Positions 1-64,000 of a stretch of DNA of 64,000 nucleotides are shown here, one piece after another. A model generated the notes under the pieces. It saw only the letters and a list, made by a program, of their open reading frames with translations. It was not told the origin of the DNA and made no database searches. A program made the translations under genes and the position numbers. The DNA is taken from assembly GCA_902547755.1 (NCBI GenBank), contig CACCPA010000010.1, positions 1-64,000 of the forward strand, written 5' to 3'. Source of the stretch: Halieaceae bacterium (GTDB lineage: Bacteria; Pseudomonadota; Gammaproteobacteria; Pseudomonadales; Halieaceae). The number at the start of each line of letters is the position of its first letter. Positions within the stretch are counted from its first letter, which is position 1.

Positions 1-120
1 ACCGAGTTGTCTGAGCCAGGCACAAAAGTTCAGCTCGATATCCGCGGCACCCTAGTTGATTCAGAGATTGTGGCTTTGCCTTGGTTTGAGTCTCACAAGA
101 AGATCCCCGAGGGTATCTAA
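1..120 (+). CDS. C-terminus of a GcvT/aminomethyltransferase-like folate protein (partial)
   Basis: Frame 1 is open from the first base to a TAA at 118-120 and encodes 39 residues, the end of a protein that begins before the window. The piece contains PGTKVQLDIRG followed by a short strand and ALPWF, which resembles the C-terminal barrel of aminomethyltransferases and related tetrahydrofolate-dependent demethylases (GcvT, DmdA, sarcosine/dimethylglycine dehydrogenase tails). Such enzymes move C1 units onto folate, and some relatives release formaldehyde. That would suit the frmA-frmB pair that follows on the same strand after about 190 bases. The assignment rests on a short tail and the exact subfamily cannot be told. 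Confidence 0.5.
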   Translation, partial: TELSEPGTKVQLDIRGTLVDSEIVALPWFESHKKIPEGI

Positions 121-133
121 TTACAGGTGCCAC

Positions 134-147
134 CTCTGTTAACAGAG
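134..147. promoter_or_regulatory. 14-bp perfect palindrome upstream of frmA
   Basis: CTCTGTTAACAGAG is a perfect palindrome without spacer, 14 bases after the preceding stop codon. It shares the half-site TCTGTT/AACAGA with a second dyad at 243-258. Two copies of one half-site in one intergenic region suggest binding sites for a dimeric regulator. The regulator is unknown. Confidence 0.35.
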
Positions 148-242
148 ATTTACCCCTTTGGCTTAGTGAAAGTCGACGAGACTGCCCCTTAAAATGATTA
201 GTGCGGCGATCCGGGTTAATAACTAGACTGGCGTGTATTGCG

Positions 243-258
243 TCTGTTGGTCAACAGA
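243..258. promoter_or_regulatory. Second dyad with the same half-sites, upstream of frmA
   Basis: TCTGTTG and CAACAGA are perfect 7-base arms separated by GT, 56 bases before the frmA start codon. The arms repeat the TCTGTT/AACAGA half-site of the palindrome at 134-147. The position fits an operator or activator site for the formaldehyde operon. It is seen in the sequence only; no regulator gene lies nearby. Confidence 0.4.
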
Positions 259-314
259 TCAGTCTAAGTCGCTAACGGTTCAATAAAAACGATAAAAGCA
301 AGGTGGGATAGTCA

Positions 315-1421
315 ATGAAAAGCAGATCTGCAATTGCGTTTAAAGCTGGAGCCCCGCTGGAGATTGCGGAGGTAGATGTTCAAGGACCGCGTGCTGGCGA
401 GGTGATGGTCGAAATTAAAGCCACGGGTGTCTGCCATACAGATGCATTTACCTTGTCCGGCGACGACCCAGAGGGTGCCTTCCCAGCGATATTAGGGCAT
501 GAAGGTGCAGGCGTTGTTGTTGAAGTAGGTGAAGGCGTGACGTCGGTGAAGCCTGGCGACCACGTAATTCCTCTATACACACCCGAGTGCCGTGAGTGCA
601 ATTTCTGTCTTCATCCCAAGACCAATTTGTGCCAAGCCATCAGAGAGACTCAGGGACAGGGCTTGATGCCTGACCACTCCAGTCGCTTCACCCTAGATGG
701 CGAGCCGATTCTCCATTACATGGGCTGCTCGACATTCTCCAACTTCACAGTATTGCCTGAAATTGCAGTCGCGAAAGTGCGTGAGGACGCGCCTTTTGAC
801 AAGATTTGCTACATCGGATGTGGTGTTACAACGGGTATAGGCGCTGTGGCTTTCACAATGAAAGTCGAAGCTGGGTCAACCGTTGCCGTCTTTGGTCTGG
901 GCGGAATTGGGCTGAATGTTATTCAGGGTGCCCACATGGTTGGTGCAAAGCGAGTTATCGGCGTCGATTTAAACCCAGCAAAGGCGGATTTGGCCCGCCA
1001 GTTCGGTATGACTGATTTCGTAAATCCGAGTGAGGTCGAAAATGTCGTTGATCACCTGATTCAACTGACAGGTGGCGGTGTTGATTACAGCTTCGAGTGT
1101 ATCGGTAACGTCAATGTGATGCGTCAGGCGCTCGAGTGTTGCCACAAGGGCTGGGGGCAAAGCTGCATTATTGGTGTTGCAGGCGCGGGACAAGAAATTG
1201 CGACGCGTCCATTCCAGCTGGTGACTGGCCGATCTTGGCGGGGCTCAGCCTTTGGTGGCGCCCGCGGAAGAACGGATGTCCCCAAGATCGTGGATTGGTA
1301 CATGGAAGGCAAAATTAATATCGACGAGATGATTACCCATACCATGCCGCTCAATCAGATTAACGATGCATTTGACTTGATGCACGAGGGCAAGAGTATT
1401 CGGTCAGTGGTGACCTTTTAA
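315..1421 (+). CDS. frmA: S-(hydroxymethyl)glutathione dehydrogenase (class III alcohol dehydrogenase)
   Basis: This 368-residue zinc enzyme oxidises S-hydroxymethylglutathione, the spontaneous adduct of formaldehyde and glutathione, to S-formylglutathione with NAD+ in the cytoplasm. The catalytic zinc site is visible as C40 (GVCHTD) with H62-E63 (GHEG). The structural zinc site is C92, C95, C98 and C106. A Rossmann GLGGIG loop and the acidic VIGVDLN strand mark an NAD enzyme. Length is normal for class III ADH. A purine-rich AGGTGGG lies 7 bases before the ATG. Its stop overlaps the next start (TAATG), so frmB is translationally coupled. Two palindromic sites upstream may regulate the pair. 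Confidence 0.95.
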
Positions 1422-2263
1422 TGGGGCTCGCGCTTCTGTCGTCTGTTCGTTGCTTCGCCGGTGACCAGCGTCGCTATCAAGCGAGCTCCAGTGCTCTATC
1501 AGGCGAAACGGTATTTTCGGTGTTTCTTCCTGATTTTGCTGTGGCGAATCCTGTGCCTGTCGTCATTTACCTCTCCGGATTGACCTGCACGGATGAAAAC
1601 GCCGTTACCAAAGCAGGTGCTCAGCGCATTGCCAGTGAGCTGGGAATTGCATTGATATTCCCAGATACCAGCCCAAGAGGCGAGGGTGTAGCTGATGATC
1701 CTGACAGAGCCTATGACCTGGGTCTGGGTGCCGGTTTCTACCTGAATGCCACGCAGGAGCCTTGGTCTAGGCACTACCAAATGGAAACATTTGTGGTGGA
1801 CGAGCTACCAACCTTGCTTGCCGGCATCGAGGGACTTGATCTTGATAGGCTGAGTATCTGCGGTCATTCGATGGGTGGCCACGGGGCGATAAGCTTGGCG
1901 CTCAAATACCCTGGTAAGTATCAATCTGCGAGTGCCTTCTGCCCGATTTGCGCACCAACCAGTTGTCCTTGGGGCAAAAAAGCGTTTTCGGCCTATTTGG
2001 GTGCTGACGAAACATTGTGGAAGCAATACGACAGCTGCGAATTGATTCGGGGAGGCGCGGCACAGATTCCACTCCTGGTGGATCAAGGGGCAGCCGATCC
2101 GTTTCTGGAAGAGCAATTGCGCCCACAGCTTTTACTGGCTGCCTGTGAGGAAGCAGGGTTCCCTCTGACCTATCGAGAACACATGGACTACGACCATAGT
2201 TATTTCTTTATCGCGTCTTTCATCGAGGAACACTTAAGGTTCCATGCGAAGTACTTGGCGTGA
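1421..2263 (+). CDS. frmB: S-formylglutathione hydrolase
   Basis: This 280-residue alpha/beta hydrolase of the esterase D family hydrolyses S-formylglutathione to formate and glutathione, the second step after FrmA. The nucleophile elbow is GHSMGG with S150. D226 (QGAADPF) and H259 (YDHSYFF) complete the triad. The SGLTCTDEN and PDTSPRG segments are typical of the family. The start overlaps the frmA stop by one base (TAATG), which supports a two-gene operon for formaldehyde removal. The first 25 or so residues are longer and more hydrophobic than usual, so an internal start is possible, but none has a better ribosome site. Confidence 0.93.
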   Translation: MGLALLSSVRCFAGDQRRYQASSSALSGETVFSVFLPDFAVANPVPVVIYLSGLTCTDENAVTKAGAQRIASELGIALIFPDTSPRGEGVADDPDRAYDLGLGAGFYLNATQEPWSRHYQMETFVVDELPTLLAGIEGLDLDRLSICGHSMGGHGAISLALKYPGKYQSASAFCPICAPTSCPWGKKAFSAYLGADETLWKQYDSCELIRGGAAQIPLLVDQGAADPFLEEQLRPQLLLAACEEAGFPLTYREHMDYDHSYFFIASFIEEHLRFHAKYLA

Positions 2264-2359
2264 AATAAGGTCTAATTCGTTAGTTGATGACGCTAAGACG
2301 CTAATTGAGGGGGCAATATCGGTCTCAGGTCTACCGGAAATTGACAATACTACGAAGCG

Positions 2360-2614
2360 TTAGATTGCTAAAAATAGATCCAGACCACTCAGTACCAAAA
2401 TAAGCCGAAGAATGAGTTTCGAGCGCTTATCGAGCGCATCAAACTGCTTTTTGAGTTCAGCCAGCTCTTCTTTTGCGGTGTCACTCGCGTCGACGATTTT
2501 CTCACGGCTTGCGGCAATTGCGCCCGCGGCAGCGACGCCCGCTGTTGATACGCCCATGGCGCGGAGCAAACGTCGGCGGCTCAATAGTGATGTATCAGTT
2601 TGGTCGTCGGTCAT
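2360..2614 (-). CDS. Small Tat-signal, tail-anchored protein of unknown function
   Basis: The gene encodes 84 residues. The N-terminus has a twin-arginine motif (SRRRLLRAMG) and an alanine/glycine-rich hydrophobic stretch like a Tat signal. A charged, probably coiled-coil segment follows (about residues 38-63, KEELAELKKQ). The protein ends in a strongly hydrophobic stretch (about 66-84) that could anchor it in the inner membrane. It is the last gene of the minus-strand run, 26 bases after the crotonase. I do not recognise a named family. Folded, Tat-exported, C-terminally anchored proteins are usually redox or small accessory proteins; no cofactor motif is visible. The ribosome site is weak. 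Confidence 0.6.
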   Translation of the reverse strand: MTDDQTDTSLLSRRRLLRAMGVSTAGVAAAGAIAASREKIVDASDTAKEELAELKKQFDALDKRSKLILRLILVLSGLDLFLAI

Positions 2615-2640
2615 AAGACTAGTTACGGTAATCTCTCTGA

Positions 2641-3429
2641 CTAAGACTGATTAAATACGGGTTTTCGTTTCTCGAGGAAGGCGGCCATCCCCTCCCGCGA
2701 ATCAGGCGTCCCAAGAGTGGCAGCGACGGCCCGTTTTTCGTCTTCGATGGATTCATCGAGGGTTTTGGTTTCAAACCCCACGATGGTGTCTAGCACCGCT
2801 TTCACCGCTAGGCGAGGTTGCGCAGCCAGCTCTTCACCGAGTGCCTGTGCCCGCGCTTTTAACTGCTCAAGTGGAACGACCTCCGTCACGAGACCCATCC
2901 GCAATGCTTCGTTTCCATCAATTTTACGGGCTCGCAAAATCATATCGAGTGCATGCGGCCGACCTACGACACGGGGAAGGCGTGCTGATCCGCCCCAGGC
3001 GGGAACACTGCCTAAATCCATCTCGGGCAGGCCAATTTTTGCGCCTTCGCTCGCTGCGATACGAAAATGGCAGGCCAGAGGTAACTCCAGTCCAGCACCT
3101 AGGCAGTAGCCGAAAAAGGTGGCGATCGCGGGTGTCCCACCGTTTTCGATCATGTCCAGAACACGATGGCGTTGGGCGAAAAACGCTTTCGGGCTGCCCG
3201 CGCGTTTGATGCCCTCGGGGATTTGCCTGAGATTCATGCCAGCGGAGAAGTTTGCAAGGCCCTCAGCCGTGAAGACAATGGCACGAATTGTGTCGTCAGC
3301 GAGCACCTCGGGCAGCTGCTCTTCCAGACGATCGATGTAACTCACGGGCATGAGATTGAAGGGCGCATCGTTCACACTGAAGGTTGCGACGTGATTGGTC
3401 ACTGAAAAAAGATAGGGATCGTTCATCAC
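2641..3429 (-). CDS. Enoyl-CoA hydratase/isomerase family protein (crotonase fold)
   Basis: This 262-residue crotonase has the oxyanion-hole segment FSAGMNL (about residues 61-67) and GYCLGAGLELPLAC. E115 and E136 (LPEMDLG) sit where the two catalytic glutamates of enoyl-CoA hydratases lie, so hydratase activity is plausible. The C-terminus KRKPVFN is typical of the family. A GGAGA motif precedes the ATG. The gene is 33 bases downstream of the GNAT gene and 26 bases upstream of the small Tat gene on the same strand. It therefore seems to belong to the carbamoyltransferase operon, although a metabolic link is not obvious. The substrate cannot be told from sequence. Confidence 0.85.
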   Translation of the reverse strand: MMNDPYLFSVTNHVATFSVNDAPFNLMPVSYIDRLEEQLPEVLADDTIRAIVFTAEGLANFSAGMNLRQIPEGIKRAGSPKAFFAQRHRVLDMIENGGTPAIATFFGYCLGAGLELPLACHFRIAASEGAKIGLPEMDLGSVPAWGGSARLPRVVGRPHALDMILRARKIDGNEALRMGLVTEVVPLEQLKARAQALGEELAAQPRLAVKAVLDTIVGFETKTLDESIEDEKRAVAATLGTPDSREGMAAFLEKRKPVFNQS

Positions 3430-3462
3430 TGTGTTCTCCGTTTCAGGGCCACTGTTGGCATT

Positions 3463-3948
3463 CTAGTTAGTTAGCCATTTGTACATCACAAAGGCATCGA
3501 CCAGTCCCAGTGTCGGATGGTTAAAGGTGCGCGGCAAGGTGCCGACAACATCGAAGCCCAGTTTTTTCCAGAGTGCGACGGCGACGTCATTACTGGAGGC
3601 GACGAAGTTGAATTGCATTGCGTTGAAACCCATTGCAACTGCTATGACTTGCGAGTGCTCGCACATTTGTCGCGCGATTCCCACGCCGCGGGCATCCGAT
3701 GACACCATATAGCCGCAGTTACAGACATGCTTGCCCGGTCCGCCCTGGTTGGTTTTGAGGTAATAGGTGCCAAGGATCTTGCCCTCGTGTTCAAACACAA
3801 AGGTGCGGTCAGGCTTGCTCATCCACAGGGCTTCGGCCGTGGGCTTATTCGTGTCTGCAGGGTAGGCATAGTTGTCACCGGCGCGAACGATTTCCTCAAA
3901 AATAGGCCATATGGCTGGCCAGTCGCCGGGTAGAGCATCTCTGATCAT
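3463..3948 (-). CDS. GNAT-family N-acetyltransferase
   Basis: The 161-residue protein has the GNAT fold. A strand with GKILGTYYLK is followed by the acetyl-CoA-binding loop ARGVGIARQM (about residues 86-95) and a late ASSNDVAVALWKKLGF segment, which is the usual motif B region. It should transfer an acetyl group from acetyl-CoA to an amine. The FNHPTLGLVDAFVMYKWL ending is common among phosphinothricin-like or YhhY-like acetyltransferases. It starts 15 bases after the DUF5989 gene on the same strand, so it is probably co-transcribed with the carbamoyltransferase/SxtJ/DUF5989 genes. The substrate is unknown. Confidence 0.85.
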   Translation of the reverse strand: MIRDALPGDWPAIWPIFEEIVRAGDNYAYPADTNKPTAEALWMSKPDRTFVFEHEGKILGTYYLKTNQGGPGKHVCNCGYMVSSDARGVGIARQMCEHSQVIAVAMGFNAMQFNFVASSNDVAVALWKKLGFDVVGTLPRTFNHPTLGLVDAFVMYKWLTN

Positions 3949-3963
3949 GGGCTGTGGTAGTCG

Positions 3964-4116
3964 TTAGAACAACGTGTAGATGAACGGAGCCAATGCCGAG
4001 CCTTGCGTCATGACCACAAGAATGCCGAGCAACAGCATGATGCCGATGATGGGTGCCATCCAAAGCTTCTTGCGCTCACGCATGAAGCCCCACAGGTCTT
4101 TTAAGAGATCGAGCAT
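3964..4116 (-). CDS. DUF5989 / SxtK-like 50-residue membrane protein
   Basis: The 50-residue product reads MLDLLKDLWGFMRERKK, then a hydrophobic helix, then MTQGSALAPFIYTLF. This matches my memory of the DUF5989 family, the small protein that follows SxtJ; its counterpart in cyanobacterial saxitoxin clusters is sxtK. It has one predicted transmembrane helix (about residues 19-37) after a basic N-terminus. Its ATG overlaps the sxtJ-like stop (TGATG on the minus strand), so translation is coupled. The function of the family is unknown, but its constant company with an O-carbamoyltransferase suggests a membrane partner for carbamoyl transfer. It is easily missed in annotation because of its length. 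Confidence 0.85.
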   Translation of the reverse strand: MLDLLKDLWGFMRERKKLWMAPIIGIMLLLGILVVMTQGSALAPFIYTLF

Positions 4117-4529
4117 CAGTAAGGCCTCTCGAAGTGATCGTTGGGCCGAACGGCACTTGAAACGCGATAGCTGTCAGTGGTCTTCCCACCAGTGGTGCGG
4201 GCCAATGCATCGCGACCGAATAGCTTCATGACAAGCCCCGTGGGCACAAACAGCGCGTAGTAAAGCACGAACATGATGATGCGCGTATTGATGAAGGCAG
4301 CAATTAGACCAAAGCGCATCCACCCGCGATAAAACGGTGTTAGTGCGGTAGGAGCAAGCAGCGCCAATACAGTGAATAACAGCGCCACCACCCAAGGCCA
4401 CAGAGGAAAGCTGTAGCCGATAAGGAAGGGCAGCAGCAGACCAAAGAGTAATACTAGGATGGCACCAAATAGGAGGCCAAACTGACGGAGTTCCGGACCA
4501 CTCATAGTTGTGTTCGATTCTCTAGTCAT
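4116..4529 (-). CDS. SxtJ-family membrane protein
   Basis: The 137-residue protein has three to four hydrophobic helices (about residues 16-38, 43-63, 72-100) and then the conserved-looking tail LVMKLFGRDALAR and a polar C-terminus ending HFERPY. This pattern and its position directly after a NodU/CmcH-type carbamoyltransferase identify the SxtJ family, known from saxitoxin clusters and from many unrelated bacteria. Function is unknown. The start is 10 bases after the carbamoyltransferase stop and its own stop overlaps the DUF5989 start. The three genes therefore form a tightly coupled unit, probably acting at the inner membrane. Confidence 0.85.
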   Translation of the reverse strand: MTRESNTTMSGPELRQFGLLFGAILVLLFGLLLPFLIGYSFPLWPWVVALLFTVLALLAPTALTPFYRGWMRFGLIAAFINTRIIMFVLYYALFVPTGLVMKLFGRDALARTTGGKTTDSYRVSSAVRPNDHFERPY

Positions 4530-4539
4530 TCGTTAACCA

Positions 4540-6393
4540 TTAGTCCAGCTGGAACTCTTCTTTCCATGATCCGTCGTCTTCCAAATGAGGTTGCTCGCTT
4601 TTTAGCAGTAGGGCGTTTTCTAACACGAGGACATCCATTTCCGTTCGCATAAAGCAGCGATAGGCATCCTCAGGTGAACACACGATAGGCTCGCCTCTGA
4701 CGTTGAACGAGGTATTAATGAGTATTGGGCAGTCAGTCAGTCCCTCGAATGCTTTTATCAAGGTATGGAGACGCGGATTGGTATCGGAGTGCACAGTCTG
4801 CAACCGCGCCGAGTAATCGACGTGTGTAATGGCGGGTACGGTTGATCTGGCCACATTGAGCTTCTCGATACCGAACAAAGCCTTCTCCTCGTCGGACATG
4901 GCAATACGGTGCTGCTCTTTGACGGTTGCGACTTTGAGCATGTAAGGGCTGTCGTAGTCGGTGTTGAACCAATGGGTGACGGCGTCGGCCGCAATCGCTG
5001 GCGCGAAGGGCCGGAAGCTCTCACGGTTCTTGATCTTTAAATTCATGACCGACTGCATCTTGGGTGATCGCGCATCACCGAGAATGGACCGAGCGCCAAG
5101 CGCCCGTGGACCAAATTCCATGCGCCCATTGAGCCACCCAACCACCGCACCGTTGGCTAAAGCCGATGCCACCTCGGGCATCAGCTGATCATCGCTAACC
5201 CACCGATACGGTGCGCTCATGGCTTCAAGACAGGATTCAACGGCGGCCCGATCGTATGCTTTACCGAGATAGGCTCCGCGCATGGAGTCAGTTTGATCAT
5301 CGGCGACACGGGGTTGATCTAGATACTGATGCCAGGTTGCAAGCGCGGCACCGAGTGCACCTCCCGCATCGCCAGCGGCAGGTTGTATCCAGACACTGCG
5401 AAAGGGGCCCTCGCGATCGAGGCGACCATTAGCCACGCAGTTGAGTGCGACGCCACCGGCGAGGCACAGGTGCTCCGTACCCAGTTCTGAGAGGATCGTA
5501 TTCGCCAGCTTCAAGACAATCTCTTCAGTGACGACTTGTATCGATGCAGCGATGTCCATCTCGCGCTGAGTGAGCTCCGCCTCCGGCTGTCTTGGAGGAC
5601 CGCCAAATAGCCGATCGAATCGTCGATTGGTCATCGTCAGACCCGTCGCGTAATTGAAGTAGCGCATGTCGAGTCTGAAGGTGCCATCGGGCTTGATATC
5701 AATAAGATGTGCTTTGATGAGGTCTACGTAACGGGGTTCCCCATAGGGCGCCAGCCCCATGAGTTTGTATTCACCTGAATTGACCTTGAAGCCCGTGTAA
5801 TAGGTAAATGCTGAGTAGAGGAGACCTAAAGAATGAGGGAATTGGATTTCCCATTGCGGCGTCAGGGTCGATCCGTCGCCCAGCCATACCGAACTAGTCG
5901 CCCATTCTCCAACCCCGTCCAGACAGAGCACCGCTGCCTTCTTAAACGGGCTCGCATAAAATGCGGATGCCGCATGCGAACCGTGGTGTTCGTGAAACAA
6001 GAGAGGTGGTAAGTCTGTTTGTTCTAGCCCTGATAAGGCAGCGAGCTCGCGTTTTAAGGTCACTTTTAAGAATAGCTTTTCCTTAAGCCAGATGGGTATG
6101 GCCATGACAAACGATCGGAAGCCCTTCGGAGCGAACGCGAGATAGGTTTCGAGCAATCGCTCGAATTTGACCAGCGGCTTGTCGTAGAAGGTGACGTAGT
6201 CAATATCATCGAGACTGAGTCCCGCCTCATCGAGGCAATAGGCAATGGCATTTGCAGGAAACGCAGCGTCGTGCTTTTTTCGGGTAAACCGCTCCTCCTG
6301 AGCCGCTGCCACAATACACCCGTCCACCAATAAGGTGGCCGCGCTGTCGTGGTAGTAGGCAGAGAGGCCAAGCACGTTGATTGATTTGGTCAT
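4540..6393 (-). CDS. O-carbamoyltransferase (NodU/CmcH/TobZ family, SxtI-like)
   Basis: This 617-residue enzyme should move a carbamoyl group from carbamoyl phosphate, via carbamoyl-AMP, to a hydroxyl acceptor. The N-terminal Kae1-like domain has GLSAYYHDSAATLL, EERFTRKKHD and the metal-binding HEHHGSHAASAF. The C-terminal domain shows FGPRALGARSILGD and NTSFNVRGEPIVCSP, both hallmarks of the family. Length is normal. It heads a minus-strand operon with SxtJ, DUF5989, GNAT, a crotonase and a Tat protein. It is divergent from the SGNH-TPR gene across 79 bases, so the two promoters share one short region. Acceptor unknown; a surface glycan, lipid or secreted small molecule is inferred from the membrane partners. 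Confidence 0.92.
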   Translation of the reverse strand: MTKSINVLGLSAYYHDSAATLLVDGCIVAAAQEERFTRKKHDAAFPANAIAYCLDEAGLSLDDIDYVTFYDKPLVKFERLLETYLAFAPKGFRSFVMAIPIWLKEKLFLKVTLKRELAALSGLEQTDLPPLLFHEHHGSHAASAFYASPFKKAAVLCLDGVGEWATSSVWLGDGSTLTPQWEIQFPHSLGLLYSAFTYYTGFKVNSGEYKLMGLAPYGEPRYVDLIKAHLIDIKPDGTFRLDMRYFNYATGLTMTNRRFDRLFGGPPRQPEAELTQREMDIAASIQVVTEEIVLKLANTILSELGTEHLCLAGGVALNCVANGRLDREGPFRSVWIQPAAGDAGGALGAALATWHQYLDQPRVADDQTDSMRGAYLGKAYDRAAVESCLEAMSAPYRWVSDDQLMPEVASALANGAVVGWLNGRMEFGPRALGARSILGDARSPKMQSVMNLKIKNRESFRPFAPAIAADAVTHWFNTDYDSPYMLKVATVKEQHRIAMSDEEKALFGIEKLNVARSTVPAITHVDYSARLQTVHSDTNPRLHTLIKAFEGLTDCPILINTSFNVRGEPIVCSPEDAYRCFMRTEMDVLVLENALLLKSEQPHLEDDGSWKEEFQLD

Positions 6394-6472
6394 TGCAGGT
6401 TAACTACCGCCGCTCTTGGGAAAAATAGGTGCGTTGACTAGTGTATAGCGCACAAACGAAGGATAGCTTTAA

Positions 6473-8551
6473 GTGTCGAACACGCGAAACATACTTTTTA
6501 CGATCATAACGGTTGTCGTTATCCCACTGCTATTTTTTGTCCTGGTTGAATTTGCCTTGCGCTTGGTGGGCGTTGGCACCCACTACCAGTATTTCAATCA
6601 AATCGACATCGACGGTGAGGCGTTCTATCAGGAAAACCCGGACTTCGCCGATCAGTTTTATCCGCGATCGCTAAACGTAGGGCCGTTGCAGAATACCTTT
6701 GCTGCTGAGCGCTCAGACGGTCGCCTGAGAGTGTTTGTGTTGGGTGGTTCTGCTGCCATGGGCTTTCCGCACAAAAACCATGGCGTCGACCGTCTATTGG
6801 CTACCCAGTTGAGGGCGCTGTTCCCAAAACGGGATGTCGAGGTGGTGAATACCGCAATGACCTCGGTCAATTCACATGTGGTTTACCAGGTCGCGCAGAC
6901 CTTGCCCTCCGAATCCGCAGACGTTGCGGTAATCCTCATGGGAAATAATGAGGTGGTGGGTCCCTATGGACCGGGAACCTTTAATCAGAATTTTCTCTCG
7001 AGCTTATCGGCCATCCGAGCGCTGCAGGCGCTCAAGCGCACTCGTCTCTGGCAACTCGTCGATAGCTCATTAGCTGAAGTGCAAAGCAGCGATGCCAAGG
7101 CGGACCTTGAGTGGCAGGGCATGCAAATGTTTGTGGACAATGGCGTAGCGGAGGATGACCCCCGCATGTCAGCAGTCTATAAGCATTTCGAGGGCAACCT
7201 GCGGGATATTGTAGACACCCTGAATGCCAAGGGTATGCACGTTGTGCTCTCCACGGTGCCGGTTAACCTGCGCCAATCAGCCCCCTTTCTGTCTATCAGT
7301 CGGGATGACAGCTCTGCGAGCGATGAGGCGAAACTAACTGCACTCCGAGAGCGCGCCGAAGCACAGGCGCTGAACGGTCGCTGGCGGGAGGCCCAAGATC
7401 TGTGGCAACAGGCAATCGCCCTGGATGCTGGTTATGCCGACTCGCACTTTCAGTTGGCCACCAGCCTTGAGAACCTAGGTGAGTTAGCGTTGGCACGCTC
7501 GCACTATGAGCGAGCCTTGGATCTCGATGGGCTTCGTTTCAGAGCGGATACGCGCATCAATGCGATTATCGAGCGAGTGGCGCGTGAGTACGACTCAAGT
7601 AACGTGAGTTTCGTGCATAGCTCAAAGGGCTTCGACCGCGCGAGCGCACCCTACGCACCGGGCTGGGACTTGTTGGTTGAGCACGTTCACTATGACTTTT
7701 CGGGTAACGCAGTCCTAGCGCGCATTTTTGCGCGCGCGATTGCGCGACACCTCTCACCGACAACCCCACCAAAGCTCTTAAAACCCGAGAAAGTGGCTGC
7801 TCGCATCGGGTTTCCAAACCACGAGACCATTGAAAATCTGAAGAACCTGCAGGGCATGGCAAAGCAGCCACCGTTTCCTGGGCAGAGTAACTATCAGGAC
7901 TACTTGGCGTTCCTAGCGACTGAGCTCTCTTCTGTAACGGCTGAGGTGGGAGAGCCTAAAGATGTGGTACGACGACGGCAGCAGGTGCTCGTAGATGGCG
8001 AGGGCGACTGGAAGCTCCATTTTGAAATGACGGCCTTGGCAAGACACCTCAAGAACAAGCAGGCGCAATATTATCACCTCGATCAACTGTTCAAGCTTTA
8101 TCCCCATAACCGCGAGAGCTACATCAATCTCGCCACCCTGCTGAGTCAGGATGGGCGCTGGGCCGAGGTGATTCCTTTGCTGGAGCGATCATTGAGCTAC
8201 ACACGAGGCCGTGATGAGCTGGTCGTTGAGGTCGTTGGTTGGCTAGGTACGGCGCATTTGAAAACCAATAACACCGCTAAGGCCACTGAACTTTTGCTCT
8301 CTATCCCGGGAGATTACCCCGACCAAGTCGGCATGAGTCTTCGGGCTTACGGCAATCTTATTAAGCACAGTTCAGATAGCGGTGATGCCCAGGCGACAGA
8401 GCAATACCTGACGTCGCTCGAGAATTACGCCAATACACTGGTCGTGTCGGGGGCGAGTGAGTCCTACCCGCGCCTGAACCAGCGAATGGCACAGCTCTTG
8501 ACCATGGGTGGCGACAGAGCAGGTGCTGCGCGATGGCGAGCGGTACGCTAA
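6473..8551 (+). CDS. Membrane-anchored SGNH hydrolase-like protein with TPR repeats
   Basis: The 692-residue protein starts with one transmembrane helix (about residues 7-28). An SGNH/GDSL-type domain follows: GGSAAMG with S93 as likely nucleophile, MGNNE (156-160) as block III, and EHVHYDFSGN (403-412) carrying the late histidine. TPR-like helices are inserted near residues 285-350 (ALNGRWREAQDLWQQAI), and more TPR-like repeats follow after about residue 530. SGNH enzymes remove or transfer acyl groups on glycans and lipids. The GTG start is preceded by AAGGA with 9 bases between. It is divergent from the carbamoyltransferase and is a likely functional partner of that operon. Confidence 0.8.
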   Translation: MSNTRNILFTIITVVVIPLLFFVLVEFALRLVGVGTHYQYFNQIDIDGEAFYQENPDFADQFYPRSLNVGPLQNTFAAERSDGRLRVFVLGGSAAMGFPHKNHGVDRLLATQLRALFPKRDVEVVNTAMTSVNSHVVYQVAQTLPSESADVAVILMGNNEVVGPYGPGTFNQNFLSSLSAIRALQALKRTRLWQLVDSSLAEVQSSDAKADLEWQGMQMFVDNGVAEDDPRMSAVYKHFEGNLRDIVDTLNAKGMHVVLSTVPVNLRQSAPFLSISRDDSSASDEAKLTALRERAEAQALNGRWREAQDLWQQAIALDAGYADSHFQLATSLENLGELALARSHYERALDLDGLRFRADTRINAIIERVAREYDSSNVSFVHSSKGFDRASAPYAPGWDLLVEHVHYDFSGNAVLARIFARAIARHLSPTTPPKLLKPEKVAARIGFPNHETIENLKNLQGMAKQPPFPGQSNYQDYLAFLATELSSVTAEVGEPKDVVRRRQQVLVDGEGDWKLHFEMTALARHLKNKQAQYYHLDQLFKLYPHNRESYINLATLLSQDGRWAEVIPLLERSLSYTRGRDELVVEVVGWLGTAHLKTNNTAKATELLLSIPGDYPDQVGMSLRAYGNLIKHSSDSGDAQATEQYLTSLENYANTLVVSGASESYPRLNQRMAQLLTMGGDRAGAARWRAVR

Positions 8552-8635
8552 ATCTTACTCTGCACCACCAAACTTTGCCTCCTGCCTCATTATTCGGTTA
8601 AATCAAGGGCATTAGCACCGCTCGGAGTGAGCAAT

Positions 8636-9427
8636 ATGACCGATGCATTAATCGAAAAAACGCAGGAGCGAGGTGTGCTCTGGCTGACGCTAAACAATGC
8701 TGATCAGCGCAATCCGTTATCCAGCACCATGCTGGCTGAGATCACTTCCTCACTGGAGATCGCGTATGACGACGATGAGATACGCTGCATTGTCATAGCG
8801 GCTCACGGTCCGGTATTTTCCGCAGGACATGACCTGACCGAGATGGCTCGGCGGCCAGAGGAGACTAGTGAGGCCTGGAAGCGTCGCGTCATGGATGTCC
8901 TTGAAGCTTGTGCCGCGATGATGCAGCGCATCGTCCATGGTCCCAAAGCAGTTATTGCCTGCGTACAGGGCACGGCAACAGCAGCGGGCTGTCAGCTCGT
9001 ATCGGCCTGCGATATGGCCATCGCTTCCAGTGATGCTCGTTTCTGCACCCCGGGCGTGAACCTCGGTGCTTTTTGCACGACACCCATGGTTGGCATTGGC
9101 CGAAATCTCTCACGAAAGCACGCACTTGAAATGGCGCTTACGGGCGAATTTTTCGACGCGGCGGATGCAGAGCGTTTTGGTCTAATCAACCGGCACGTGC
9201 CGGCGGAGCAGGTGCTAGAAGAGACTAAACGACTTGCCGAGCGGATTGCCTCGCGCTCGCCACAGAGCATACGAGACGGTAAAACGGCTTTTTACACACA
9301 GATTGAAATGCCGCTCAACGACGCGTTCGAACATGCTAACCAGGTCATGGTAGAGGCGATGACTTCTGACGAATCTCGCCAAGGCGTTAAGGCGTTTTTC
9401 GAGAAGCGCACTCCGAATTGGGGGTGA
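8636..9427 (+). CDS. Enoyl-CoA hydratase family protein, ECHDC3-like
   Basis: This crotonase-fold protein has FSAGHDLTEM (oxyanion loop), GTATAAGCQLVSACD and the segment TPGVNLGAFCTTPM, which I associate with the ECHDC3-like branch. In that branch the usual hydratase glutamates are replaced, and here the first position is Gln (GCQLV), so classical hydratase activity is doubtful. I place the start at ATG 8636 (263 residues). GGAG at 8624-8627 stands 8 bases ahead of it, while the alternative GTG at 8627 overlaps the GGAG itself. It is followed after 4 bases by a CoA-binding protein, suggesting a two-gene operon. Confidence 0.88.
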   Translation: MTDALIEKTQERGVLWLTLNNADQRNPLSSTMLAEITSSLEIAYDDDEIRCIVIAAHGPVFSAGHDLTEMARRPEETSEAWKRRVMDVLEACAAMMQRIVHGPKAVIACVQGTATAAGCQLVSACDMAIASSDARFCTPGVNLGAFCTTPMVGIGRNLSRKHALEMALTGEFFDAADAERFGLINRHVPAEQVLEETKRLAERIASRSPQSIRDGKTAFYTQIEMPLNDAFEHANQVMVEAMTSDESRQGVKAFFEKRTPNWG

Positions 9428-9431
9428 TCTT

Positions 9432-9860
9432 GTGTTGATCGAGACCGACGAGGGTCTCGCGAATTTACTCAAAACCGTGCGCCATATTGCGCTGGTGGGT
9501 GCGAGCCATAAGCCTCAGCGGCCAAGCTATCAGGTATTGGAGTTTCTTCTAAAGAAAGGTTATCGGGTGACGCCCGTGAATCCTGGCCTTGCAGGTCAAA
9601 CCCTTCAGGGTCAGACCGTGGTCGGTTCTTTGAGTGATATCGATACTCCCGTTGACTTGGTTGATATCTTTAGGGATGGCAGCGTTTTACCGGGTCTGGT
9701 CGACGAAGCGATTGCTATCGGAGCCCCATCTCTGTGGACGCAGCTTGACGTGCGACACCCTGAGGCTGAACAAAAGGCCCTGGATCAAGGGCTAACTGTC
9801 GTTATCGACAAATGCCCTGCTAAAGAGTGGCCGCGGCTCGAAGCCTGCGGCCTGCTCTAA
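9432..9860 (+). CDS. CoA-binding protein (YccU family)
   Basis: The 142-residue protein is a single Rossmann-like CoA-binding domain. It has VGASHKPQRPSYQV near the N-terminus, GYRVTPVNP, VDIFR, APSLWTQLDVRHPEA and a C-terminal IDKCPAKEW. This is the layout of the YccU family, resembling the CoA-binding part of succinyl-CoA synthetase alpha without its catalytic half. The molecular role is not known. It begins at GTG 9432, 4 bases after the crotonase stop, with GGGGTGAT just upstream, so it is probably co-translated. A pair of hairpins follows the stop. Confidence 0.9.
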   Translation: MLIETDEGLANLLKTVRHIALVGASHKPQRPSYQVLEFLLKKGYRVTPVNPGLAGQTLQGQTVVGSLSDIDTPVDLVDIFRDGSVLPGLVDEAIAIGAPSLWTQLDVRHPEAEQKALDQGLTVVIDKCPAKEWPRLEACGLL

Positions 9861-9873
9861 AGACTCCCAAAGT

Positions 9874-9916
9874 CGCAGGTTGTTGCCAGCAACAACCTGC
9901 GTACCGAGAATACTCG
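9874..9916. terminator. Two tandem hairpins between convergent genes
   Basis: The first hairpin has perfect 13-base arms, CGCAGGTTGTTGC and GCAACAACCTGCG (9874-9886, 9889-9901). The second is CCGAG-AATA-CTCGG (9903-9916). They fill the gap between the CoA-binding gene and the convergent MHS transporter stop at 9920. Neither has a clear T-run, so this may be a bidirectional stop or an mRNA 3' end stabiliser. Confidence 0.5.
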
Positions 9917-9919
9917 GGC

Positions 9920-11239
9920 TTAGAGGCTATTACCCTTCGTTTCCTCGAGCTGTGATAGCGACCAGAGGGTCAATAGTGCGGCAATAGCAATGTAGACGGA
10001 CACGTAGAAGATGCCGAATTCATTCCATAACAAGACAGCAATTGTGGGTGCGAGCGCGCCGCCAAGAATGGCGCCGATCTGATAGCCGAGAGAAGCGCCT
10101 GAATAGCGCACTTCGGTACTGAATAGCTCGGTGAAGTAGGCTGCTTGAGGTCCGTATTGCATACCGAGGAACAGAAGCCCCATGGTGATAGCGAAGCCAA
10201 TCATAACGGGGTCACCGGTGTCGATGAGTGGGAATAAGATGAAGCCCCAGATACCAGTGAGGATGGCGCCCCAGCGATAGACATTCTTGCGCCCAATACG
10301 ATCTGATAATCCCGAGAAATAGAATTGCGTTGGCACCATGATGGCGGCGGCGACCAGAACGGCTGTCAGCATCGTGTCGCGTGATAGTTCAACCGAGGGC
10401 GAGTTCATGCCATAGGCGATCACGAAGGCTATCAAGATGTAGAACGTCACCTGAACCGACAGGAAGGCGCCGGCTGCCAACATAATGCGCTTGGGGTACT
10501 TACGAATCGCTTCAACCACCGGTGAGCGCTCGACCGCAGCTGCTGGTTTGTCGTCAGCCGATTGTGCATCGCTGAGTGATCGAAAGGCTTCCGTGTCTTC
10601 AATTTTGAGCTGAATGTACATAGAAATACCGATCAGCACGATGCTTGCAATGAACGGTAGTCGCCAGCCCCAATCCATAAATGCCTCGTCGCTCATTGAG
10701 CTACTGACACCAATGAAAGCCAGGTTCGCGAGAATGACGCCCATAGGGGCACCAGCCTGCGCATAGGCCCCATACCAGCCGCGCTGATCAGATGGCGCAC
10801 TCTCTGTCACAAGCAACATGGCGCCACCCCACTGACCGCCAATGGCCAGTCCCTGAACGAAGCGCAGAGCTACCAGCAAGAGGGGTGCTGCGATGCCGAT
10901 GGAAGCGTAGGTCGGAAGGAAGCCGATGAGTGTTGTAGCAACGCCCATCATCATTAATGCGACCACCAAGGTGCGTTTACGACCGATGCGATCACCGAAG
11001 TGACCAAAGATAATTCCGCCCAGAGGACGAGCCAAGAATCCGACCGCAAGCGTACTGAAACTTATGATCAGAAGGACCATGGTCGGCAGCTCCTGCGGGA
11101 AAAACGCTTTCGGGAAAATCACCGCAGCGGCCGTGCCGTAAAGGAAGAAGTCATACCATTCGATACTGGTTCCCGCGAGCGAGGTCATCGCGACCCGACG
11201 CATGTTCTGCTGCTGGTCCTGCCCAGTTGTGTCACTCAT
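9920..11239 (-). CDS. MFS transporter, metabolite:H+ symporter (MHS) family
   Basis: The 439-residue protein has about twelve transmembrane helices. The N-terminus ASTS-IEWYDFFLYGTAA pattern and the loop GHFGDRIGRKRTL between helices 2 and 3 are typical of the MHS branch, which includes proline/betaine, citrate, alpha-ketoglutarate and shikimate carriers. A second family loop (GLSDRIGRKNVYRWG) lies in the second half. It should import an organic acid or zwitterion with protons. It is divergent from the choline operon across about 270 bases, so a role in betaine or choline-related uptake is possible but unproven. A GAGAGA stretch precedes the ATG. Confidence 0.88.
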   Translation of the reverse strand: MSDTTGQDQQQNMRRVAMTSLAGTSIEWYDFFLYGTAAAVIFPKAFFPQELPTMVLLIISFSTLAVGFLARPLGGIIFGHFGDRIGRKRTLVVALMMMGVATTLIGFLPTYASIGIAAPLLLVALRFVQGLAIGGQWGGAMLLVTESAPSDQRGWYGAYAQAGAPMGVILANLAFIGVSSSMSDEAFMDWGWRLPFIASIVLIGISMYIQLKIEDTEAFRSLSDAQSADDKPAAAVERSPVVEAIRKYPKRIMLAAGAFLSVQVTFYILIAFVIAYGMNSPSVELSRDTMLTAVLVAAAIMVPTQFYFSGLSDRIGRKNVYRWGAILTGIWGFILFPLIDTGDPVMIGFAITMGLLFLGMQYGPQAAYFTELFSTEVRYSGASLGYQIGAILGGALAPTIAVLLWNEFGIFYVSVYIAIAALLTLWSLSQLEETKGNSL

Positions 11240-11510
11240 TGTTCGATCTCTCAGTCTTGGCTTTTATTGTTAGTTCACTCATCGGCGATCGATGAATTAG
11301 CGGAATCGTTAATATGCTGCCCCGCATGTCGACATTCATCTAATAGCGAGATGGCGCGCGGGTCAATGGGCGAGGGGTTTTAACCGCTGTGCTCGGGGTA
11401 GGTTACGGGCCCATCAAAGGTCGATAAAAAGCCCAGGCCTGCTCGGCTGCTGCTGTTGATCTGTGCAATCATTGCGCCACGAGACTCGAAGAATAAGTGA
11501 TGGCCACACT

Positions 11511-13016
11511 ATGGACGCAACGACCAACGCACCGTTTTATGACAAAACCAGTACCTTGGAGCAGCAGCGCAGCTTCATCAATGGAGATTTTGTTTCATCC
11601 TCATCGGGGGAGACATTTCAAACGCGACACCCGGGCACAGGGCACGTGATCTGCGATGTCGAGGTTGCTGACCATCGTCTTGTCGACTCAGCCGTGGCGT
11701 CAGCCCATGCGGCGTTTGTAGCCTGGTCAGAAACACCCGCTGCTGAGCGTGGCGCTATTCTGCGACGAGCGGCGGCGATTCTGAGAGAGAGAAATCATGA
11801 GCTTGCGGAACTGGAGACACTTGACACGGGTAAAGCCATTCAGGAAACAAGCCTGATTGACGTCATCAGTGGCGTCGAGGTGCTCGAGTACTACGCGAGC
11901 GTTGCGCAGAGCCTTCAAGGGTCGCATATCGATCTTCCGCCTGAGGCCTTCGCGATCATGCGACGTGAACCCCTTGGAGTGTGCGCGGCGATTGGGGCAT
12001 GGAACTACCCCATCCAGATTGCCTTGTGGAAGTCTGCACCGGCACTGGCCTGTGGTAACACAATGGTGTTCAAGCCCTCTGAGGTGACACCTCTCACGGC
12101 CTTGAAGCTGGCGGAAATATACCGTGAGGCCGGTCTGCCCGGGGGCGTGTTCAATGTTGTGCTGGGCGCTGGTGAGACAGGTAGCGCGCTGGTACAGCAT
12201 CCGGATGTCGCGAAGGTGTCGCTGACAGGCTCGGTCGCCACCGGGAAACGTGTCGCTACCATGGCAGCAGAGACACTGAAAAAGGTGACCCTCGAGTTGG
12301 GCGGTAAATCGCCCATTGTGATCTTTGATGATTGCGACTTCGATAGCGCCGTCAACGCCGCATTGGCGGGAAACTTCTACTCAACAGGACAGGTTTGCTC
12401 AAATGGCACCCGCGTGTTCGTTCATGAAGCGATCTACGATGCCTTTGTTGATGAGGTGGTAGCGCGTTCCAACGCGATTGTTGTGGGTGACCCGTTTGAT
12501 CCCGAAACCCAGATGGGCCCACTCGTGTCACAGCAGCAACTGGACAAGGTCGTGGGTTACCTGTCTGAGGTTCGAAGCGCGGATGACGTAAGTCTCTTGT
12601 GTGGTGGTGACACTGATTTTGATGACGCGTTCTCGGATGGCTATTACGTTTCACCGGCTGTGGTGGTGACCGACAATGAAGATCATTCAGTGGTTACCGA
12701 CGAAGTGTTTGGCCCGGTAATGACGGTGTTGAAATTCTCTGTTGAAGCGGACGTGGTCAATCGCGCCAATGCCACGCGTCTCGGACTTGCTGCTGCTGTC
12801 TTTAGTCAAAATTTTTCCTTGGCTCATCGAGTAGCCAATGCCTTGCAAGCCGGTATTGTCTGGATCAACGAATACAATATTACCCCTGCCGAAATTCCGT
12901 TCGGTGGCTACAAAGAGTCGGGGATTGGTCGGGAAAATGGGCTACAAACGATCGAGCACTTCACTCAAACAAAAACGATTTATGCCAACATGGGTAAGGT
13001 CGAAAAAACCTATTGA
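11511..13016 (+). CDS. betB: Betaine aldehyde dehydrogenase
   Basis: This NAD(P)+-dependent aldehyde dehydrogenase converts betaine aldehyde to glycine betaine. E262 (LELGGKSP) and the catalytic C296 (GQVCSNGTRVFV) are present; the CSNGTR context is characteristic of BetB. The end FGGYKESGIGRENG...YTQTKT-like region is also typical. I start at ATG 11511, giving 501 residues, because the sequence upstream (MQSLRHETRR...) is not family-like; the ribosome site is weak. It is the first gene of a plus-strand run with an NPP-type phosphodiesterase, betA and a BCCT-like transporter, so the operon turns choline, perhaps released from a phospho-ester, into betaine. Confidence 0.93.
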   Translation: MDATTNAPFYDKTSTLEQQRSFINGDFVSSSSGETFQTRHPGTGHVICDVEVADHRLVDSAVASAHAAFVAWSETPAAERGAILRRAAAILRERNHELAELETLDTGKAIQETSLIDVISGVEVLEYYASVAQSLQGSHIDLPPEAFAIMRREPLGVCAAIGAWNYPIQIALWKSAPALACGNTMVFKPSEVTPLTALKLAEIYREAGLPGGVFNVVLGAGETGSALVQHPDVAKVSLTGSVATGKRVATMAAETLKKVTLELGGKSPIVIFDDCDFDSAVNAALAGNFYSTGQVCSNGTRVFVHEAIYDAFVDEVVARSNAIVVGDPFDPETQMGPLVSQQQLDKVVGYLSEVRSADDVSLLCGGDTDFDDAFSDGYYVSPAVVVTDNEDHSVVTDEVFGPVMTVLKFSVEADVVNRANATRLGLAAAVFSQNFSLAHRVANALQAGIVWINEYNITPAEIPFGGYKESGIGRENGLQTIEHFTQTKTIYANMGKVEKTY

Positions 13017-13068
13017 ACGGCGCAATGCTCCAGTCTCTTGCGCCAGCCAACGAGCGTGGACTGACTTT

Positions 13069-14157
13069 ATGATAAAGACGTTGATGCGTCCCTGGGTCTT
13101 CTTTGTCTCCCTGCAGCTGCAAGTACTGGCAGGCTTACATCGATTCCGGGCGTATGCCAGACTGCCGGTGCCAGTGCTGCTTAGCATGGGGGTGCTCATG
13201 GCTCAGGTGACCGTTGCAGATCCCGGGACTTCAGATGATGGGGTTGAGGTGAATAAAACGCCAAAAACCCTGTTTGTCATCGTTGATGGTATTCCCGCCG
13301 ACGTCATTGAGCGTGTAAACACGCCAGGCATCGATGCTATCGCCTCGAAGGGTTCGTATCAGCGAGCCTACGTTGGAGGCGAACTCGGTATGCCGACTGA
13401 GAGCCCAACCGTATCCGCGGTAGGCTACATGAGCTTGTTAACCGGGACCTGGTCTAACAAGCACAATGTTCGCGCTAACTATGGTATCGAGCCGAACTAC
13501 GCGTTCTGGGATATTTTTCGAGTCGCCAAGCACCAAGCCAAAGTAGTGTCGACTGGTCTTTTCTCGACATGGACGGACAATAGAACCATCTTGATGGGTG
13601 ATGGCTTGGAAGCGGCGGGAGGCTACAAGTTTGACTTCGTAGCTGACGGGTATGAGAAGGATCCTGCGTTCGCGCCTGGGGTTGAGGATGTCGAGCGAAT
13701 TCAGGCTGTCGATCTACAGGTAACGACCTTGGCAGCCAAGACACTTCTTGAGTCTGCCCCGGATCTCTCTTGGGTCTACTTGCAGCACACAGACGATATT
13801 GGTCATCGCGATGGGGACGGCCCCTCAATGGATCTTGCCGTACGTTGGATTGATGCGCGTGTGTCCGAGCTCTGGTCGGCGGTTCAGGCAAGAGGCCAGC
13901 ACTTCGCAAACGAGGACTGGCTAGTCATCGTCACCACCGATCATGGCAGAAGCTCATCGACCGGGAAGGGGCATGGTGGGCAATCAGACCGGGAGCGCAC
14001 AATCTGGATTGCAAGTAATAGTCCGCGTATGGTTTCCCCGGCCGAGCGCAGCGCGGCCATCGTAGATATCTATCCGACGATTGTTGAGCACATGCGCTTT
14101 GAACTGCCCGATCAGATTGCCGCGCAACTCGAAGGGCAATCGCTATTATCGCAGTAA
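13069..14157 (+). CDS. Alkaline-phosphatase superfamily nucleotide pyrophosphatase/phosphodiesterase (NPP-like)
   Basis: The protein has the NPP/alkaline phosphatase metal sites. The metal Asp lies in [10 protein letters not shown], the likely Ser nucleophile in [14 protein letters not shown], an Asp/His pair in [10 protein letters not shown], and Asp-His plus a later His in [17 protein letters not shown] hydrophobic N-terminal segment ([15 protein letters not shown]) suggests export or anchoring. A start at ATG 13069 (362 residues) avoids the overlap with betB; GTGGA lies about 10 bases upstream. It sits between betB and betA. The mammalian relative ENPP6 releases phosphocholine from choline phosphodiesters, so a role in freeing the choline moiety for BetA is inferred, not shown. 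Confidence 0.8.
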
Positions 14158-14167
14158 GGAGCTGACG

Positions 14168-15877
14168 GTGGCTGAGGAGTTTGATTACATCATTGTAGGC
14201 GGCGGATCCGCCGGCTGTGTGTTGGCCAATCGACTGTCACAGGATTCTTCAATATCCGTCCTATTGTTAGAGGCTGGCGGCAACGGCCGTAGCCTCTTTG
14301 TCGATATGCCAACGGCATTTGCCATACCCATGGCGTCTAAAGTCTTCAACTGGGGATATTTCAGCGAACCCGAGTCGGCACTGGACGGGCGACCGATGGA
14401 TGCGGCGCGCGGTCGTGGGTTGGGCGGATCTTCAGCGATTAACGGCATGGTCTACGTCAGAGGTCATGCGCGTGATTTTGATGAGTGGGAATCGCTGGGT
14501 GCCATCGGCTGGAACTATCGGAGCTGCCTACCTTACTTTCAGCGCGCCGAATCCTGGATGCACGGTGGTGATGATTATCGTGGTGGAGATGGCCCTGTGG
14601 GCACCTCAAACGGCAACAATCGGAAAAACCCCCTGTATCAGGCCTTTATCGATGCGGGTGAAGAAGCCGGCTATGGTCTAACTGACGACTACAACGGTTG
14701 CAGGCAGGAGGGCTTCGGTCCGATGCATATGACCGTGAAGGGTGGTGTTCGCTCCTCGACCCGCAGATCCTATCTCGAGCCCGCTCGAGGTCGATCGAAC
14801 CTAACGGTGATGACCGGTGCCGAAGTTGACCGAATTGAACTGGAAGAGGGCGTTGCTAAGCGCGTCGTCTTTAAAAAAGACGGTGCCGTGAAAGTCGTAT
14901 CGACCCGACGTGAAGTGGTGTTGAGCGCCGGTAGCATTGGCTCACCGAGTATTCTTCAACGTTCAGGCATTGGGCCTGCTAAGGTGCTCTCAGACGCTGG
15001 TGTTGTGATGGTTCATGAGCTGCCGGGTGTCGGTGAAAATCTAACCGATCACTTGGAGGTCTACTTTCAATACCGGTGCACCCAACCCATTACTATCAAC
15101 GGACATTTGACCCCGTGGGGCAAGTTCAAGATTGGGCTGCAATGGGTGCTTACCAAAACGGGCTTAGGTGCGAGTAATCATTTCGAGTCTTGCGGCTTCA
15201 TCCGTACGAGAGCGGGTGTCGAGTGGCCCGATATTCAGTACCACTTTCTACCCGGCGCAATTCGCTACGACGGCAACGCGGCATTCAGTGGCCATGGCTT
15301 TCAGGTGCATGTGGGGCCCAACAAACCCGAAAGTCGCGGTCACGTACGTATACGAAACGCAGACCCTGCAGACGCACCGCGGATCGTTTTCAATTACCTC
15401 GCCACCGAAAAAGATCGTGAGGATTGGCGCATCTGTCTTCGCCTGACGCGCGAAATTCTCTGTCAGCCGGCGCTTGATAATTTCAGAGGCGATGAAATCC
15501 AGCCTGCGATTGACCTATCTGATGACAGTGCCGTGGATGCCTGGGTCAGAGCCAATGTGGAGACTGCTTATCATCCCTCCTGTAGTTGCCGGATGGGTGC
15601 GGAGGACGATGCCATGGCGGTGGTTAATCCCGAATGTCGGGTCCGCGGGGTGTCGGGTCTCCGTGTTGTAGATTCCTCCATATTCCCAAGTATCCCCAAC
15701 GGTAATCTCAACGCCCCTACCATCATGCTGGCCGAGCGTGCTGCTGCACTGATCCGAGGTGAGGCCCTGGAGACATCTGATGCGGCAACTTGGATTGCCG
15801 AGGACTGGGAGACCACTCAGCGCGTTGGAAGGCCGGTCAGGGCAATGGATGATGACCTGTTAAGGTCCGCGCCATGA
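14168..15877 (+). CDS. betA: Choline dehydrogenase (GMC oxidoreductase)
   Basis: This FAD enzyme oxidises choline to betaine aldehyde at the membrane. Visible are the dinucleotide fold [22 protein letters not shown] signature 1 ([17 protein letters not shown]), signature 2 ([15 protein letters not shown]), the catalytic H469 in [11 protein letters not shown], and the C-terminal NGNLNAPT segment with the second active-site residue. The start is GTG 14168 (569 residues): AAGGAG at 14156-14161 overlaps the previous stop and stands 6 bases ahead, while the longer open frame upstream overlaps the phosphodiesterase. The stop overlaps the next ATG (ATGATGA). Together with betB it forms the full choline-to-betaine route. 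Confidence 0.92.
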
Positions 15878-17004
15878 TGACGCTCCTGTCGATTGCCATG
15901 GTTGTTGCCTTACTGTCTGCAGCCTTTGTGGTGTTCCGGTGGCCTACCTACCGATGCATTGGGGACACACCCTTACCCACCTTGTCCTTTTTGGCCATAC
16001 TGTTTACCTCGGGCCTGGACGTGGGGCTTATCATGTTCCCGCTCATCGATTTTCAGACCTATGCCACTGAGACCGATTACTATTTCGCAAGCCCTCTGGT
16101 GATTGAGTTTGGTTTTTGGGGAGGCCTGGTTTGGGGGTTTTACTTTCTTACAACGCTCTATTTCTGTGCTATCGAGCCCCGACTAAAACTGTTTGAGCTT
16201 GCGCCCATACGCTGGATTCATAATCTGATGGTCATAGCGACCTGCGCCTTCACGGCGTATCTCTTCCTTGCTTACCTACCCAGTTACATCGAGGGCATCA
16301 GTCCTGTGGCAACCTACCTGCTGGTGGGTACGGTGATTGTTCTTGCGGTGGTGTCGAGTACGCGACTCACCGTGTTACGGGTACTCAGCTTGAGTTCCAC
16401 GGGCTTGTTTTTCGTTCTGATTGCGGCTGCGTGGCTAGCGTCGGGTGTAGGTATTAGCGGTCTTCTTCGGACGATGACTGGTCTTAATAGTTACCTGGCA
16501 AACCTCGATCGCTTCATTCTGCCGATCAACGAATATCACGGTTTTTACCTGAGTTGGTGGTTTGCCTGGTCGATCATGATCGGTCAATTTGTCGCTCGGT
16601 TTGTTAACGGTATGGCCGCATGGAAGCTGTTGATTGCGACATTGATTGTGCCATCCATCCCCATCGCACTCTGGTTCTCGGTGCTCTTTGGCTACTTTGC
16701 AGCTGGGACGCCCGTCAGCGACTCAATCACGCTGCTAATGATTGTCGTTGGCATCCTGTTCGTCATTAACAGCTTGGACTCGCTAACACGGCTCTATTCA
16801 CAAAACCTGGGTCTTACGGTGGAGGCGCTGGGTCGGTATTGCTACGTGCTGACGCACGCGTGCTTGCTCGCGGGTCTGGTTGTGTTGTATCAGTTCACGC
16901 CGCTCAAAATCGAATGGATCGGGATGATCGTGATTGGCCTGTACGTCGCGATTTATGCCCTTGTTTTTGTCAGACGTGGTGAGCTAACTGACGGAGCGTC
17001 GTAA
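15874..17004 (+). CDS. Short, divergent BCCT-like transporter, probably for choline
   Basis: The 376-residue product has about ten hydrophobic helices. It resembles BCCT carriers in two places: [10 protein letters not shown]...[13 protein letters not shown] near the N-terminal part, and [23 protein letters not shown] in the middle, which matches the conserved YWAWWxxWxPFxGxFxARxSxG segment of the family. It is about 130 residues shorter than a normal BCCT protein such as the one at 23289 and the glycine-rich GAGIGAG motif is missing. Translation is coupled to betA by a 4-base overlap. Gene context points to choline or a choline ester as substrate. Confidence 0.62.
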
Positions 17005-17036
17005 GCGGCCACTCCACCTGGCGTCTAGACCGCTTA
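17002..17036. terminator. Dyad spanning both stop codons of convergent genes
   Basis: TAAGCGG (17002-17008) and CCGCTTA (17030-17036) are perfect 7-base arms with a 21-base loop. Each arm contains the stop codon of one of the two convergent genes. There is no T-run, so termination activity is uncertain. Confidence 0.28.
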
Positions 17037-18392
17037 GTGTATGCGTGCGCCCTGACGTTTAAGTTCGCCCTGCAGCGCTGATACAGATAGATCCTCAAAG
17101 GCTTCATCTCGTTTGACCGATAAGGCGGCAGCCGTGCCCGCCGCCTGACCCGTCACTGCGCAACACATCATATTGCGGGTGGCGGCATGGCTGACGCGAT
17201 CACCACCGGTAATGCGACCAGCGCAAATGAGGTTTTCGACACTTTTCGGAATCAGGGTCCGGTAGGGCAGGTGGAAGTACCGACCGGTGGTCGGCAGTAC
17301 AAGGATGCCGTAGCCATCGATGAACTCGGGGAAGATACCTACTGAGTCATCAAATCGTCCCTGCTCACGAACGTCGTGTTCGGTCATGTTGTAGGCAGAA
17401 TTAATCTTCCGGGTGTCGCGAATGCCCAGTGTCATTCCGAAGTTTCGTAGCTTGGCATTCTCGCAGCCAGGCTGGAATGCTTGGAGTGCTTTGACGGCCA
17501 TCATCGCCTGCTTGCGACCTTCCATCTCGCCGCGAGTGAGATCGGTGGGATCGGTGCCGTCATAGCCGAGGAGGTGGACAAGGTTCATGTAGGTGAGGTC
17601 GCCCGTATCGTAAAGCGCGCCCCAGGTGCCTGAAATTGTATCGAGGTTGGGTGGGATCAGCCCCTCGGCCCGCGCACGCTCAAATGGCTTGCGCAGGAAG
17701 GGCGAGAACATCTCATCTTCCTTCCCAGTCGTTTCGATTGTCCATTGTCCGTAGGCCCAGTCCGCGTAGGTGTGAGGCGCTGCTTTGACGTGCTCGATGA
17801 ACTTTGTCTTGTCGACACCCGTGAGCGAGAACATCACCGAGGCACCAATCATCTCCTCCTTGGCTTGCTTACTGGTTGGCGCACCGGCCCTGTACGCAAC
17901 ATCCGCATCGCCCGTCGCGTCAATGACACGCTCCGCGAGAATAGCTTCTCGCCCAGCCTTACTCTCGACAATGGCGCCTGTTATTCGACTGCCGTCCATG
18001 ATGGGAGCGACAAATAAGCGGTGAAGCATGGGCGTGATTCCCGCTTCGAGGACCAGGTCATCCGCCACCGCTTTGAAGGCCTCACCATCGATGGCATGGC
18101 TCTGGGATTGCGGTTCAGCGACTGACGCACCCGCGGCCTTTGCACGCTCTTCAAACTCAATACCAATCCCCTCACTATCGACAGTCTGCTCGTGTCGATA
18201 CCATGCGAAACCCTCGACACCCACCGCGGTGATGTTGCCGCCGAAACAGCCAAAACGCTCGAGCAAGGTGACGCTGACACCTGCTCTAGCGGCCGCAATG
18301 GCAGCGGCCAGCCCCGCCGGACCGCTGCCAATAACCAGGACATCGGTGGAGTGAATGACATCCAGCTCTCTGGCAGGTTCGATTACTTTCAT
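17034..18392 (-). CDS. FAD-dependent oxidoreductase (FAD_oxidored / PF12831-like)
   Basis: The 452-residue protein opens with a dinucleotide fold (DVLVIGSGPAGLAAAIAAARAG, then ERFGCFGGN). Further on are the second nucleotide-binding region RVIDATGDADVAYRAG and the C-terminal ENLICAGRITGGDRVSHAATRN with a late small-residue helix, all typical of FAD_oxidored flavoproteins. Substrate and electron acceptor are unknown. I choose ATG 18392: GGAG stands 5 bases ahead of it, whereas the longer reading (GTG 18407) would place that GGAG inside the gene. It is transcribed away from the TonB receptor across about 240 bases. Confidence 0.85.
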   Translation of the reverse strand: MKVIEPARELDVIHSTDVLVIGSGPAGLAAAIAAARAGVSVTLLERFGCFGGNITAVGVEGFAWYRHEQTVDSEGIGIEFEERAKAAGASVAEPQSQSHAIDGEAFKAVADDLVLEAGITPMLHRLFVAPIMDGSRITGAIVESKAGREAILAERVIDATGDADVAYRAGAPTSKQAKEEMIGASVMFSLTGVDKTKFIEHVKAAPHTYADWAYGQWTIETTGKEDEMFSPFLRKPFERARAEGLIPPNLDTISGTWGALYDTGDLTYMNLVHLLGYDGTDPTDLTRGEMEGRKQAMMAVKALQAFQPGCENAKLRNFGMTLGIRDTRKINSAYNMTEHDVREQGRFDDSVGIFPEFIDGYGILVLPTTGRYFHLPYRTLIPKSVENLICAGRITGGDRVSHAATRNMMCCAVTGQAAGTAAALSVKRDEAFEDLSVSALQGELKRQGARIH

Positions 18393-18534
18393 TTTGACTC
18401 CGAGCACTCTTATCGCGAGCTTCTTATTTTTAAGCGGTTTTTGTTTGATGTTCTTTAATTTTGTAGGTATACCACGATCAGCACCTTAAGTAATGCTGTC
18501 GATGTTCTGTAACAAAAAGCCGTTTAACTTCGGC

Positions 18535-18575
18535 GGGGGGTTAGATAGGAAGTCGGTTTAGGTGCACTACCCCCC
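18535..18575 (+). promoter_or_regulatory. G6/C6 dyad in the leader of the TonB receptor gene
   Basis: Six G residues followed by TTAG (18535-18544) can pair with CTA followed by six C residues (18567-18575), about 50 bases before the receptor start. In RNA this would give a strong stem with a 22-base loop, close upstream of the ribosome site GGGAG. Its role is unknown. Confidence 0.3.
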
Positions 18576-18630
18576 GGGAAAAAAGCAGTACAACAACGAA
18601 AACGATGCGAAGTCATTGAGGGAGTAAACT

Positions 18631-21048
18631 ATGAAAAGTCTTAACTCATCCCAAAAGACCTCATTTTTCAGACGGCCTTTAGCGCTGGCGGTCTCGACTG
18701 CTTGCGGGTTGGTTGGCGCAACAACGATTGCCATGCCAACACAGGCGCAGGTTGAAATTGAAGAGGTTTTGGTCACCGCGACTCGACGTTCTGAGAGTGT
18801 TCAAGACATTCCAATGAGCGTTAGCGTGTTGGGTGAAACACAACTGGAGGACCTCAATATCACCGATATGGAGGATTACATCATGATGCTGCCGAACGTC
18901 AGCTTCGTGACGTTGGGCCCCAGTAGTGGTGATATCTATATTCGAGGTATCTCGAGCGGTGGTGAAAGCAGCCTAGGCGCTAACCCATCGGTAGCGGTAT
19001 ACCTTGATGAGCAACCTGTTACGGCTGTGGGTCAGTATCTGAACCCGCACGTCTACGATGTGGCTCGGATCGAGGTCCTCGCAGGTCCTCAGGGTACAAC
19101 CTACGGTGCGAATGCTCAGTCAGGCGCAATCCGGATCATCACAAACCAGCCGAGTACGGAAGGGTTTGAGGGTGGCATTAGCTTCGGCATGGAGCAGCCC
19201 AGGAGCGGTGATATTAGTCACCTCACTGAAGGTTTTGTGAACATCCCACTGAGCGACAGCATGGCGCTGCGTCTCGTTGGTTATAACAAGGTCCAAGGCG
19301 GCTTTATTGATAACGTTCCCGGCACGCATACCTTCAGCCGTGGCTACATCCGTGCAGGATTGGATCCAGCTAGCCCGTTGAATGATGTTGCGGCTGATAT
19401 CACTGTCGATAACAGCGAAGTAGCTGAAAAGAACTTCAACGATGCGACAACGCGTGGTGCGCGAGCAGCACTGGCTGTCGACCTCAACGACAGCTGGACC
19501 ATGACAGCCGCAATGATGATGCAAGACGTTGAAGCCAATGGGGTATGGGATCACGACCCCTCGGTGGGTGACCTTAAGGTCATGCGCCTTATGCCCGACT
19601 GGAACGACGACGAGTGGACACAAACCTCGTTGAAGCTCGAGGGTGAAGTATTTGGCGGTACTTTGACCGCGACTTATGGAGATCTTGAGCGTGACACTGA
19701 AACCTATGCCGATTACTCGCTCTACAGCGATTACTACGTGTCATACGGTTACGTTGAGCCTTATTACAACTGCTATGTGTCCTACACAGGCTTCTGTGGC
19801 GACCCCAGAGAGCAGTACACCAATACAACGGAGATCGATCGAAGCACCTACGAGATTCGATATGTGTCTGACCAAGAGGCGCGGTTGCGTTACATGGTTG
19901 GCTACTACGGGGTCGAGGTCGACACGGCATCAGACAGTGACTGGCATGTGATGGGTCTAAATGGCCAGCCAACGGCGGTAGACGCGCCTGATATCTATTG
20001 GACCACTGACTTTGTGCGTTCCTATGAGGAAACCGCTTATTTCGGTGAGGTGTCGTTTGATGTAACCGAAGCCCTGACGGTTGCAGCGAGTGCTCGAGAG
20101 TTTGACTACGAGGGTGGTCTCAATGGCTTCTCTGGCACCGTATTCTGGCCCTGTGGTGGTTGGGGTCCTCAGGGCGATCGTCCCGCCAGTAACTATGGTG
20201 AAGACTGTGCACCTGTGCCGCGTATCACCGAAGCTAAAGACTCTGTGTATCGCTTAACGGCCGAATGGCAGGTCAACGATGACGTGATGGCGTACGCCAC
20301 ATGGGGTGAGGGTTACAGACCTGGCGGTTTGAACCGTTTCTGTGCAACACGCCTACAAGATGGTCTTGGCAACCAGGGTGCATCTAACATTGGTTGTGAG
20401 TTCTTGCCGGACTTCCTGACAGCACAGGAGATTGGTTTCAAAGCCTCTCTCATGGATGGCACGTTGCGTCTGAATGGCGCGGCGTTCTGGCAGAAGTGGG
20501 ATGATTTCCAGTTCTCAAGACTGGATACCTCGATCTCGCCCATTACGTTAACGTACAACGTGGGTAACGCCGAGAGCAATGGTTTCGAGTTTGATTTCAC
20601 TGCCATGCTGGCGGCCAACTGGACGTTGAGCGGTGCGGCGAGCTTTGTCGATTCGAACTTGACGTCTGACTATGCTCGAAATGGTGTAGATGTAGATGCC
20701 GCATCAGGTACAGCGTTACCGCGCGTACCTGAAACGAAGTGGAACTTATCGACTCGCTACGGGTTCGGTGATGATTTCTTCCTCCAAGCCGCGTACATGT
20801 ACACAGGCGATTCGTACAACACACTGTTTGACGGCGGAACGATCTCTACGCAGCGACGCACGCAGAAAGCTTACACTGTGGTGAACACCGCAGTTGGTAT
20901 GGAGCGTGAAAACTGGTCAGCTCAGGTCTATGTTAACAACCTGACCGACGAGCGTGGCTCTGTTTGGATCAATGCTGTGACTTGGGATCAGCGAGTCACC
21001 ATCAACCAGCCACGAAGCTTGGGTGTATCGTTCACGCGATCGTTCTAA
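18631..21048 (+). CDS. TonB-dependent outer-membrane receptor
   Basis: The 805-residue protein has a signal peptide (about residues 1-39, ending PTQAQ), then a TonB box (EEVLVTATRR), a plug domain (SVQDIPMSVSV...IYIRGISSGG...ARIEVLAGPQGTTYGANAQSGAIRIIT) and a long beta barrel ending in an aromatic residue (GVSFTRSF). It should import a scarce ligand with energy from TonB-ExbBD. The loop with two cysteines (YYNCYVSYTGFCGD) suggests a disulfide-bonded outer loop. Substrate unknown. An intrinsic terminator follows, and a TPR-sulfotransferase gene, a frequent companion of such receptors, lies downstream. GGGAG precedes the ATG. Confidence 0.93.
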   Translation: MKSLNSSQKTSFFRRPLALAVSTACGLVGATTIAMPTQAQVEIEEVLVTATRRSESVQDIPMSVSVLGETQLEDLNITDMEDYIMMLPNVSFVTLGPSSGDIYIRGISSGGESSLGANPSVAVYLDEQPVTAVGQYLNPHVYDVARIEVLAGPQGTTYGANAQSGAIRIITNQPSTEGFEGGISFGMEQPRSGDISHLTEGFVNIPLSDSMALRLVGYNKVQGGFIDNVPGTHTFSRGYIRAGLDPASPLNDVAADITVDNSEVAEKNFNDATTRGARAALAVDLNDSWTMTAAMMMQDVEANGVWDHDPSVGDLKVMRLMPDWNDDEWTQTSLKLEGEVFGGTLTATYGDLERDTETYADYSLYSDYYVSYGYVEPYYNCYVSYTGFCGDPREQYTNTTEIDRSTYEIRYVSDQEARLRYMVGYYGVEVDTASDSDWHVMGLNGQPTAVDAPDIYWTTDFVRSYEETAYFGEVSFDVTEALTVAASAREFDYEGGLNGFSGTVFWPCGGWGPQGDRPASNYGEDCAPVPRITEAKDSVYRLTAEWQVNDDVMAYATWGEGYRPGGLNRFCATRLQDGLGNQGASNIGCEFLPDFLTAQEIGFKASLMDGTLRLNGAAFWQKWDDFQFSRLDTSISPITLTYNVGNAESNGFEFDFTAMLAANWTLSGAASFVDSNLTSDYARNGVDVDAASGTALPRVPETKWNLSTRYGFGDDFFLQAAYMYTGDSYNTLFDGGTISTQRRTQKAYTVVNTAVGMERENWSAQVYVNNLTDERGSVWINAVTWDQRVTINQPRSLGVSFTRSF

Positions 21049-21066
21049 GCTTGTTTGAAGTAGTAG

Positions 21067-21094
21067 AAAGGGGCACCCAGTGTGCCCCTTTTTT
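21067..21094 (+). terminator. Rho-independent terminator of the TonB receptor gene
   Basis: GGGGCAC (21070-21076), loop CCAGT, GTGCCCC (21082-21088), then six T (21089-21094), flanked by AAA on the 5' side. It stands 19 bases after the receptor stop codon and is a textbook intrinsic terminator. Confidence 0.92.
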
Positions 21095-21174
21095 ATGCGG
21101 GCCTTTATGAGGGGTTTATGAGAGGCATCGTCACCTCTCGATGAATGAATCTTGTGATGTAAAAGCAGAAGACT

Positions 21175-23148
21175 ATGCGATCGGCCGAAGACTTGTATGA
21201 AAAAATAAAAGCTGCCTTGCAAAATGGCGACTCGGAAACCGCGTGTCAGTTGGCGGCAGAAGCGAGAGAGCTCGCTCGCGATGATTCACGGTTTGTCTTG
21301 ATGCACGGTGTTGCGCTTCGACGAAACGGTCAGAATAACGCGGCGGAGCCTTTACTGAGACAAATCCTTACAGAGGCTGAAAATCTGGTGCTCGCCCACC
21401 ACGAGCTTGGCCTTGCGCTGAAAGGACAGGGTAGGTTGTCAGAGGCCATTATCTCCCTGGAGACCGCTGTCCGTTTGCAGCCAAATTTGAGGACAGCGTG
21501 GCGAGACCTTTATGAGCTACGCGCCTCAGAGGGTAACGACATCGCTGCTGCCGATGCCTATCGCCGATCCTTAGGCAGCCAGCAGGGCCTCGATCCACTC
21601 CTGACTCAGGTGCTTGACTTGATGCAAGCGGGTCGTTTGGGGGTTGCTGAAGGGATTTGCCGCGAGTATCTGAAACGCCGACCTCACGACGTTGACGCTA
21701 TTCGCCTATTGGCTGAAATCGGCATTACCCTAGGAATGTTGGATGAGGCCATCGTATTGCTCGAACGCTGTTTGGAGCTCGCGCCAAACTTCACCATCGC
21801 TCAGGCGAACTATGCGACCGCGCTGGCACGTCGACAGCGATTTGATGAAGCGCTGGATAGGACGGGGCAGCTTCAACACGAGCAACCGGACAACCTCTCC
21901 CATAAGGTACAGCACGCATCAATCCTCGCGATGGCAGGCCGCTTCGAGCAGGCGCACGAAAAATTCGAAGAGGTGCTGACATATATACCGGATAACGCAC
22001 GCATTTTGACCAGTTATGGCCACTCTCTGCGTTACGGTGGACGCGGAGAGGACGCTGCGGCCGCCTATCAGAGAGCCATTGCCGCAGAACCTGATGCAGG
22101 TGAGGCGTATTGGAGTCTCGCGAATCTCAAAACCTTTAAGTTTGACGATGTACAACTCGACGGTATGCGCGAGCGCTATGCGTCCATGCAAGAGTTGAGC
22201 GCCGATCGCTATCACGTTGCCTTCGCATTGGGTAAGGCCCTGGAAGATAGGGGGGACTACGCCAATTCATTCGCCGCGTATGCGGATGGCAACAGCATCA
22301 AAAGCACCTTTAGCTCCTACACCACCGAGCGTACCTCAGGTGAGGTAGCCAGCATGATCGAGCATTGCCCAGAGGGGTTTTTGGAGCCCGGGGGACATAG
22401 CTCGAATGAACCGATTTTCATTTTGGGTTTGCCGCGAGCAGGGTCAACGCTCCTTGAGCAGGTATTGGCAAGTCACTCGGCGGTTGAGGCCACCGCTGAG
22501 CTTCCGCTGATCAGTCAGATTGCGGGCGAATTGGGTGGTGGGCGTCGACGATCCGAGCAAAATCTCTACCCACAGTGCTTAGAGTCGATGAGCCAAGATC
22601 AGCGCGAGGCGCTAGGTCAACGGTATCTAGATGGCGCGAGTACCTATCGAACGGACAAGCCTTTCTTTATCGACAAGATGCCGAACAATTGGGTCCACAT
22701 TGGCCTCATCAAGACCATCCTCCCGAACGCGACCATCATTGATGCGCGGCGGCACCCCATGGCGGCCTGCTTTGCGAACTTCAAACAGCTGTTTGCACGG
22801 GGGCAGGAATTTACCTACGGACTCGAGGAGATTGGACACTACTACGCAGACTATCTGCATCTGATGGACCACTGGCACTCCGTGCTCCCTCAAGGGTTGA
22901 TGACAGTGCAATACGAAACCGTGGTGGAGGATCTCGAAACACAGGTAAGGGCCCTGTTGGAACACTGTCATCTCCCCTTCGAGGAGCAGTGTCTGCGCTA
23001 TTACGAAAAGGACCGGGCGGTGCGCACGGCCAGTTCAGAGCAGGTTCGACAGCCCATTTACCGCGATGCCTTGTCGGTGTGGCAGCGATATGAGGCGCAC
23101 CTTAACCCATTGAAAGCAGTGCTTGATGAGCGAGGGATCGTCTATTAG
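21175..23148 (+). CDS. TPR-repeat sulfotransferase family protein
   Basis: The 657-residue protein has tetratricopeptide repeats over roughly residues 1-400 (for example HHELGLALKGQGRLSEAI and SYGHSLRYGGRGEDAAAAYQRAI) and a C-terminal sulfotransferase domain. The 5'-phosphosulfate loop is IFILGLPRAGSTLLEQ (from about residue 414), and the 3'-phosphate segment is in the DARRHPMAACFANFKQLF region. It would transfer sulfate from PAPS to an unknown acceptor, with the TPR part binding a protein partner. Genes of this type often stand beside TonB receptors in marine Proteobacteria, as here. No signal peptide is seen. Confidence 0.85.
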   Translation: MRSAEDLYEKIKAALQNGDSETACQLAAEARELARDDSRFVLMHGVALRRNGQNNAAEPLLRQILTEAENLVLAHHELGLALKGQGRLSEAIISLETAVRLQPNLRTAWRDLYELRASEGNDIAAADAYRRSLGSQQGLDPLLTQVLDLMQAGRLGVAEGICREYLKRRPHDVDAIRLLAEIGITLGMLDEAIVLLERCLELAPNFTIAQANYATALARRQRFDEALDRTGQLQHEQPDNLSHKVQHASILAMAGRFEQAHEKFEEVLTYIPDNARILTSYGHSLRYGGRGEDAAAAYQRAIAAEPDAGEAYWSLANLKTFKFDDVQLDGMRERYASMQELSADRYHVAFALGKALEDRGDYANSFAAYADGNSIKSTFSSYTTERTSGEVASMIEHCPEGFLEPGGHSSNEPIFILGLPRAGSTLLEQVLASHSAVEATAELPLISQIAGELGGGRRRSEQNLYPQCLESMSQDQREALGQRYLDGASTYRTDKPFFIDKMPNNWVHIGLIKTILPNATIIDARRHPMAACFANFKQLFARGQEFTYGLEEIGHYYADYLHLMDHWHSVLPQGLMTVQYETVVEDLETQVRALLEHCHLPFEEQCLRYYEKDRAVRTASSEQVRQPIYRDALSVWQRYEAHLNPLKAVLDERGIVY

Positions 23149-23288
23149 AGGGGGCACCTAATAGAGCGAAGGTCCTACAGTCGCTCTAAAAAACCACTCT
23201 ACAACGGTTGTAAGAAATCAGGCGTGAAAACAGCGTTCAAAGTAGGCTACCCTGTGGTAACACCAAAACAATAACTCTGGGATGCTTT

Positions 23289-24806
23289 ATGACGCAGGCT
23301 GTAGATCGCGTTAACTTCATTTTGACTCTTTCTGTCATGCTAGCCATGGCCGTACCGCTCCTGCTCTTCCCCGAGGCCAGTGCTCTGGCACTGCAAACAG
23401 CCTACAACTTTCTCGCCACTGAGCTTGGCTGGCTATACATACTGACAGCGATATCCGCGTTTGGTGCTGTCCTTTTCATCGCCTTTGGTCCCTACGGTCG
23501 AGTGAGACTCGGTGACAATACACCCGAGTTCAGCACTGCTAGCTGGATTGCTATGCTGTTCGCTGCCGGCATTGGTGCCGGCATGATGTACTGGGCGTCT
23601 ATCGAGTGGGCGTTTTATGTCGATGCGCCGCCGTTTGGCGCTGAACCGCGATCGCCCGAAGCTTATTTATGGGCGTCTTCCTTTGGTCTGCACCACTGGG
23701 GGCTGGTTGCTTGGTCGTTTTACTGCCTGCCGACGCTCGCCATTGCCTATCCCTACTATGTGCGTGGGGTGTCCAAGCTCAAGTACAGTATCTCGGCCCC
23801 ACACTTCATCAAGGGTGGTGAATCGTCCATGGGCGCACGCCTCATGGATAGTTTTTTCATGATTGCCTTGGTGGGTGGCATTGGTAGCTCATTAGGGTTC
23901 TCCACGCCCATGATTGCTGCGCTCATCTCGAGATTAACGGGGATACCGGTAAGCTTTGAGATGGAGCTTTTTGTTGTGGCTGCCTGTGTTGCGATGTTTG
24001 GCACCAGCGTGTGGCTGGGCCTGAAGCGTGGCATTAAACGGCTCAGCGACTTCAACATGGTACTGGCATTTTTGATTTTGGTTTGCGTTCTTCTCGCCAG
24101 CGATACGGTCTTCCTGCTGAAAATGGCTATCAACACGATTGGCCATACATTGCAAAACACCGTAGCCATGATGTTCTGGACCGATCCCATCAACGACACA
24201 GGATTCATCGAAGACTGGACCATTTTCTACTGGGCCTGGTGGCTGGCCTATGGCCCCTTTATTGGTATTTTTGTGACGCGCATCTCCAAGGGCCGTTCTT
24301 TACGCGAGGTGGTGCTAGGTATGTTGGGCATGGGCTCGATGGGCGTTTGGTTGTTCTATCTGATCATTGGTAACCACAGCCTAGGACTTCAATTGAGTGG
24401 CGAGCTCGATGTGCTTGGCGTCATGGCCGAGTCCGATGGTAGTCAGGCTATTATCGCTGGACTGGACGTCCTGCCGGGCGCAACGTTGTTCATTATTGCC
24501 TTCATTTTCCTGATCAGTATTTTCACAGCAACGACCTATGACAGCGCGTCTTACGTGTTGTCAGCGAGTGCGACGAAGTCGCTCAAGCCTTCGGAAGATC
24601 CGGCTCGATGGCATCGTGTGTTCTGGGCCTGTGCCATAGCGATCTTGCCGATAGGTCTCATGTACGCGGGCGGCCTTAAAACCGCGCAGACGGTGGTTCT
24701 GGTGGTGTCACTACCTCTGGTATTGACCTTCTGGTTGTCGGGCATCTCGTTATTCAAATCACTCAAGGAGGATCACGATGCAGTTCGGGACCCTTCCGCC
24801 ACCTAG
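23289..24806 (+). CDS. BCCT-family betaine/choline/carnitine transporter
   Basis: The 505-residue protein has twelve predicted helices and the family motifs: GAGIGAGMMYWASIEW in helix 3, the aromatic FYWAWWLAYGPFIGIFVTRISKGRSLREVV segment, and the TATTYDSASYVLSASATK stretch. The Gly-rich GIGAGM motif without Asp is more usual for sodium-coupled betaine carriers than for proton-coupled choline carriers, but this is only a guide. It should import a quaternary ammonium compound. It is followed at 52 bases by an SDR gene on the same strand. A hairpin without T-run (23162-23188) lies upstream. The ribosome site is weak (GGGATG). Confidence 0.92.
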   Translation: MTQAVDRVNFILTLSVMLAMAVPLLLFPEASALALQTAYNFLATELGWLYILTAISAFGAVLFIAFGPYGRVRLGDNTPEFSTASWIAMLFAAGIGAGMMYWASIEWAFYVDAPPFGAEPRSPEAYLWASSFGLHHWGLVAWSFYCLPTLAIAYPYYVRGVSKLKYSISAPHFIKGGESSMGARLMDSFFMIALVGGIGSSLGFSTPMIAALISRLTGIPVSFEMELFVVAACVAMFGTSVWLGLKRGIKRLSDFNMVLAFLILVCVLLASDTVFLLKMAINTIGHTLQNTVAMMFWTDPINDTGFIEDWTIFYWAWWLAYGPFIGIFVTRISKGRSLREVVLGMLGMGSMGVWLFYLIIGNHSLGLQLSGELDVLGVMAESDGSQAIIAGLDVLPGATLFIIAFIFLISIFTATTYDSASYVLSASATKSLKPSEDPARWHRVFWACAIAILPIGLMYAGGLKTAQTVVLVVSLPLVLTFWLSGISLFKSLKEDHDAVRDPSAT

Positions 24807-24857
24807 GGGTGTGGGCTCGGCACTCGTCGCAGGGTACGCTGTGGCGCAGGTGAGGCC

Positions 24858-25643
24858 ATGAGTCATCAGCCAGTTGCAATCGTTACCGGTGGCGCATCTG
24901 GCATTGGGCTTGGCATTGCTACGATGTTGATCACTGACGGTTATGACGTCTTTGTGCTCGATAATGATTTGCTCCACGTCGATGACTACAACGCCAGCCA
25001 TCCGCTATCGCGCGCTCGAGTCTGTGATGTATCTGATGCCTCGGCAGTCGCCACCGAGATCGATGGCGTACTTCATGTGGCGGGCAGGATTGATCTGCTG
25101 GTAAACAACGCCGGAATCTCCGGCCCAACGGCGCCCGTCGAGGTGGTCGATCCATCGGAGTGGCAGAGGACCTTAGACGTTAGCCTGACTGGCGCCTTTA
25201 ATGTGACAAGGTCAGTCGCGCCATTCATGAAGGCGCAGTCATCCGGTGTCATTATCAATATTGCCTCAAATGCAGGTCTCATGGGTTGCCCTAATCGATC
25301 GCCCTACGTGGCGGTTAAGTGGGGCTTGGTTGGTCTTACGAAAACCTGGGCGATGGAATTGGGGCCTTACAAGGTGCGTGTGAATGCGCTCTGCCCCGCC
25401 AGTGTTGATGGCGAACGCATTGAGGCGGTCATGGCACGCGATGCAGAGGAGCGTGGTGTTTCCGTCGGTGAGATTCGTCAGAGTTACGAGCGTCAAAGCT
25501 CGCTTCAGAGCTTTACCCGCGTCGAGGATATCGCCTCAATGGTCTGTTACCTCGCGAGTGATGCGGGTGTGAGAATCTCCGGTCAGGCCATTGGGCTCGA
25601 CGGTCATACTGAAACCTTAGGTAACTCCCTTGGTGAACCATAA
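24858..25643 (+). CDS. Short-chain dehydrogenase/reductase
   Basis: This classical SDR has 261 residues with the cofactor loop TGGASGIGLG near the N-terminus, D-rich strand VLDND, NNAG, and the active-site Ser plus Y-x3-K (SPYVAVKWG). The acidic residue after beta-2 favours NAD(H). The C-terminal SGQAIGLDG is typical. Substrate unknown; alcohols, sterols or hydroxyacyl compounds are possible. GAGG stands shortly before the ATG. It lies between the BCCT carrier and a carboxylesterase, and its stop overlaps the esterase start region, so the three may be co-transcribed. Confidence 0.9.
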   Translation: MSHQPVAIVTGGASGIGLGIATMLITDGYDVFVLDNDLLHVDDYNASHPLSRARVCDVSDASAVATEIDGVLHVAGRIDLLVNNAGISGPTAPVEVVDPSEWQRTLDVSLTGAFNVTRSVAPFMKAQSSGVIINIASNAGLMGCPNRSPYVAVKWGLVGLTKTWAMELGPYKVRVNALCPASVDGERIEAVMARDAEERGVSVGEIRQSYERQSSLQSFTRVEDIASMVCYLASDAGVRISGQAIGLDGHTETLGNSLGEP

Positions 25644-27324
25644 TTTTCCCCATGCACTGCTTCCTCAGCGGGGTCTCTCTTCAATCTGTAGACGCCTGCT
25701 TCGACCGTTAATCATCCTATGGGTTGCCCTTCTTATTAGTTGTGACTCTGCAACGGAACAGCCCTTGGTTGAGGCATCGGGGACCCGTTACCTCGGCATT
25801 GAGCAGGACTCGGGCGTGCAGGCATTTTTGGGGATTCCATTTGCCGAGCCACCGGTGAATGAGCTGCGCTGGGAGCGGCCGGTTCCGATCGAGGGCTCTC
25901 TTGGTTACGTCAATGCAACTCAGTTCATGCCTGCGTGTATGCAAACCGGCAGTGGGCTCGCCTGGTATCACGGCATGATGTCGCGTGTTGGCGTTGATCC
26001 CAGTCTCATGGAGGGACCGGAGTACTCTGAGGACTGCCTTTATTTGAATGTGTGGACTACCGGTGATCATTCCGAGCCAAAGCCTGTACTCGTCTTTATT
26101 CACGGCGGCTCGAATACCGGAGGTTGGAGCTACGAGCCCAACTACCACGGACATGCGGTCGCCGAGAGAGGGGTGGTGGTGGTCACAGTAGCCTATCGAC
26201 TGGGTATCTTTGGCTGGTTAAGTCATGCGGATATGACCATACGCAATCCGGGTTTGCATGACCTGATCGTTGCGCTTGACTGGGTTAATGTGAACATTGG
26301 CGCTTTTGGCGGTGACCCCAATCGTGTCGTCGTTTCAGGTGAATCCGCCGGTGCGGACAATGCGCTTCATCTTGCGCTCGCACCGGCCATGGCTGGCAAG
26401 CTTGCTGGGGTAATACATCAGAGCGCAGGCTGGTCGGTGACGCGTACCCTAAAACCCGAGGATGGGTTTGCTTTGGGTGAAGCCTTGGTCGCGCATCATC
26501 TGGGCGCGGAAGGGACTTTTGCTGACTTGAAAGGGATACCGGCGGCTGAGCTACTCGACTCGCAGCTTGATGTGTTCAGTGGACATTATTTTAGTCCTAT
26601 CCCAGACCCCGAGACCTTGCCTGTGTCACTTGAAGAAACTGTGGCGGATGATTTATTTCCAGAGATGAATCTCGTTATTGGTTCCAATCGAAATGAGTCG
26701 TTGATGTATATCCCCGAGGGAGCGGTGTTGACGGATTATCTTGAGGGCTATTTCCCGCCTGAAACGTGGGACGACATTAAGTCCATTCTCGGTGCTGACC
26801 TGCCAGAGCTGGCGCAAATGGATCGATTGCGATCGGCCGTTCAATACACCTGTCCGAGTCTTATGCTTGCCCAAGCAGTTAAGGAGGCAGGAGGTGCTGC
26901 CTACGTCTATCGGTTTGATCGGGTGCGTGAGGGCTTTGATGCCATCGGTGCCTACCACGGTGCGGAGTTGCCCTATGTCTTTGACACCCACGACCCTTGG
27001 ATGCCTACCAACGCGGTTGATCAACATGTGACCAATGCGTTGGTCGATTATTGGGTGGCGTTTTTAACGAATGGCTCTCCCAATGAATCCCAGTCTGATG
27101 GTTCAGAGACGGGTGGTTTAGAAACGGGTAATCCAGAAACAAATAGTTCAGGAGCCCATGACCTGGAAATTAATAGTGCAGAAAATGGTCGGGTGATGTG
27201 GTCTGCTTGGGGTCAACAGCAACAGGCGCTTGTCATCGCAGATGAGAATTCGACTCAGACCCACCCTGATGCGGCGCTCTGTGAGTTTCTCAATGCGGCC
27301 CAAGTTGCGAGTGCGCGTCACTGA
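25633..27324 (+). CDS. Type-B carboxylesterase, predicted lipoprotein
   Basis: This large alpha/beta hydrolase of the carboxylesterase/lipase type B family has the oxyanion region FIHGGSNTGG, the nucleophile elbow GESAGA, and the SEDCLYLNVWT segment. An N-terminal hydrophobic stretch ends in LLISC, a lipobox, so the enzyme is probably anchored to a membrane facing the periplasm. The start is uncertain: GTG 25633 or TTG 25630, both overlapping the SDR stop, with AGGT at 25619-25622 as ribosome site. Near the C-terminus (27090-27190) there is a low-complexity insert with repeated ETG/ETN units that is unusual for the family. It hydrolyses an unknown ester. Confidence 0.85.
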   Translation: MNHNFPHALLPQRGLSSICRRLLRPLIILWVALLISCDSATEQPLVEASGTRYLGIEQDSGVQAFLGIPFAEPPVNELRWERPVPIEGSLGYVNATQFMPACMQTGSGLAWYHGMMSRVGVDPSLMEGPEYSEDCLYLNVWTTGDHSEPKPVLVFIHGGSNTGGWSYEPNYHGHAVAERGVVVVTVAYRLGIFGWLSHADMTIRNPGLHDLIVALDWVNVNIGAFGGDPNRVVVSGESAGADNALHLALAPAMAGKLAGVIHQSAGWSVTRTLKPEDGFALGEALVAHHLGAEGTFADLKGIPAAELLDSQLDVFSGHYFSPIPDPETLPVSLEETVADDLFPEMNLVIGSNRNESLMYIPEGAVLTDYLEGYFPPETWDDIKSILGADLPELAQMDRLRSAVQYTCPSLMLAQAVKEAGGAAYVYRFDRVREGFDAIGAYHGAELPYVFDTHDPWMPTNAVDQHVTNALVDYWVAFLTNGSPNESQSDGSETGGLETGNPETNSSGAHDLEINSAENGRVMWSAWGQQQQALVIADENSTQTHPDAALCEFLNAAQVASARH

Positions 27325-28859
27325 CTCGAGGTAATGAACTCCACCAGTGCCGTGACCTCTTGGTCGGTCAGTTGCTCTGCATAGGCAGGCATTGCCCCAA
27401 CCCCTTGAGCGATAGCCGTTCGAATTCGACGGGCGTCGGGCTTGAGGGTATCGAGATCAGGTCCAATAAGACGTTTGGCGCCGGCGGCTTCGAGGCTGTG
27501 ACAGACGCCGCAAGGCGGACTGGCAGTCTCTACAAACAAGCGCTTTCCCAAACCGCCTTCCTGGTCACTTCTATCGATTTCCATGCTAGAAACACCGGCA
27601 GCCGCTGCGATGCTAGTGTCCGTGTTAGAAATGACAGTACGTTGCTCGGCCATCACTTGGGTGCTGACTTCGATGGCTAGTCCATGATCACGCCAGCCGT
27701 TATGGCCATAGCCGCGGTGATTGGCGGGGAAGTGCTCGGGTTGGCTCTCACCTGCCGTATCGGTGGCCTTGCTAACGAGCAAATGGTTACCTTCTGCAAG
27801 ATTGGCCTCGAGTGAAAATGTCCGCCAGGCATTGGGCCCGAGGTCAGGACCGTATAGGTTGGCGCGCTGCCATCTTGCGCCACCGTCCAGCGAGATCTCA
27901 ACGTGGTCGATTCCGCGTTCGCCAGAGAACGCCACACCAAAGAGCTGATGTCTGCCCGGAGGCAGAGTCTTCAAATCCGCACCTGGTCCGTTGAGCCAAG
28001 ATTTCACAGGCATTCGGTACATCGATGGATGGCTCGCGTTTCCGCTCTCGCCGATAGCGCGCATTCGGTATCCAGACTGTTGGATCTTATTACCTGATTC
28101 GTTGACTGAGGCAGCGAGTCGCTTCACCCACTTGACGTTGTTCACGCCGAAATAGCCTGGGACAAGTAGTCGGACGGGGCCGCCATGCACCAGGGGCAAG
28201 GGCTCGCCATTCATTTCCCATACCAGTAAACAGTCGTCGAGACCTTTATCGATGGGAACGGACCGTTCTACAGCTACTGAGCTCGGCTCGATTCCATCAG
28301 GTAACAGCTCGCCGCCGGTAGCCGTAATGAAGCGCGTCTCAGTGCGCGCGCCACCCAGATATTCAAAAACGGTAGAGAGTTTGACACCGGTCCACAGCGC
28401 ACACCCCGCGGCGCCAACACCCCAGGGTGAGCCTGAGGGTGAGTGGTCAAAAAAGGCGCGTCCGTTTCCCGAGCACTGGAGCACGCCAGCAATGGTGGAA
28501 GTCGGCAAGGCCTTGAGCTCAGCAAGGCTCAGGGTGGTTGTAAGGTCAGCTGTCAGTGCAGCCCCTTCGATGGCGACTGTCCAGAGGTCTCGGTCAGCGA
28601 TAATCTGCGATTCTGGCATCGGCAGATTATTGCGCACAAAAAACTGCGAAATAGCGGTGATGGGTCCCTGTCCGTAAGCGCTGCGAAGCGTCTCTAGCGC
28701 CAGCGGTAGGTTGTTGTGTTCGATGAAGTCACTTGGTGCTTTGTTGGCGGGTAGCAGCCGCTTCGCTGCAGATAGCGACACCTGTGGCAGCAGAACAGCG
28801 GTCGCTGCCAGTATCTTGAGGAGTCGTCGCCGTGACGGTATTTTCCAAGTCGAAGACAT
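27318..28859 (-). CDS. Sulfite-oxidase-type molybdopterin dehydrogenase fused to cytochrome c
   Basis: The 513-residue protein starts with a Tat signal (SRRRLLKIL). The oxidoreductase molybdopterin domain follows, with the molybdenum-ligating C129 in VLQCSGNGR, and then the Mo-co dimerisation domain (HVEISLDGGARW). The C-terminus is a cytochrome c domain with C450-G-V-C453-H454 and a likely axial M490. SoxC and SorA enzymes usually get a separate cytochrome subunit; here both are in one chain. It would oxidise sulfite or a related sulfur compound in the periplasm and pass electrons to the chain. It converges on the esterase, overlapping it by 7 bases. Confidence 0.88.
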   Translation of the reverse strand: MSSTWKIPSRRRLLKILAATAVLLPQVSLSAAKRLLPANKAPSDFIEHNNLPLALETLRSAYGQGPITAISQFFVRNNLPMPESQIIADRDLWTVAIEGAALTADLTTTLSLAELKALPTSTIAGVLQCSGNGRAFFDHSPSGSPWGVGAAGCALWTGVKLSTVFEYLGGARTETRFITATGGELLPDGIEPSSVAVERSVPIDKGLDDCLLVWEMNGEPLPLVHGGPVRLLVPGYFGVNNVKWVKRLAASVNESGNKIQQSGYRMRAIGESGNASHPSMYRMPVKSWLNGPGADLKTLPPGRHQLFGVAFSGERGIDHVEISLDGGARWQRANLYGPDLGPNAWRTFSLEANLAEGNHLLVSKATDTAGESQPEHFPANHRGYGHNGWRDHGLAIEVSTQVMAEQRTVISNTDTSIAAAAGVSSMEIDRSDQEGGLGKRLFVETASPPCGVCHSLEAAGAKRLIGPDLDTLKPDARRIRTAIAQGVGAMPAYAEQLTDQEVTALVEFITSSQ

Positions 28860-28942
28860 CGTATCTACTCGCAGCCTTTTGTATTTATAAGCCTGTTTTT
28901 ATAAGTCAGTACGCGAAGGGCTAAGCGCCGTGTGATGATACG

Positions 28943-29527
28943 TTACTGCAACAGAGCCCAAACGATGACGCCCAACGTCAATAAAATCAATGCTCGGTGC
29001 ATGACAATGCTTTGCTCAAAGGCGCGACTCATCATGACACCAAGACCACACCAGACAACGGCGAAGAGTACCTGCGCGACCAGAAAGCTGAGAGGAACGA
29101 CGAATAGGCGTTCCGCGGCTGACTCAAAGCTATCAGCGAATTGTGTGATGGCCAGTGTGGCCATCATCCAAGTCTTCGGACTGAGCGGGTGGACTATGCT
29201 ACCCGAGAGAAACGTGAAGCTTGAGTTGGCACTCCCGGGCTCGGGCGGCGTCCAATTGCACAGAGCTAAATAGGCCATGTAGGCTGCGGAGCAATAGACA
29301 AATAGCGTGGCGATGGTGGGATTGGCCTGAAGCAAACCCATGAGACCCAGTCCCAACGCCACATTCAGAGCCAGTTTTCCTGCCGTCAGCCCCGCAATAA
29401 ACGGCAAAGTGCGAGTCAAACCCTGCTGTGCACCGGCCGTCATCAGCAGCATATTGGCAGGCCCCGGTGTTGAGACCATCAGGATGATAAACATCCACAG
29501 CGGCAGGTATTGATCGATCAGGTCCAC
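28943..29527 (-). CDS. LysE/RhtB-family amino-acid exporter
   Basis: The protein has six predicted helices and the family signature STPGPANMLLMTAGAQQG near the N-terminus, and SPKTWMM in the middle. It should export an amino acid or derivative. The open frame runs further upstream to 29668, but that would overlap the start of the divergent acyl-CoA dehydrogenase. GTG 29527 gives 194 residues, the family's usual size, with VDLIDQYLPLW at the N-terminus. No good ribosome site is seen, so the start is not firm. It is probably a stand-alone gene. Confidence 0.8.
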   Translation of the reverse strand: MDLIDQYLPLWMFIILMVSTPGPANMLLMTAGAQQGLTRTLPFIAGLTAGKLALNVALGLGLMGLLQANPTIATLFVYCSAAYMAYLALCNWTPPEPGSANSSFTFLSGSIVHPLSPKTWMMATLAITQFADSFESAAERLFVVPLSFLVAQVLFAVVWCGLGVMMSRAFEQSIVMHRALILLTLGVIVWALLQ

Positions 29528-29655
29528 GGCGATGAATGACTCGTTGGCTAAAGGGGCGCAGGATACGACAGATCCCTCATTCGCGTTAGTAAACGGGGCA
29601 CTCCCGCTTACTCGATGATGTGCTACTGTCGAAGAAAAACAAGAGAGGTACGGCA

Positions 29656-30879
29656 ATGGATCTGTCATACGGTAGTGAGTACGACGCGTTCCGCGAGGAA
29701 GTGAAGTCGTTCATTCGTTCCCATAAGCACAAGCAGCCAAAACCGGGTGATGGCATTAAGAGTCAAGCCATGCGTGATTGGCAAAGCCTGCTCATCGAGC
29801 ACGGCTACCACAGCCGAACGATCGCCAGCGAATACGGTGGTTATGGCGCGGAGCCCGACATTATCAAGTCGCGCATTATTGCAGAGGAATTTGGCGCTGA
29901 GCGGGTGCATCGCGGCTTTGATGGTCAGGGAGTCACCATGCTTACCCCAGTTCTGCTAGAGATGGGTACGGAGGAGCAGAAGAGAGCCTTTGTCGAACCG
30001 ACCATCAAAGCAGAGATGATTTGGTGTCAGGGCTACTCGGAACCGGGTGCTGGCAGTGACTTGGCAAGTCTGACGACGAAGGCGGAGCTCGATGGTGACG
30101 AGTGGGTGATTAACGGCCAGAAGATTTGGACCAGCACCGCTCATCACGCAGACTGGATTTTCTGTCTTGTTCGAACCGAACCTGATGCACCGAAGCACTT
30201 GGGCATTTCATTTCTACTCTTCCGCATGGACACCCCCGGGATTGAAATTAGACCGCTGGTGGATATGACGGGAGACGCTAACTTTAATGAGGTTTTCTTC
30301 ACCGATGTGCGGGTGCCGAAGCACCAGATCGTCGGTCAGCGCGGCCAGGGATGGCAGGTGGCGAATGCCATTCTAGGACACGAGCGTGGCTCACTGGCTA
30401 CACCCGATGCGGCGATGAATCGACTGCATGGTGTAAAGCGACTGATGCGTGAGGAAAGCATCAATGGCGAGCCCATTATGTCCAATCCGGTATTTCGCGA
30501 TCGCCTTATGAAGCTCGAGGGCCGCGTACTCGCGATGCAATACAACGATATGCGCTTGCTGTCTGCCAAGATTAATAAGAATCAGGACGTCCGCCTCGCC
30601 GGCATGATTGTGAAACTCACAGGCACAGAGCTTCGCCATGAAATCGAATGCTTGGGCATCGATGTCATGGGTGAAATTGGTCTGAGTTACGGTGACAACC
30701 CTCACCTGCGTGGCCACGGAAGCTGGCAGTATCAGTACATGTTCTACCTTGGCCTGATTATCGGCGGCGGAACGTCGCAAATTCAGAAAAACATCATCAG
30801 TGAACGCGGCTTGGGCATGCCAAAAGAACCCAAGATCCCGTCAGAAAAATCAGCTGAAAAATCAGCTAAGGAGGCCTGA
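29656..30879 (+). CDS. Acyl-CoA dehydrogenase, large partner of a two-gene enzyme
   Basis: This 407-residue flavoprotein has the acyl-CoA dehydrogenase layout: CQGYSEPGAGSDLASL, a middle domain with VFFTDVRVP, and GGGTSQIQKNIISERGLG at the end. The position of the medium-chain enzyme's catalytic Glu (YEGTSQ) is Gly here. A Glu in ILGHERG lies where the isovaleryl/long-chain and FadE26-like enzymes have theirs. The start is ATG 29656, with GAGAGG upstream. It ends in a short repeat (EKSAEKSAKEA) from a 12-base tandem duplication. The next gene begins one base after its stop, which suggests a heteromeric alpha2beta2 enzyme as in steroid side-chain oxidation. Confidence 0.9.
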   Translation: MDLSYGSEYDAFREEVKSFIRSHKHKQPKPGDGIKSQAMRDWQSLLIEHGYHSRTIASEYGGYGAEPDIIKSRIIAEEFGAERVHRGFDGQGVTMLTPVLLEMGTEEQKRAFVEPTIKAEMIWCQGYSEPGAGSDLASLTTKAELDGDEWVINGQKIWTSTAHHADWIFCLVRTEPDAPKHLGISFLLFRMDTPGIEIRPLVDMTGDANFNEVFFTDVRVPKHQIVGQRGQGWQVANAILGHERGSLATPDAAMNRLHGVKRLMREESINGEPIMSNPVFRDRLMKLEGRVLAMQYNDMRLLSAKINKNQDVRLAGMIVKLTGTELRHEIECLGIDVMGEIGLSYGDNPHLRGHGSWQYQYMFYLGLIIGGGTSQIQKNIISERGLGMPKEPKIPSEKSAEKSAKEA

Positions 30880-30880
30880 G

Positions 30881-31933
30881 ATGGAGTTTGGACTATCACA
30901 GGACCAATTAATGCTCGGCGACAGTGTCCGCAAGTTTCTGGCCTCAGAAGTGCCTCTAGACACAGTACGACAGCTCGCCGCAGGTGAGTCTGATGATTCG
31001 TCAGTTTGGCAAGGGCTGGCCGACATGGGGCTTGCGGGGCTGATTATCCCCGAGGCCCACGGTGGTGCCGAGCTGGGTATGCTGGACGCTGTAGCAATCG
31101 CCGAGGCTTTAGGCTACGCCGCTTGCCCGGGCCCGTTTTTAAGCACGGCGATCATGTCGGCTTATTTGCTGAACGCGGCTGGAGCCACTGACCCCCTGAC
31201 TCGCATGGCCTCAGGTGAATATCGGGTGGGTATCGCGTTCAGCGATGTAATTGGCTCGCGAAAAGGGCAAGTTACCGAGGCTGATTCCAAGCTGACAGGG
31301 CAGTCACTATTCGCGCTCGACGCCACTGCTGATGCCTATCTAATTGGTTTATCTGATGGCCGGGTCTTTATGATCGAGGCCTCTGAACTAACGAGGTCTT
31401 CGTTGTCGACCATTGACGTCACGCAAAGTGTTTGTGAGCTGTCCTTTGATCAGTCGCCGGCCTGCCATGTATCGAGTAGCTCAGAGCTTGTGTGGCAAAC
31501 GATCCACCGAGGGCGCGCTATCCAAGCAGCCGATACTTTGGGTGCCGCACAATACATGTTGGATCAGGCTGTTGCTTATTCACTTGATCGTAAGCAGTTC
31601 AATCGGGTGATTGGGTCGTTCCAAGCGGTGAAACACATGTGCGCTGAGATGGCATCGCAACTTGAGCCTTGCCGCGCCTTCGCATGGTATGCGGGGCATG
31701 CGTTTGATGAGTCGACAGACGAGGCGGCACTTACCGCCTGTCACGCGAAGGCGCATATGGCCGAAGTAGGGCAGTTTATTGCTAAGACCAGCACCGAGGT
31801 GCATGGCGGCATGGGCTTTACTGACCTGGTTGGCCTGCACTATTGGTTCAAGCGGATAGGCTTTAACCGGCAGCTACTGGGTTCGCCTGAAGCCGTCAGG
31901 CACGAGGCCGCTGAGCTAGAGGGACTGTGTTAG
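30881..31933 (+). CDS. Acyl-CoA dehydrogenase, small partner
   Basis: The 350-residue protein is a shorter, less canonical acyl-CoA dehydrogenase. It has an N-terminal helical domain, a weakly conserved middle, DRKQFNRVIGSFQAVKHMCAEM, and the late motif TEVHGGMGFTDLVGLHYWFKR typical of the FadE27/FadE29-type partner subunits. AAGGAGG (30868-30874) stands 6 bases before the ATG and lies inside the end of the previous gene. The two proteins are thus made together and probably form one enzyme with shared FAD sites. It would introduce a double bond into a bulky acyl-CoA. The substrate is unknown. Confidence 0.88.
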   Translation: MEFGLSQDQLMLGDSVRKFLASEVPLDTVRQLAAGESDDSSVWQGLADMGLAGLIIPEAHGGAELGMLDAVAIAEALGYAACPGPFLSTAIMSAYLLNAAGATDPLTRMASGEYRVGIAFSDVIGSRKGQVTEADSKLTGQSLFALDATADAYLIGLSDGRVFMIEASELTRSSLSTIDVTQSVCELSFDQSPACHVSSSSELVWQTIHRGRAIQAADTLGAAQYMLDQAVAYSLDRKQFNRVIGSFQAVKHMCAEMASQLEPCRAFAWYAGHAFDESTDEAALTACHAKAHMAEVGQFIAKTSTEVHGGMGFTDLVGLHYWFKRIGFNRQLLGSPEAVRHEAAELEGLC

Positions 31934-31980
31934 AAGCCATAGGTAGTGGTTGAAACTGAATAATAAAAAACGGACGTTTT

Positions 31981-33579
31981 ATGAGTATCAAACGTGTTGT
32001 CTTAGCTGTCTTCATTTGGGCACTGGCTGCTTGCAGTACCGAGACGCCTGATCATGACATGAAAGCCGGCGCATCCCTCTCTCTTGCACAGGGAGAGGTG
32101 ATAGGTATTCCCTCACCGTATGATGACGCGATTACGGTCTACCGAGGCCTACCTTACGCCACAGCCCCGATCGGTGATTTGCGGTGGCGACCACCACAGG
32201 CCGCCGTGGGCTGGGACGGCGTTCGCGTTGCGGACACCTTTGCAGACAGCTGCTTTCAGCTGCGCCACACCTCAAATTTTGTCTGGCGACGGGAGGGCTT
32301 TCCTGTTTCCGAGGACTGCCTTTATCTCAACGTATGGGCCCCGGACAATGCAGAAGACCTGCCGGTCATGGTGTGGTTTCACGGTGGTGCGCACACCAGC
32401 GGGCAGGGGCATTCACTCATTTTTGACGGTACGTCTTTGGCTCAGCAGGGAGTTGTCGTCGTAACGGTGAATTATCGACTGGGCCCCTTTGGTTTTCTCG
32501 CGCACCCGTGGCTGGTCGAGGCGTCCGAATCGGGCGTCTCCGGAAACTACGGGCTGATGGATAAGATCGCTGCGTTGAGATGGGTCAGAGATAACGTGCT
32601 CGCCATGGGTGGTGATCCTAGTAACGTCACTATTTTTGGTCAGTCTGCCGGTTCGCAAAGCGTATGCTCGCTAATGGTGTCTCCCTCGGCCCAAGGTCTT
32701 TTTCATAAGGCTATTGGTCAATCCGCAGCCTGCGTCAATCCGCTCTCGGTCGACGATGCCAACGGCCATTTACGCGGTTCGGCACTGGTTGAATCGCTGG
32801 GTGCAAATTCCCTTGAGGCATTGCAGGCGGCTAACCCTGACGCCTTGCTGTCCGCCATGGTTGAGTCAGGCTGGGAGGCCGGTAGTCGCATAGTGATAGA
32901 TGGCAATGTCTTAGTGGAGTGGCCGAGCCAAACCTATGCTGAAGGTCGTCAGGCCAAAATTCCATTAATGCTCGGATTTCTGGACAACGAAGGTGAACAG
33001 CTGTTTCCTGTTGATCAGTCGGTGACGCAAGCGGGACTCGACGGGTTTTTAAACTACGTGGCAGGCAATCTGGCCGAGGAGCTTAAGGGCGAGTACGACG
33101 CCGGGAACCTCACGCTAGGTCAGCTTCAGCACGCGGTATCGACCGATATCTTCATGGCTTTTGGCATGCAGCGATGGGCTGAGTACCACGCGCTTACCGG
33201 TAAACCCACATACCTCTACTTCATGGACCACGTGCCACCTGCGTTTCATCTCTACATGCCTGAGCAGTCCTATCTGGCGCTGGATGGGGGTTCGCGAAGT
33301 GGTGGCGCCTACCATTCCGGTGATCTGGCCTTGGTGTTTGGATCGTTAGACAAAGTGGGGTATGACTGGACTGATGAGGACAAGTTTGTCTCTGAGCAGA
33401 TGGTTACGTATTGGACAAACTTTGCTAAAACAGGAAATCCAAACCCATCCGGCGAGGATGCATGGACACCGTTTGATCGCGAGCGCCTGAGTACCCGTGT
33501 CATTAACGCGGAGCCCGCCACCGTCGCCGGTGTTAGAAAACGTATTTTGGAGATATTAGCGAGTCGCCAGCCTCTCTAG
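31981..33579 (+). CDS. Type-B carboxylesterase, predicted lipoprotein (second copy)
   Basis: The 532-residue hydrolase has a lipoprotein signal (ALAACSTE, lipobox LAAC at about residues 16-19), GLPYATAPIGDLRW, SEDCLYLNVW, the oxyanion segment FHGGAHTSG and the nucleophile elbow GQSAGS. The late HSGDL segment carries the histidine of the triad. It is paralogous to the esterase at 25633 but clearly different in sequence. It follows the acyl-CoA dehydrogenase pair after 47 bases and precedes an amidase. A periplasmic set that opens ester and amide bonds before CoA-dependent oxidation is a reasonable reading. Confidence 0.9.
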   Translation: MSIKRVVLAVFIWALAACSTETPDHDMKAGASLSLAQGEVIGIPSPYDDAITVYRGLPYATAPIGDLRWRPPQAAVGWDGVRVADTFADSCFQLRHTSNFVWRREGFPVSEDCLYLNVWAPDNAEDLPVMVWFHGGAHTSGQGHSLIFDGTSLAQQGVVVVTVNYRLGPFGFLAHPWLVEASESGVSGNYGLMDKIAALRWVRDNVLAMGGDPSNVTIFGQSAGSQSVCSLMVSPSAQGLFHKAIGQSAACVNPLSVDDANGHLRGSALVESLGANSLEALQAANPDALLSAMVESGWEAGSRIVIDGNVLVEWPSQTYAEGRQAKIPLMLGFLDNEGEQLFPVDQSVTQAGLDGFLNYVAGNLAEELKGEYDAGNLTLGQLQHAVSTDIFMAFGMQRWAEYHALTGKPTYLYFMDHVPPAFHLYMPEQSYLALDGGSRSGGAYHSGDLALVFGSLDKVGYDWTDEDKFVSEQMVTYWTNFAKTGNPNPSGEDAWTPFDRERLSTRVINAEPATVAGVRKRILEILASRQPL

Positions 33580-33650
33580 GGTGACTGTTTCCAGTGAAGC
33601 CAGTTAAGTCAGAGTTGAGCTAAGTAAAAGTTGAGAAAGGAGCCCCACAC

Positions 33651-35240
33651 ATGAGTCCCAGCAGAAAATATTCCCTGGCAGCCATCGTATTATCTGCCGT
33701 CATGAGTCTTCAGGTCTCAGCCCACAATCATGCAGGTGAGAAGCCCACGAAGGACCCGGTCAATGTCGTGGCAATGACCCTTCCGGAGATTGTCAGCGGG
33801 TTGAAGACCGGTCAGTTCAGTTCGCAGGATCTGACCCGCGCCTATCTTCAACGCATAGAGACCGTTGACCGCTCTGGACCCACCCTACACGCCATTATTT
33901 CGCTGAACTCTAGCGCAATGAAGCTAGCAAAGAAAAGCGACATGCGACGCGCACAAGGCAAAGAAAAAAGTCCACTCGATGGTGTGCCTTTCTTACTCAA
34001 AGATAACATTGAGTCGAAAGATCTTATGGCAACAACGGCAGGATCAACGGCTCTTATCGACAACGTAACAGGTCGTGATAGCCCACTGGTGGCCGGGCTT
34101 CGTGATTCTGGTGCCATTATTTTGGGCAAGGCTAATCTCAGTCAGTGGGCAAACTTTCGTTCATCGCACTCGGTATCGGGCTGGTCAGCTGTGGGTGGTC
34201 TTGTAAAAAACCCGCATGTACTCGATCGGCAAGCCTGCGGTTCAAGTTCCGGCTCTGCCGCCGCGACGGCAGCAAGTCTGGCGGCCGGTACGGTAGGGAC
34301 AGAGACCAATGGCTCGATCATCTGTCCCTCGCAGGTGAATGGTGTGGTGGGTCTGAAGCCCACACACGGGCTTTTGCCGATTGACCATATCGTACCCATT
34401 GCTGCGACGCAGGACACGGCGGGGCCCATTACAAAATCGGTCGCAGGCGCGGCACTTATGCTCGACGGGATGACTGGCTGGCAGAACAATTACGCTGGGT
34501 CGTTGGATGCCAGCGTCGTGAAGGGAATGCGGGTGGGTGTGCTCGATTTTGCCCGTAATGACAGTCCTCGCCTAAACGCACAGTTCGACGCAGCGATAGC
34601 CCGAATGGAGGCATCGGGAGCAACAATTGTGCGCATTGAAAGCAACGATACGCCTCCTGAGTTCGGGAGGGCTTCGCGGCTGGTGTTGGGTTCAGAATTC
34701 AAAGTATTCCTCGATGCCTACCTGAGCGGCTCGCCCGCGGATATTCCCATTCGAAGTCTGGCTGATCTAGTTGCCTTCAATAAGGAGAATGCCGAGGTTG
34801 AGCAGGCCATCTTTGGGCAGGATATTCTCGAGTCATCGCTCGAATCGCCTGCGATGGATAGCGATACCTATCAGGATGCATTGGCGCTGATCCGCAAGAC
34901 GACTCGGGACGACGGCATTGACGCGCTACTTCGCGACCATGATGTACAGGTCCTAATGGGACCTAGTGGTCCGGTGTCGCCCCGAGCCGACGTCGTCAAT
35001 GGTGATGTTTGGCCGGCTTGGGCCGGCGCAGGCTCCATGGCCGCTATTAGCGGCTATCCCAACCTGACGGTTCCCATGGGCACCATTGCCGGGGTGCCGG
35101 TTGGCGTCTCCTTTATGAGTGGTCGCGGCGCAGATGCGTTGTTGCTATCAGTGGGGCTCGCGTTCGAGAAAACGGGCTCTGGATCCCCGGTGCCTCAGTA
35201 TAAGCTATCGGTTAATGCGGAGGATATGCGGGGGCTTTAA
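33651..35240 (+). CDS. Amidase-signature family protein, secreted
   Basis: This 529-residue amidase has a cleavable signal peptide (about residues 1-24, ending VSAHN). The Ser-cisSer-Lys machinery is visible: Lys in PFLLKDNIES, and the signature GSSSGSAAATAASLAAGTVGTETNGSI. It should hydrolyse an amide in the periplasm. The His after the signal (HNHAG) may be a metal-binding or linker segment. AAAGGAG precedes the ATG. It lies 71 bases after the second esterase on the same strand. Glu-tRNA amidotransferase GatA is excluded by the signal peptide and context. Confidence 0.9.
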   Translation: MSPSRKYSLAAIVLSAVMSLQVSAHNHAGEKPTKDPVNVVAMTLPEIVSGLKTGQFSSQDLTRAYLQRIETVDRSGPTLHAIISLNSSAMKLAKKSDMRRAQGKEKSPLDGVPFLLKDNIESKDLMATTAGSTALIDNVTGRDSPLVAGLRDSGAIILGKANLSQWANFRSSHSVSGWSAVGGLVKNPHVLDRQACGSSSGSAAATAASLAAGTVGTETNGSIICPSQVNGVVGLKPTHGLLPIDHIVPIAATQDTAGPITKSVAGAALMLDGMTGWQNNYAGSLDASVVKGMRVGVLDFARNDSPRLNAQFDAAIARMEASGATIVRIESNDTPPEFGRASRLVLGSEFKVFLDAYLSGSPADIPIRSLADLVAFNKENAEVEQAIFGQDILESSLESPAMDSDTYQDALALIRKTTRDDGIDALLRDHDVQVLMGPSGPVSPRADVVNGDVWPAWAGAGSMAAISGYPNLTVPMGTIAGVPVGVSFMSGRGADALLLSVGLAFEKTGSGSPVPQYKLSVNAEDMRGL

Positions 35241-35425
35241 CACTTATTGAATTCAGTGCTCGCTCTTTTCTTCGGATAGGTCAAATGTGGGGAGGCAGGC
35301 GCTTCATTAGCAAAAAAATTGAGTGAATTTCTCATTAGCTACTAGTTTGTAGGTTGGAAGCCACGTTCGCGTTTCCAGCTTGCGGAGGTGTAGAGGGTAA
35401 AAATCAATAAGACGGGAGCAACACA

Positions 35426-36214
35426 ATGAGAAGAATAAGTCAGGCAGTACTCGGTTCAATCCTTACCTTTGGCAGTGCGGGTGTTGTAGCCGACGATCAC
35501 GAAGTGTTTGCGGGCGATATGGACCCAGCAGAGCCCATGTCGATTCAGGCAAATATTTGCACTCTAAATGATGGCGTATCACTTGATGACTATGCGGCTT
35601 TTTTCAAAAGGTATCAGAAATGGGCATCAAAAAATGATGCTGAGGTGGCCTCGGTACGGCAGTTTCCGTTTGCGACTCACAACAATGCGAACAACCCGTA
35701 TCAGGCAGATTTTGTAGAATTTCTGATAACCGACTTCGAGAATGCTGGAACCTCTTGGGATAAGTGGATGTCTGGTAAGTCTGGCCAAAAACTTAATGCC
35801 GAGTGGCAAGAGATGGCGTCGTGTAGCGTGAAATTTGCCGCTATGTTCACGCAATGGGCGGATGTAGATGCCATCAATAGTGACGATGCCAGAGTTGTAA
35901 CATGGAACTGGTGCACTCGCAGAGAGGGCGTGTCTCATGATGATTTAAACGCGGCACACACTGCCTTTGTAGAGGAGAATCCCGAGGGCTTAGGCAACAT
36001 CGGTTGGTTCACGCTTTACCCGAATATTGGCGGAGCCGATACTGCGGGTGAGTTCGCGCATATCGTTGTTTACCCCAATATGGAAGGTCTCATGGAGCAT
36101 CAGGAGTGGTTCGCCAAGGACGGATGGCGTGGTCGCATGGATTACTACCAGATGGCCGATTGCACGGGTGAAGCCCTGATGACTGAGCAGGTACTTGGTC
36201 GACCGGGCGCCTAA
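35426..36214 (+). CDS. Secreted protein with two repeats of an alpha/beta domain, function unknown
   Basis: The 262-residue protein has a signal peptide (about residues 1-22) and then two related halves. Repeat 1 (about 43-136) starts ICTLNDGVSLDDYAA and ends EMASCSVKF. Repeat 2 (about 160-250) starts WCTRREGVSHDDLNA and ends QMADCTGEAL. Each half has one Cys at its start and one at its end (C45/C133, C163/C246), which could close each domain by a disulfide in the periplasm. The pattern recalls dimeric alpha-beta barrel (NIPSNAP/ABM-like) domains, but I cannot name a family. An intrinsic terminator follows the gene. About 185 bases upstream hold no clear promoter. Confidence 0.8.
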   Translation: MRRISQAVLGSILTFGSAGVVADDHEVFAGDMDPAEPMSIQANICTLNDGVSLDDYAAFFKRYQKWASKNDAEVASVRQFPFATHNNANNPYQADFVEFLITDFENAGTSWDKWMSGKSGQKLNAEWQEMASCSVKFAAMFTQWADVDAINSDDARVVTWNWCTRREGVSHDDLNAAHTAFVEENPEGLGNIGWFTLYPNIGGADTAGEFAHIVVYPNMEGLMEHQEWFAKDGWRGRMDYYQMADCTGEALMTEQVLGRPGA

Positions 36215-36234
36215 AGAGAGAGTGATGGAAATAT

Positions 36235-36258
36235 AGGCCGCCTACGGCCGGCTTTTTT
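36235..36258 (+). terminator. Rho-independent terminator after the duplicated-domain protein
   Basis: GGCCG-CCTA-CGGCC or, in an alternative pairing, GCCG (36237-36240) with CGGC (36249-36252), followed at once by six T. It stands 20 bases after the stop codon. Confidence 0.8.
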
Positions 36259-36352
36259 CTCTTTGAAAAGCGACTACGCTTACACCATATGACAGAATGA
36301 CGCTGTTCCATTATCAAAAAAACAAATAGGAAGGACAACAAGGAGACGTGTT

Positions 36353-37198
36353 ATGAGCTACGAGTGTTTCGAGTTAACGCTGTCAGAGGGCATTGCCCAC
36401 ATCCGCTTTAATCGCCCTGAAAAAGCCAACTCGATGGTTCCATCGTTCTGGACAGAGTTACCAACTGTTGTTAACGAGTTATCGCGTGATGCATCAGCGC
36501 GCGTCATTGTCCTGTCGGCTGAAGGGCGTCACTTCTCCTCGGGTATGGATGTATCGGTCTTCACCGAGGGCGGTCTCGATGGACCTGCCAGTGGCAGTCG
36601 CTTTGTTCGCGCTGAGGCATTCCGCCATCACTGCATGGCGTTACAAGATGCGTTCACCTGCCTAGAAGAAGCCCGCATGCCTGCTCTAGTGGCAATACAG
36701 GGCGCGGCTGTTGGTGGGGCAATGGACCTCATCACCGCTTGCGACTGTCGGTACGCGACCCGTGATGCGTTTTTCTCAGTACATGAGACCGCAATTGGCA
36801 TGACAGCCGATGTGGGCACTTACCCACGACTGGTTAAGCTCATTCCCGAGGGTTGGGCAAGGCAAATGTCCTATACCGCAGAGCGGGTGAGTGCCGAGAA
36901 AGCGCGAGACATTGGACTGGTCAACGAAGTGTATGACTCGGCTGAAGAAATGTTAGAGGCGGTCATGAACATCGCGCGTCAAATTGCGGCACATGCACCA
37001 CTCGCCGTTTCTGGCGCTAAGCGCATGGTGAATTACGCGCGCGATCACAGCACAGCTGACGGTCTTGACTACATTGCGACGTGGAACGCGTCCATGCTTG
37101 ACGGTGAGGCTATTCGCAATACCTTTGTGGCGCAGGCTAAAGGCGAAAAGCCTGAATACGAGGACTTACTGGCAGTCAAAAAAGCAGCGGGTGAGTAA
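36353..37198 (+). CDS. Crotonase-family protein, dienoyl-CoA isomerase (ECH1)-like
   Basis: The 281-residue protein has FSSGMDVSVF (oxyanion loop), GAAVGGAMDLITACDCRYATRDAFFSVHETAIGMTADVGTYPRL. The acidic residues in AMDLITACD and VHETAIGMTAD match the pattern of delta3,5-delta2,4-dienoyl-CoA isomerases. It would shift double bonds in an unsaturated acyl-CoA so beta-oxidation can continue. AAGGAG lies upstream of the ATG. It is isolated by a terminator before it and a 680-base gap after it. Its neighbours include the two-gene acyl-CoA dehydrogenase, so a shared pathway is possible. Confidence 0.88.
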   Translation: MSYECFELTLSEGIAHIRFNRPEKANSMVPSFWTELPTVVNELSRDASARVIVLSAEGRHFSSGMDVSVFTEGGLDGPASGSRFVRAEAFRHHCMALQDAFTCLEEARMPALVAIQGAAVGGAMDLITACDCRYATRDAFFSVHETAIGMTADVGTYPRLVKLIPEGWARQMSYTAERVSAEKARDIGLVNEVYDSAEEMLEAVMNIARQIAAHAPLAVSGAKRMVNYARDHSTADGLDYIATWNASMLDGEAIRNTFVAQAKGEKPEYEDLLAVKKAAGE

Positions 37199-37878
37199 TA
37201 GTTGGCGCACGGCCAAAAGCCGCAGGAGGGACTTTTTGGTGACGTTGGATTGGTCGTACTCAACGGGCGTCTTGGCTTGTGCGGGTGTCGTCGACCAGCA
37301 GTCGCGGGACAACGCGGCATACCGGGATACATCGATGCAAGTGACTCGTTGATTAACCTTGGACGTGTTGCAACTAGGGTATTCCGAATCCCAACCAAAA
37401 ATGTGGCGAGATAATGTCCCTGGCGCTCGACGCGACGCCCAGCGCGAGAGATTAAGACCGGTGTAACGATAACTTACAGGACTTGCTTTTCACTTGCTGT
37501 TTAACCGCTCATCATAGCCCTTGATCATAACTCGTCTTAAAACTTCCTTGGACTGATAACGGTGTAAGCGTCAGAAGTCGTGGCTTTCCGGCAATCACAA
37601 GTGAAACCGCTGTAGCACTGCACGTGGCTGGCCGTATACTACCGACTGAATTGCACAAATTGAGTGCCATGACCAATAGCGTTGCTCTCATTTGGTGCGG
37701 TTTTCGAGTCAAATACAGCTGCTTTTGTGAGACGTTTTCTTTACAAACAGGCTAGCTATTTGTGAGTCATCAATTTTGTGTATTTGGCATCTAATGTGCT
37801 TAGTGTCCGTAAATACCTAATAACGTCTATCCGATTTCTGCTCGGACTCATTTTTTTATCAGAAAAGGACCTACTCCG
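37199..37878. other. 680-base intergenic region before the second TonB receptor
   Basis: No convincing gene is seen. A 70-codon frame at 37202-37414 has no ribosome site and an atypical composition. The half nearer the receptor is AT-rich and probably holds its promoter. AAGGA at 37865-37869 stands 9 bases before the GTG start of the receptor. Confidence 0.6.
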
Positions 37879-40161
37879 GTGAAGCCTCATTTTCCTAAAG
37901 CTTTGTTAAGTGCATCCATTGCATACACCCTATTTGCCTCGAGTGCTCTCGCGCAGTCGGGCCCCGTCTTTGAAGAAGTCATCGTGACCGCCGAAAAACG
38001 GTCAGAGAGTCTGCAGGATCTGTCACAGGCCGTTACGGCATTAACGGCTGCTGACGTAGAAGACCGCCAGCTGACTTCCTTCGTTGATCTAAGCGCTATC
38101 GCTCCTGGTGTGAACGTTGCGAAGAACGAAGGCTTTAAGACAGTGATTACCATTCGTGGTATCGGTAATGAGGCGAACCAGAATGCGATTGCCAATCCGT
38201 CGGTCTCGTATCACCTTGACGGTGTATACATCGCATCACCCTTCGCCTTACAGACAGATTTTCTTGATCTCGAACAAATCGAAGTACTGCGTGGACCCCA
38301 GGGTACGTTGTTCGGACAGAACTCAACCGGCGGTGCAATCAACGTCATCACCATGGATCCTAACTTTGAAGAGTTCAGTGGTACGGCCGATCTCAGCCTC
38401 GGTCAGTATAAGGGCGTTCGTGCTCGCGCAAGCATGAACATTCCACTGTCTGACACTCTAGTGGCACGTGTTTCGCTGCTTCGTAACAACCGCGAGGGAT
38501 TTACTGAAAACGTATCCAACGGCCAGGATCTTGACGACGCAGACAGCCTCTCTGCTCGCGTTAAGCTGCTGTGGCAAGCCAGCGACGACGTAACAGTGAA
38601 GCTAGGTGCGCAGCTGTTTGATGAGAGCGTTAACGGACAAGCTCAGAAGGGCATTTATGATCCAACACCGGGCGCGCGCCGCTTGGCACAAGATTCTCGA
38701 TCGGCCTATGAGCTGACTTCGGAGATGTATAGCGCGACGGTTGAGTGGGATCTTCCTGCCTTCACATTCAAGTCGATCACCAGCTACCAGAGCGACGACA
38801 TCAGAGTGCTGCGTGATAACGACCGGCACGACTCAACTACGTTGCCACCGTTCTTCCTACTACAGAGTTACTTTGACCCTGAAACGAATGACCAGACCAC
38901 AACCACACAAGAGTTCAACCTGATCTCTTCGGAACCCGCGTTTGGCACCTTAGATTGGGTGGCCGGTGTTTTCTATCTCGATACTGAGGTGGATATAGCG
39001 ATTACCGAGCGTCTAGATTTCGGCTTTGATGGCACATTTGATCCCTTCACGGTGGAAGACATTGTAACCTTCGGTCCTGCCGATGCGGGCTTCATTTCAA
39101 ACTCGAAGCCAGAGCGTGAATCGATGTCGGTATACGGTCAGGGCACCCTCGCGCTCACCGACACAACACGCCTCATTGGTGGATTGCGTTATACGCGAGA
39201 CGAAGTTTATAGCGAAGTCACCAACTTCTACGGTCGCGGTGGTACTGATATCCTAGAAATCGATAGTAACGAAGTCACGGGCCGTATCGCCTATGAGAAA
39301 GACTTTGACGAGGTGACCTTGGGCTACGTTTCATACACCCGTGGTTTTAAGCCAGGTGGTTCCAACCTGACTTACGGTCGCGAGAGCGTCGTATCACCCA
39401 TCGTTGTGCTTCCTACCTTCGAGCAGGAGACCATCGATGCGTATGAGGTGGGTCTGAAGACAGATCTCGACGAAGGACGAGTGCGAGTGAACGCAGCGGC
39501 GTTCCTCTACAACTACGAGAATCTGCAGTATCAAGCAACCGACCCCGAAGTATTCCAGGGCGGTGTGGGAAATATTCCAGAGTCTCAGATTTTTGGTGCT
39601 GAGCTGGAGCTGGGCGCGTTTTTGAGCGAGTCACTACTGTTCGATGCACGTCTGGCGTGGTTGAACACTGAAATCACCCAGAGTCACCTTGCGCTGGATA
39701 ACGTAGCCTCTGAAGCGGCAACGAATGCGCTGCTTGCTCAGGGCGTCAACTTGTTCAGTCCAGAGGTTGAAGTGGCTCGTGCAGCGCAGATTGCTGATGT
39801 TCGTGGCAATGTTCTGCCCAAGACACCTAAAGTGACAGCGAATATCGCTCTGACACATACCGCGTCCATTGACGGTTGGGGTGATGTTAGATCGAGCTTG
39901 AGCTACACCTACCGAGGTGATTTCAAGCACCGTGTGTTTAACAACCCAACAACGGACAACGTTGCGTCTTACCAGACCCTCGATGTCATGGTGAAACTCT
40001 CACCTGATAATGCGTCATGGCGGGTTGAGCTGATCGGTAAGAACATTACTGATGATGCAGGCATCAACGCACGATTTACTGACGTGTTCGGTGTGGGCGC
40101 CACGGGTGATCAGTTCATCCAGCCACGCCAGATCATGGTCCGTGCCGGTATCGATTTCTAA
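37879..40161 (+). CDS. TonB-dependent outer-membrane receptor (second)
   Basis: The 760-residue receptor has a signal peptide (about residues 1-25, SSALAQ), TonB box (EEVIVTAEKR), a plug domain (ITIRGIGNEANQNAIANPSVSYHLDGVYIASP, then QIEVLRGPQGTLFGQNSTGGAINVIT) and a barrel ending in a terminal Phe (RAGIDF). The start is GTG with AAGGA 9 bases upstream. It is of the general iron-complex/organic-ligand type of marine bacteria and is not closely similar to the receptor at 18631. The substrate cannot be assigned. A strong terminator follows. Confidence 0.93.
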   Translation: MKPHFPKALLSASIAYTLFASSALAQSGPVFEEVIVTAEKRSESLQDLSQAVTALTAADVEDRQLTSFVDLSAIAPGVNVAKNEGFKTVITIRGIGNEANQNAIANPSVSYHLDGVYIASPFALQTDFLDLEQIEVLRGPQGTLFGQNSTGGAINVITMDPNFEEFSGTADLSLGQYKGVRARASMNIPLSDTLVARVSLLRNNREGFTENVSNGQDLDDADSLSARVKLLWQASDDVTVKLGAQLFDESVNGQAQKGIYDPTPGARRLAQDSRSAYELTSEMYSATVEWDLPAFTFKSITSYQSDDIRVLRDNDRHDSTTLPPFFLLQSYFDPETNDQTTTTQEFNLISSEPAFGTLDWVAGVFYLDTEVDIAITERLDFGFDGTFDPFTVEDIVTFGPADAGFISNSKPERESMSVYGQGTLALTDTTRLIGGLRYTRDEVYSEVTNFYGRGGTDILEIDSNEVTGRIAYEKDFDEVTLGYVSYTRGFKPGGSNLTYGRESVVSPIVVLPTFEQETIDAYEVGLKTDLDEGRVRVNAAAFLYNYENLQYQATDPEVFQGGVGNIPESQIFGAELELGAFLSESLLFDARLAWLNTEITQSHLALDNVASEAATNALLAQGVNLFSPEVEVARAAQIADVRGNVLPKTPKVTANIALTHTASIDGWGDVRSSLSYTYRGDFKHRVFNNPTTDNVASYQTLDVMVKLSPDNASWRVELIGKNITDDAGINARFTDVFGVGATGDQFIQPRQIMVRAGIDF

Positions 40162-40228
40162 GTAGCTATCTAGGACGCGTCTTACGGTTGCTGTCGAACG
40201 TGGCTCTGAGATGTTGCTGAGTTGATTG

Positions 40229-40256
40229 AAAATGGCAGCCTTGGGCTGCCATTTTT
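40229..40256 (+). terminator. Rho-independent terminator of the second TonB receptor
   Basis: AAAATGGCAGCC (40229-40240), loop TTG, GGCTGCCATTTT (40244-40255) followed by T. The arms match perfectly over 12 bases. It stands 67 bases after the stop codon. Confidence 0.92.
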
Positions 40257-40349
40257 CGTTTTCGATATGGGAAGAGCCGCCGATGGGTGGCAATCGATCG
40301 CGCTCATCGGCAGACTGAGGCGCGACAATAATTAACTGGGGTAGGGCGC

Positions 40350-41636
40350 ATGCGCGACTTCTTTAAACTGCAGGAGCACGGTACATCGGTTGGACGCGAG
40401 ATCATGGCTGGTGCGACCACGTTCGCGGCCATGGCTTATATCCTCGTCGTCAATCCGCAGATCATGGCCATCGCGGGGATCGATCAGGGCGCGAGCTTTG
40501 TTGCAACCTGTCTGGCCGCAGCGGTGAGTTGCCTTCTGATGGGTCTCTACGCCAATTGGCCAGTGGGCTTAGCACCTGGCATGGGCCTGAATGCGCTTTT
40601 CGCCTATACCATCGTTGGTGACATGGGCTACCCATGGCAAACCGCACTGGGCGCCGTATTCATTGCAGGTGTGCTCTTTGTGATCATCAGCACCACACGA
40701 ATCCGCGCGTGGATCATCATGAGTATTCCGGACGATTTGAAGATCGGCATGACCGCGGGTGTTGGATTGTTCATTGGCATCATTGGTCTTCAGAACGGGG
40801 GAATCATCGCCGACCATCCGGCCACGCTCCTCACCATGGGTGACTTCAGTCAAATACCCACATCGCTTGCCGCTCTTAGCTTCTTGCTCGTGGCTATTTT
40901 GTCGGCACGATTGGCGGCGGGCGGTCTGATTCTGGGTATTTTTGCCGTAACTGTTTTGGGAATTTTACTGGGCGAGGTGACCTATCAGGGCATTGTCTCA
41001 GCACCCCCTTCGATCGCACCTTTGGTCGGTCAAATCGACATGATGGCGGCGCTTAACGTCTCCCTGGTTAGCGTCATCTTTTCGATCCTCATCGTGAACT
41101 TATTCGACACGACCGGCACTTTGGTGGGTGTCGCTTCAAATGCGGGCCTTGTCGACGAAGACGGTAATTACAAGAACTTCAGCAAAGCCTTAAAAGCGGA
41201 CAGTACGTCGAGTGTGCTCGGTGCTTTGCTCGGCAACTCGCCGGTGACTTCATACGTGGAGAGCGCGGCGGGTGTTGCCGCGGGTGGTCGAACAGGCCTG
41301 ACCGCTTGTGCGGTCGGCGCTTTCTTCCTGTTGGCCATCTTCTTTGCGCCACTGGCAATGATGATTCCTAGCTTTGCAGTCTCGGGTGCACTCATTTATG
41401 TGGCGCTGCTCATGTGCTCAGGGCTCGGACGCTTAAGCTGGGACAGCCCAGTCGTCCTGATCCCTGCTTTGCTCATTATGATCATGATCCCTCTGACGTT
41501 CTCGATTGCAGATGGCATCGGCATTGGGTTCATCAGCTATGTCGCACTCAGCTTGCTCGCGTCCGAGGAGCGTAAAGTGAGTTGGGGGGCGCTTGTGATA
41601 GCAGGATTATTCGTCGTCAAATTTGCGCTGCTCTAA
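40350..41636 (+). CDS. Purine permease (AzgA/PbuG branch of NCS2)
   Basis: The 428-residue protein has many helices and the AzgA-type motifs GATTFAAMAYILVVNPQI near the N-terminus, PVGLAPGMGLNALFAY, NLFDTTGTLVG and GNSPVTSYVESAAGVAAGGRTGLTA. It should import adenine, guanine or hypoxanthine with protons. A ribosome site GGGGTAGGG precedes the ATG. It converges on one phosphoribosyltransferase gene of a divergent pair, so uptake and salvage of purines sit together. Confidence 0.92.
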   Translation: MRDFFKLQEHGTSVGREIMAGATTFAAMAYILVVNPQIMAIAGIDQGASFVATCLAAAVSCLLMGLYANWPVGLAPGMGLNALFAYTIVGDMGYPWQTALGAVFIAGVLFVIISTTRIRAWIIMSIPDDLKIGMTAGVGLFIGIIGLQNGGIIADHPATLLTMGDFSQIPTSLAALSFLLVAILSARLAAGGLILGIFAVTVLGILLGEVTYQGIVSAPPSIAPLVGQIDMMAALNVSLVSVIFSILIVNLFDTTGTLVGVASNAGLVDEDGNYKNFSKALKADSTSSVLGALLGNSPVTSYVESAAGVAAGGRTGLTACAVGAFFLLAIFFAPLAMMIPSFAVSGALIYVALLMCSGLGRLSWDSPVVLIPALLIMIMIPLTFSIADGIGIGFISYVALSLLASEERKVSWGALVIAGLFVVKFALL

Positions 41637-41650
41637 AGCGACTTACAGCC

Positions 41651-41680
41651 GGACCACAACACTACGTTTTGATGTGGTCC
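41651..41680. terminator. Hairpin overlapping the end of the phosphoribosyltransferase gene
   Basis: GGACCACA (41651-41658) and TGTGGTCC (41673-41680) are perfect 8-base arms with a 14-base loop, placed between the convergent permease and phosphoribosyltransferase genes and overlapping the latter's stop. There is only a TTTT in the loop, so function as a terminator is uncertain. Confidence 0.35.
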
Positions 41681-42234
41681 TTGAGGATCTCAAAGAGCGC
41701 AGGCTTGTTTTCTCTAAGCTCGTCGGCGGTCAATCCCTGTATCTCGTAGGGGTACACGAGCCAGTCCTCATTCTCATACAGGTAGTAATCGGGTGTTAGG
41801 TCTACCTTGCGCCGACTGGGCTTGTAGTAGGGGGTAGCAACGCGAATGTCCCGGGGGATGTTCTGGCGTAATAGTTTGTGTAACCGATCAATGACTGCGT
41901 CAATCGTGCGGCCGGTGTCGAAGACGTCATCGACAATCAAGAGTTTGTCTTCGTGCGTGAGGCGTTTCACCAGATAGCTTAAGCCGTAGACTTCAACATG
42001 ACCTTTCTCTTGATCGATACCCTGTTTGTAGGACGAGGTTCGGATGGCGATGTTGTCAGTTTGAATGCCCGCGTAGGCAAGGATTTCCTGTACCGTGATC
42101 CCCACCGGTGCGCCGCCACGCCAAATACCCACAATGAAGGTGGGTTTGAAGCCGCTGTTTATGATTTGGGTACCCAATTGAAACGAATCGTTCAATAATT
42201 GATTAGCGGACAGGTATGTTTTCGTGGCGCTCAT
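41662..42234 (-). CDS. Purine (hypoxanthine/guanine) phosphoribosyltransferase-like protein
   Basis: The 190-residue protein is a type I phosphoribosyltransferase. The PRPP loop LLIVDDVFDTGRTID is intact with both acidic residues. FIVGIWRGGAPVG is the first PRPP-binding segment. The C-terminal DYYLYENEDWLVYPYEIQGL fits the xanthine/hypoxanthine PRT type. It should convert a purine base and PRPP to the nucleotide in the cytoplasm. It is divergent across 65 bases from a paralogue with a changed PRPP loop and convergent with the purine permease. Confidence 0.9.
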   Translation of the reverse strand: MSATKTYLSANQLLNDSFQLGTQIINSGFKPTFIVGIWRGGAPVGITVQEILAYAGIQTDNIAIRTSSYKQGIDQEKGHVEVYGLSYLVKRLTHEDKLLIVDDVFDTGRTIDAVIDRLHKLLRQNIPRDIRVATPYYKPSRRKVDLTPDYYLYENEDWLVYPYEIQGLTADELRENKPALFEILKDHIKT

Positions 42235-42299
42235 GAATGTGATCTTGGTAACCGCTAAAACCCTATGATATCAGCCAGCAACCTTTAGGAAATCAGCCC

Positions 42300-42881
42300 T
42301 TGGATCAAATGATCAAAAAAACCTTTGTTGAGGAAGAGACCTTACTCAATGATGCCTTCCGCATGGCCGTATCCGTCCATGAAAGCGGATTTGCACCCAC
42401 GTTTATTGTGGGCATTTGGCGCGGTGGCTCCTCCGTAGGCATATACGTGCAGGAATGCCTGCAGTTCCTGGGTGTCGAAAGCGACCACATCTCCATTCGC
42501 ACGTCCTATGCGGGGTTGCCCGAGTACCAAAAGTCGGTGGATGACCCATCGAGTATTCGTGTGCACGGACTGCAGTATTTACTCGAGAACCTGAATGCAG
42601 ATGATCGCTTATTGTTGGTTGATGATGTCTTTAATTCGGGATATAGCATCGAGGCCGTCATTACTGAGCTTCAGCAAAAGCTACGATTGAATATGCCGTC
42701 TGAGGTCAAAGTCGCAACCCCGTATTTTAAGCCCTCGAAAAACAAAACTGGCCGGTCTCCTGACTTCTATGTTCACGAGGTCGATGAGTGGCTGGTACTG
42801 CCCTATGAGCTGCAGGGCTTGAGTTATGATGAGATTGTCAATAACAAACCATCGATGGCGGGCATTTTGGAGCAACTATAG
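42300..42881 (+). CDS. Divergent phosphoribosyltransferase paralogue
   Basis: The 193-residue protein parallels its divergent neighbour over the whole length (FIVGIWRGGSSVGIYVQE, ATPYFKPSKNKTGRSPDFYVHE, PYELQGLSYDEI). Its PRPP loop reads LLLVDDVFNSGYSIE: the third acidic residue is Asn, Thr is Ser, and Arg is Tyr compared with the neighbour. Activity or base preference may therefore differ, or it may be regulatory. I use the TTG at 42300, because AGGA (42287-42290) stands 9 bases ahead of it, whereas ATG 42309 would be 18 bases away. Confidence 0.85.
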   Translation: MDQMIKKTFVEEETLLNDAFRMAVSVHESGFAPTFIVGIWRGGSSVGIYVQECLQFLGVESDHISIRTSYAGLPEYQKSVDDPSSIRVHGLQYLLENLNADDRLLLVDDVFNSGYSIEAVITELQQKLRLNMPSEVKVATPYFKPSKNKTGRSPDFYVHEVDEWLVLPYELQGLSYDEIVNNKPSMAGILEQL

Positions 42882-42981
42882 GGTTAGGTTGGGAGCCGCG
42901 CAGTTTAATCACCCAAGCGCAGTGATTAGGCAAAAAATTTAGGTAGACGATGCGGTATTTACTAATAGAGCGACGATGCTG

Positions 42982-44100
42982 CTAATTGTGGGCTCGCGGC
43001 ATCCTATCGAGCTTCAGTTCATTCCAGACTGTCTCACTAAATGTTCGTTGGGGACTGTCTAGGGGAATGCCTGTACTGTCGGCGATTCTTACCATCCTTT
43101 GAAAGTTTGCAGCCACCGCAGCGGCGTCGACTACCACTTCCTGGCTGGAAGCGGCGGCGAGAGATTCTCTAAAGATACTGAGCGCATCTTCCTCGTCTCG
43201 TTTAGCGATTGACTCAGCAAAGGCAGCCAGCTCCGCTGACAAAGGAACGTCTTTCAGCGCATCGCGAGACTCCCCAGTAATAAGGTCCATATCGGATGAC
43301 GTTTCGTCGTGATTGACACTCAACCTGAGCATCATGGCGTGTGAGACCGTTCAGTAAAAGCAGTCGTTATATGAAGACACTCTTGCTGCGACAATTTCCA
43401 TCTGCGCCCTGCTGAGTGAGCGATCAAACTCTTGCTGCATGGTAGCGATGTCAGTCATCGACATATATTGGGCTTTCATGACAGCTACCCACTCGCGGAC
43501 GGCGTTTGGCACGAGACTAAGAGCTCTGTGTACGTTGGCTGTTCTGTTAATCCAAAGGTCTTCTTCGTGTCCAACCGCGCCGTCGGACGGAAGCATGGCG
43601 ACGAAGCCTGTTCCATGCGTGGCTTGCGGTGGTGAATACCTACTCGGTGACAGCGTGTCAGATGGTTCGGGGAGGGCTTCCAAGGGCAATCCTATTGCCC
43701 GATGAAACTCATCGATACTGAAGACCGTCACTGTGATGCCAACGAGTTCTACATAGGCTGCCTCAGATAAACCGTTCTCCCGAAGTTCGGTGACGTAGGA
43801 CTCCGTGATCCGCGCCTGATCGGTAATGACTTTATGAATTGCCTCGACCATAACGGGCGGTAGATCCGTCACCGCCGTATGCGATCCCGTGATAGAGCTT
43901 GGAGAAAGCGCATTTTTGCGCCGTAGACAAAGAGCGCAATCAAAAGCGGCTCTTGATTCTGCTGCTATCGCGATTCGTTCGCTCGCCGTAAACCAGGTTC
44001 CAGCAGCTGATAGTTGGCGCCAATAAACATTGAAGCATTCGGCCATAGCCGAGCGTATTTCAATATCGCGCGTTGCGTAGTCAAAAAATATACGGCTCAC
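42982..44100 (-). CDS. AhpD-family selenoprotein: one gene read through an in-frame TGA (Sec250, CxxU)
   Basis: Two open frames (44100-43351 and 43335-42982) are in the same frame, separated by TGA at 43353-43351 and five sense codons. Read through, they give 372 residues. Around the TGA the protein reads NDCFY-U-TVSHAMM: with C247, U250 and H254, plus E235, this is exactly the spacing of the AhpD active site (E-x11-C-x2-C-x3-H), with Sec in place of the second Cys. An N-terminal AhpD-like part has a second C55-A-L-C58 pair, and the C-terminus RMVRIADSTGIPLD also fits the family. A hairpin follows the TGA. AhpD proteins reduce peroxides by a thiol relay. The start is GTG 44100, with AGAGAGG 5 bases ahead. 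Main alternative: nonsense mutation. Confidence 0.82.
43315..43333 (-). promoter_or_regulatory. Candidate bacterial SECIS hairpin after the TGA
   Basis: On the minus strand GATGCTC (43333-43327) and GAGTGTC (43321-43315) pair over 7 bases (two G-T wobbles) around the loop AGGTT. The loop starts 24 bases after the last base of the TGA at 43351. The E. coli fdhF SECIS has an AGGUCU loop with conserved GU, so the AGGU here is the expected kind of SelB contact. The stem is short, as in other bacterial SECIS elements. Confidence 0.6.
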
Positions 44101-44227
44101 CACTACCTCTCTCAAGAATAAAGGTTATTGTCCCGGACCCGGAACAGCTTACCTCTACGTTCGCAGTATTGTTGAGAAATTACCGATTTTCAAAAAAAGT
44201 TGCGGAAGTTTGAACGCATGCCACGCA

Positions 44228-44893
44228 TCAGATTAAGTTATACCGCGCTCGGAGCTCGTCCAGTGACTCATCCCAATGGTTTTCCCAGTGAACAGGTAGT
44301 AATGGCTTAGCCGTACGACCTCTCATCCACCCTTCAGTAATAGCATCCATTACGAAAGGAAGCAGTTCAGGCTGATAAAGAACCATTTGCAGTGGGCGGC
44401 TCGCAATAATCATGGCCGGATAGGGCGCCGGCGCTTGAGCAACTGTAAAGCTGACGACCTTCACTTCGCCCAGCGGCGTCGTATCGTAACCGGTCAAGAC
44501 ATGAAATAAGTCATGAAGTTGAAAACCGCGTTCGGCCAGATGTCCCTCGTCCGTGCCACGCGACTTGTGAGCGGGTATGAAGTCGGACTCGCGGAGTAAA
44601 TTCGCATCTAATTCGTTGTCCTCTAAATAGTGCCAATACGCCCGTCCCAGACTTCCGCTTGGACATCGTTTTAACATGTCAATATCGGGTGACTCGCTCA
44701 AAAATCGATCGGAAAGCATGGACTCAGCGCCGGGACTAGATGCCATTAGACGAGAAAATCCGTCAAGTGCAGCGGGGTCTGCATGCTCCATGAATGTCAG
44801 TGTTAATGGGACTGAGGCACGTGGATCCCAACTCGCCAAGCTCTCGAGAAGCGCCTCTATCAACTCAGGTTTGAGATCGGAAGATTTCTGCAT
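44228..44893 (-). CDS. Coq4-family protein
   Basis: The 221-residue protein carries the Coq4 metal motif HD-x2-H-x11-E, seen as HDLFHVLTGYDTTPLGE. Flanking segments (LGRAYWHYLEDNELD, EVKVVSFTVAQAPAPY and a C-terminal EGWMRGRTAKPLLPVHWE) also fit the family. In eukaryotes Coq4 is needed for the decarboxylation/hydroxylation step of ubiquinone synthesis. The bacterial relatives are poorly studied and may act on other lipophilic substrates. It lies 127 bases upstream of the AhpD-like selenoprotein on the same strand and may be co-transcribed with it. There is no signal peptide. Confidence 0.85.
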   Translation of the reverse strand: MQKSSDLKPELIEALLESLASWDPRASVPLTLTFMEHADPAALDGFSRLMASSPGAESMLSDRFLSESPDIDMLKRCPSGSLGRAYWHYLEDNELDANLLRESDFIPAHKSRGTDEGHLAERGFQLHDLFHVLTGYDTTPLGEVKVVSFTVAQAPAPYPAMIIASRPLQMVLYQPELLPFVMDAITEGWMRGRTAKPLLPVHWENHWDESLDELRARYNLI

Positions 44894-45336
44894 TCTTTAT
44901 CTCATTGAAATAGACAAGCGGTTACTGGCGTTTATCAATCGTTGTTTTAATAGGTTGCCTACACCAATGGCGGCATGCAAGAGGAGATTTTTTGCCTATG
45001 GTGACGGAGTGTAGGCACAATTGATTTCTTTGAGCGCCTATCTCGACCCGCGTCTTTTGTATGTAAAGATAATGCTCTCTTGGGCGCTCTATATGACGAG
45101 AGTGGTAGATTTAGTTTTAGAAGGGTTACGTACAGAAAGGAAATTTTCAGTAAACATCGATATGCTCGCCGCAGTGACTTTAATGGGCGTTATCTAGTTG
45201 TACTAGTTTGTTATCTGCAAAGCGCAGTCTTGCTGATTCGCGGGGCGGTATATGGTGTTAGGCAATTTGATTGATATCGAAGTGCTCTTGGTCCTGGGTG
45301 CTTTCTCTGGGCAGTTCAGTTGATATTGCTACTTTG
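44894..45336. other. 443-base region between divergent genes, nothing recognised
   Basis: This stretch lies between the Coq4-like gene (minus) and the DUF1415 gene (plus). It is AT-richer than its neighbours. Short frames such as 45080-45274 have no ribosome site or recognisable protein character. It should hold the promoters of both genes. Confidence 0.5.
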
Positions 45337-45903
45337 GTGAGTGCGGTGTCGGAAATCACCAATGAACGGGCGATCGCGCGCGTGCGCGCTTGGATCGAGC
45401 GCTTTGTGGTCGATCTCAACTTATGCCCCTTTGCACGCCCTGTGGTCTCAACAGATGCACTGCGCATTGTTGCATGCGAATCGGCATCACCCGAGGCTAT
45501 TGCCACACTGCTCATCACCGAGTTTGATTTGCTCAGCCAGTCATCAGAGTCGGATATCGCCACCTCAGTACTCGTATTTCCCAAGGGTTTAGAGGATTTT
45601 GATGATTATCTAGGGTTTCTCGATGACGCGCAGACGTTGCTCGAGGAATTGGGGTTGGGCGGCGAAATTCAGATCGCCAGTTTTCATCCTGACTATCGCT
45701 TTGAAGGAGAGCCAGTAGATGCGGTTAGTCACTTTACTAACCGTGCGCCATACCCACTTATTCATTTGCTCCGCGAGACTTTGGTGACGAACGCGCTGGA
45801 CGCCTACCCGAACCCGGAGCGGATCCCTGAGCGCAATATTCAGACGCTCGAGCGACTGGGATTAGCTGGCATTGAGAGCTTACTGAACTCACTCGACCGC
45901 TAA
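45337..45903 (+). CDS. DUF1415 family protein
   Basis: The product of about 188 residues has RVRAWIERFVVDLNLCPFARPV near the N-terminus and later FHPDYRFEGEPVDAVSHFTNRAPYPLIHLLRE, which I recognise as the DUF1415 family. The function is unknown. The frame is open upstream to TTG 45271. I place the start at GTG 45337 because the upstream residues (MISKCSWSW...) do not look like the family, but there is no clear ribosome site and GTG 45346 is also possible. It converges with the MFS gene, stop to stop in 13 bases. Confidence 0.82.
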   Translation: MSAVSEITNERAIARVRAWIERFVVDLNLCPFARPVVSTDALRIVACESASPEAIATLLITEFDLLSQSSESDIATSVLVFPKGLEDFDDYLGFLDDAQTLLEELGLGGEIQIASFHPDYRFEGEPVDAVSHFTNRAPYPLIHLLRETLVTNALDAYPNPERIPERNIQTLERLGLAGIESLLNSLDR

Positions 45904-45916
45904 ACAGTTACGACTG

Positions 45917-47377
45917 TCAGGCTGCCTGCGCGGGATTGCGATCGACCATGTCCTTTTCGAGACGCCGCCACGTTAAGAGGAAGAAGAAGGCACACGCCGC
46001 ATAGAGACTCGCGGTAATCAGCATGGCGGATCTCAGGCTGTCGGCATAAACCGCACCGCAGACGTTCTGCAGCGGCTCGCTGAGTTCGGCAATCACCCGC
46101 GGATGGCACTGATTCCTCGCTAGTTCGTCGGTGGCAACACCCAACTCGACAATCCCGTTGACGAAGAAGATGTCGGAGACGGCGCCAATGAAGAGCGGAC
46201 CGAAACCATAACCAATGAGGTTAACGACAAAGAGCAGTACAGCGGTCGCTGTTGCACGTACGCGCATTGTGACGACACCCTGGCCAATCGTGTACTGGGC
46301 CGCCAGGTAGCCATACTTCACAAAGCCACCAATGCCCAAACATATGCCTGCATAGAAAAGGTTCTCGGTAGTAAAGGCAAAGAGATAGAAGGGAACCGAC
46401 AGCGCTAAACCAATGGCAGGTACCCAGGCGATGGCGCCCGGGTATTTCTTGTAGAGCCGGGTTGCCATCCAGCCGGTAGCGAATGTGCCGCTGGCAGCGA
46501 CGAGCGCGACTGGCGTGTTAATCCATATGGCGGCTTCACCGGTGGTAATGCCGTGAGCACGCACGAGGAAGATCGACTGGAAAGACGAGATACCGTAGCC
46601 ACAAAAAGCGGCAATGGTGGCGCCTGCTGTCATCAACCAGAAGGCAGGTTTTGTCGTTAACTCCCGAATGGCCTCACGCAGTTCAACACGCTCTTCAGGT
46701 TGCGTACTCGAGGGGTCGGTATACCCTCGAGGTGGTTCCTTGACGGTCATTTTGAAGATAGCGGCGATGAGCAGACCGGGTAAGCCAACGACAAAAAATG
46801 CCGTCCGCCAATCGAAGGCATCGGTGACCCAACCGCCAATCAAGTTGGCAAACATGCCACCCAGTGTGACGCCCATGGCGTAAACACCGAGTGCCTGGGA
46901 GCGCTCACGCGGTGTGAAGTAGTCGGCAATAAGCGAGTTGGCGGGGGGCGTACACCCGGCCTCGCCGACCCCAACCCCGACTCGGCACATGAGCAAGACC
47001 CAGAACGCCCCGACGGTGATTGAGCCAATGGTGACTTCCGTTGAGAGGCCGCACAGCGCCGTCATTAGAGACCAGAGGGCGATACAGATGGTCATGATCC
47101 ACACACGGTGTCCTGTGTCGGCGAGTCGAGCCAAGGGTATACCGACGATGGTGTAAAGCAGAGCAAAGCCAAAGCCAGTAAGCAAGCCGAACTGGGTGTC
47201 CGAGATTCCCAGTTCAGGCACTAGGTCAGGCCCCACTACCGCGAGGAGTCCGCGGTCGACAAAGTTCAAAATGTAAATGAGGGTCAGGGCGGAGAGAACG
47301 TAGGTTCGATAGGACTTACTGCCGTACCCTGTGTTCTCAGTTTGCGCGTCGTTATCGGGCGCTGTGGCCTCTGTCAT
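45917..47377 (-). CDS. MFS transporter, spinster-like branch
   Basis: The 486-residue protein has twelve predicted helices. The N-terminus YVLSALTLIYILNFVDRGLLAVVGPDL and the motif GIPLARLADTGHRVWI, together with CRVGVGVGEAGCTPPANSLIADYF, are typical of the spinster-like MFS carriers common in Proteobacteria that degrade aromatic or terpenoid compounds. The loop after helix 9-10 contains two Cys (NQCHPRVIAELSEPLQNVCGAVYADSL) that may pair in the periplasm. The substrate is unknown. It stands alone; the 260 bases downstream of its start contain no gene. Confidence 0.88.
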   Translation of the reverse strand: MTEATAPDNDAQTENTGYGSKSYRTYVLSALTLIYILNFVDRGLLAVVGPDLVPELGISDTQFGLLTGFGFALLYTIVGIPLARLADTGHRVWIMTICIALWSLMTALCGLSTEVTIGSITVGAFWVLLMCRVGVGVGEAGCTPPANSLIADYFTPRERSQALGVYAMGVTLGGMFANLIGGWVTDAFDWRTAFFVVGLPGLLIAAIFKMTVKEPPRGYTDPSSTQPEERVELREAIRELTTKPAFWLMTAGATIAAFCGYGISSFQSIFLVRAHGITTGEAAIWINTPVALVAASGTFATGWMATRLYKKYPGAIAWVPAIGLALSVPFYLFAFTTENLFYAGICLGIGGFVKYGYLAAQYTIGQGVVTMRVRATATAVLLFVVNLIGYGFGPLFIGAVSDIFFVNGIVELGVATDELARNQCHPRVIAELSEPLQNVCGAVYADSLRSAMLITASLYAACAFFFLLTWRRLEKDMVDRNPAQAA

Positions 47378-47625
47378 GTGCGAGATTCCCAGTATTGGTG
47401 GTGCTTGTTATTGGATTTATCTGCTCCAAACCTTACCAAAGAAACGAGGCATGTCATCAGTTAATTTCAGGTTCGGTTCTGATCGAGATGGCGGGATTTT
47501 GAGTCTTCGCTATCGCTCGACAGACCTCCGATTAGCTCCGGCCACTCTTCCCTTCGGGCGCGGGTTCAGCTGTCACAGCCGCTAAAAATAAAAAAGGTGC
47601 ACCTAACGGCGACCCTTTTCTGTTT

Positions 47626-47721
47626 TGGTGGAGGCAGCGGGAGCCTATAAGTAGACTTAAAATGTTGACTTAATTAAATAAAAAATCTTCTGAATTTTAA
47701 AATGCCCCCAAATATGCCCCC
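47626..47721. other. Possible integration-site scar: tmRNA-end-like segment and ATGCCCCC repeats
   Basis: TGGTGGAGGCAGCGGGA (47626-47642) differs by one base from the reverse complement of the Pseudomonas-type tmRNA 3' end, a frequent phage and island attachment site; the match then stops. After an AT-rich stretch come two direct repeats ATGCCCCC (47702-47709, 47714-47721), 12 bases apart, like integrase arm sites. No integrase gene is present. A scar of a lost element is inferred. Confidence 0.35.
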
Positions 47722-47737
47722 TGTCGTTACGCCAGTA

Positions 47738-47898
47738 AGCTCAGACAAAATGTAAAGAGCCAAGGTTCCTTGCGCAGCGGATCTTTTTTCCCTGATGTAA
47801 CACTGCACCGGACATCTTCTCTATCACTTTTGGAGTCTTCCATGACTATTATCAAAAAAACTTTAGTAATGATGTGCGCTGCACTCGCACTGTCGATG
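47738..47898 (+). repeat. Partial duplicate (copy A) of the fasciclin gene 5' region
   Basis: 161 bases align without gaps to 51591-51751, with about 23 mismatches by hand count. The match covers the leader, the ribosome site (TTTTGGAGTCTTCC) and the first codons of the fasciclin gene. Conservation is highest from 17 bases before the GGAG onward and lowest in the middle of the leader. Identity ends abruptly inside the signal peptide. Confidence 0.8.
47842..47898 (+). pseudogene. Truncated fasciclin-type signal peptide (gene fragment)
   Basis: The fragment starts MTIIKKTLVMMCAALALSM, nearly the same as the intact protein (MTMIKKTLVMMYATLALSM). After this the frame runs into unrelated sequence and no fasciclin domain follows. 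The ribosome site GGAG is preserved. It is read as a decayed or recombined duplicate, not as a functional gene. Confidence 0.65.
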
Positions 47899-47999
47899 CG
47901 AATGTTTCTGCGCTTGAGAAGCAAATATGGCTGCTTAGCACTGGACGACCGCGACTACTTAAAAAGGCCTATTGACGCTGGGTTTTTCTTCGTTGCGGT

Positions 48000-48332
48000 T
48001 TACTTTGAGTCGCGGGTCTTGCGGTCTCGCCACAGTGCTCGGACCAATAGTCCGGCCACCGCGGCATCCGAGGCAATAATCCCAGCTAACACTGGCATTG
48101 GAGCGATGAGCGGTCCCATGAATTCGATACACGTACCGGCTATACCTCCAACCATGCACAAAAGTGTTAACCATGCGGCCCACTTTTTACCCTTGAAGAG
48201 GAAGACGGAAAGAACGGAGTAGAGGATTGCTGGGAAAATGAGAAATAAACTTTCCCACGCAAAGTTCACGAGAATAAAACCAACAATGTGTAGTGCGGCG
48301 CTGATGATCAGTGGAATTACAGCGAAACGCAT
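48000..48332 (-). CDS. Small membrane protein, function unknown
   Basis: The 110-residue product has about four hydrophobic helices (approximately residues 4-24, 27-46, 52-74, 77-95) and a basic C-terminus (ALWRDRKTRDSK), as expected for an inner-membrane protein with a cytoplasmic tail. GGGGGC shortly before the ATG may serve as ribosome site. I do not recognise a family. It stands alone between the fasciclin fragment and the DUF4149 gene. Confidence 0.6.
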   Translation of the reverse strand: MRFAVIPLIISAALHIVGFILVNFAWESLFLIFPAILYSVLSVFLFKGKKWAAWLTLLCMVGGIAGTCIEFMGPLIAPMPVLAGIIASDAAVAGLLVRALWRDRKTRDSK

Positions 48333-48468
48333 TAGAGCGCCCCCTTACTCTGTCGATAAACCCCAAACAAATAACTGCTTCCAAAGTCCCAGTGAACCGC
48401 TGCGGTTTTCATAGGATTGGCACGGGTGACGCAAGATCATGAAGCCCCATACCCTAGATAACGGTCTT

Positions 48469-48861
48469 TTATATCAACCTCGTCAGGCAAAGGCCGACAG
48501 CACCGATCTGTAATAACGTCAGTATGACTGAGGCGCTATGTAACACGTTAAATCGAGACCTATTTCCAGAGTCCGTCGCGCTGTTTATGGCGGGCATCAA
48601 TACTTGTCGTGCGGGGATAGTTGTTACCGCAACCGCCAGGAGAAGCCCTGAACTCAATGGGTCGACAGTATAAAAGGGTAAGGCAGCCGCCACACTGGTT
48701 ATTGCACACCAAGCATAAAAGTGTGGGAAGGCCTGTCGCAGTAATTGACCCGCCTGCTCAGCCGTTAGCGTCGTGAAAACGAACGCGGCGAAACCAAACG
48801 AATAGAGTAGCATACCACCGAATAAGAATGCTGTTAGCAGGAGGGCTGCGACTGTTATCAA
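48469..48861 (-). CDS. DUF4149-like membrane protein
   Basis: The 130-residue product has four predicted helices. The N-terminal half with GGMLLYSFGFAAFVF and the segment LLRQAFPHFYAWC resembles the DUF4149/TMEM205-like family, whose function is unknown. Its ATG overlaps the ubiG stop by four bases, so it is the last gene of the HiPIP-HAD-ubiG operon and is translationally coupled to ubiG. Confidence 0.7.
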   Translation of the reverse strand: MITVAALLLTAFLFGGMLLYSFGFAAFVFTTLTAEQAGQLLRQAFPHFYAWCAITSVAAALPFYTVDPLSSGLLLAVAVTTIPARQVLMPAINSATDSGNRSRFNVLHSASVILTLLQIGAVGLCLTRLI

Positions 48862-49631
48862 CTGACATCTCCTTTTTTTGCTACCAGCATATAGTTAACA
48901 CTTAGGTCCGAAGTCAGTGAGTAGCGCCTTGTCAGCGGATTAACCGTAACCCCGGCAGATTGCGCTATCTCCATATTTTCGCCCTCTAGAAGAGCCTCAA
49001 GTTCGTTTGGTTTCACAAATTGCTGCCAATTATGAGTGCCGCGGGGCAGCCAGCGAAGAACATACTCAGCACCCACGATGGCAAACAACCACGATTTCGG
49101 ATTTCGATTGAGTGTGGCGACAATGTGAATGCCACCAGGTTTAACGCAGTCGCAACATGAGGATAAAAATGCCGCAACGTCGACAACATGTTCCACTACT
49201 TCCATGTTCAGCACCACATCGAAACGCCGACCGCGTACTTTATCCACCGTACCATGGTGATATTCGATATCGAGACTACCCGCATTTGCATGCTCTGTAG
49301 CGATGTTGATATTTTTTTCAGCGGCGTCAACACCCGTCACCTGTGCGCCTTTTTTAGCCATCGCTTCTGATAAAAGGCCCGCGCCACAACCAATGTCCAA
49401 CACCGTGAGACCTGCGAGGCCTTCATCTGGATGTTGACCAAAACCAAACGTGTTACGGATTGCAGATTGTACAAAAGGCACTCTGAGGTTATTTAGCTTG
49501 TGTAGCGGCCACATGGGGCCGTCCTCATTCCACCAAAGCTCCGCTAGTGCATTATAACGGGCGACCTCGGCTTCATTGGCGTCGAGCCGTTTGTCTTTAG
49601 AGCCACTGTGATTGCTTGTTTCGCGATTCAT
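48858..49631 (-). CDS. ubiG: Ubiquinone biosynthesis O-methyltransferase
   Basis: This 257-residue SAM-dependent methyltransferase should do both O-methylations of ubiquinone synthesis. It has the UbiG-type N-terminus (RYNALAELWWNEDGPMWPLHKLNNLR), SAM motif I (VLDIGCGAGLLSEAMAKKG), VTGVDAAEKNI, the post-motif EVVEHV, and the late RGTHNWQQFVKPNEL segment followed by NPLTRRYSL. It starts 4 bases after the HAD-like gene and overlaps the DUF4149 gene by four bases. Its place with a HiPIP gene links quinone and electron-transfer functions. Confidence 0.92.
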   Translation of the reverse strand: MNRETSNHSGSKDKRLDANEAEVARYNALAELWWNEDGPMWPLHKLNNLRVPFVQSAIRNTFGFGQHPDEGLAGLTVLDIGCGAGLLSEAMAKKGAQVTGVDAAEKNINIATEHANAGSLDIEYHHGTVDKVRGRRFDVVLNMEVVEHVVDVAAFLSSCCDCVKPGGIHIVATLNRNPKSWLFAIVGAEYVLRWLPRGTHNWQQFVKPNELEALLEGENMEIAQSAGVTVNPLTRRYSLTSDLSVNYMLVAKKGDVS

Positions 49632-49635
49632 AGGT

Positions 49636-50337
49636 TTAAGCAGCTATCGACTCACGAGACGTATGTTGGGATTGTTTCGCGTTGTAAGCCCACGACCGAT
49701 GTGCGATCTCAACTGTTCCCCTCAGGTCACGTGTAAGAAGGATGTCCCGATCTACTGACGAGTACTCTCCTGGATACAGATAGCACTGAATACCCGCCAT
49801 CAATGCAGACGATTGATTTAAGGTAGTGTCTTCGACGGCCACTACACTACCTGCCGAACAATCGAACTGGTCTATCACAAAAGGGTACACGCCAGTGTCG
49901 GGCTGTCGAGCGGGCAAATCCTCTAGCGTGAACACCTTGTCGAACGTGTTGTCACTGAGACCGATCGTAGCTTCAAGAATCATATGGACATGCTCAGCTG
50001 GGCTGTCTGTCGCCCACCCCAACCTTACACCCTCCTGTTTGCAGAAACTGATGGTATCGAGCACCCCGTCTCGAGGCACGATGCCGCCTTGCAGATAAGC
50101 CGCTAAATGCTCTTGCTTGCATTCAAGCACTTCCTCGGCAAGTCCCGTAGCCCACTCGTCACCAACCAACGCCATCAACGACTCGGGACTGCTGGAGAGC
50201 TCAGTGAGCTTGCAATAAGTCGCTACATTCCAATAAAGATTCAAGTCAAGTTCATTGAAAGCTGCGTTGAAAGCGAGTCGCTCTAGTCGGCCCATTTCTA
50301 CTACTGTGCCTGTTGAGCCAAAGAGAAATAAATCCAT
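49636..50337 (-). CDS. HAD-like protein lacking the catalytic aspartates
   Basis: The 233-residue protein follows the HAD phosphatase layout: a cap region after residue 15, ATDS as motif II, PARQPDTGVYPF as motif III region, and VVAVEDTTLN as motif IV. Motif I, normally DxDGT, reads FGSTGT: both aspartates are replaced (Gly and Thr). The usual Lys of motif III is Gln. It is therefore unlikely to be a phosphatase and may be a binding or regulatory protein. It lies between HiPIP and ubiG with spacers of 16 and 4 bases, in the same operon. Confidence 0.8.
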   Translation of the reverse strand: MDLFLFGSTGTVVEMGRLERLAFNAAFNELDLNLYWNVATYCKLTELSSSPESLMALVGDEWATGLAEEVLECKQEHLAAYLQGGIVPRDGVLDTISFCKQEGVRLGWATDSPAEHVHMILEATIGLSDNTFDKVFTLEDLPARQPDTGVYPFVIDQFDCSAGSVVAVEDTTLNQSSALMAGIQCYLYPGEYSSVDRDILLTRDLRGTVEIAHRSWAYNAKQSQHTSRESIAA

Positions 50338-50353
50338 ACGGTATTACTCCTGA

Positions 50354-50668
50354 TTACGCGACCCAGCCATTACACCAACCATTGGCGTGTACACGCTTAC
50401 CAACGAAGATCGGACAGAGTCCATAGTCATCATCAAGGCGCTGATAGATCGAGCAGCTGGTGCATTTTTGGTTTTCGCCACCGGGTGCCGCCTTCTTGGT
50501 CCACTTTGCCGTGTCGACTGTCGTGTGATCCGCCACGTATCCCATTGCAACGGCTGTCGCGTTGTCATTGGAAACAATCTCCTGTGCGTGAATGACCCGC
50601 GCAATAAGAGCCGTTCCAATCGTGGCGGCAGATACGCCAACGAACGTTCTTCGAGTGATCTGTGTCAT
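50354..50668 (-). CDS. High-potential iron-sulfur protein (HiPIP)
   Basis: The 104-residue protein has a Tat signal (RRTFVG, hydrophobic to about residue 28, HAQ cleavage) and the four cysteines of a HiPIP cluster: C69-x2-C72, C85 and C99, with aromatic residues between (YGLCPIF, GWCNGW). It carries a 4Fe-4S cluster in the periplasm and acts as a soluble electron carrier, for example between a bc1 complex and an oxidase. It is the first gene of the minus-strand operon leading to ubiG. An AT-rich region with a possible Fur-like site lies upstream. Confidence 0.93.
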   Translation of the reverse strand: MTQITRRTFVGVSAATIGTALIARVIHAQEIVSNDNATAVAMGYVADHTTVDTAKWTKKAAPGGENQKCTSCSIYQRLDDDYGLCPIFVGKRVHANGWCNGWVA

Positions 50669-51151
50669 TTTCTCTATCCTTTGAAGTCATGGAAATGAGT
50701 GAGAGACGACCTTAGTGAGTTATGACGGCTCAAAGCAAGACTGAACACATATTGTCTAGCATCATTGATATAAAAAAATGTTTAATAACAATCATTTACA
50801 TTTACATTTAGCAAAAGTTCAAGAGGGAAATTCGTGAGAGGGTTGTCATGTGATTCGGAATCCACAACGGGAAGGCAGTTCAGTATCAAGGTCATCGGAA
50901 CAGAAAATGCAGGCGTACCAATCGCGGTTAGGGCCTAGTCGTGCTCGGTTGGTGATAGACCGAAACGGCATAACTCAGCAGTTAGTCTCCTATGCACAAA
51001 TGCCAAATGTATGGTCGCGCACAAAGGTGCGGAAGCTTGAGATATATAACGTTACATGGGTGAAGATCGTAAAACGCCTGATACAGCAGTCGGTATCTAA
51101 AGCTCCAGCAACAGACTGCCCCTAAAAAGGTTTGATAGGGATATTGTTAGC
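50669..51151. other. 483-base AT-rich region upstream of the HiPIP operon
   Basis: No reliable gene is seen; the 91-codon frame at 50850-51125 has no ribosome site or family features. AATAACAATCATTTACATT (50784-50802) has some resemblance to a Fur box, followed by tandem ATTTAC units. It probably contains the promoter of the HiPIP operon on the minus strand and that of the small gene at 51152 on the plus strand. Confidence 0.4.
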
Positions 51152-51445
51152 ATGGAAATAATATGGGTTATGTTGGCCATGTGGCTTGCCGCCGTTGCAC
51201 CGGATTGGCTTTTTCCCGACCCGGAAGACGCGCCCACCCCCAGGGAACTCATGTCGAACGGCAACTTTGCTGAAGGGTTTAAGCAGTGGAGTCGCCAGTG
51301 TGGCTGGTACTTGCTGATACTGACGGGATTTGGCGCATACATGCCTGAGCAGCGAGAACTCGGTTTGGTTTTTCTCAGTATGCTCGCGATCGTGTGGTTA
51401 GGATGGGCCGCGCTATGTAAATCTGGCATGGCTCCGAAGCAGTAG
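51152..51445 (+). CDS. Small hydrophobic protein, function unknown
   Basis: The 97-residue product has a hydrophobic N-terminus (EIIWVMLAMWLAAVAPDWLF), a polar middle and a second hydrophobic stretch (about residues 68-90). GGGA lies about 10 bases before the ATG. Composition looks protein-like, with many Trp. No family is recognised. It lies between the HiPIP operon and the fasciclin gene; confidence that it is expressed is moderate. Confidence 0.5.
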   Translation: MEIIWVMLAMWLAAVAPDWLFPDPEDAPTPRELMSNGNFAEGFKQWSRQCGWYLLILTGFGAYMPEQRELGLVFLSMLAIVWLGWAALCKSGMAPKQ

Positions 51446-51590
51446 GCGCAACGCCTACCGCTCTCGTTTGCTGAGATAAAGCGACTTACAGGCCGCTCAT
51501 AAAGCCAGTTGTTCAAAAACTAAAGTTCCTAACAGCCTCGATCTAAATGAAACACCAAATACATCACAGAGGTCTTAATTCCCCGCCGTC

Positions 51591-51751
51591 AGCTCAGACA
51601 AAATGTAAACAGCCAAGGTCCCGTAAGCAGCGAATCTCGTATACCGTTTGCAACACGTAACAGCACATCTTCTCTATCACTTTTGGAGTCTTCCATGACT
51701 ATGATCAAGAAAACTTTAGTAATGATGTACGCTACACTCGCACTGTCGATG
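51591..51751 (+). repeat. Copy B of the 161-base duplicated segment (intact fasciclin 5' region)
   Basis: This segment aligns without gaps to 47738-47898, in the same orientation, about 3.85 kb apart. It contains the leader and start of the intact fasciclin gene. The two direct repeats flank the small-membrane-protein and HiPIP-ubiG genes. Confidence 0.8.
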
Positions 51752-52213
51752 CTCAACGTTGCCCAAGCAGGGCACCACGAGGCTGGCCACGATAATATGA
51801 GCCCCTCTATCGTTGAACTCGCTGCCGGCAACGACGATTTATCAACACTTGTCGCGGCAGTACAGGCTGCTGGTCTTGTCGACGTATTATCAGGTGACGG
51901 ACCCTTTACTGTCTTTGCACCTACAAATGCAGCCTTTGCAAAGCTGCCCGAGGGCACAGTTGCGTCTCTGCTCAAACCTGAAAACAAGGACCAGCTAACA
52001 GCAATTCTCACGTACCATGTTGTGTCGGGCAAGGTAAAGGCGGCCGACGTGGTCAAGCTTGATAGCGCAAAAACAGTTGAAGGCAGCAGCGTTTCAATCA
52101 GTGCGAACGATGCGGGCGTGAAGGTAGACGCAGCGAACGTGATTATGACTGACATCGCGGCTTCAAACGGCGTGGTGCACGTGATTGACAGCGTCCTTAT
52201 TCCCTCCGAGTAA
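51695..52213 (+). CDS. Secreted fasciclin-domain protein
   Basis: The 172-residue protein has a signal peptide (about residues 1-25, ending VAQAG), a short His-rich linker (HHEAGHD) and one fasciclin (FAS1) domain. It shows FTVFAPTNAAFAKLPEGTV (H1 region), ILTYHVVSGKV (conserved YH motif) and NGVVHVIDSVLIP at the end. Such bacterial proteins are secreted or surface-bound adhesion-like proteins. GGAG stands 6 bases before ATG 51695; the longer frame (TTG 51683) would include this ribosome site. A partial copy of its 5' end lies at 47738. A terminator is found about 105 bases downstream. Confidence 0.93.
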   Translation: MTMIKKTLVMMYATLALSMLNVAQAGHHEAGHDNMSPSIVELAAGNDDLSTLVAAVQAAGLVDVLSGDGPFTVFAPTNAAFAKLPEGTVASLLKPENKDQLTAILTYHVVSGKVKAADVVKLDSAKTVEGSSVSISANDAGVKVDAANVIMTDIAASNGVVHVIDSVLIPSE

Positions 52214-52318
52214 TTGAGAGGTCTTAGCGACTTTTAATGCTGCGATGATCGCTACTATCTTGCTGAGTTGACGGATGCGCGGAAAACAGAGCGATCAGAT
52301 CGAAGTGCTGCGTTTCAT

Positions 52319-52349
52319 AAAAGCACCTCTACCAGGGGTGCTTTTTTTT
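52319..52349 (+). terminator. Rho-independent terminator downstream of the fasciclin gene
   Basis: AGCACCTCT (52322-52330), loop ACC, AGGGGTGCT (52334-52342), one G-T wobble, then a run of T to 52349. It is a strong intrinsic terminator between the fasciclin and DUF2269 genes. Confidence 0.9.
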
Positions 52350-52434
52350 ATCTGTTAAGTTGCGTAGTGAAGGCGGGTAGTCGCTACGGATAGCAGTTTG
52401 TGGTTCACCACTGGATTTCAAGAGGCTGGTAAGA

Positions 52435-52908
52435 TTGACATACGAAATCGCCAAATTTGTCCACATAACAGGTGTTGTAATGCTGATGGGTAACATCACG
52501 GTCACCGCCATTTGGAAATATTTTGCAGACCGCACACACAGCCCAGAGATTCTGAGTTTCGCTCAAAAACTTGTCACCTATACAGACTGGTCGATGACGG
52601 TATGGGGTGTACTGCTGCTGATGGGCGGTGGTTATGCCATGGTCTTTCTTGTTAACTGGCCACTTACTCAGTGGTGGCTGCTTTGGAGTCAGATTCTATT
52701 TGTCGTCGCGGGTCTAATTTGGCTTTTTATTCTGGTGCCGATCCAGATCAAGCAAGCCAGATTGGCGAAGGCATTTTCGGACTTGGGTGTTGGCGATAAG
52801 TATAGACAGCTCTCCCGCCACTGGCTCATGTGGGGGCTGATCAGTTCGGTGCCTTTGGTCATGGTAACGTGGTTAATGATTGCCAAGCCCGCCAGCGGAT
52901 TTTATTAG
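52435..52908 (+). CDS. DUF2269-family membrane protein
   Basis: The 157-residue product has four predicted helices. The N-terminus KFVHITGVVMLMGNITVTAIWK with an early His, and the conserved-looking WGLISSVPLVMVTWLMI end, fit the DUF2269 family of predicted integral membrane proteins, with unknown function. I start at TTG 52435, preceded by AAGAGG at about 9 bases. A terminator stands upstream, so it starts its own transcript and may be co-transcribed with the ABC operon 144 bases downstream. Confidence 0.75.
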   Translation: MTYEIAKFVHITGVVMLMGNITVTAIWKYFADRTHSPEILSFAQKLVTYTDWSMTVWGVLLLMGGGYAMVFLVNWPLTQWWLLWSQILFVVAGLIWLFILVPIQIKQARLAKAFSDLGVGDKYRQLSRHWLMWGLISSVPLVMVTWLMIAKPASGFY

Positions 52909-53052
52909 CCTACTAAGTCAGCGCCCGACTTATGTCGATGCAATATCACGTCGAATAGCACTCTTCTTGGCAGTACCTGCGTATTTAGTGCATCAGTCTG
53001 AGGTGGATCCGCGGCGAGCAAACCGTTGTTTGCAGAGATCTTCTGGGTAGCC

Positions 53053-53715
53053 ATGTTCGAGCTCAAACATATCGATAAATCATTTCGTGACCGCGAAAAC
53101 ATCATTCACATCGCGCGAGATTTGTCGTGGTGTTTAGGCTCTGGTGAAGGTGTCGCGCTGATGGGTGAAAGCGGCGCCGGAAAAACTACCTTGATGAATA
53201 TTATTGCAGGCCTCGATACGCTAGATGCGGGCGAAGTATGGGTCGACGGGGTGCAAATCACAGAGCTCAGTCAGTCAGAGCTCACCGCTTTTCGCCGAAC
53301 TTATATAGGCCTGATTTTCCAGAAGTTTCACCTGGTTCCCTCGCTATCCGCTTGGGATAACGCGGCGCTGCAGGCCCGGCTCGCGGGTGTCTTCGATAAG
53401 CAATTTGCCAGAAGTCTGTTCGATAGGTTGGGCATCGACCATCTCGCACATCGGCGACCTAGCCAACTATCGGGCGGACAGCAACAGCGGGTTGCGATAG
53501 CACGGGCGTTGATGCACCGACCCAGATTGGTCCTGGCAGATGAGCCCACGGGCAATCTGGATGAAGCCACCAGTAGCGCAGTCATTGAACTGTTGGTCAG
53601 TGCGGCATCAGACGCGGGCGCAACGCTTGTGGTAGTAACGCACAGTTCAGCGATTGCAAGTCACTTGGGCCATATTGTGCGCTTAGGTTCCGGCGCTTTG
53701 ACACCTGTTTCATGA
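53053..53715 (+). CDS. ABC transporter ATP-binding protein (LolD/YbbA-type)
   Basis: The 220-residue ATPase has Walker A ([10 protein letters not shown]44), a Q-loop ([17 protein letters not shown]), the signature [15 protein letters not shown], Walker B (LVLADEPTG) and the H-switch TLVVVTHSS. It is of the lipoprotein-release/MacB-like ATPase type that powers FtsX-family permeases. The start is ATG 53053; the nine-residue extension upstream is not family-like. Its end overlaps the permease start by four bases (ATGA), so the two are a unit. The exported or extracted substrate is unknown. Confidence 0.93.
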
Positions 53716-56201
53716 CTCGCGCTACGTTGGTAACACTGGCGACGACGCTCGCCTTTTATCGTCAAAATCCGCTGCAAGCGCTCTTTGTGTTGACCGGGCT
53801 GGTACTGGGGTGCGGGCTATACACAGCTGTTGCTCAGATTAATGCGAGCGCGAAAGCGAGTTACTCGCAAGCCGACGAGATTTTGGGGGCATCGGCCCAG
53901 TGGCGGATTACCGATCGAGTCAGTACTGATGTAGCCGTTGATGATTACATACAACTCCGGCGTACAGGCTTTACCAGCGTTTATCCAGTGATAGAAAAGC
54001 GACTCGCCAGCCGTGACGGAGCGCTCATTTCGATCATCGCGACCGACTTGTTGGTATTGCCGTCAACCGGGACGGGCGGTTACAGCACCGATGGCAGTGA
54101 CTTTGAAGAGAGTCCTTTTGACAGCAGTGGCTGGAGTCGCTTAACCCAATTCCCTTATCAAGCATGGGTCCCAGCTCAGACGGCCGAGCGCCTTGGGGTG
54201 ACGGAGGGTCAACAAATCCAGCTGCGAGAAGGCACGGTGTTGCCGCCTGCCGTCATAAGGTCCCAGCCGCAGCAGCGCGATCAAATATTTGTCGACTTGG
54301 GGGCCGCGCTCTCCATATTTGAGACTGACAGGGTGTCGTATCTTGCGGCGCCCCCGTTAACGCCGAAAGAGCAGGCGCGGTTTGCTGATCAATTTGGCGA
54401 TCGGCTGGTGCTGTCTAATCAATCCGAGGCGCTGGACCTCACTCAGTTGACCCAAAGCTTGCATACTAATCTCACTGCCTTGGGACTTTTATCGTTTGTA
54501 GTAGGTACATTTATCGTCTTCAACGCAGTGAATTTTTCGTTGCACGCGAGACAACAAACCTTGCGCGTTTTACTAGATCTGGGTGCCGTAAGACGATCGA
54601 TCATTGCGGCGATTGCAATTGAATCGTTTATTTGGGGGGTGACTGGCGCGCTACTCGGGACGCTTTTCGCACAACCCTTGAGTGCGGCACTAATGCCCGC
54701 TGTAGCGGCGACCATGCAAAATATTTATGGGGCGTCGGTGTCTAGTCTTCCTGTGTTCAACGCTGGATTATTCTGGGAAGCCCTACTGCTCGCGCTTGCG
54801 GGAGTGACGCTTGCGCTGGTCTTACCGCTATTGCGGGCAACTGTCATTCGTTCCGATGATTCGAGTTCAGAGGCGGAGGCCCTGCTAACTCAGCGCGATA
54901 TGGCCTCGGCTGGTGTCGGCATGTTGCTTCTTCTCGTCGCCTATCTCGGCTATCCAATGGCGTCGTCGGTAGTCGAAGGATTTGCACTTCTGGCATTGGT
55001 CTTGTTTGCTGGCATCGCATTGTTGCCTGTTGCCGTGATATTGGTGGCGGCGCTGGGCAGAGCAGGCCTACAGCATCATTGGCTCGCGCGCTGGGCCTTT
55101 GCTGACGTGAGCCTACAGTTCCCGCATTTGCGGTTGGCAATGATGGCCTTGCTATTGACCCTGATCGCGAATATCGGTGTCACGTCATTGGTGGGCAGCT
55201 TCCGGCTGGCGCTTACCGACTGGCTTGAGACCCGTTTGTCGGCTGATTTTTATGTGACCGCCGGGGTTATGGATGCTGACTCTTTAGCAGGCGAACCATG
55301 GGTGCGTACGGCTCACCGACGCGTGGTTGCGGAGACATCGTTCGCGGGTCGAACTATGGCGGTTGTCGGTGTGGATGTTGATGCGCCCGACTTCGGGCCC
55401 GACAATGTGATCGATGGTGGGCCCGATTCATACGCCGATTGGTTCGCAGGTGGCAATGAGATCGAGCGGGTGTTTGCCAATGAGCAGTTAAGGTATCTCG
55501 CTGACATCGAGGTGGGCGATACCATTGCCTTGGAGACCGAGCTCGGTGTGCGATCCTTCGAGGTGCTTGGCTTTTTCCACGATTACGGGAACGTCAACTT
55601 CTCGGTCCATTTGCCCAGTGATCGTTTTAATCAACTCTATTCAAGTGCAAAGCCTCAAGGATGGGGTCTGTGGATAACAGATGATGCAGAAGAGCGTGCA
55701 GAGTTGAGGTTGTCACAACTCGGGCTTGAGCCAACCCAATGGGTTTCACAGCGGGATGTGCTCGCGTTATCGTTGGCGATTTTTGATCGCACATTTGCGA
55801 TTACTCGCGCTTTGAACACGCTGACATTACTGGTGGCCGCCATTGCTATTTTCGCGTCATTGCTTGCGGTTTATCAATTTAGACGCTCGGAGTATGCCTT
55901 GTGGCGGTCGTTGGGCATGAGTTGGTTTGCCTTTTTTACGGTCTCAGCGTTTCCGATTGTTTTGATGACGGTGGTGGTAATGGCGCTGGCATTACCATTG
56001 GGTGTTGCGCTCTCGTGGCTCTTGATCCACAAGATCAATGTGATCTCGTTTGGATGGACGATGCCCGTCATTATCGCAAGAGAGCCCATTATCTTCTTGT
56101 TTTTTGTCGTTGCCGCCGTGGTATTAGCCGCTTTTGTATTAGCCTCAATCAGACAGCGAACCGCGGTCAATGCGGCGCTGAAAAGCCTCGCAGGGGAATG
56201 A
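53712..56201 (+). CDS. ABC transporter permease with two FtsX-like halves (YbbP-type)
   Basis: The 829-residue protein has an N-terminal helix (about residues 22-42), a large periplasmic part (to about 250), three helices, a central helix pair, a second helix (about 475-500), a second periplasmic part and three C-terminal helices. This is the duplicated FtsX arrangement of YbbP-like permeases. It is translated together with the ATPase (4-base overlap) and with the following AttH-like gene. The pair probably moves or extracts a lipid-like or hydrophobic compound across or out of the inner membrane by a mechanical action. Confidence 0.88.
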   Translation: MTRATLVTLATTLAFYRQNPLQALFVLTGLVLGCGLYTAVAQINASAKASYSQADEILGASAQWRITDRVSTDVAVDDYIQLRRTGFTSVYPVIEKRLASRDGALISIIATDLLVLPSTGTGGYSTDGSDFEESPFDSSGWSRLTQFPYQAWVPAQTAERLGVTEGQQIQLREGTVLPPAVIRSQPQQRDQIFVDLGAALSIFETDRVSYLAAPPLTPKEQARFADQFGDRLVLSNQSEALDLTQLTQSLHTNLTALGLLSFVVGTFIVFNAVNFSLHARQQTLRVLLDLGAVRRSIIAAIAIESFIWGVTGALLGTLFAQPLSAALMPAVAATMQNIYGASVSSLPVFNAGLFWEALLLALAGVTLALVLPLLRATVIRSDDSSSEAEALLTQRDMASAGVGMLLLLVAYLGYPMASSVVEGFALLALVLFAGIALLPVAVILVAALGRAGLQHHWLARWAFADVSLQFPHLRLAMMALLLTLIANIGVTSLVGSFRLALTDWLETRLSADFYVTAGVMDADSLAGEPWVRTAHRRVVAETSFAGRTMAVVGVDVDAPDFGPDNVIDGGPDSYADWFAGGNEIERVFANEQLRYLADIEVGDTIALETELGVRSFEVLGFFHDYGNVNFSVHLPSDRFNQLYSSAKPQGWGLWITDDAEERAELRLSQLGLEPTQWVSQRDVLALSLAIFDRTFAITRALNTLTLLVAAIAIFASLLAVYQFRRSEYALWRSLGMSWFAFFTVSAFPIVLMTVVVMALALPLGVALSWLLIHKINVISFGWTMPVIIAREPIIFLFFVVAAVVLAAFVLASIRQRTAVNAALKSLAGE

Positions 56202-56203
56202 TG

Positions 56204-57325
56204 ATGACCAAGGTTTTATTCCAGCAGTGTTTTTTTGTTTCACTCCTCATCATGAGCGGCGCCGCTAGCGAGCGAGTGCGCGCACAGGATCCGTATCAGC
56301 TGTTGCGCCAATCGGGAGACGGGTTTGCTCAGGTGGAGCCCGGCCGTGCGTTTGTTTTTCCAGAGGACCATTATCCGCATGAGCGTTTCAAGATTGAGTG
56401 GTGGTATCTCACCGCTAATCTGACAGGTAGTGATGGGCAGGACTACGGTGTTCATTGGACGCTGTTTAGGCAGGCGATGAGTGCTGCCCCGAATCCGGGT
56501 GGCTGGCAGTCGAACCAGACCTGGATGGCGCATACAGCGATCTCCACACCGTCAGGCTTTGAATTTTCGCAACGATTTGCTCGTGGTGGTATCGGACAAG
56601 CAGGCGTCGTGACCAATGAACGAAACACCTTCGAGGCTCGGATGGATGACTGGCTCTGGCAGTCGGATTCGTCGGCGCCTTTCCCCGCTGAGCTAACTGC
56701 CGGCACCGAAAATCAACGCTTTAAACTTAGGTTAAATGCGTCTGATAACTGGGTGTTGCAGGGCAAGAACGGATTCAGTAGGAAGAGTGATCTCGGCCAA
56801 GCGAGCTATTACTACAGTCAGCCTTTTATCGATATTGCAGGGACGATTTGGTTGGGAGGTGAATCGATTGAGGTAACGGGACAGGGCTGGTTAGACCGCG
56901 AATGGAGCTCGCAGCCCCTAGCGGACAACCAGGACGGTTGGGATTGGGTGTCGCTGCACTTAAGTGACGGCAGTGCACTGATGGTTTATCAGCTCCGCCA
57001 TGATTCAGGTGATCATTACATTAGCGGAAGCTGGGTCAGTGAGTGTGGGGCCGTCACCGTGTTAGAAGCGGGCGATGTGACAATGATTCCACTGAGCGAC
57101 ACTCGTCTAGCGATACCGAGTGTAGGGGGCAATAGGCTAGGGCTTAGCAGTAAAGTGATACCACTCGAGTGGCGTATTCGAGTGCCTAAACTGAACATTG
57201 ATATCTCAGCCACTGCGAATCGTCCTGAGAGCTGGCTTGCCACGGCGTTTCCTTACTGGGAGGGACCTGTTGCGGTGGAGGGGAGCCACGAGGGCGTGGG
57301 TTATTTGGAGCTTACAGGTTATTAA
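56204..57325 (+). CDS. AttH/CrtC-like lipocalin-type protein, secreted
   Basis: The 373-residue protein has a signal peptide (about residues 1-27, VRAQDP). The AttH-like domain follows: FPEDHYPHERFKIEWWYLTANLTG, YGVHWTLFRQAM, MAHTAIS, GQGWLDREWSS and WDWVSLHLSDGSALMVYQLR. The family includes carotenoid hydratase CrtC and AttH, and binds hydrophobic molecules. Three ATGs lie in a row (56198, 56201, 56204); I choose the third, because AGGGG is then 7 bases away. The gene is coupled to the ABC permease; an ABC-plus-AttH operon is known from Agrobacterium att genes, which suggests an exporter with a periplasmic partner. Confidence 0.9.
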   Translation: MTKVLFQQCFFVSLLIMSGAASERVRAQDPYQLLRQSGDGFAQVEPGRAFVFPEDHYPHERFKIEWWYLTANLTGSDGQDYGVHWTLFRQAMSAAPNPGGWQSNQTWMAHTAISTPSGFEFSQRFARGGIGQAGVVTNERNTFEARMDDWLWQSDSSAPFPAELTAGTENQRFKLRLNASDNWVLQGKNGFSRKSDLGQASYYYSQPFIDIAGTIWLGGESIEVTGQGWLDREWSSQPLADNQDGWDWVSLHLSDGSALMVYQLRHDSGDHYISGSWVSECGAVTVLEAGDVTMIPLSDTRLAIPSVGGNRLGLSSKVIPLEWRIRVPKLNIDISATANRPESWLATAFPYWEGPVAVEGSHEGVGYLELTGY

Positions 57326-57726
57326 ATAACCTAGAATATCAGGTGAGCCCAAAATATAAAGTACGAAAAAGTCCGGTAAATACGGGGCCAATAGGATACA
57401 GCTGAAAGGCGCTGGATTATTATTTGGTGAAGGCAGCGTGGTTTAAACCGTTATAGCTTTGGGTTTTTTTGCCTTTTAATGATGATGTGAAAAATATTGC
57501 CTTCAGAAATACGACACCAGCTCTATCAAAAGGAATCGCGCGGCAACGGTATAAGTAACTTACCAAGGCGAAGTATCTACTTTCTCTTTTAATTTAGCAC
57601 TGACATAGATCGCTTACCCAGCTAGCCTCTCAGATACCTCGAGAATTTGTAAGACAGCAAAGAGAAACACTGGGCCTTAGTATAAAACAGAGGTATGAAC
57701 AACGTGGTAATGTCATAAAAACTTAG
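57326..57726. other. About 400 AT-rich bases, no gene recognised
   Basis: The stretch between the AttH-like gene and the gene remnant at 57727 is clearly more AT-rich than its surroundings. It contains several stop codons in all frames, a run of seven T after GGG near 57461 and no recognisable protein. It may be a junction left by a deletion or insertion, and includes the promoter region for the following operon. Confidence 0.45.
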
Positions 57727-57825
57727 CCGACAGTGCTGGATACCCGCATTGCAAGCCCAACTTCCAGTGGCGATGGCTTTGAAGAAATAATGCGCGACTT
57801 GGCCCGTCGCCAGCAAGGAGTATAA
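57727..57825 (+). pseudogene. C-terminal remnant of an unidentified gene
   Basis: The frame has no start and an in-frame TAG at 57724-57726, then 32 codons ending TAA at 57823-57825. The text (TVLDTRIASPTSS, then GDGFEEIMRDLARRQQGV) looks like a protein end. It stops 4 bases before the GST start and contains that gene's AAGGAG, as in an operon. I infer a truncated upstream gene of the same operon. The family is not recognised. Confidence 0.4.
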
Positions 57826-57829
57826 CAAT

Positions 57830-58450
57830 ATGCCAATAAAGGTCTGGCATTGCCACAATGCTCGTTCGCTAAGGGCGCTTTGGGCCTTGGAAGTAATGGG
57901 TCTCGACTATGAAGTTGAAGTTATGGCCTTCCCGCCTCGCTTCACCACACCCGACTTCCTCAATACCAATGAGCTCGGCACAATCCCATACATGATCGAT
58001 GGCGATGTGCACATGACTGAATCCTCAGGTATTCCCCTTTACCTTTTGGAGAAATACGGTAAGCACGAGTTTGGTCTGCGCTCGGACCACCCGGAGTATG
58101 GTGACTACATCAACTGGCTGTTCCACAGCGATGCCACCCTTACATTCCCACAGACGGTCTATATTCGCTACACCATGCAGGAACCGCCCGAGCGCGGTCT
58201 CGGTGATGCGGCAACCGACTATGCGAAGTGGTATCACTCGCGTCTGAGACGTCTGAATCGCTTCCTAGCAGATGGCCGAGAGTACCTTGTGGACAACCGC
58301 TTCACTATCGCTGATATCGACATCAGCTACGCCCTTCACCTGGGTGAGACACTGGGAATCGACAAACGCTATAAGCCTCAGGTACGCGACTACCTCAACC
58401 GAATGCGTGAGCGCCCGGCTTTTCAGAGGGTTGTTGTGCTTGGCGCATAA
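57830..58450 (+). CDS. Glutathione S-transferase family protein
   Basis: The 206-residue protein has an N-terminal thioredoxin-like domain with HCHNARSLRALWALEVMGL (Ser as likely catalytic residue), a cis-Pro in GTIPYMIDG and the glutathione-contact TESSGIPLYLLEKYG. The C-terminal helical domain has YLVDNRFTIADIDISYAL. It may attach glutathione to an electrophilic intermediate or isomerise one. AAGGAG stands 9 bases before the ATG. It lies 28 bases upstream of an acyl-CoA carboxylase subunit, so the catabolic operon begins here. Confidence 0.92.
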   Translation: MPIKVWHCHNARSLRALWALEVMGLDYEVEVMAFPPRFTTPDFLNTNELGTIPYMIDGDVHMTESSGIPLYLLEKYGKHEFGLRSDHPEYGDYINWLFHSDATLTFPQTVYIRYTMQEPPERGLGDAATDYAKWYHSRLRRLNRFLADGREYLVDNRFTIADIDISYALHLGETLGIDKRYKPQVRDYLNRMRERPAFQRVVVLGA

Positions 58451-58478
58451 ATCTGCCTGTAAAGGAGACGACGAATAA

Positions 58479-60104
58479 ATGGCTGTTATCGAAACCCAGC
58501 TGGACACCCAGTCCGAAAGCTACCAGAGCAACCTGAGAGAAATGACCGCGGCGGTCGATAAGATCCGCAGTATTGAGCGCCGGGTTATTGAAACAGCGCA
58601 ATCTAAAGCGCCACGCTACATCGAGAGGGGCTTTATCCCGCCCCGCGAGCGCCTAAGCTTATTGCTCGATGCTGGAGCCCCCTTCCTTGAACTTTCGTCT
58701 CTGGCCGGCTATTTACAGGACGAGGATACTGATGGCTCTGGCGCTGGCGGTAGCTACATCGCCGGTATTGGGTACATCGGTGGTGTGCGATGCGTTGCTG
58801 CGGTGGACGATTACCTCACAAAGGGCGGTAGCATCGGCCCCATGGGTGGCAAGAAGCGCGGGCGCATGCTCACCATTGCCCTAGAAAACAAGTTACCCAT
58901 GGTAAATCTGTCCCAGAGCGGTGGCGGCAACCTTAAGCTTGCCGGTGACACTTTTGGCGAATCCGGCCAAATGTTCGCCATGCAGTGTCGCCTGTCAGCA
59001 GCAGGCATCCCCCAGATTACTGTGGTGCATGGCAGCGCTACCGCGGGCGGTGCCTACCAGCCCACTCTCTCTGACTACCTGATCCTGGTGCGGAAGCAAT
59101 CTACCATGTATCTGGCGGGCCCCCCTCTGCTAAAAGCTGCCACCGGGGAAATTGCCTCTGACGAGGAGCTCGGTGGCGCAGAGATGCACAGTGAAATCGC
59201 CGGCACCAACGACTATCTCGCGGAAAATGATGCGGACGGCATTCGCATCGCGCGCGACGTGATGAAAAAACTGGGTTGGAACAAAAATCTGCCGGTTCGT
59301 CCTGTATTGAACTACGAAGCTCCCCTCTATCCAACGGCCGAATTGCGAGGCGTTGTACCGGCGGATCCCAAAACTCCCTTCGACATGCGTGAAGTCATCG
59401 CCCGCATCGCCGACGGATCCGACTTCCTAGAGTTCAAGACCGAATTTGACAATGGCACTCTCTGCGGTCATATCGACATCGAAGGCCAGGCCTGCGGTGT
59501 GATCGGTAATAACAGCCCTATTACAGCTAGAGGCGCTGCGAAAGGCGCTCAGTTTATCCAGCTGTGCGAGCAATCTGGTACGCCACTGCTATTCCTTACC
59601 AATACCACCGGTTTCCTCGTAGGAACGGAGCCCGAGCAAGCTGGCATCATCAAGCACGGTGCAAAGTTCATTCAAGCGGTAACCAACTGCAAGGTACCCA
59701 AAATCACCATCATTGTCGGTGGCTCCTATGGCGCGGGTAACTACGCGATGGCCGGCCGGGGCATGGCCCCGCGCTTCCTCTTTGCCTGGCCGCGCAGCGT
59801 GGTTTCTGTAATGGGCCCCGCCCAGGCGGGCAGCGTGCTCCGCCAAGTAGCCGAGGCGAAGGTCCTTCGCTCTGGCGGTGAGTTGAATGAAGAAACCACT
59901 AAGGCAATACATGCCATGGAGCAGGAAACTATTTCTGACATGGAGGCGCGCTCCAATGCACTGGCAAACACTGCTAGGGTTTGGGACGATGGCCTAATCG
60001 ACCCTGCCGATACCCGCGCTATTATTGCCTTCGTACTGGGCGTCTGTCGCGAGGGCGACGAGCGCACTGTAAACACCAATACCTTTGGTATCGGTCGTCT
60101 GTAG
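58479..60104 (+). CDS. Acyl-CoA carboxylase, carboxyltransferase (beta) subunit
   Basis: The 541-residue protein belongs to the methylcrotonyl-/geranyl-CoA carboxylase beta family. It has FIPPRERLSLLLDAG, the oxyanion segments GGGNLKLAGDTFGESGQ and GSATAGGAYQP (N-terminal half), and the C-terminal NTTGFLVGTEPEQAGIIKHGAKFIQA and GGSYGAGNYAMAGRGMAPRFLFAWP. It would transfer carboxyl from biotin to a branched unsaturated acyl-CoA. MCC and GCC beta differ in one pocket residue that I cannot assign from this alone. The alpha subunit follows after 11 bases. Confidence 0.92.
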   Translation: MAVIETQLDTQSESYQSNLREMTAAVDKIRSIERRVIETAQSKAPRYIERGFIPPRERLSLLLDAGAPFLELSSLAGYLQDEDTDGSGAGGSYIAGIGYIGGVRCVAAVDDYLTKGGSIGPMGGKKRGRMLTIALENKLPMVNLSQSGGGNLKLAGDTFGESGQMFAMQCRLSAAGIPQITVVHGSATAGGAYQPTLSDYLILVRKQSTMYLAGPPLLKAATGEIASDEELGGAEMHSEIAGTNDYLAENDADGIRIARDVMKKLGWNKNLPVRPVLNYEAPLYPTAELRGVVPADPKTPFDMREVIARIADGSDFLEFKTEFDNGTLCGHIDIEGQACGVIGNNSPITARGAAKGAQFIQLCEQSGTPLLFLTNTTGFLVGTEPEQAGIIKHGAKFIQAVTNCKVPKITIIVGGSYGAGNYAMAGRGMAPRFLFAWPRSVVSVMGPAQAGSVLRQVAEAKVLRSGGELNEETTKAIHAMEQETISDMEARSNALANTARVWDDGLIDPADTRAIIAFVLGVCREGDERTVNTNTFGIGRL

Positions 60105-60115
60105 GACATAGACCC

Positions 60116-62080
60116 ATGAGCAAAATTACAAAAATACTCATCGCAAATCGTGGCGAGATAGCGGCTCGCGTTATTCGAACTGCCCGAAGCCTTGGTTACC
60201 GTACGGTTGCCGTTTACAGTGCTGCAGACGCAGGCGCTTTTCATGTGAGTGAAGCAGACCAGGCTGTTTGCATTGGCCCTGCCGCCATCGGCGAATCCTA
60301 CCTGGTCGGTGAGAAAATCCTCGACGCTGCCAAATTGACGAGCGCAGATGCGATCCATCCAGGCTACGGATTCCTTTCGGAAAATGCCGAGTTCTCTAAG
60401 GCGTGTGAAGCGATGGGTATTGCATTTATCGGTCCCCCCGCCGACGCGATCGAGCTAATGGGTAGTAAGCGCCTGTCAAAGATCGCCATGATCGAGGCTG
60501 GCGTGCGCTGTATTCCTGGCTATCAGGAGGCAGAACAGTCTGAGGATACCCTGATAGCGAGGGCCGCCGAGATCGGCTTCCCGCTGATGGTAAAAGCGTC
60601 CGCCGGTGGCGGTGGTCGCGGTATGCGTCTGGTATTTGAAAAGAGCGAGCTGGCTGAAAATATTCGGATCGCGCGTTCAGAGGCAGAGAACGCCTTCGGT
60701 AGTGGCGAGCTGATTCTGGAGCGCGCCATTTTGGAGCCACGCCACATCGAGATTCAGGTATTTGCCGACGAATTTGGCAATGCGGTATTCCTTGGTGAGC
60801 GCGATTGCTCGATTCAGCGCCGTCACCAAAAAGTGGTTGAAGAAGCGCCTTCACCCTTTGTTGATCCCGAGCTGCGACAGCGCATGGGTGAGGCTGCCGT
60901 AAACGCAGCCAAGGCCTGCAACTACCGTGGCGCCGGCACGGTTGAATTTCTTGTCGACAAAGATAAAAACTTCTACTTCCTGGAAATGAACACGCGCCTT
61001 CAAGTAGAGCACCCAGTCACCGAACTGATCACAGGTCTGGACCTTGTGGAGTGGCAGCTGAGAATTGCATCTGGTGAGGAGTTACCCCTCACTCAGGAAG
61101 AGGTGACTCTCACCGGCCACGCCGTAGAAGTTCGCCTGTATGCAGAAGATCCTCGCAATAATTTTATGCCGCAGACCGGTACGGTGCGTCTATGGCATTA
61201 CCCGACGCGCGCTGGTCTGCGTGTGGATCATGGTATACATCCGGGTCAGGAAGTTAGCCCCTTTTATGATCCTATGCTCGCCAAGATCATTGCTTTCGGT
61301 GAGAGCCGTCCTAAAGCAATCCGCCGCCTAGCTTCTGCCGTACAGGACACCCAGCTTCTTGGCATTAACAACAACAAGCTGTTTTTACAGAACGTGTTGC
61401 GAAACGAGGTGTTCGAGCGAGGCGATGCTACCACGGCGTTCATCGAACAGTTTTTAATTTCTGATGTGAGTATGGATCAGAAGGCGCCCTCCAGCGCGAC
61501 GCTCGCGCACGCAGCCCTGCTCCTCCACCACCACGGTGTCGACATCAAGCGCGATCGAACGGCCGACTGGCATAACCCAGCGGCTGCAGCTACAAGCTAT
61601 AGGCTAGCATTCGACGGCGACATCCAAACCGTGTCAATTACTGACGGTGATGGCCACTTTGAAATCGTTACGGGTGCGGAAAGGTTCATCCTTAACCTTG
61701 TCAGTATCGATGAGAGCGAGTGCGTTTACGTCGAGAATCGGGTGCGTGAAACGATGCGCTTCGCCATCGCAGGTAATATCCTTTACCTCGATGACGGCAC
61801 AGGTCATTTCATTCTCGAGGATGTCACGTACCAACCTGCTAAGACGGCGGGTGGCGCAGGCAACGGTCAGGTCAAAGCTGCTATGGATGGTGCTATCGTG
61901 GATGTACTGGTTCGAGAGGGTGACACCGTCGAGGCGGATCAGACGCTGGTTGTACTGGAAGCCATGAAGATGGAACACGCGCTTAAAGCCGGGTTTAGTG
62001 GCACTGTGACGGCTGTGAGCTGCGAGGTGGGGCAGCAAGTCAAATCGAGGCAATTACTAGCAACGGTCGAGGCAGGGTAG
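60116..62080 (+). CDS. Acyl-CoA carboxylase, biotin carboxylase/biotin carrier (alpha) subunit
   Basis: The 654-residue protein has a biotin carboxylase domain (KILIANRGEIAARVIRTAR, ATP loop KASAGGGGRGMRLV, EMNTRLQVEHPVTE) and a C-terminal biotinyl domain with the lysine motif VLEAMKMEHAL near its end. It carboxylates biotin with ATP and bicarbonate. The start is ATG 60116 with AGGA 9 bases before; the longer frame upstream overlaps the beta gene. The region between the two domains (from about residue 460) fits the BT domain of MCC/GCC. It is followed after 4 bases by an AtuA-family gene. Confidence 0.94.
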   Translation: MSKITKILIANRGEIAARVIRTARSLGYRTVAVYSAADAGAFHVSEADQAVCIGPAAIGESYLVGEKILDAAKLTSADAIHPGYGFLSENAEFSKACEAMGIAFIGPPADAIELMGSKRLSKIAMIEAGVRCIPGYQEAEQSEDTLIARAAEIGFPLMVKASAGGGGRGMRLVFEKSELAENIRIARSEAENAFGSGELILERAILEPRHIEIQVFADEFGNAVFLGERDCSIQRRHQKVVEEAPSPFVDPELRQRMGEAAVNAAKACNYRGAGTVEFLVDKDKNFYFLEMNTRLQVEHPVTELITGLDLVEWQLRIASGEELPLTQEEVTLTGHAVEVRLYAEDPRNNFMPQTGTVRLWHYPTRAGLRVDHGIHPGQEVSPFYDPMLAKIIAFGESRPKAIRRLASAVQDTQLLGINNNKLFLQNVLRNEVFERGDATTAFIEQFLISDVSMDQKAPSSATLAHAALLLHHHGVDIKRDRTADWHNPAAAATSYRLAFDGDIQTVSITDGDGHFEIVTGAERFILNLVSIDESECVYVENRVRETMRFAIAGNILYLDDGTGHFILEDVTYQPAKTAGGAGNGQVKAAMDGAIVDVLVREGDTVEADQTLVVLEAMKMEHALKAGFSGTVTAVSCEVGQQVKSRQLLATVEAG

Positions 62081-62084
62081 GGCG

Positions 62085-63854
62085 ATGACTGAAGTAATTA
62101 AAATCGCGAACTGCAGCGGCTTTTATGGGGACAAACTTTCCGCTGCTCGAGAGATGGTCGAGGGCGGTCCCATTGAGGTACTGACAGGCGACTACTTGGC
62201 AGAGCTGACCATGGCGATTCTGTACAGCCAAAAGATGACACGCGACACCGGCGGCTACGTAGGCACCTTTCTGAAGCAGGTTAAGGAAGTGCTGGCATCC
62301 TGTGTAGAAAAAAATATCAAGATCGTGAGCAATGCAGGCGGTCTAAATCCATCTGCGATGGCCGATGCCGTCAGGGGGATCGCCGAGGAACAGGGACTGA
62401 ATGTTAAGGTCGCCTATGTCGACGGTGACGACTTGCTGCCCCGTATGGAAGAGCTGATGGCGGGCGGGGAAGCCTTTAAAAATATGGATACGGGTGTCAA
62501 TCTTGCTGACACCAAAAACACCCTGCTGACCTCGAATGTTTATTTTGGTGCCTGGGGTATCAAAGAAGCCCTGGATCGAGGTGCCGATGTGGTGATTTGC
62601 CCGCGGGTCACTGACGCTGCGTTGGTAATCGGCCCGGCTGCGTGGAAATTCAACTGGGAGCGAGATGATTACGACTCACTGGCAGGCGCGCTCGCCGCCG
62701 GTCATGTCATCGAGTGCGGCCAACAGGCCACGGGCGGCAACTATGCCTTCTTCGAGGAAGTACCAAGTTTCCAAAATCCTGGTTATCCCATTGCGGAAAT
62801 CGAAGCGAATGGGAACTTCACTGTAAGTAAACATCCCGGGACTGGCGGACTGGTGTCGGTGGGCACAGTAACCGCACAACTGCTCTATGAGATCGGGGAC
62901 CCGGCTTACAAGAACCCAGACGTTATCGGTCACTTCGATAGCCTTACTATCGACCAGGTAGGGGAGAACCGCGTTTATGTCGCCGGGGTCAAGGGCTCTT
63001 CCCCAACTTCTACACACAAAGTGTGTATCAATACCGTGGGCGGATACCGAAACGGCTTTGAGATGTTGATAACTGGTCTAGATATTAAAGAGAAGGCGAA
63101 AATTGTCACCGAAACCTTTTTCAGCAGCGTCGGCGGAAAAGAGCAATTCGACGATGTTAGCATCGAACTAGTTCGCTCTGATAAAGACGACCCGCAACGT
63201 AATGAGGAAGCTTTCGCCCGTCTGAGAGTGGTTGTGAAGTCACGCAACAAGGACCTAGTGGGTCGCCTATTTAATGCCAAAATGATAGAGATTGCTTTGG
63301 CCAACATCCCAGGTTTTGGCCCAAGTAATCCTATTGGCGACGGAACGAGCTTTCTCGCTTACTGGCCGGCTCTTATAGATAGTTCTCACATCACTGAATA
63401 CGTGCACGTGGACGAGAAGATAATAGAAATTTCGCCTACCAGTCAGCAGGACCTACCTGCCGTCGTCGCCGACTTTGAGCCTGCCAGGGTATCGGCAGCC
63501 CCAACGGGTGACATGGTCAGCATTCCTTTTGGCCGGCTGTTCGGCACCCGATCTGGCGATAAAGGCGGGTGCGCCAACCTCGGAGTTTGGGCAAAAAACG
63601 ATGAGGCCTACGGCTTTCTGCACACCTTTCTGACCATTGAACGACTCCAAGCTCTCCTAACGGATACTGCCAAATTTGAAATAGATCGCTACGAGCTGGC
63701 CAATGTCCGTTCGCTGAATTTCTTTATCAAGGGCATCCTTGGTGAGGGTGTGGCCTCTTCCGTTCGCACCGACCCGCAGGCAAAAACCTTGGGCGAATAC
63801 CTTCGAGCCAAAACCATAGATGTGCCAGCGATTCTCGCGGCACAAGTTAAATGA
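62085..63854 (+). CDS. AtuA-family protein (DUF1446) with C-terminal ferredoxin-like domain
   Basis: The 589-residue protein has the DUF1446/AtuA N-terminal domain (IKIANCSGFYGDKLSAAREMVEGG, IVSNAGGLNP, DVVICPRVTDAALVIGPAAW, HPGTGGLVSVGTVTAQLLYEIGDP). A second domain follows, with RLFGTRSGDKGGCANLGVWA near residue 480 and NFFIKGILGEG at the end. AtuA is required for acyclic terpene (citronellol/geraniol) use in Pseudomonas; the exact reaction is not settled. It is placed directly after the carboxylase subunits, which supports a terpene or related branched-chain route. The stop overlaps the next start (ATGA). Confidence 0.9.
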   Translation: MTEVIKIANCSGFYGDKLSAAREMVEGGPIEVLTGDYLAELTMAILYSQKMTRDTGGYVGTFLKQVKEVLASCVEKNIKIVSNAGGLNPSAMADAVRGIAEEQGLNVKVAYVDGDDLLPRMEELMAGGEAFKNMDTGVNLADTKNTLLTSNVYFGAWGIKEALDRGADVVICPRVTDAALVIGPAAWKFNWERDDYDSLAGALAAGHVIECGQQATGGNYAFFEEVPSFQNPGYPIAEIEANGNFTVSKHPGTGGLVSVGTVTAQLLYEIGDPAYKNPDVIGHFDSLTIDQVGENRVYVAGVKGSSPTSTHKVCINTVGGYRNGFEMLITGLDIKEKAKIVTETFFSSVGGKEQFDDVSIELVRSDKDDPQRNEEAFARLRVVVKSRNKDLVGRLFNAKMIEIALANIPGFGPSNPIGDGTSFLAYWPALIDSSHITEYVHVDEKIIEISPTSQQDLPAVVADFEPARVSAAPTGDMVSIPFGRLFGTRSGDKGGCANLGVWAKNDEAYGFLHTFLTIERLQALLTDTAKFEIDRYELANVRSLNFFIKGILGEGVASSVRTDPQAKTLGEYLRAKTIDVPAILAAQVK

Positions 63855-64000
63855 GCGAGAAAAACATGTCAGACGAAATTTTATCCCTGGAAGGCTTAGT
63901 CTTCGAGGCCATCGAACTTGAGATTAAAGATCATATTATGATCATCTGTCTCAACCGCCCGGATCGCAAGAATGCTATCAACGCGACCATGGGCGCTGAG
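63851..64000 (+). CDS. Enoyl-CoA hydratase family protein, N-terminal part (runs off the window)
   Basis: The ATG at 63851 overlaps the AtuA stop (ATGA). The 50 codons in view read MSEKNMSDEILS, then a strand IMIICLNRPDRKNAI, the conserved LNRP-x-x-x-NA start of the crotonase family. An internal ATG at 63866 is also possible. In the Atu and Liu systems an enoyl-CoA hydratase acts on the carboxylated product, so it fits the operon. The remainder is outside the window. Confidence 0.85.
   Translation, partial: MSEKNMSDEILSLEGLVFEAIELEIKDHIMIICLNRPDRKNAINATMGAE

Follow-up and report, generated by a model that had tools for sequence, protein, structure and literature searches.

Background

The closest described relatives of the gene studied here belong to the family catalogued as NCBIfam NF041238, which a 2026 review lists as 'AhpD-related protein (hypothetical protein 1, Sargasso Sea metagenome)' with the motif CxxU (PMC13188914). 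Four 'hypothetical protein 1' sequences appear in the excerpted text of the 2005 Sargasso Sea selenoproteome, where a redox role was suggested from the motif; according to a figure legend a SECIS was already predicted for them, and a table counts seven Cys homologues in the Sargasso data and five in complete genomes (PMC1088965). Beyond the CxxU motif, the SECIS and the possible redox role, the available portions of these two papers mention neither two domains nor an N-terminal CxxC (PMC1088965, PMC13188914).

Two other groups are relevant because of their fold. In human Sestrin2 a single catalytic Cys is located in the N-terminal domain and, as far as the extracts of its description go, the C-terminal domain is devoid of catalytic residues; the protein reduces alkyl hydroperoxides via Cys125 (PMC4674687). 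The sestrin C-terminal domain is likewise characterized in a second source, seen in part, by the lack of catalytic residues and by an acidic hinge (PMC11429811). The same partial text describes bacterial proteins in which two AhpD-like domains are fused, E. coli YciW among them, and calls them sestrin-like; it presents no Sec form of them, and two of its examples lost the Cys of one domain (PMC11429811). A literature search, with subscription papers mostly outside its reach, returned no report joining selenoprotein, Sestrin and alkylhydroperoxidase with bacteria.

Gene organization and reading frame

We studied a window of 64,000 bp from a Halieaceae bacterium (contig CACCPA010000010.1), i.e., the whole stretch of DNA presented above. 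The gene of interest and the codon that interrupts it are the following:

42982..44100, minus strand: predicted AhpD-related selenoprotein gene, GTG start and TAG stop, 372 residues including one Sec, NF041238 match of 436.7 bits
43351..43353, minus strand: in-frame TGA, putative Sec codon U255 (U250 from the GTG), TGA in 80/80 kept homologues

A single in-frame TGA at 43353-43351 interrupts one minus-strand frame, and the standard code gives two ORFs, one of 254 aa (43351-44115, TTG start) and one of 117 aa (42982-43335, ATG start). The frame 3' of the TGA stays open for 122 codons. We infer that translation starts at the GTG at 44100, since the sequence AGAGG (44110-44106) ends five bases ahead of it. 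Residues are numbered here from the TTG at 44115; five is subtracted to count from the GTG. Read through from the GTG, the protein would have 372 residues and a mass of ~41.1 kDa; in GTG numbering its Cys residues are C22, C55, C58 and C247, and Sec would occupy position 250. The first-pass annotation, which had joined the two ORFs into one selenoprotein, placed the frame, both ORFs, the N-terminal pair C55 and C58, and the residues E235, C247, TGA250 and H254 correctly, with the TGA at the second Cys of the AhpD site E-x11-C-x2-U-x3-H. It erred in counting three Cys: the protein has four, and the additional one, C22, is not conserved.

The read-through protein matched NF041238 well above the cut-off of 175 bits, with residues 20-372 covering positions 1-355 of the 357 in the profile. 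Each ORF alone also matched: the 254-aa ORF with 298.2 bits at model positions 1-238, and the 117-aa ORF with 105.0 bits at the adjoining positions 245-355. The entry, named 'alkylhydroperoxidase-related (seleno)protein' (AhpD_rel_CFYUT), has a CFY[U]T motif that is present here as CFY-TGA-T. Judged by its sequence, the gene is thus a member of an already catalogued selenoprotein family, with the same CFYUT motif and the same Cys-x-x-Sec as hypothetical protein 1.

Conservation of the TGA and distribution of the gene

The two separate ORFs given by the standard code are what a true stop, or an error of the assembly, would produce, leaving two proteins or a pseudogene. The position of the TGA in homologues bears directly on this reading. 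Scanning genome contigs yielded 198 relatives, of which 80 were kept and examined and 118 left out; all 80 had TGA at the Sec codon, so the codon is no base error of this assembly, and five of the scan records were 89-96% identical to the gene. The downstream frame, whose decay in homologues had been named as a sign against the selenoprotein reading, was conserved among them: relative to five close relatives (L018, L019, L020, L040 and L041), dN/dS was 0.07-0.16 on the 5' side of the TGA and 0.11-0.15 on the 3' side, three distant pairs compared without gaps having been left out. Such values indicate that purifying selection acts on the part 3' of the TGA. The conserved TGA, the conserved frame and the dN/dS values led us to reject the true stop, the assembly error and the pseudogene; the membership of a known selenoprotein family and the distribution of selA (see below) also speak against them, and we give these readings hardly any probability.

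The gene was found in seven of 58 related genomes: its own, G016, G017, G019 and, as a piece, G026, all of the genus, together with G039 and G047 from the order. All seven carried the TGA. An eighth match, in G055, had 33% identity over 78 residues only and was left uncounted. In the order sample the gene was present in 17 of 390 genomes, in 19 copies with one in-frame TGA each. It was frequent in family f219 (137/206 genomes, up to five copies each), where each of the 150 rows listed held at least one in-frame TGA, these being counted and not placed; one of the rows had two TGA and another a TGA and a TAG. The class sample (1/369 genomes) and the phylum sample (1/398) yielded the gene in its own genome only. 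Among 14 control genomes there was one NF041238 match, below the cut-off, in Deinobacterium chartae, and viral contigs, plasmids and phages contained no match to the gene.

No Cys form appeared among the 80 kept loci (of the 198 relatives) or the 19 order-sample copies. Note that one of the two peptide patterns used in the scan required Cys to be encoded at the Sec position and would favour Cys forms. The lack of Cys forms applies to the sequences examined here, as Cys homologues are tabulated in the part of the 2005 report mentioned above (PMC1088965).

Locus L059 presented a second in-frame TGA, in the interdomain linker at family position 154, where at least 90% of a 57-sequence alignment has Gly. 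It may be a sequencing error, decay or something else. A codon-score scan of the window for other recoded TGA printed no candidate and missed the known gene too; with relaxed scoring the known TGA ranked fifth of 92, and the scan was therefore unable to find or exclude others.

Selenocysteine machinery

Among the genes that the first-pass annotation had named for inspection, selA, selB and tRNA-Sec were found in a row on contig C25, all over their cut-offs, and ARAGORN identified the tRNA-SeC with anticodon tca. The fourth, selD, was not recovered: its best match in this assembly, which is 72% complete, had 26.5 bits against a cut-off of 125. A search for selD in 18 genomes of the genus (the own genome, 16 others with selA, and G026) gave scores above the cut-off in 15; the three without such a match were G026, G031 and the genome studied here. 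Its absence here is likely an assembly gap.

The gene occurs together with selA. In the order sample, selA was present in 17/17 gene-carrying genomes versus 56/390 overall (hypergeometric p = 4e-16, uncorrected for relatedness), and among the 58 relatives in 6/7 carriers versus 21/58 overall (p = 0.007, relatedness ignored). The exception was G026, an assembly 62% complete, in which a fragment of the gene lies at the end of a contig and no match to selA or selD exceeded its cut-off. In six of 87 loci (L023, L078, L087, L091, L097 and L107) selA lay within the fetched DNA, and in L023 it was the next gene. A whole or partial selB match was also seen in five of these six loci.

Taken with the conservation described above, we consider it nearly certain that the TGA at 43353 is decoded as Sec.

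Putative SECIS

A candidate for the RNA signal that would direct this decoding was found immediately downstream of the TGA:

43314..43334, minus strand: putative SECIS hairpin, 17-37 nt 3' of the TGA, with the G of the loop 26 nt from it, core pairs kept in 78-79 of 79 sequences

The codon analysis used 78 of the 87 loci, nine partial, duplicate or near-identical ones being dropped. Leu263 was encoded by CTC in 75 of the 78 (entropy 0.24 bits), whereas nine further Leu positions that are likewise near-invariant had entropies of 2.1-2.5 bits. Constraint on the protein does not account for such a near-fixed codon, and a SECIS hairpin would need it: the Leu263 codon sits in one arm of a GCUC-loop-GAGY hairpin, 21-33 nt 3' of the TGA, whose four core pairs are kept in 79, 78, 79 and 79 of 79 sequences. 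Three loci have CTT at Leu263; the pair is retained in all of them, in two through a double change. The loop has a G in 76/77. In the seven-pair structure, 89.5% of cells pair, versus at most 63.1% for slid versions. Other measures speak against it. Folding energy 3' of the TGA showed no extra stability relative to shuffles (mean z -0.28, 86 loci), the covariation score of the hairpin was equalled by 104 of 500 shuffles, and Rfam gave no match at gathering score within the window. Our reading of the hairpin as a putative SECIS is based on the codon constraint.

Tyr254 (43354-43356), immediately 5' of the TGA, was encoded by TAC in 76/78 loci, whereas both TAC and TAT occur at two further near-invariant Tyr positions. 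The base directly 5' of the UGA is nearly always C.

Active sites and predicted fold

Two domains, each with a pair of redox residues, can be delimited in the read-through protein:

43636..44088, minus strand: N-terminal domain, modelled as AhpD-like
43927..43938, minus strand: N-domain pair C60-x2-C63, both Cys in 86/86 loci
43018..43620, minus strand: C-terminal AhpD-like (peroxidase-related) domain carrying the Sec
43339..43398, minus strand: C-domain active site E240-x11-C252-x2-U255-x3-H259, residues invariant

Residues C252, U255 and H259 were present in 87/87 loci and E240 in 86/86; the partial locus L022 is without the N-terminal part, hence 86 loci instead of 87. With C substituted for Sec, the protein matched PF02627 (AhpD/CMD) with 24.8 bits (cut-off 23); its match to TIGR01926, 51.1 bits, was below the cut-off of 81.8. 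The C-terminal domain has in common with AhpD and the peroxidase-related enzymes (TIGR01926; PDB 6k40, 2prr, 3c1l and 2oyo) the fold and the E-x11-C-x2-C/U-x3-H site. The matched AhpD-type PDB chains have ~140-200 residues, whereas two domains are fused here and one of the dyads bears Sec.

The N-terminal domain departs from the AhpD site. At the place of the AhpD His it has Lys67, a position occupied by Lys in 80 and Arg in 5 of 86 loci, the register being taken from a profile comparison of the two halves that spans 17 columns only (E 0.056) and lays the CxxC on the CxxU. With Lys67 in place of the His, the N-terminal dyad may serve in resolution or as a relay, or its role may be structural. 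Profile matches of the N-terminal half to chaperonins (E ~0.005) were taken as chance.

The predicted full-length model had a pLDDT of 89.4 and a pTM of 0.91. Structure comparison of the whole model gave as best fit Sestrin2 (5t0n, 5dj4 and 5cuf), spanning both domains, with AhpD-type proteins as the other clear matches; the N-domain model alone matched AhpD-type proteins at moderate Z. Sestrin was missing from the structure list for the N-domain alone, an absence that by the tool's own note excludes nothing. Foldseek E-values were weak (best 0.013, none ≤0.001). No sestrin appeared in profile searches, neither among 23 PDB matches at E up to 10 nor among 25 of the 26 Pfam families listed for 57 members, and the likeness to Sestrin2 is thus one of predicted structure and not of sequence. 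These models point to a protein made of a fused pair of AhpD-like domains, two per chain as in sestrin. Unlike Sestrin2, it keeps both dyads and has Sec in the C-terminal one; E240, C252, U255 and H259 are retained between two helices, where a sestrin C-terminal domain lacks catalytic residues. The YciW-type fusions are set apart by their description (see above).

The first-pass annotation had suggested a two-domain relay. Half of this is supported: the pair of domains agrees with our models, the N-terminal CxxC being invariant in 86/86 loci within a region modelled as AhpD-like, and the transfer of electrons from one domain to the other stays a proposal.

Proposed mechanism and gene neighbourhood

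The best explanation of these results, and in our judgement a very probable one, is that the gene encodes an NF041238 selenoprotein whose UGA is read by the Sec machinery via the hairpin, and that the product is a two-domain AhpD-like redox enzyme. The UGA at 43353 would be decoded by SelA, SelB and tRNA-Sec, guided by the short downstream hairpin. The Sec sits at the place of the second active-site Cys of AhpD. To judge from the motif, its selenolate would attack a substrate that is either a disulfide or an organic hydroperoxide. C252 would resolve the Sec as a selenenyl-sulfide, and this bond would then be reduced by the N-terminal dyad or by a thiol of the cell. By analogy, such thiol redox or peroxide chemistry seems rather likely, and the Cys125 activity of Sestrin2 makes peroxide reduction plausible for the fold. 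We propose the N-terminal dyad as internal electron donor only tentatively. More speculative still is the full scheme of a sestrin-built bacterial enzyme with both dyads active, the N-terminal CxxC feeding the C-terminal CxxU in-chain, and a strict dependence on Sec within the genomes examined. A special substrate, as in a reductive dehalogenation like that of Bmp8, a debrominase of the CMD fold, appears improbable.

The main rival concerns what the enzyme reduces: instead of acting on peroxides directly, it could reduce a partner such as a peroxiredoxin-like protein, as AhpD of M. tuberculosis does for AhpC. In five of the 87 loci (L021, L042, L045, L077 and L091) there were Prx/Trx-like ORFs in which a TGA in frame forms part of a U-x-x-C motif, two of them in L042; these are probably further selenoproteins, and one of the five loci supplied the query. 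A read of the GOS selenoproteome with adjoining Prx-like 1 and AhpD-like 2 selenoprotein genes, families other than NF041238, offers a parallel, as given in the part of that report at hand (PMC2398784). On the other hand, the remaining 82 loci contained no Prx/Trx-like match, none lay within 1.5 kb on either side of the gene in the window (L017), and beyond the genus no neighbour family occurred in more than 15 of 80 loci. We regard a partner-reducing role as possible and less probable than direct thiol redox or peroxide chemistry.

The genes next to the selenoprotein gene in the window were as follows:

44228..44893, minus strand: Coq4-like gene, directly upstream; PF05019 match of 76.1 bits, for the window protein only
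42300-42881, plus strand: phosphoribosyltransferase-domain gene, divergent from the following one
41662-42234, minus strand: phosphoribosyltransferase-domain gene
40350-41636: xanthine/uracil-type permease, beside both phosphoribosyltransferase-domain genes

A similar ORF occupies the place of the Coq4-like gene in G016, G017 and G019. The two phosphoribosyltransferase genes and the permease are perhaps a purine salvage cluster.

Implications for the family

The earlier reading of the split ORFs as one selenoprotein is supported, and the sequence data point to a real selenoprotein gene, newly found as a member of a catalogued family. Gene finders would cut such genes in two and lose the catalytic residue; the full extent is given here. 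The family has stood in the catalogues since 2005, its redox role a guess. Our analysis adds a predicted fold of two domains, an invariant dyad besides the one with Sec, a codon constraint indicative of a SECIS, and the finding that no Cys form occurs among the sequences examined; the fold, the additional dyad and the missing Cys forms make the chemistry of the family testable. If the models hold, the family would be a Sec-bearing bacterial counterpart to the sestrin fold. Should both dyads prove to work, it would provide a bacterial model of the sestrin-type fold and a redox enzyme without Cys fallback.
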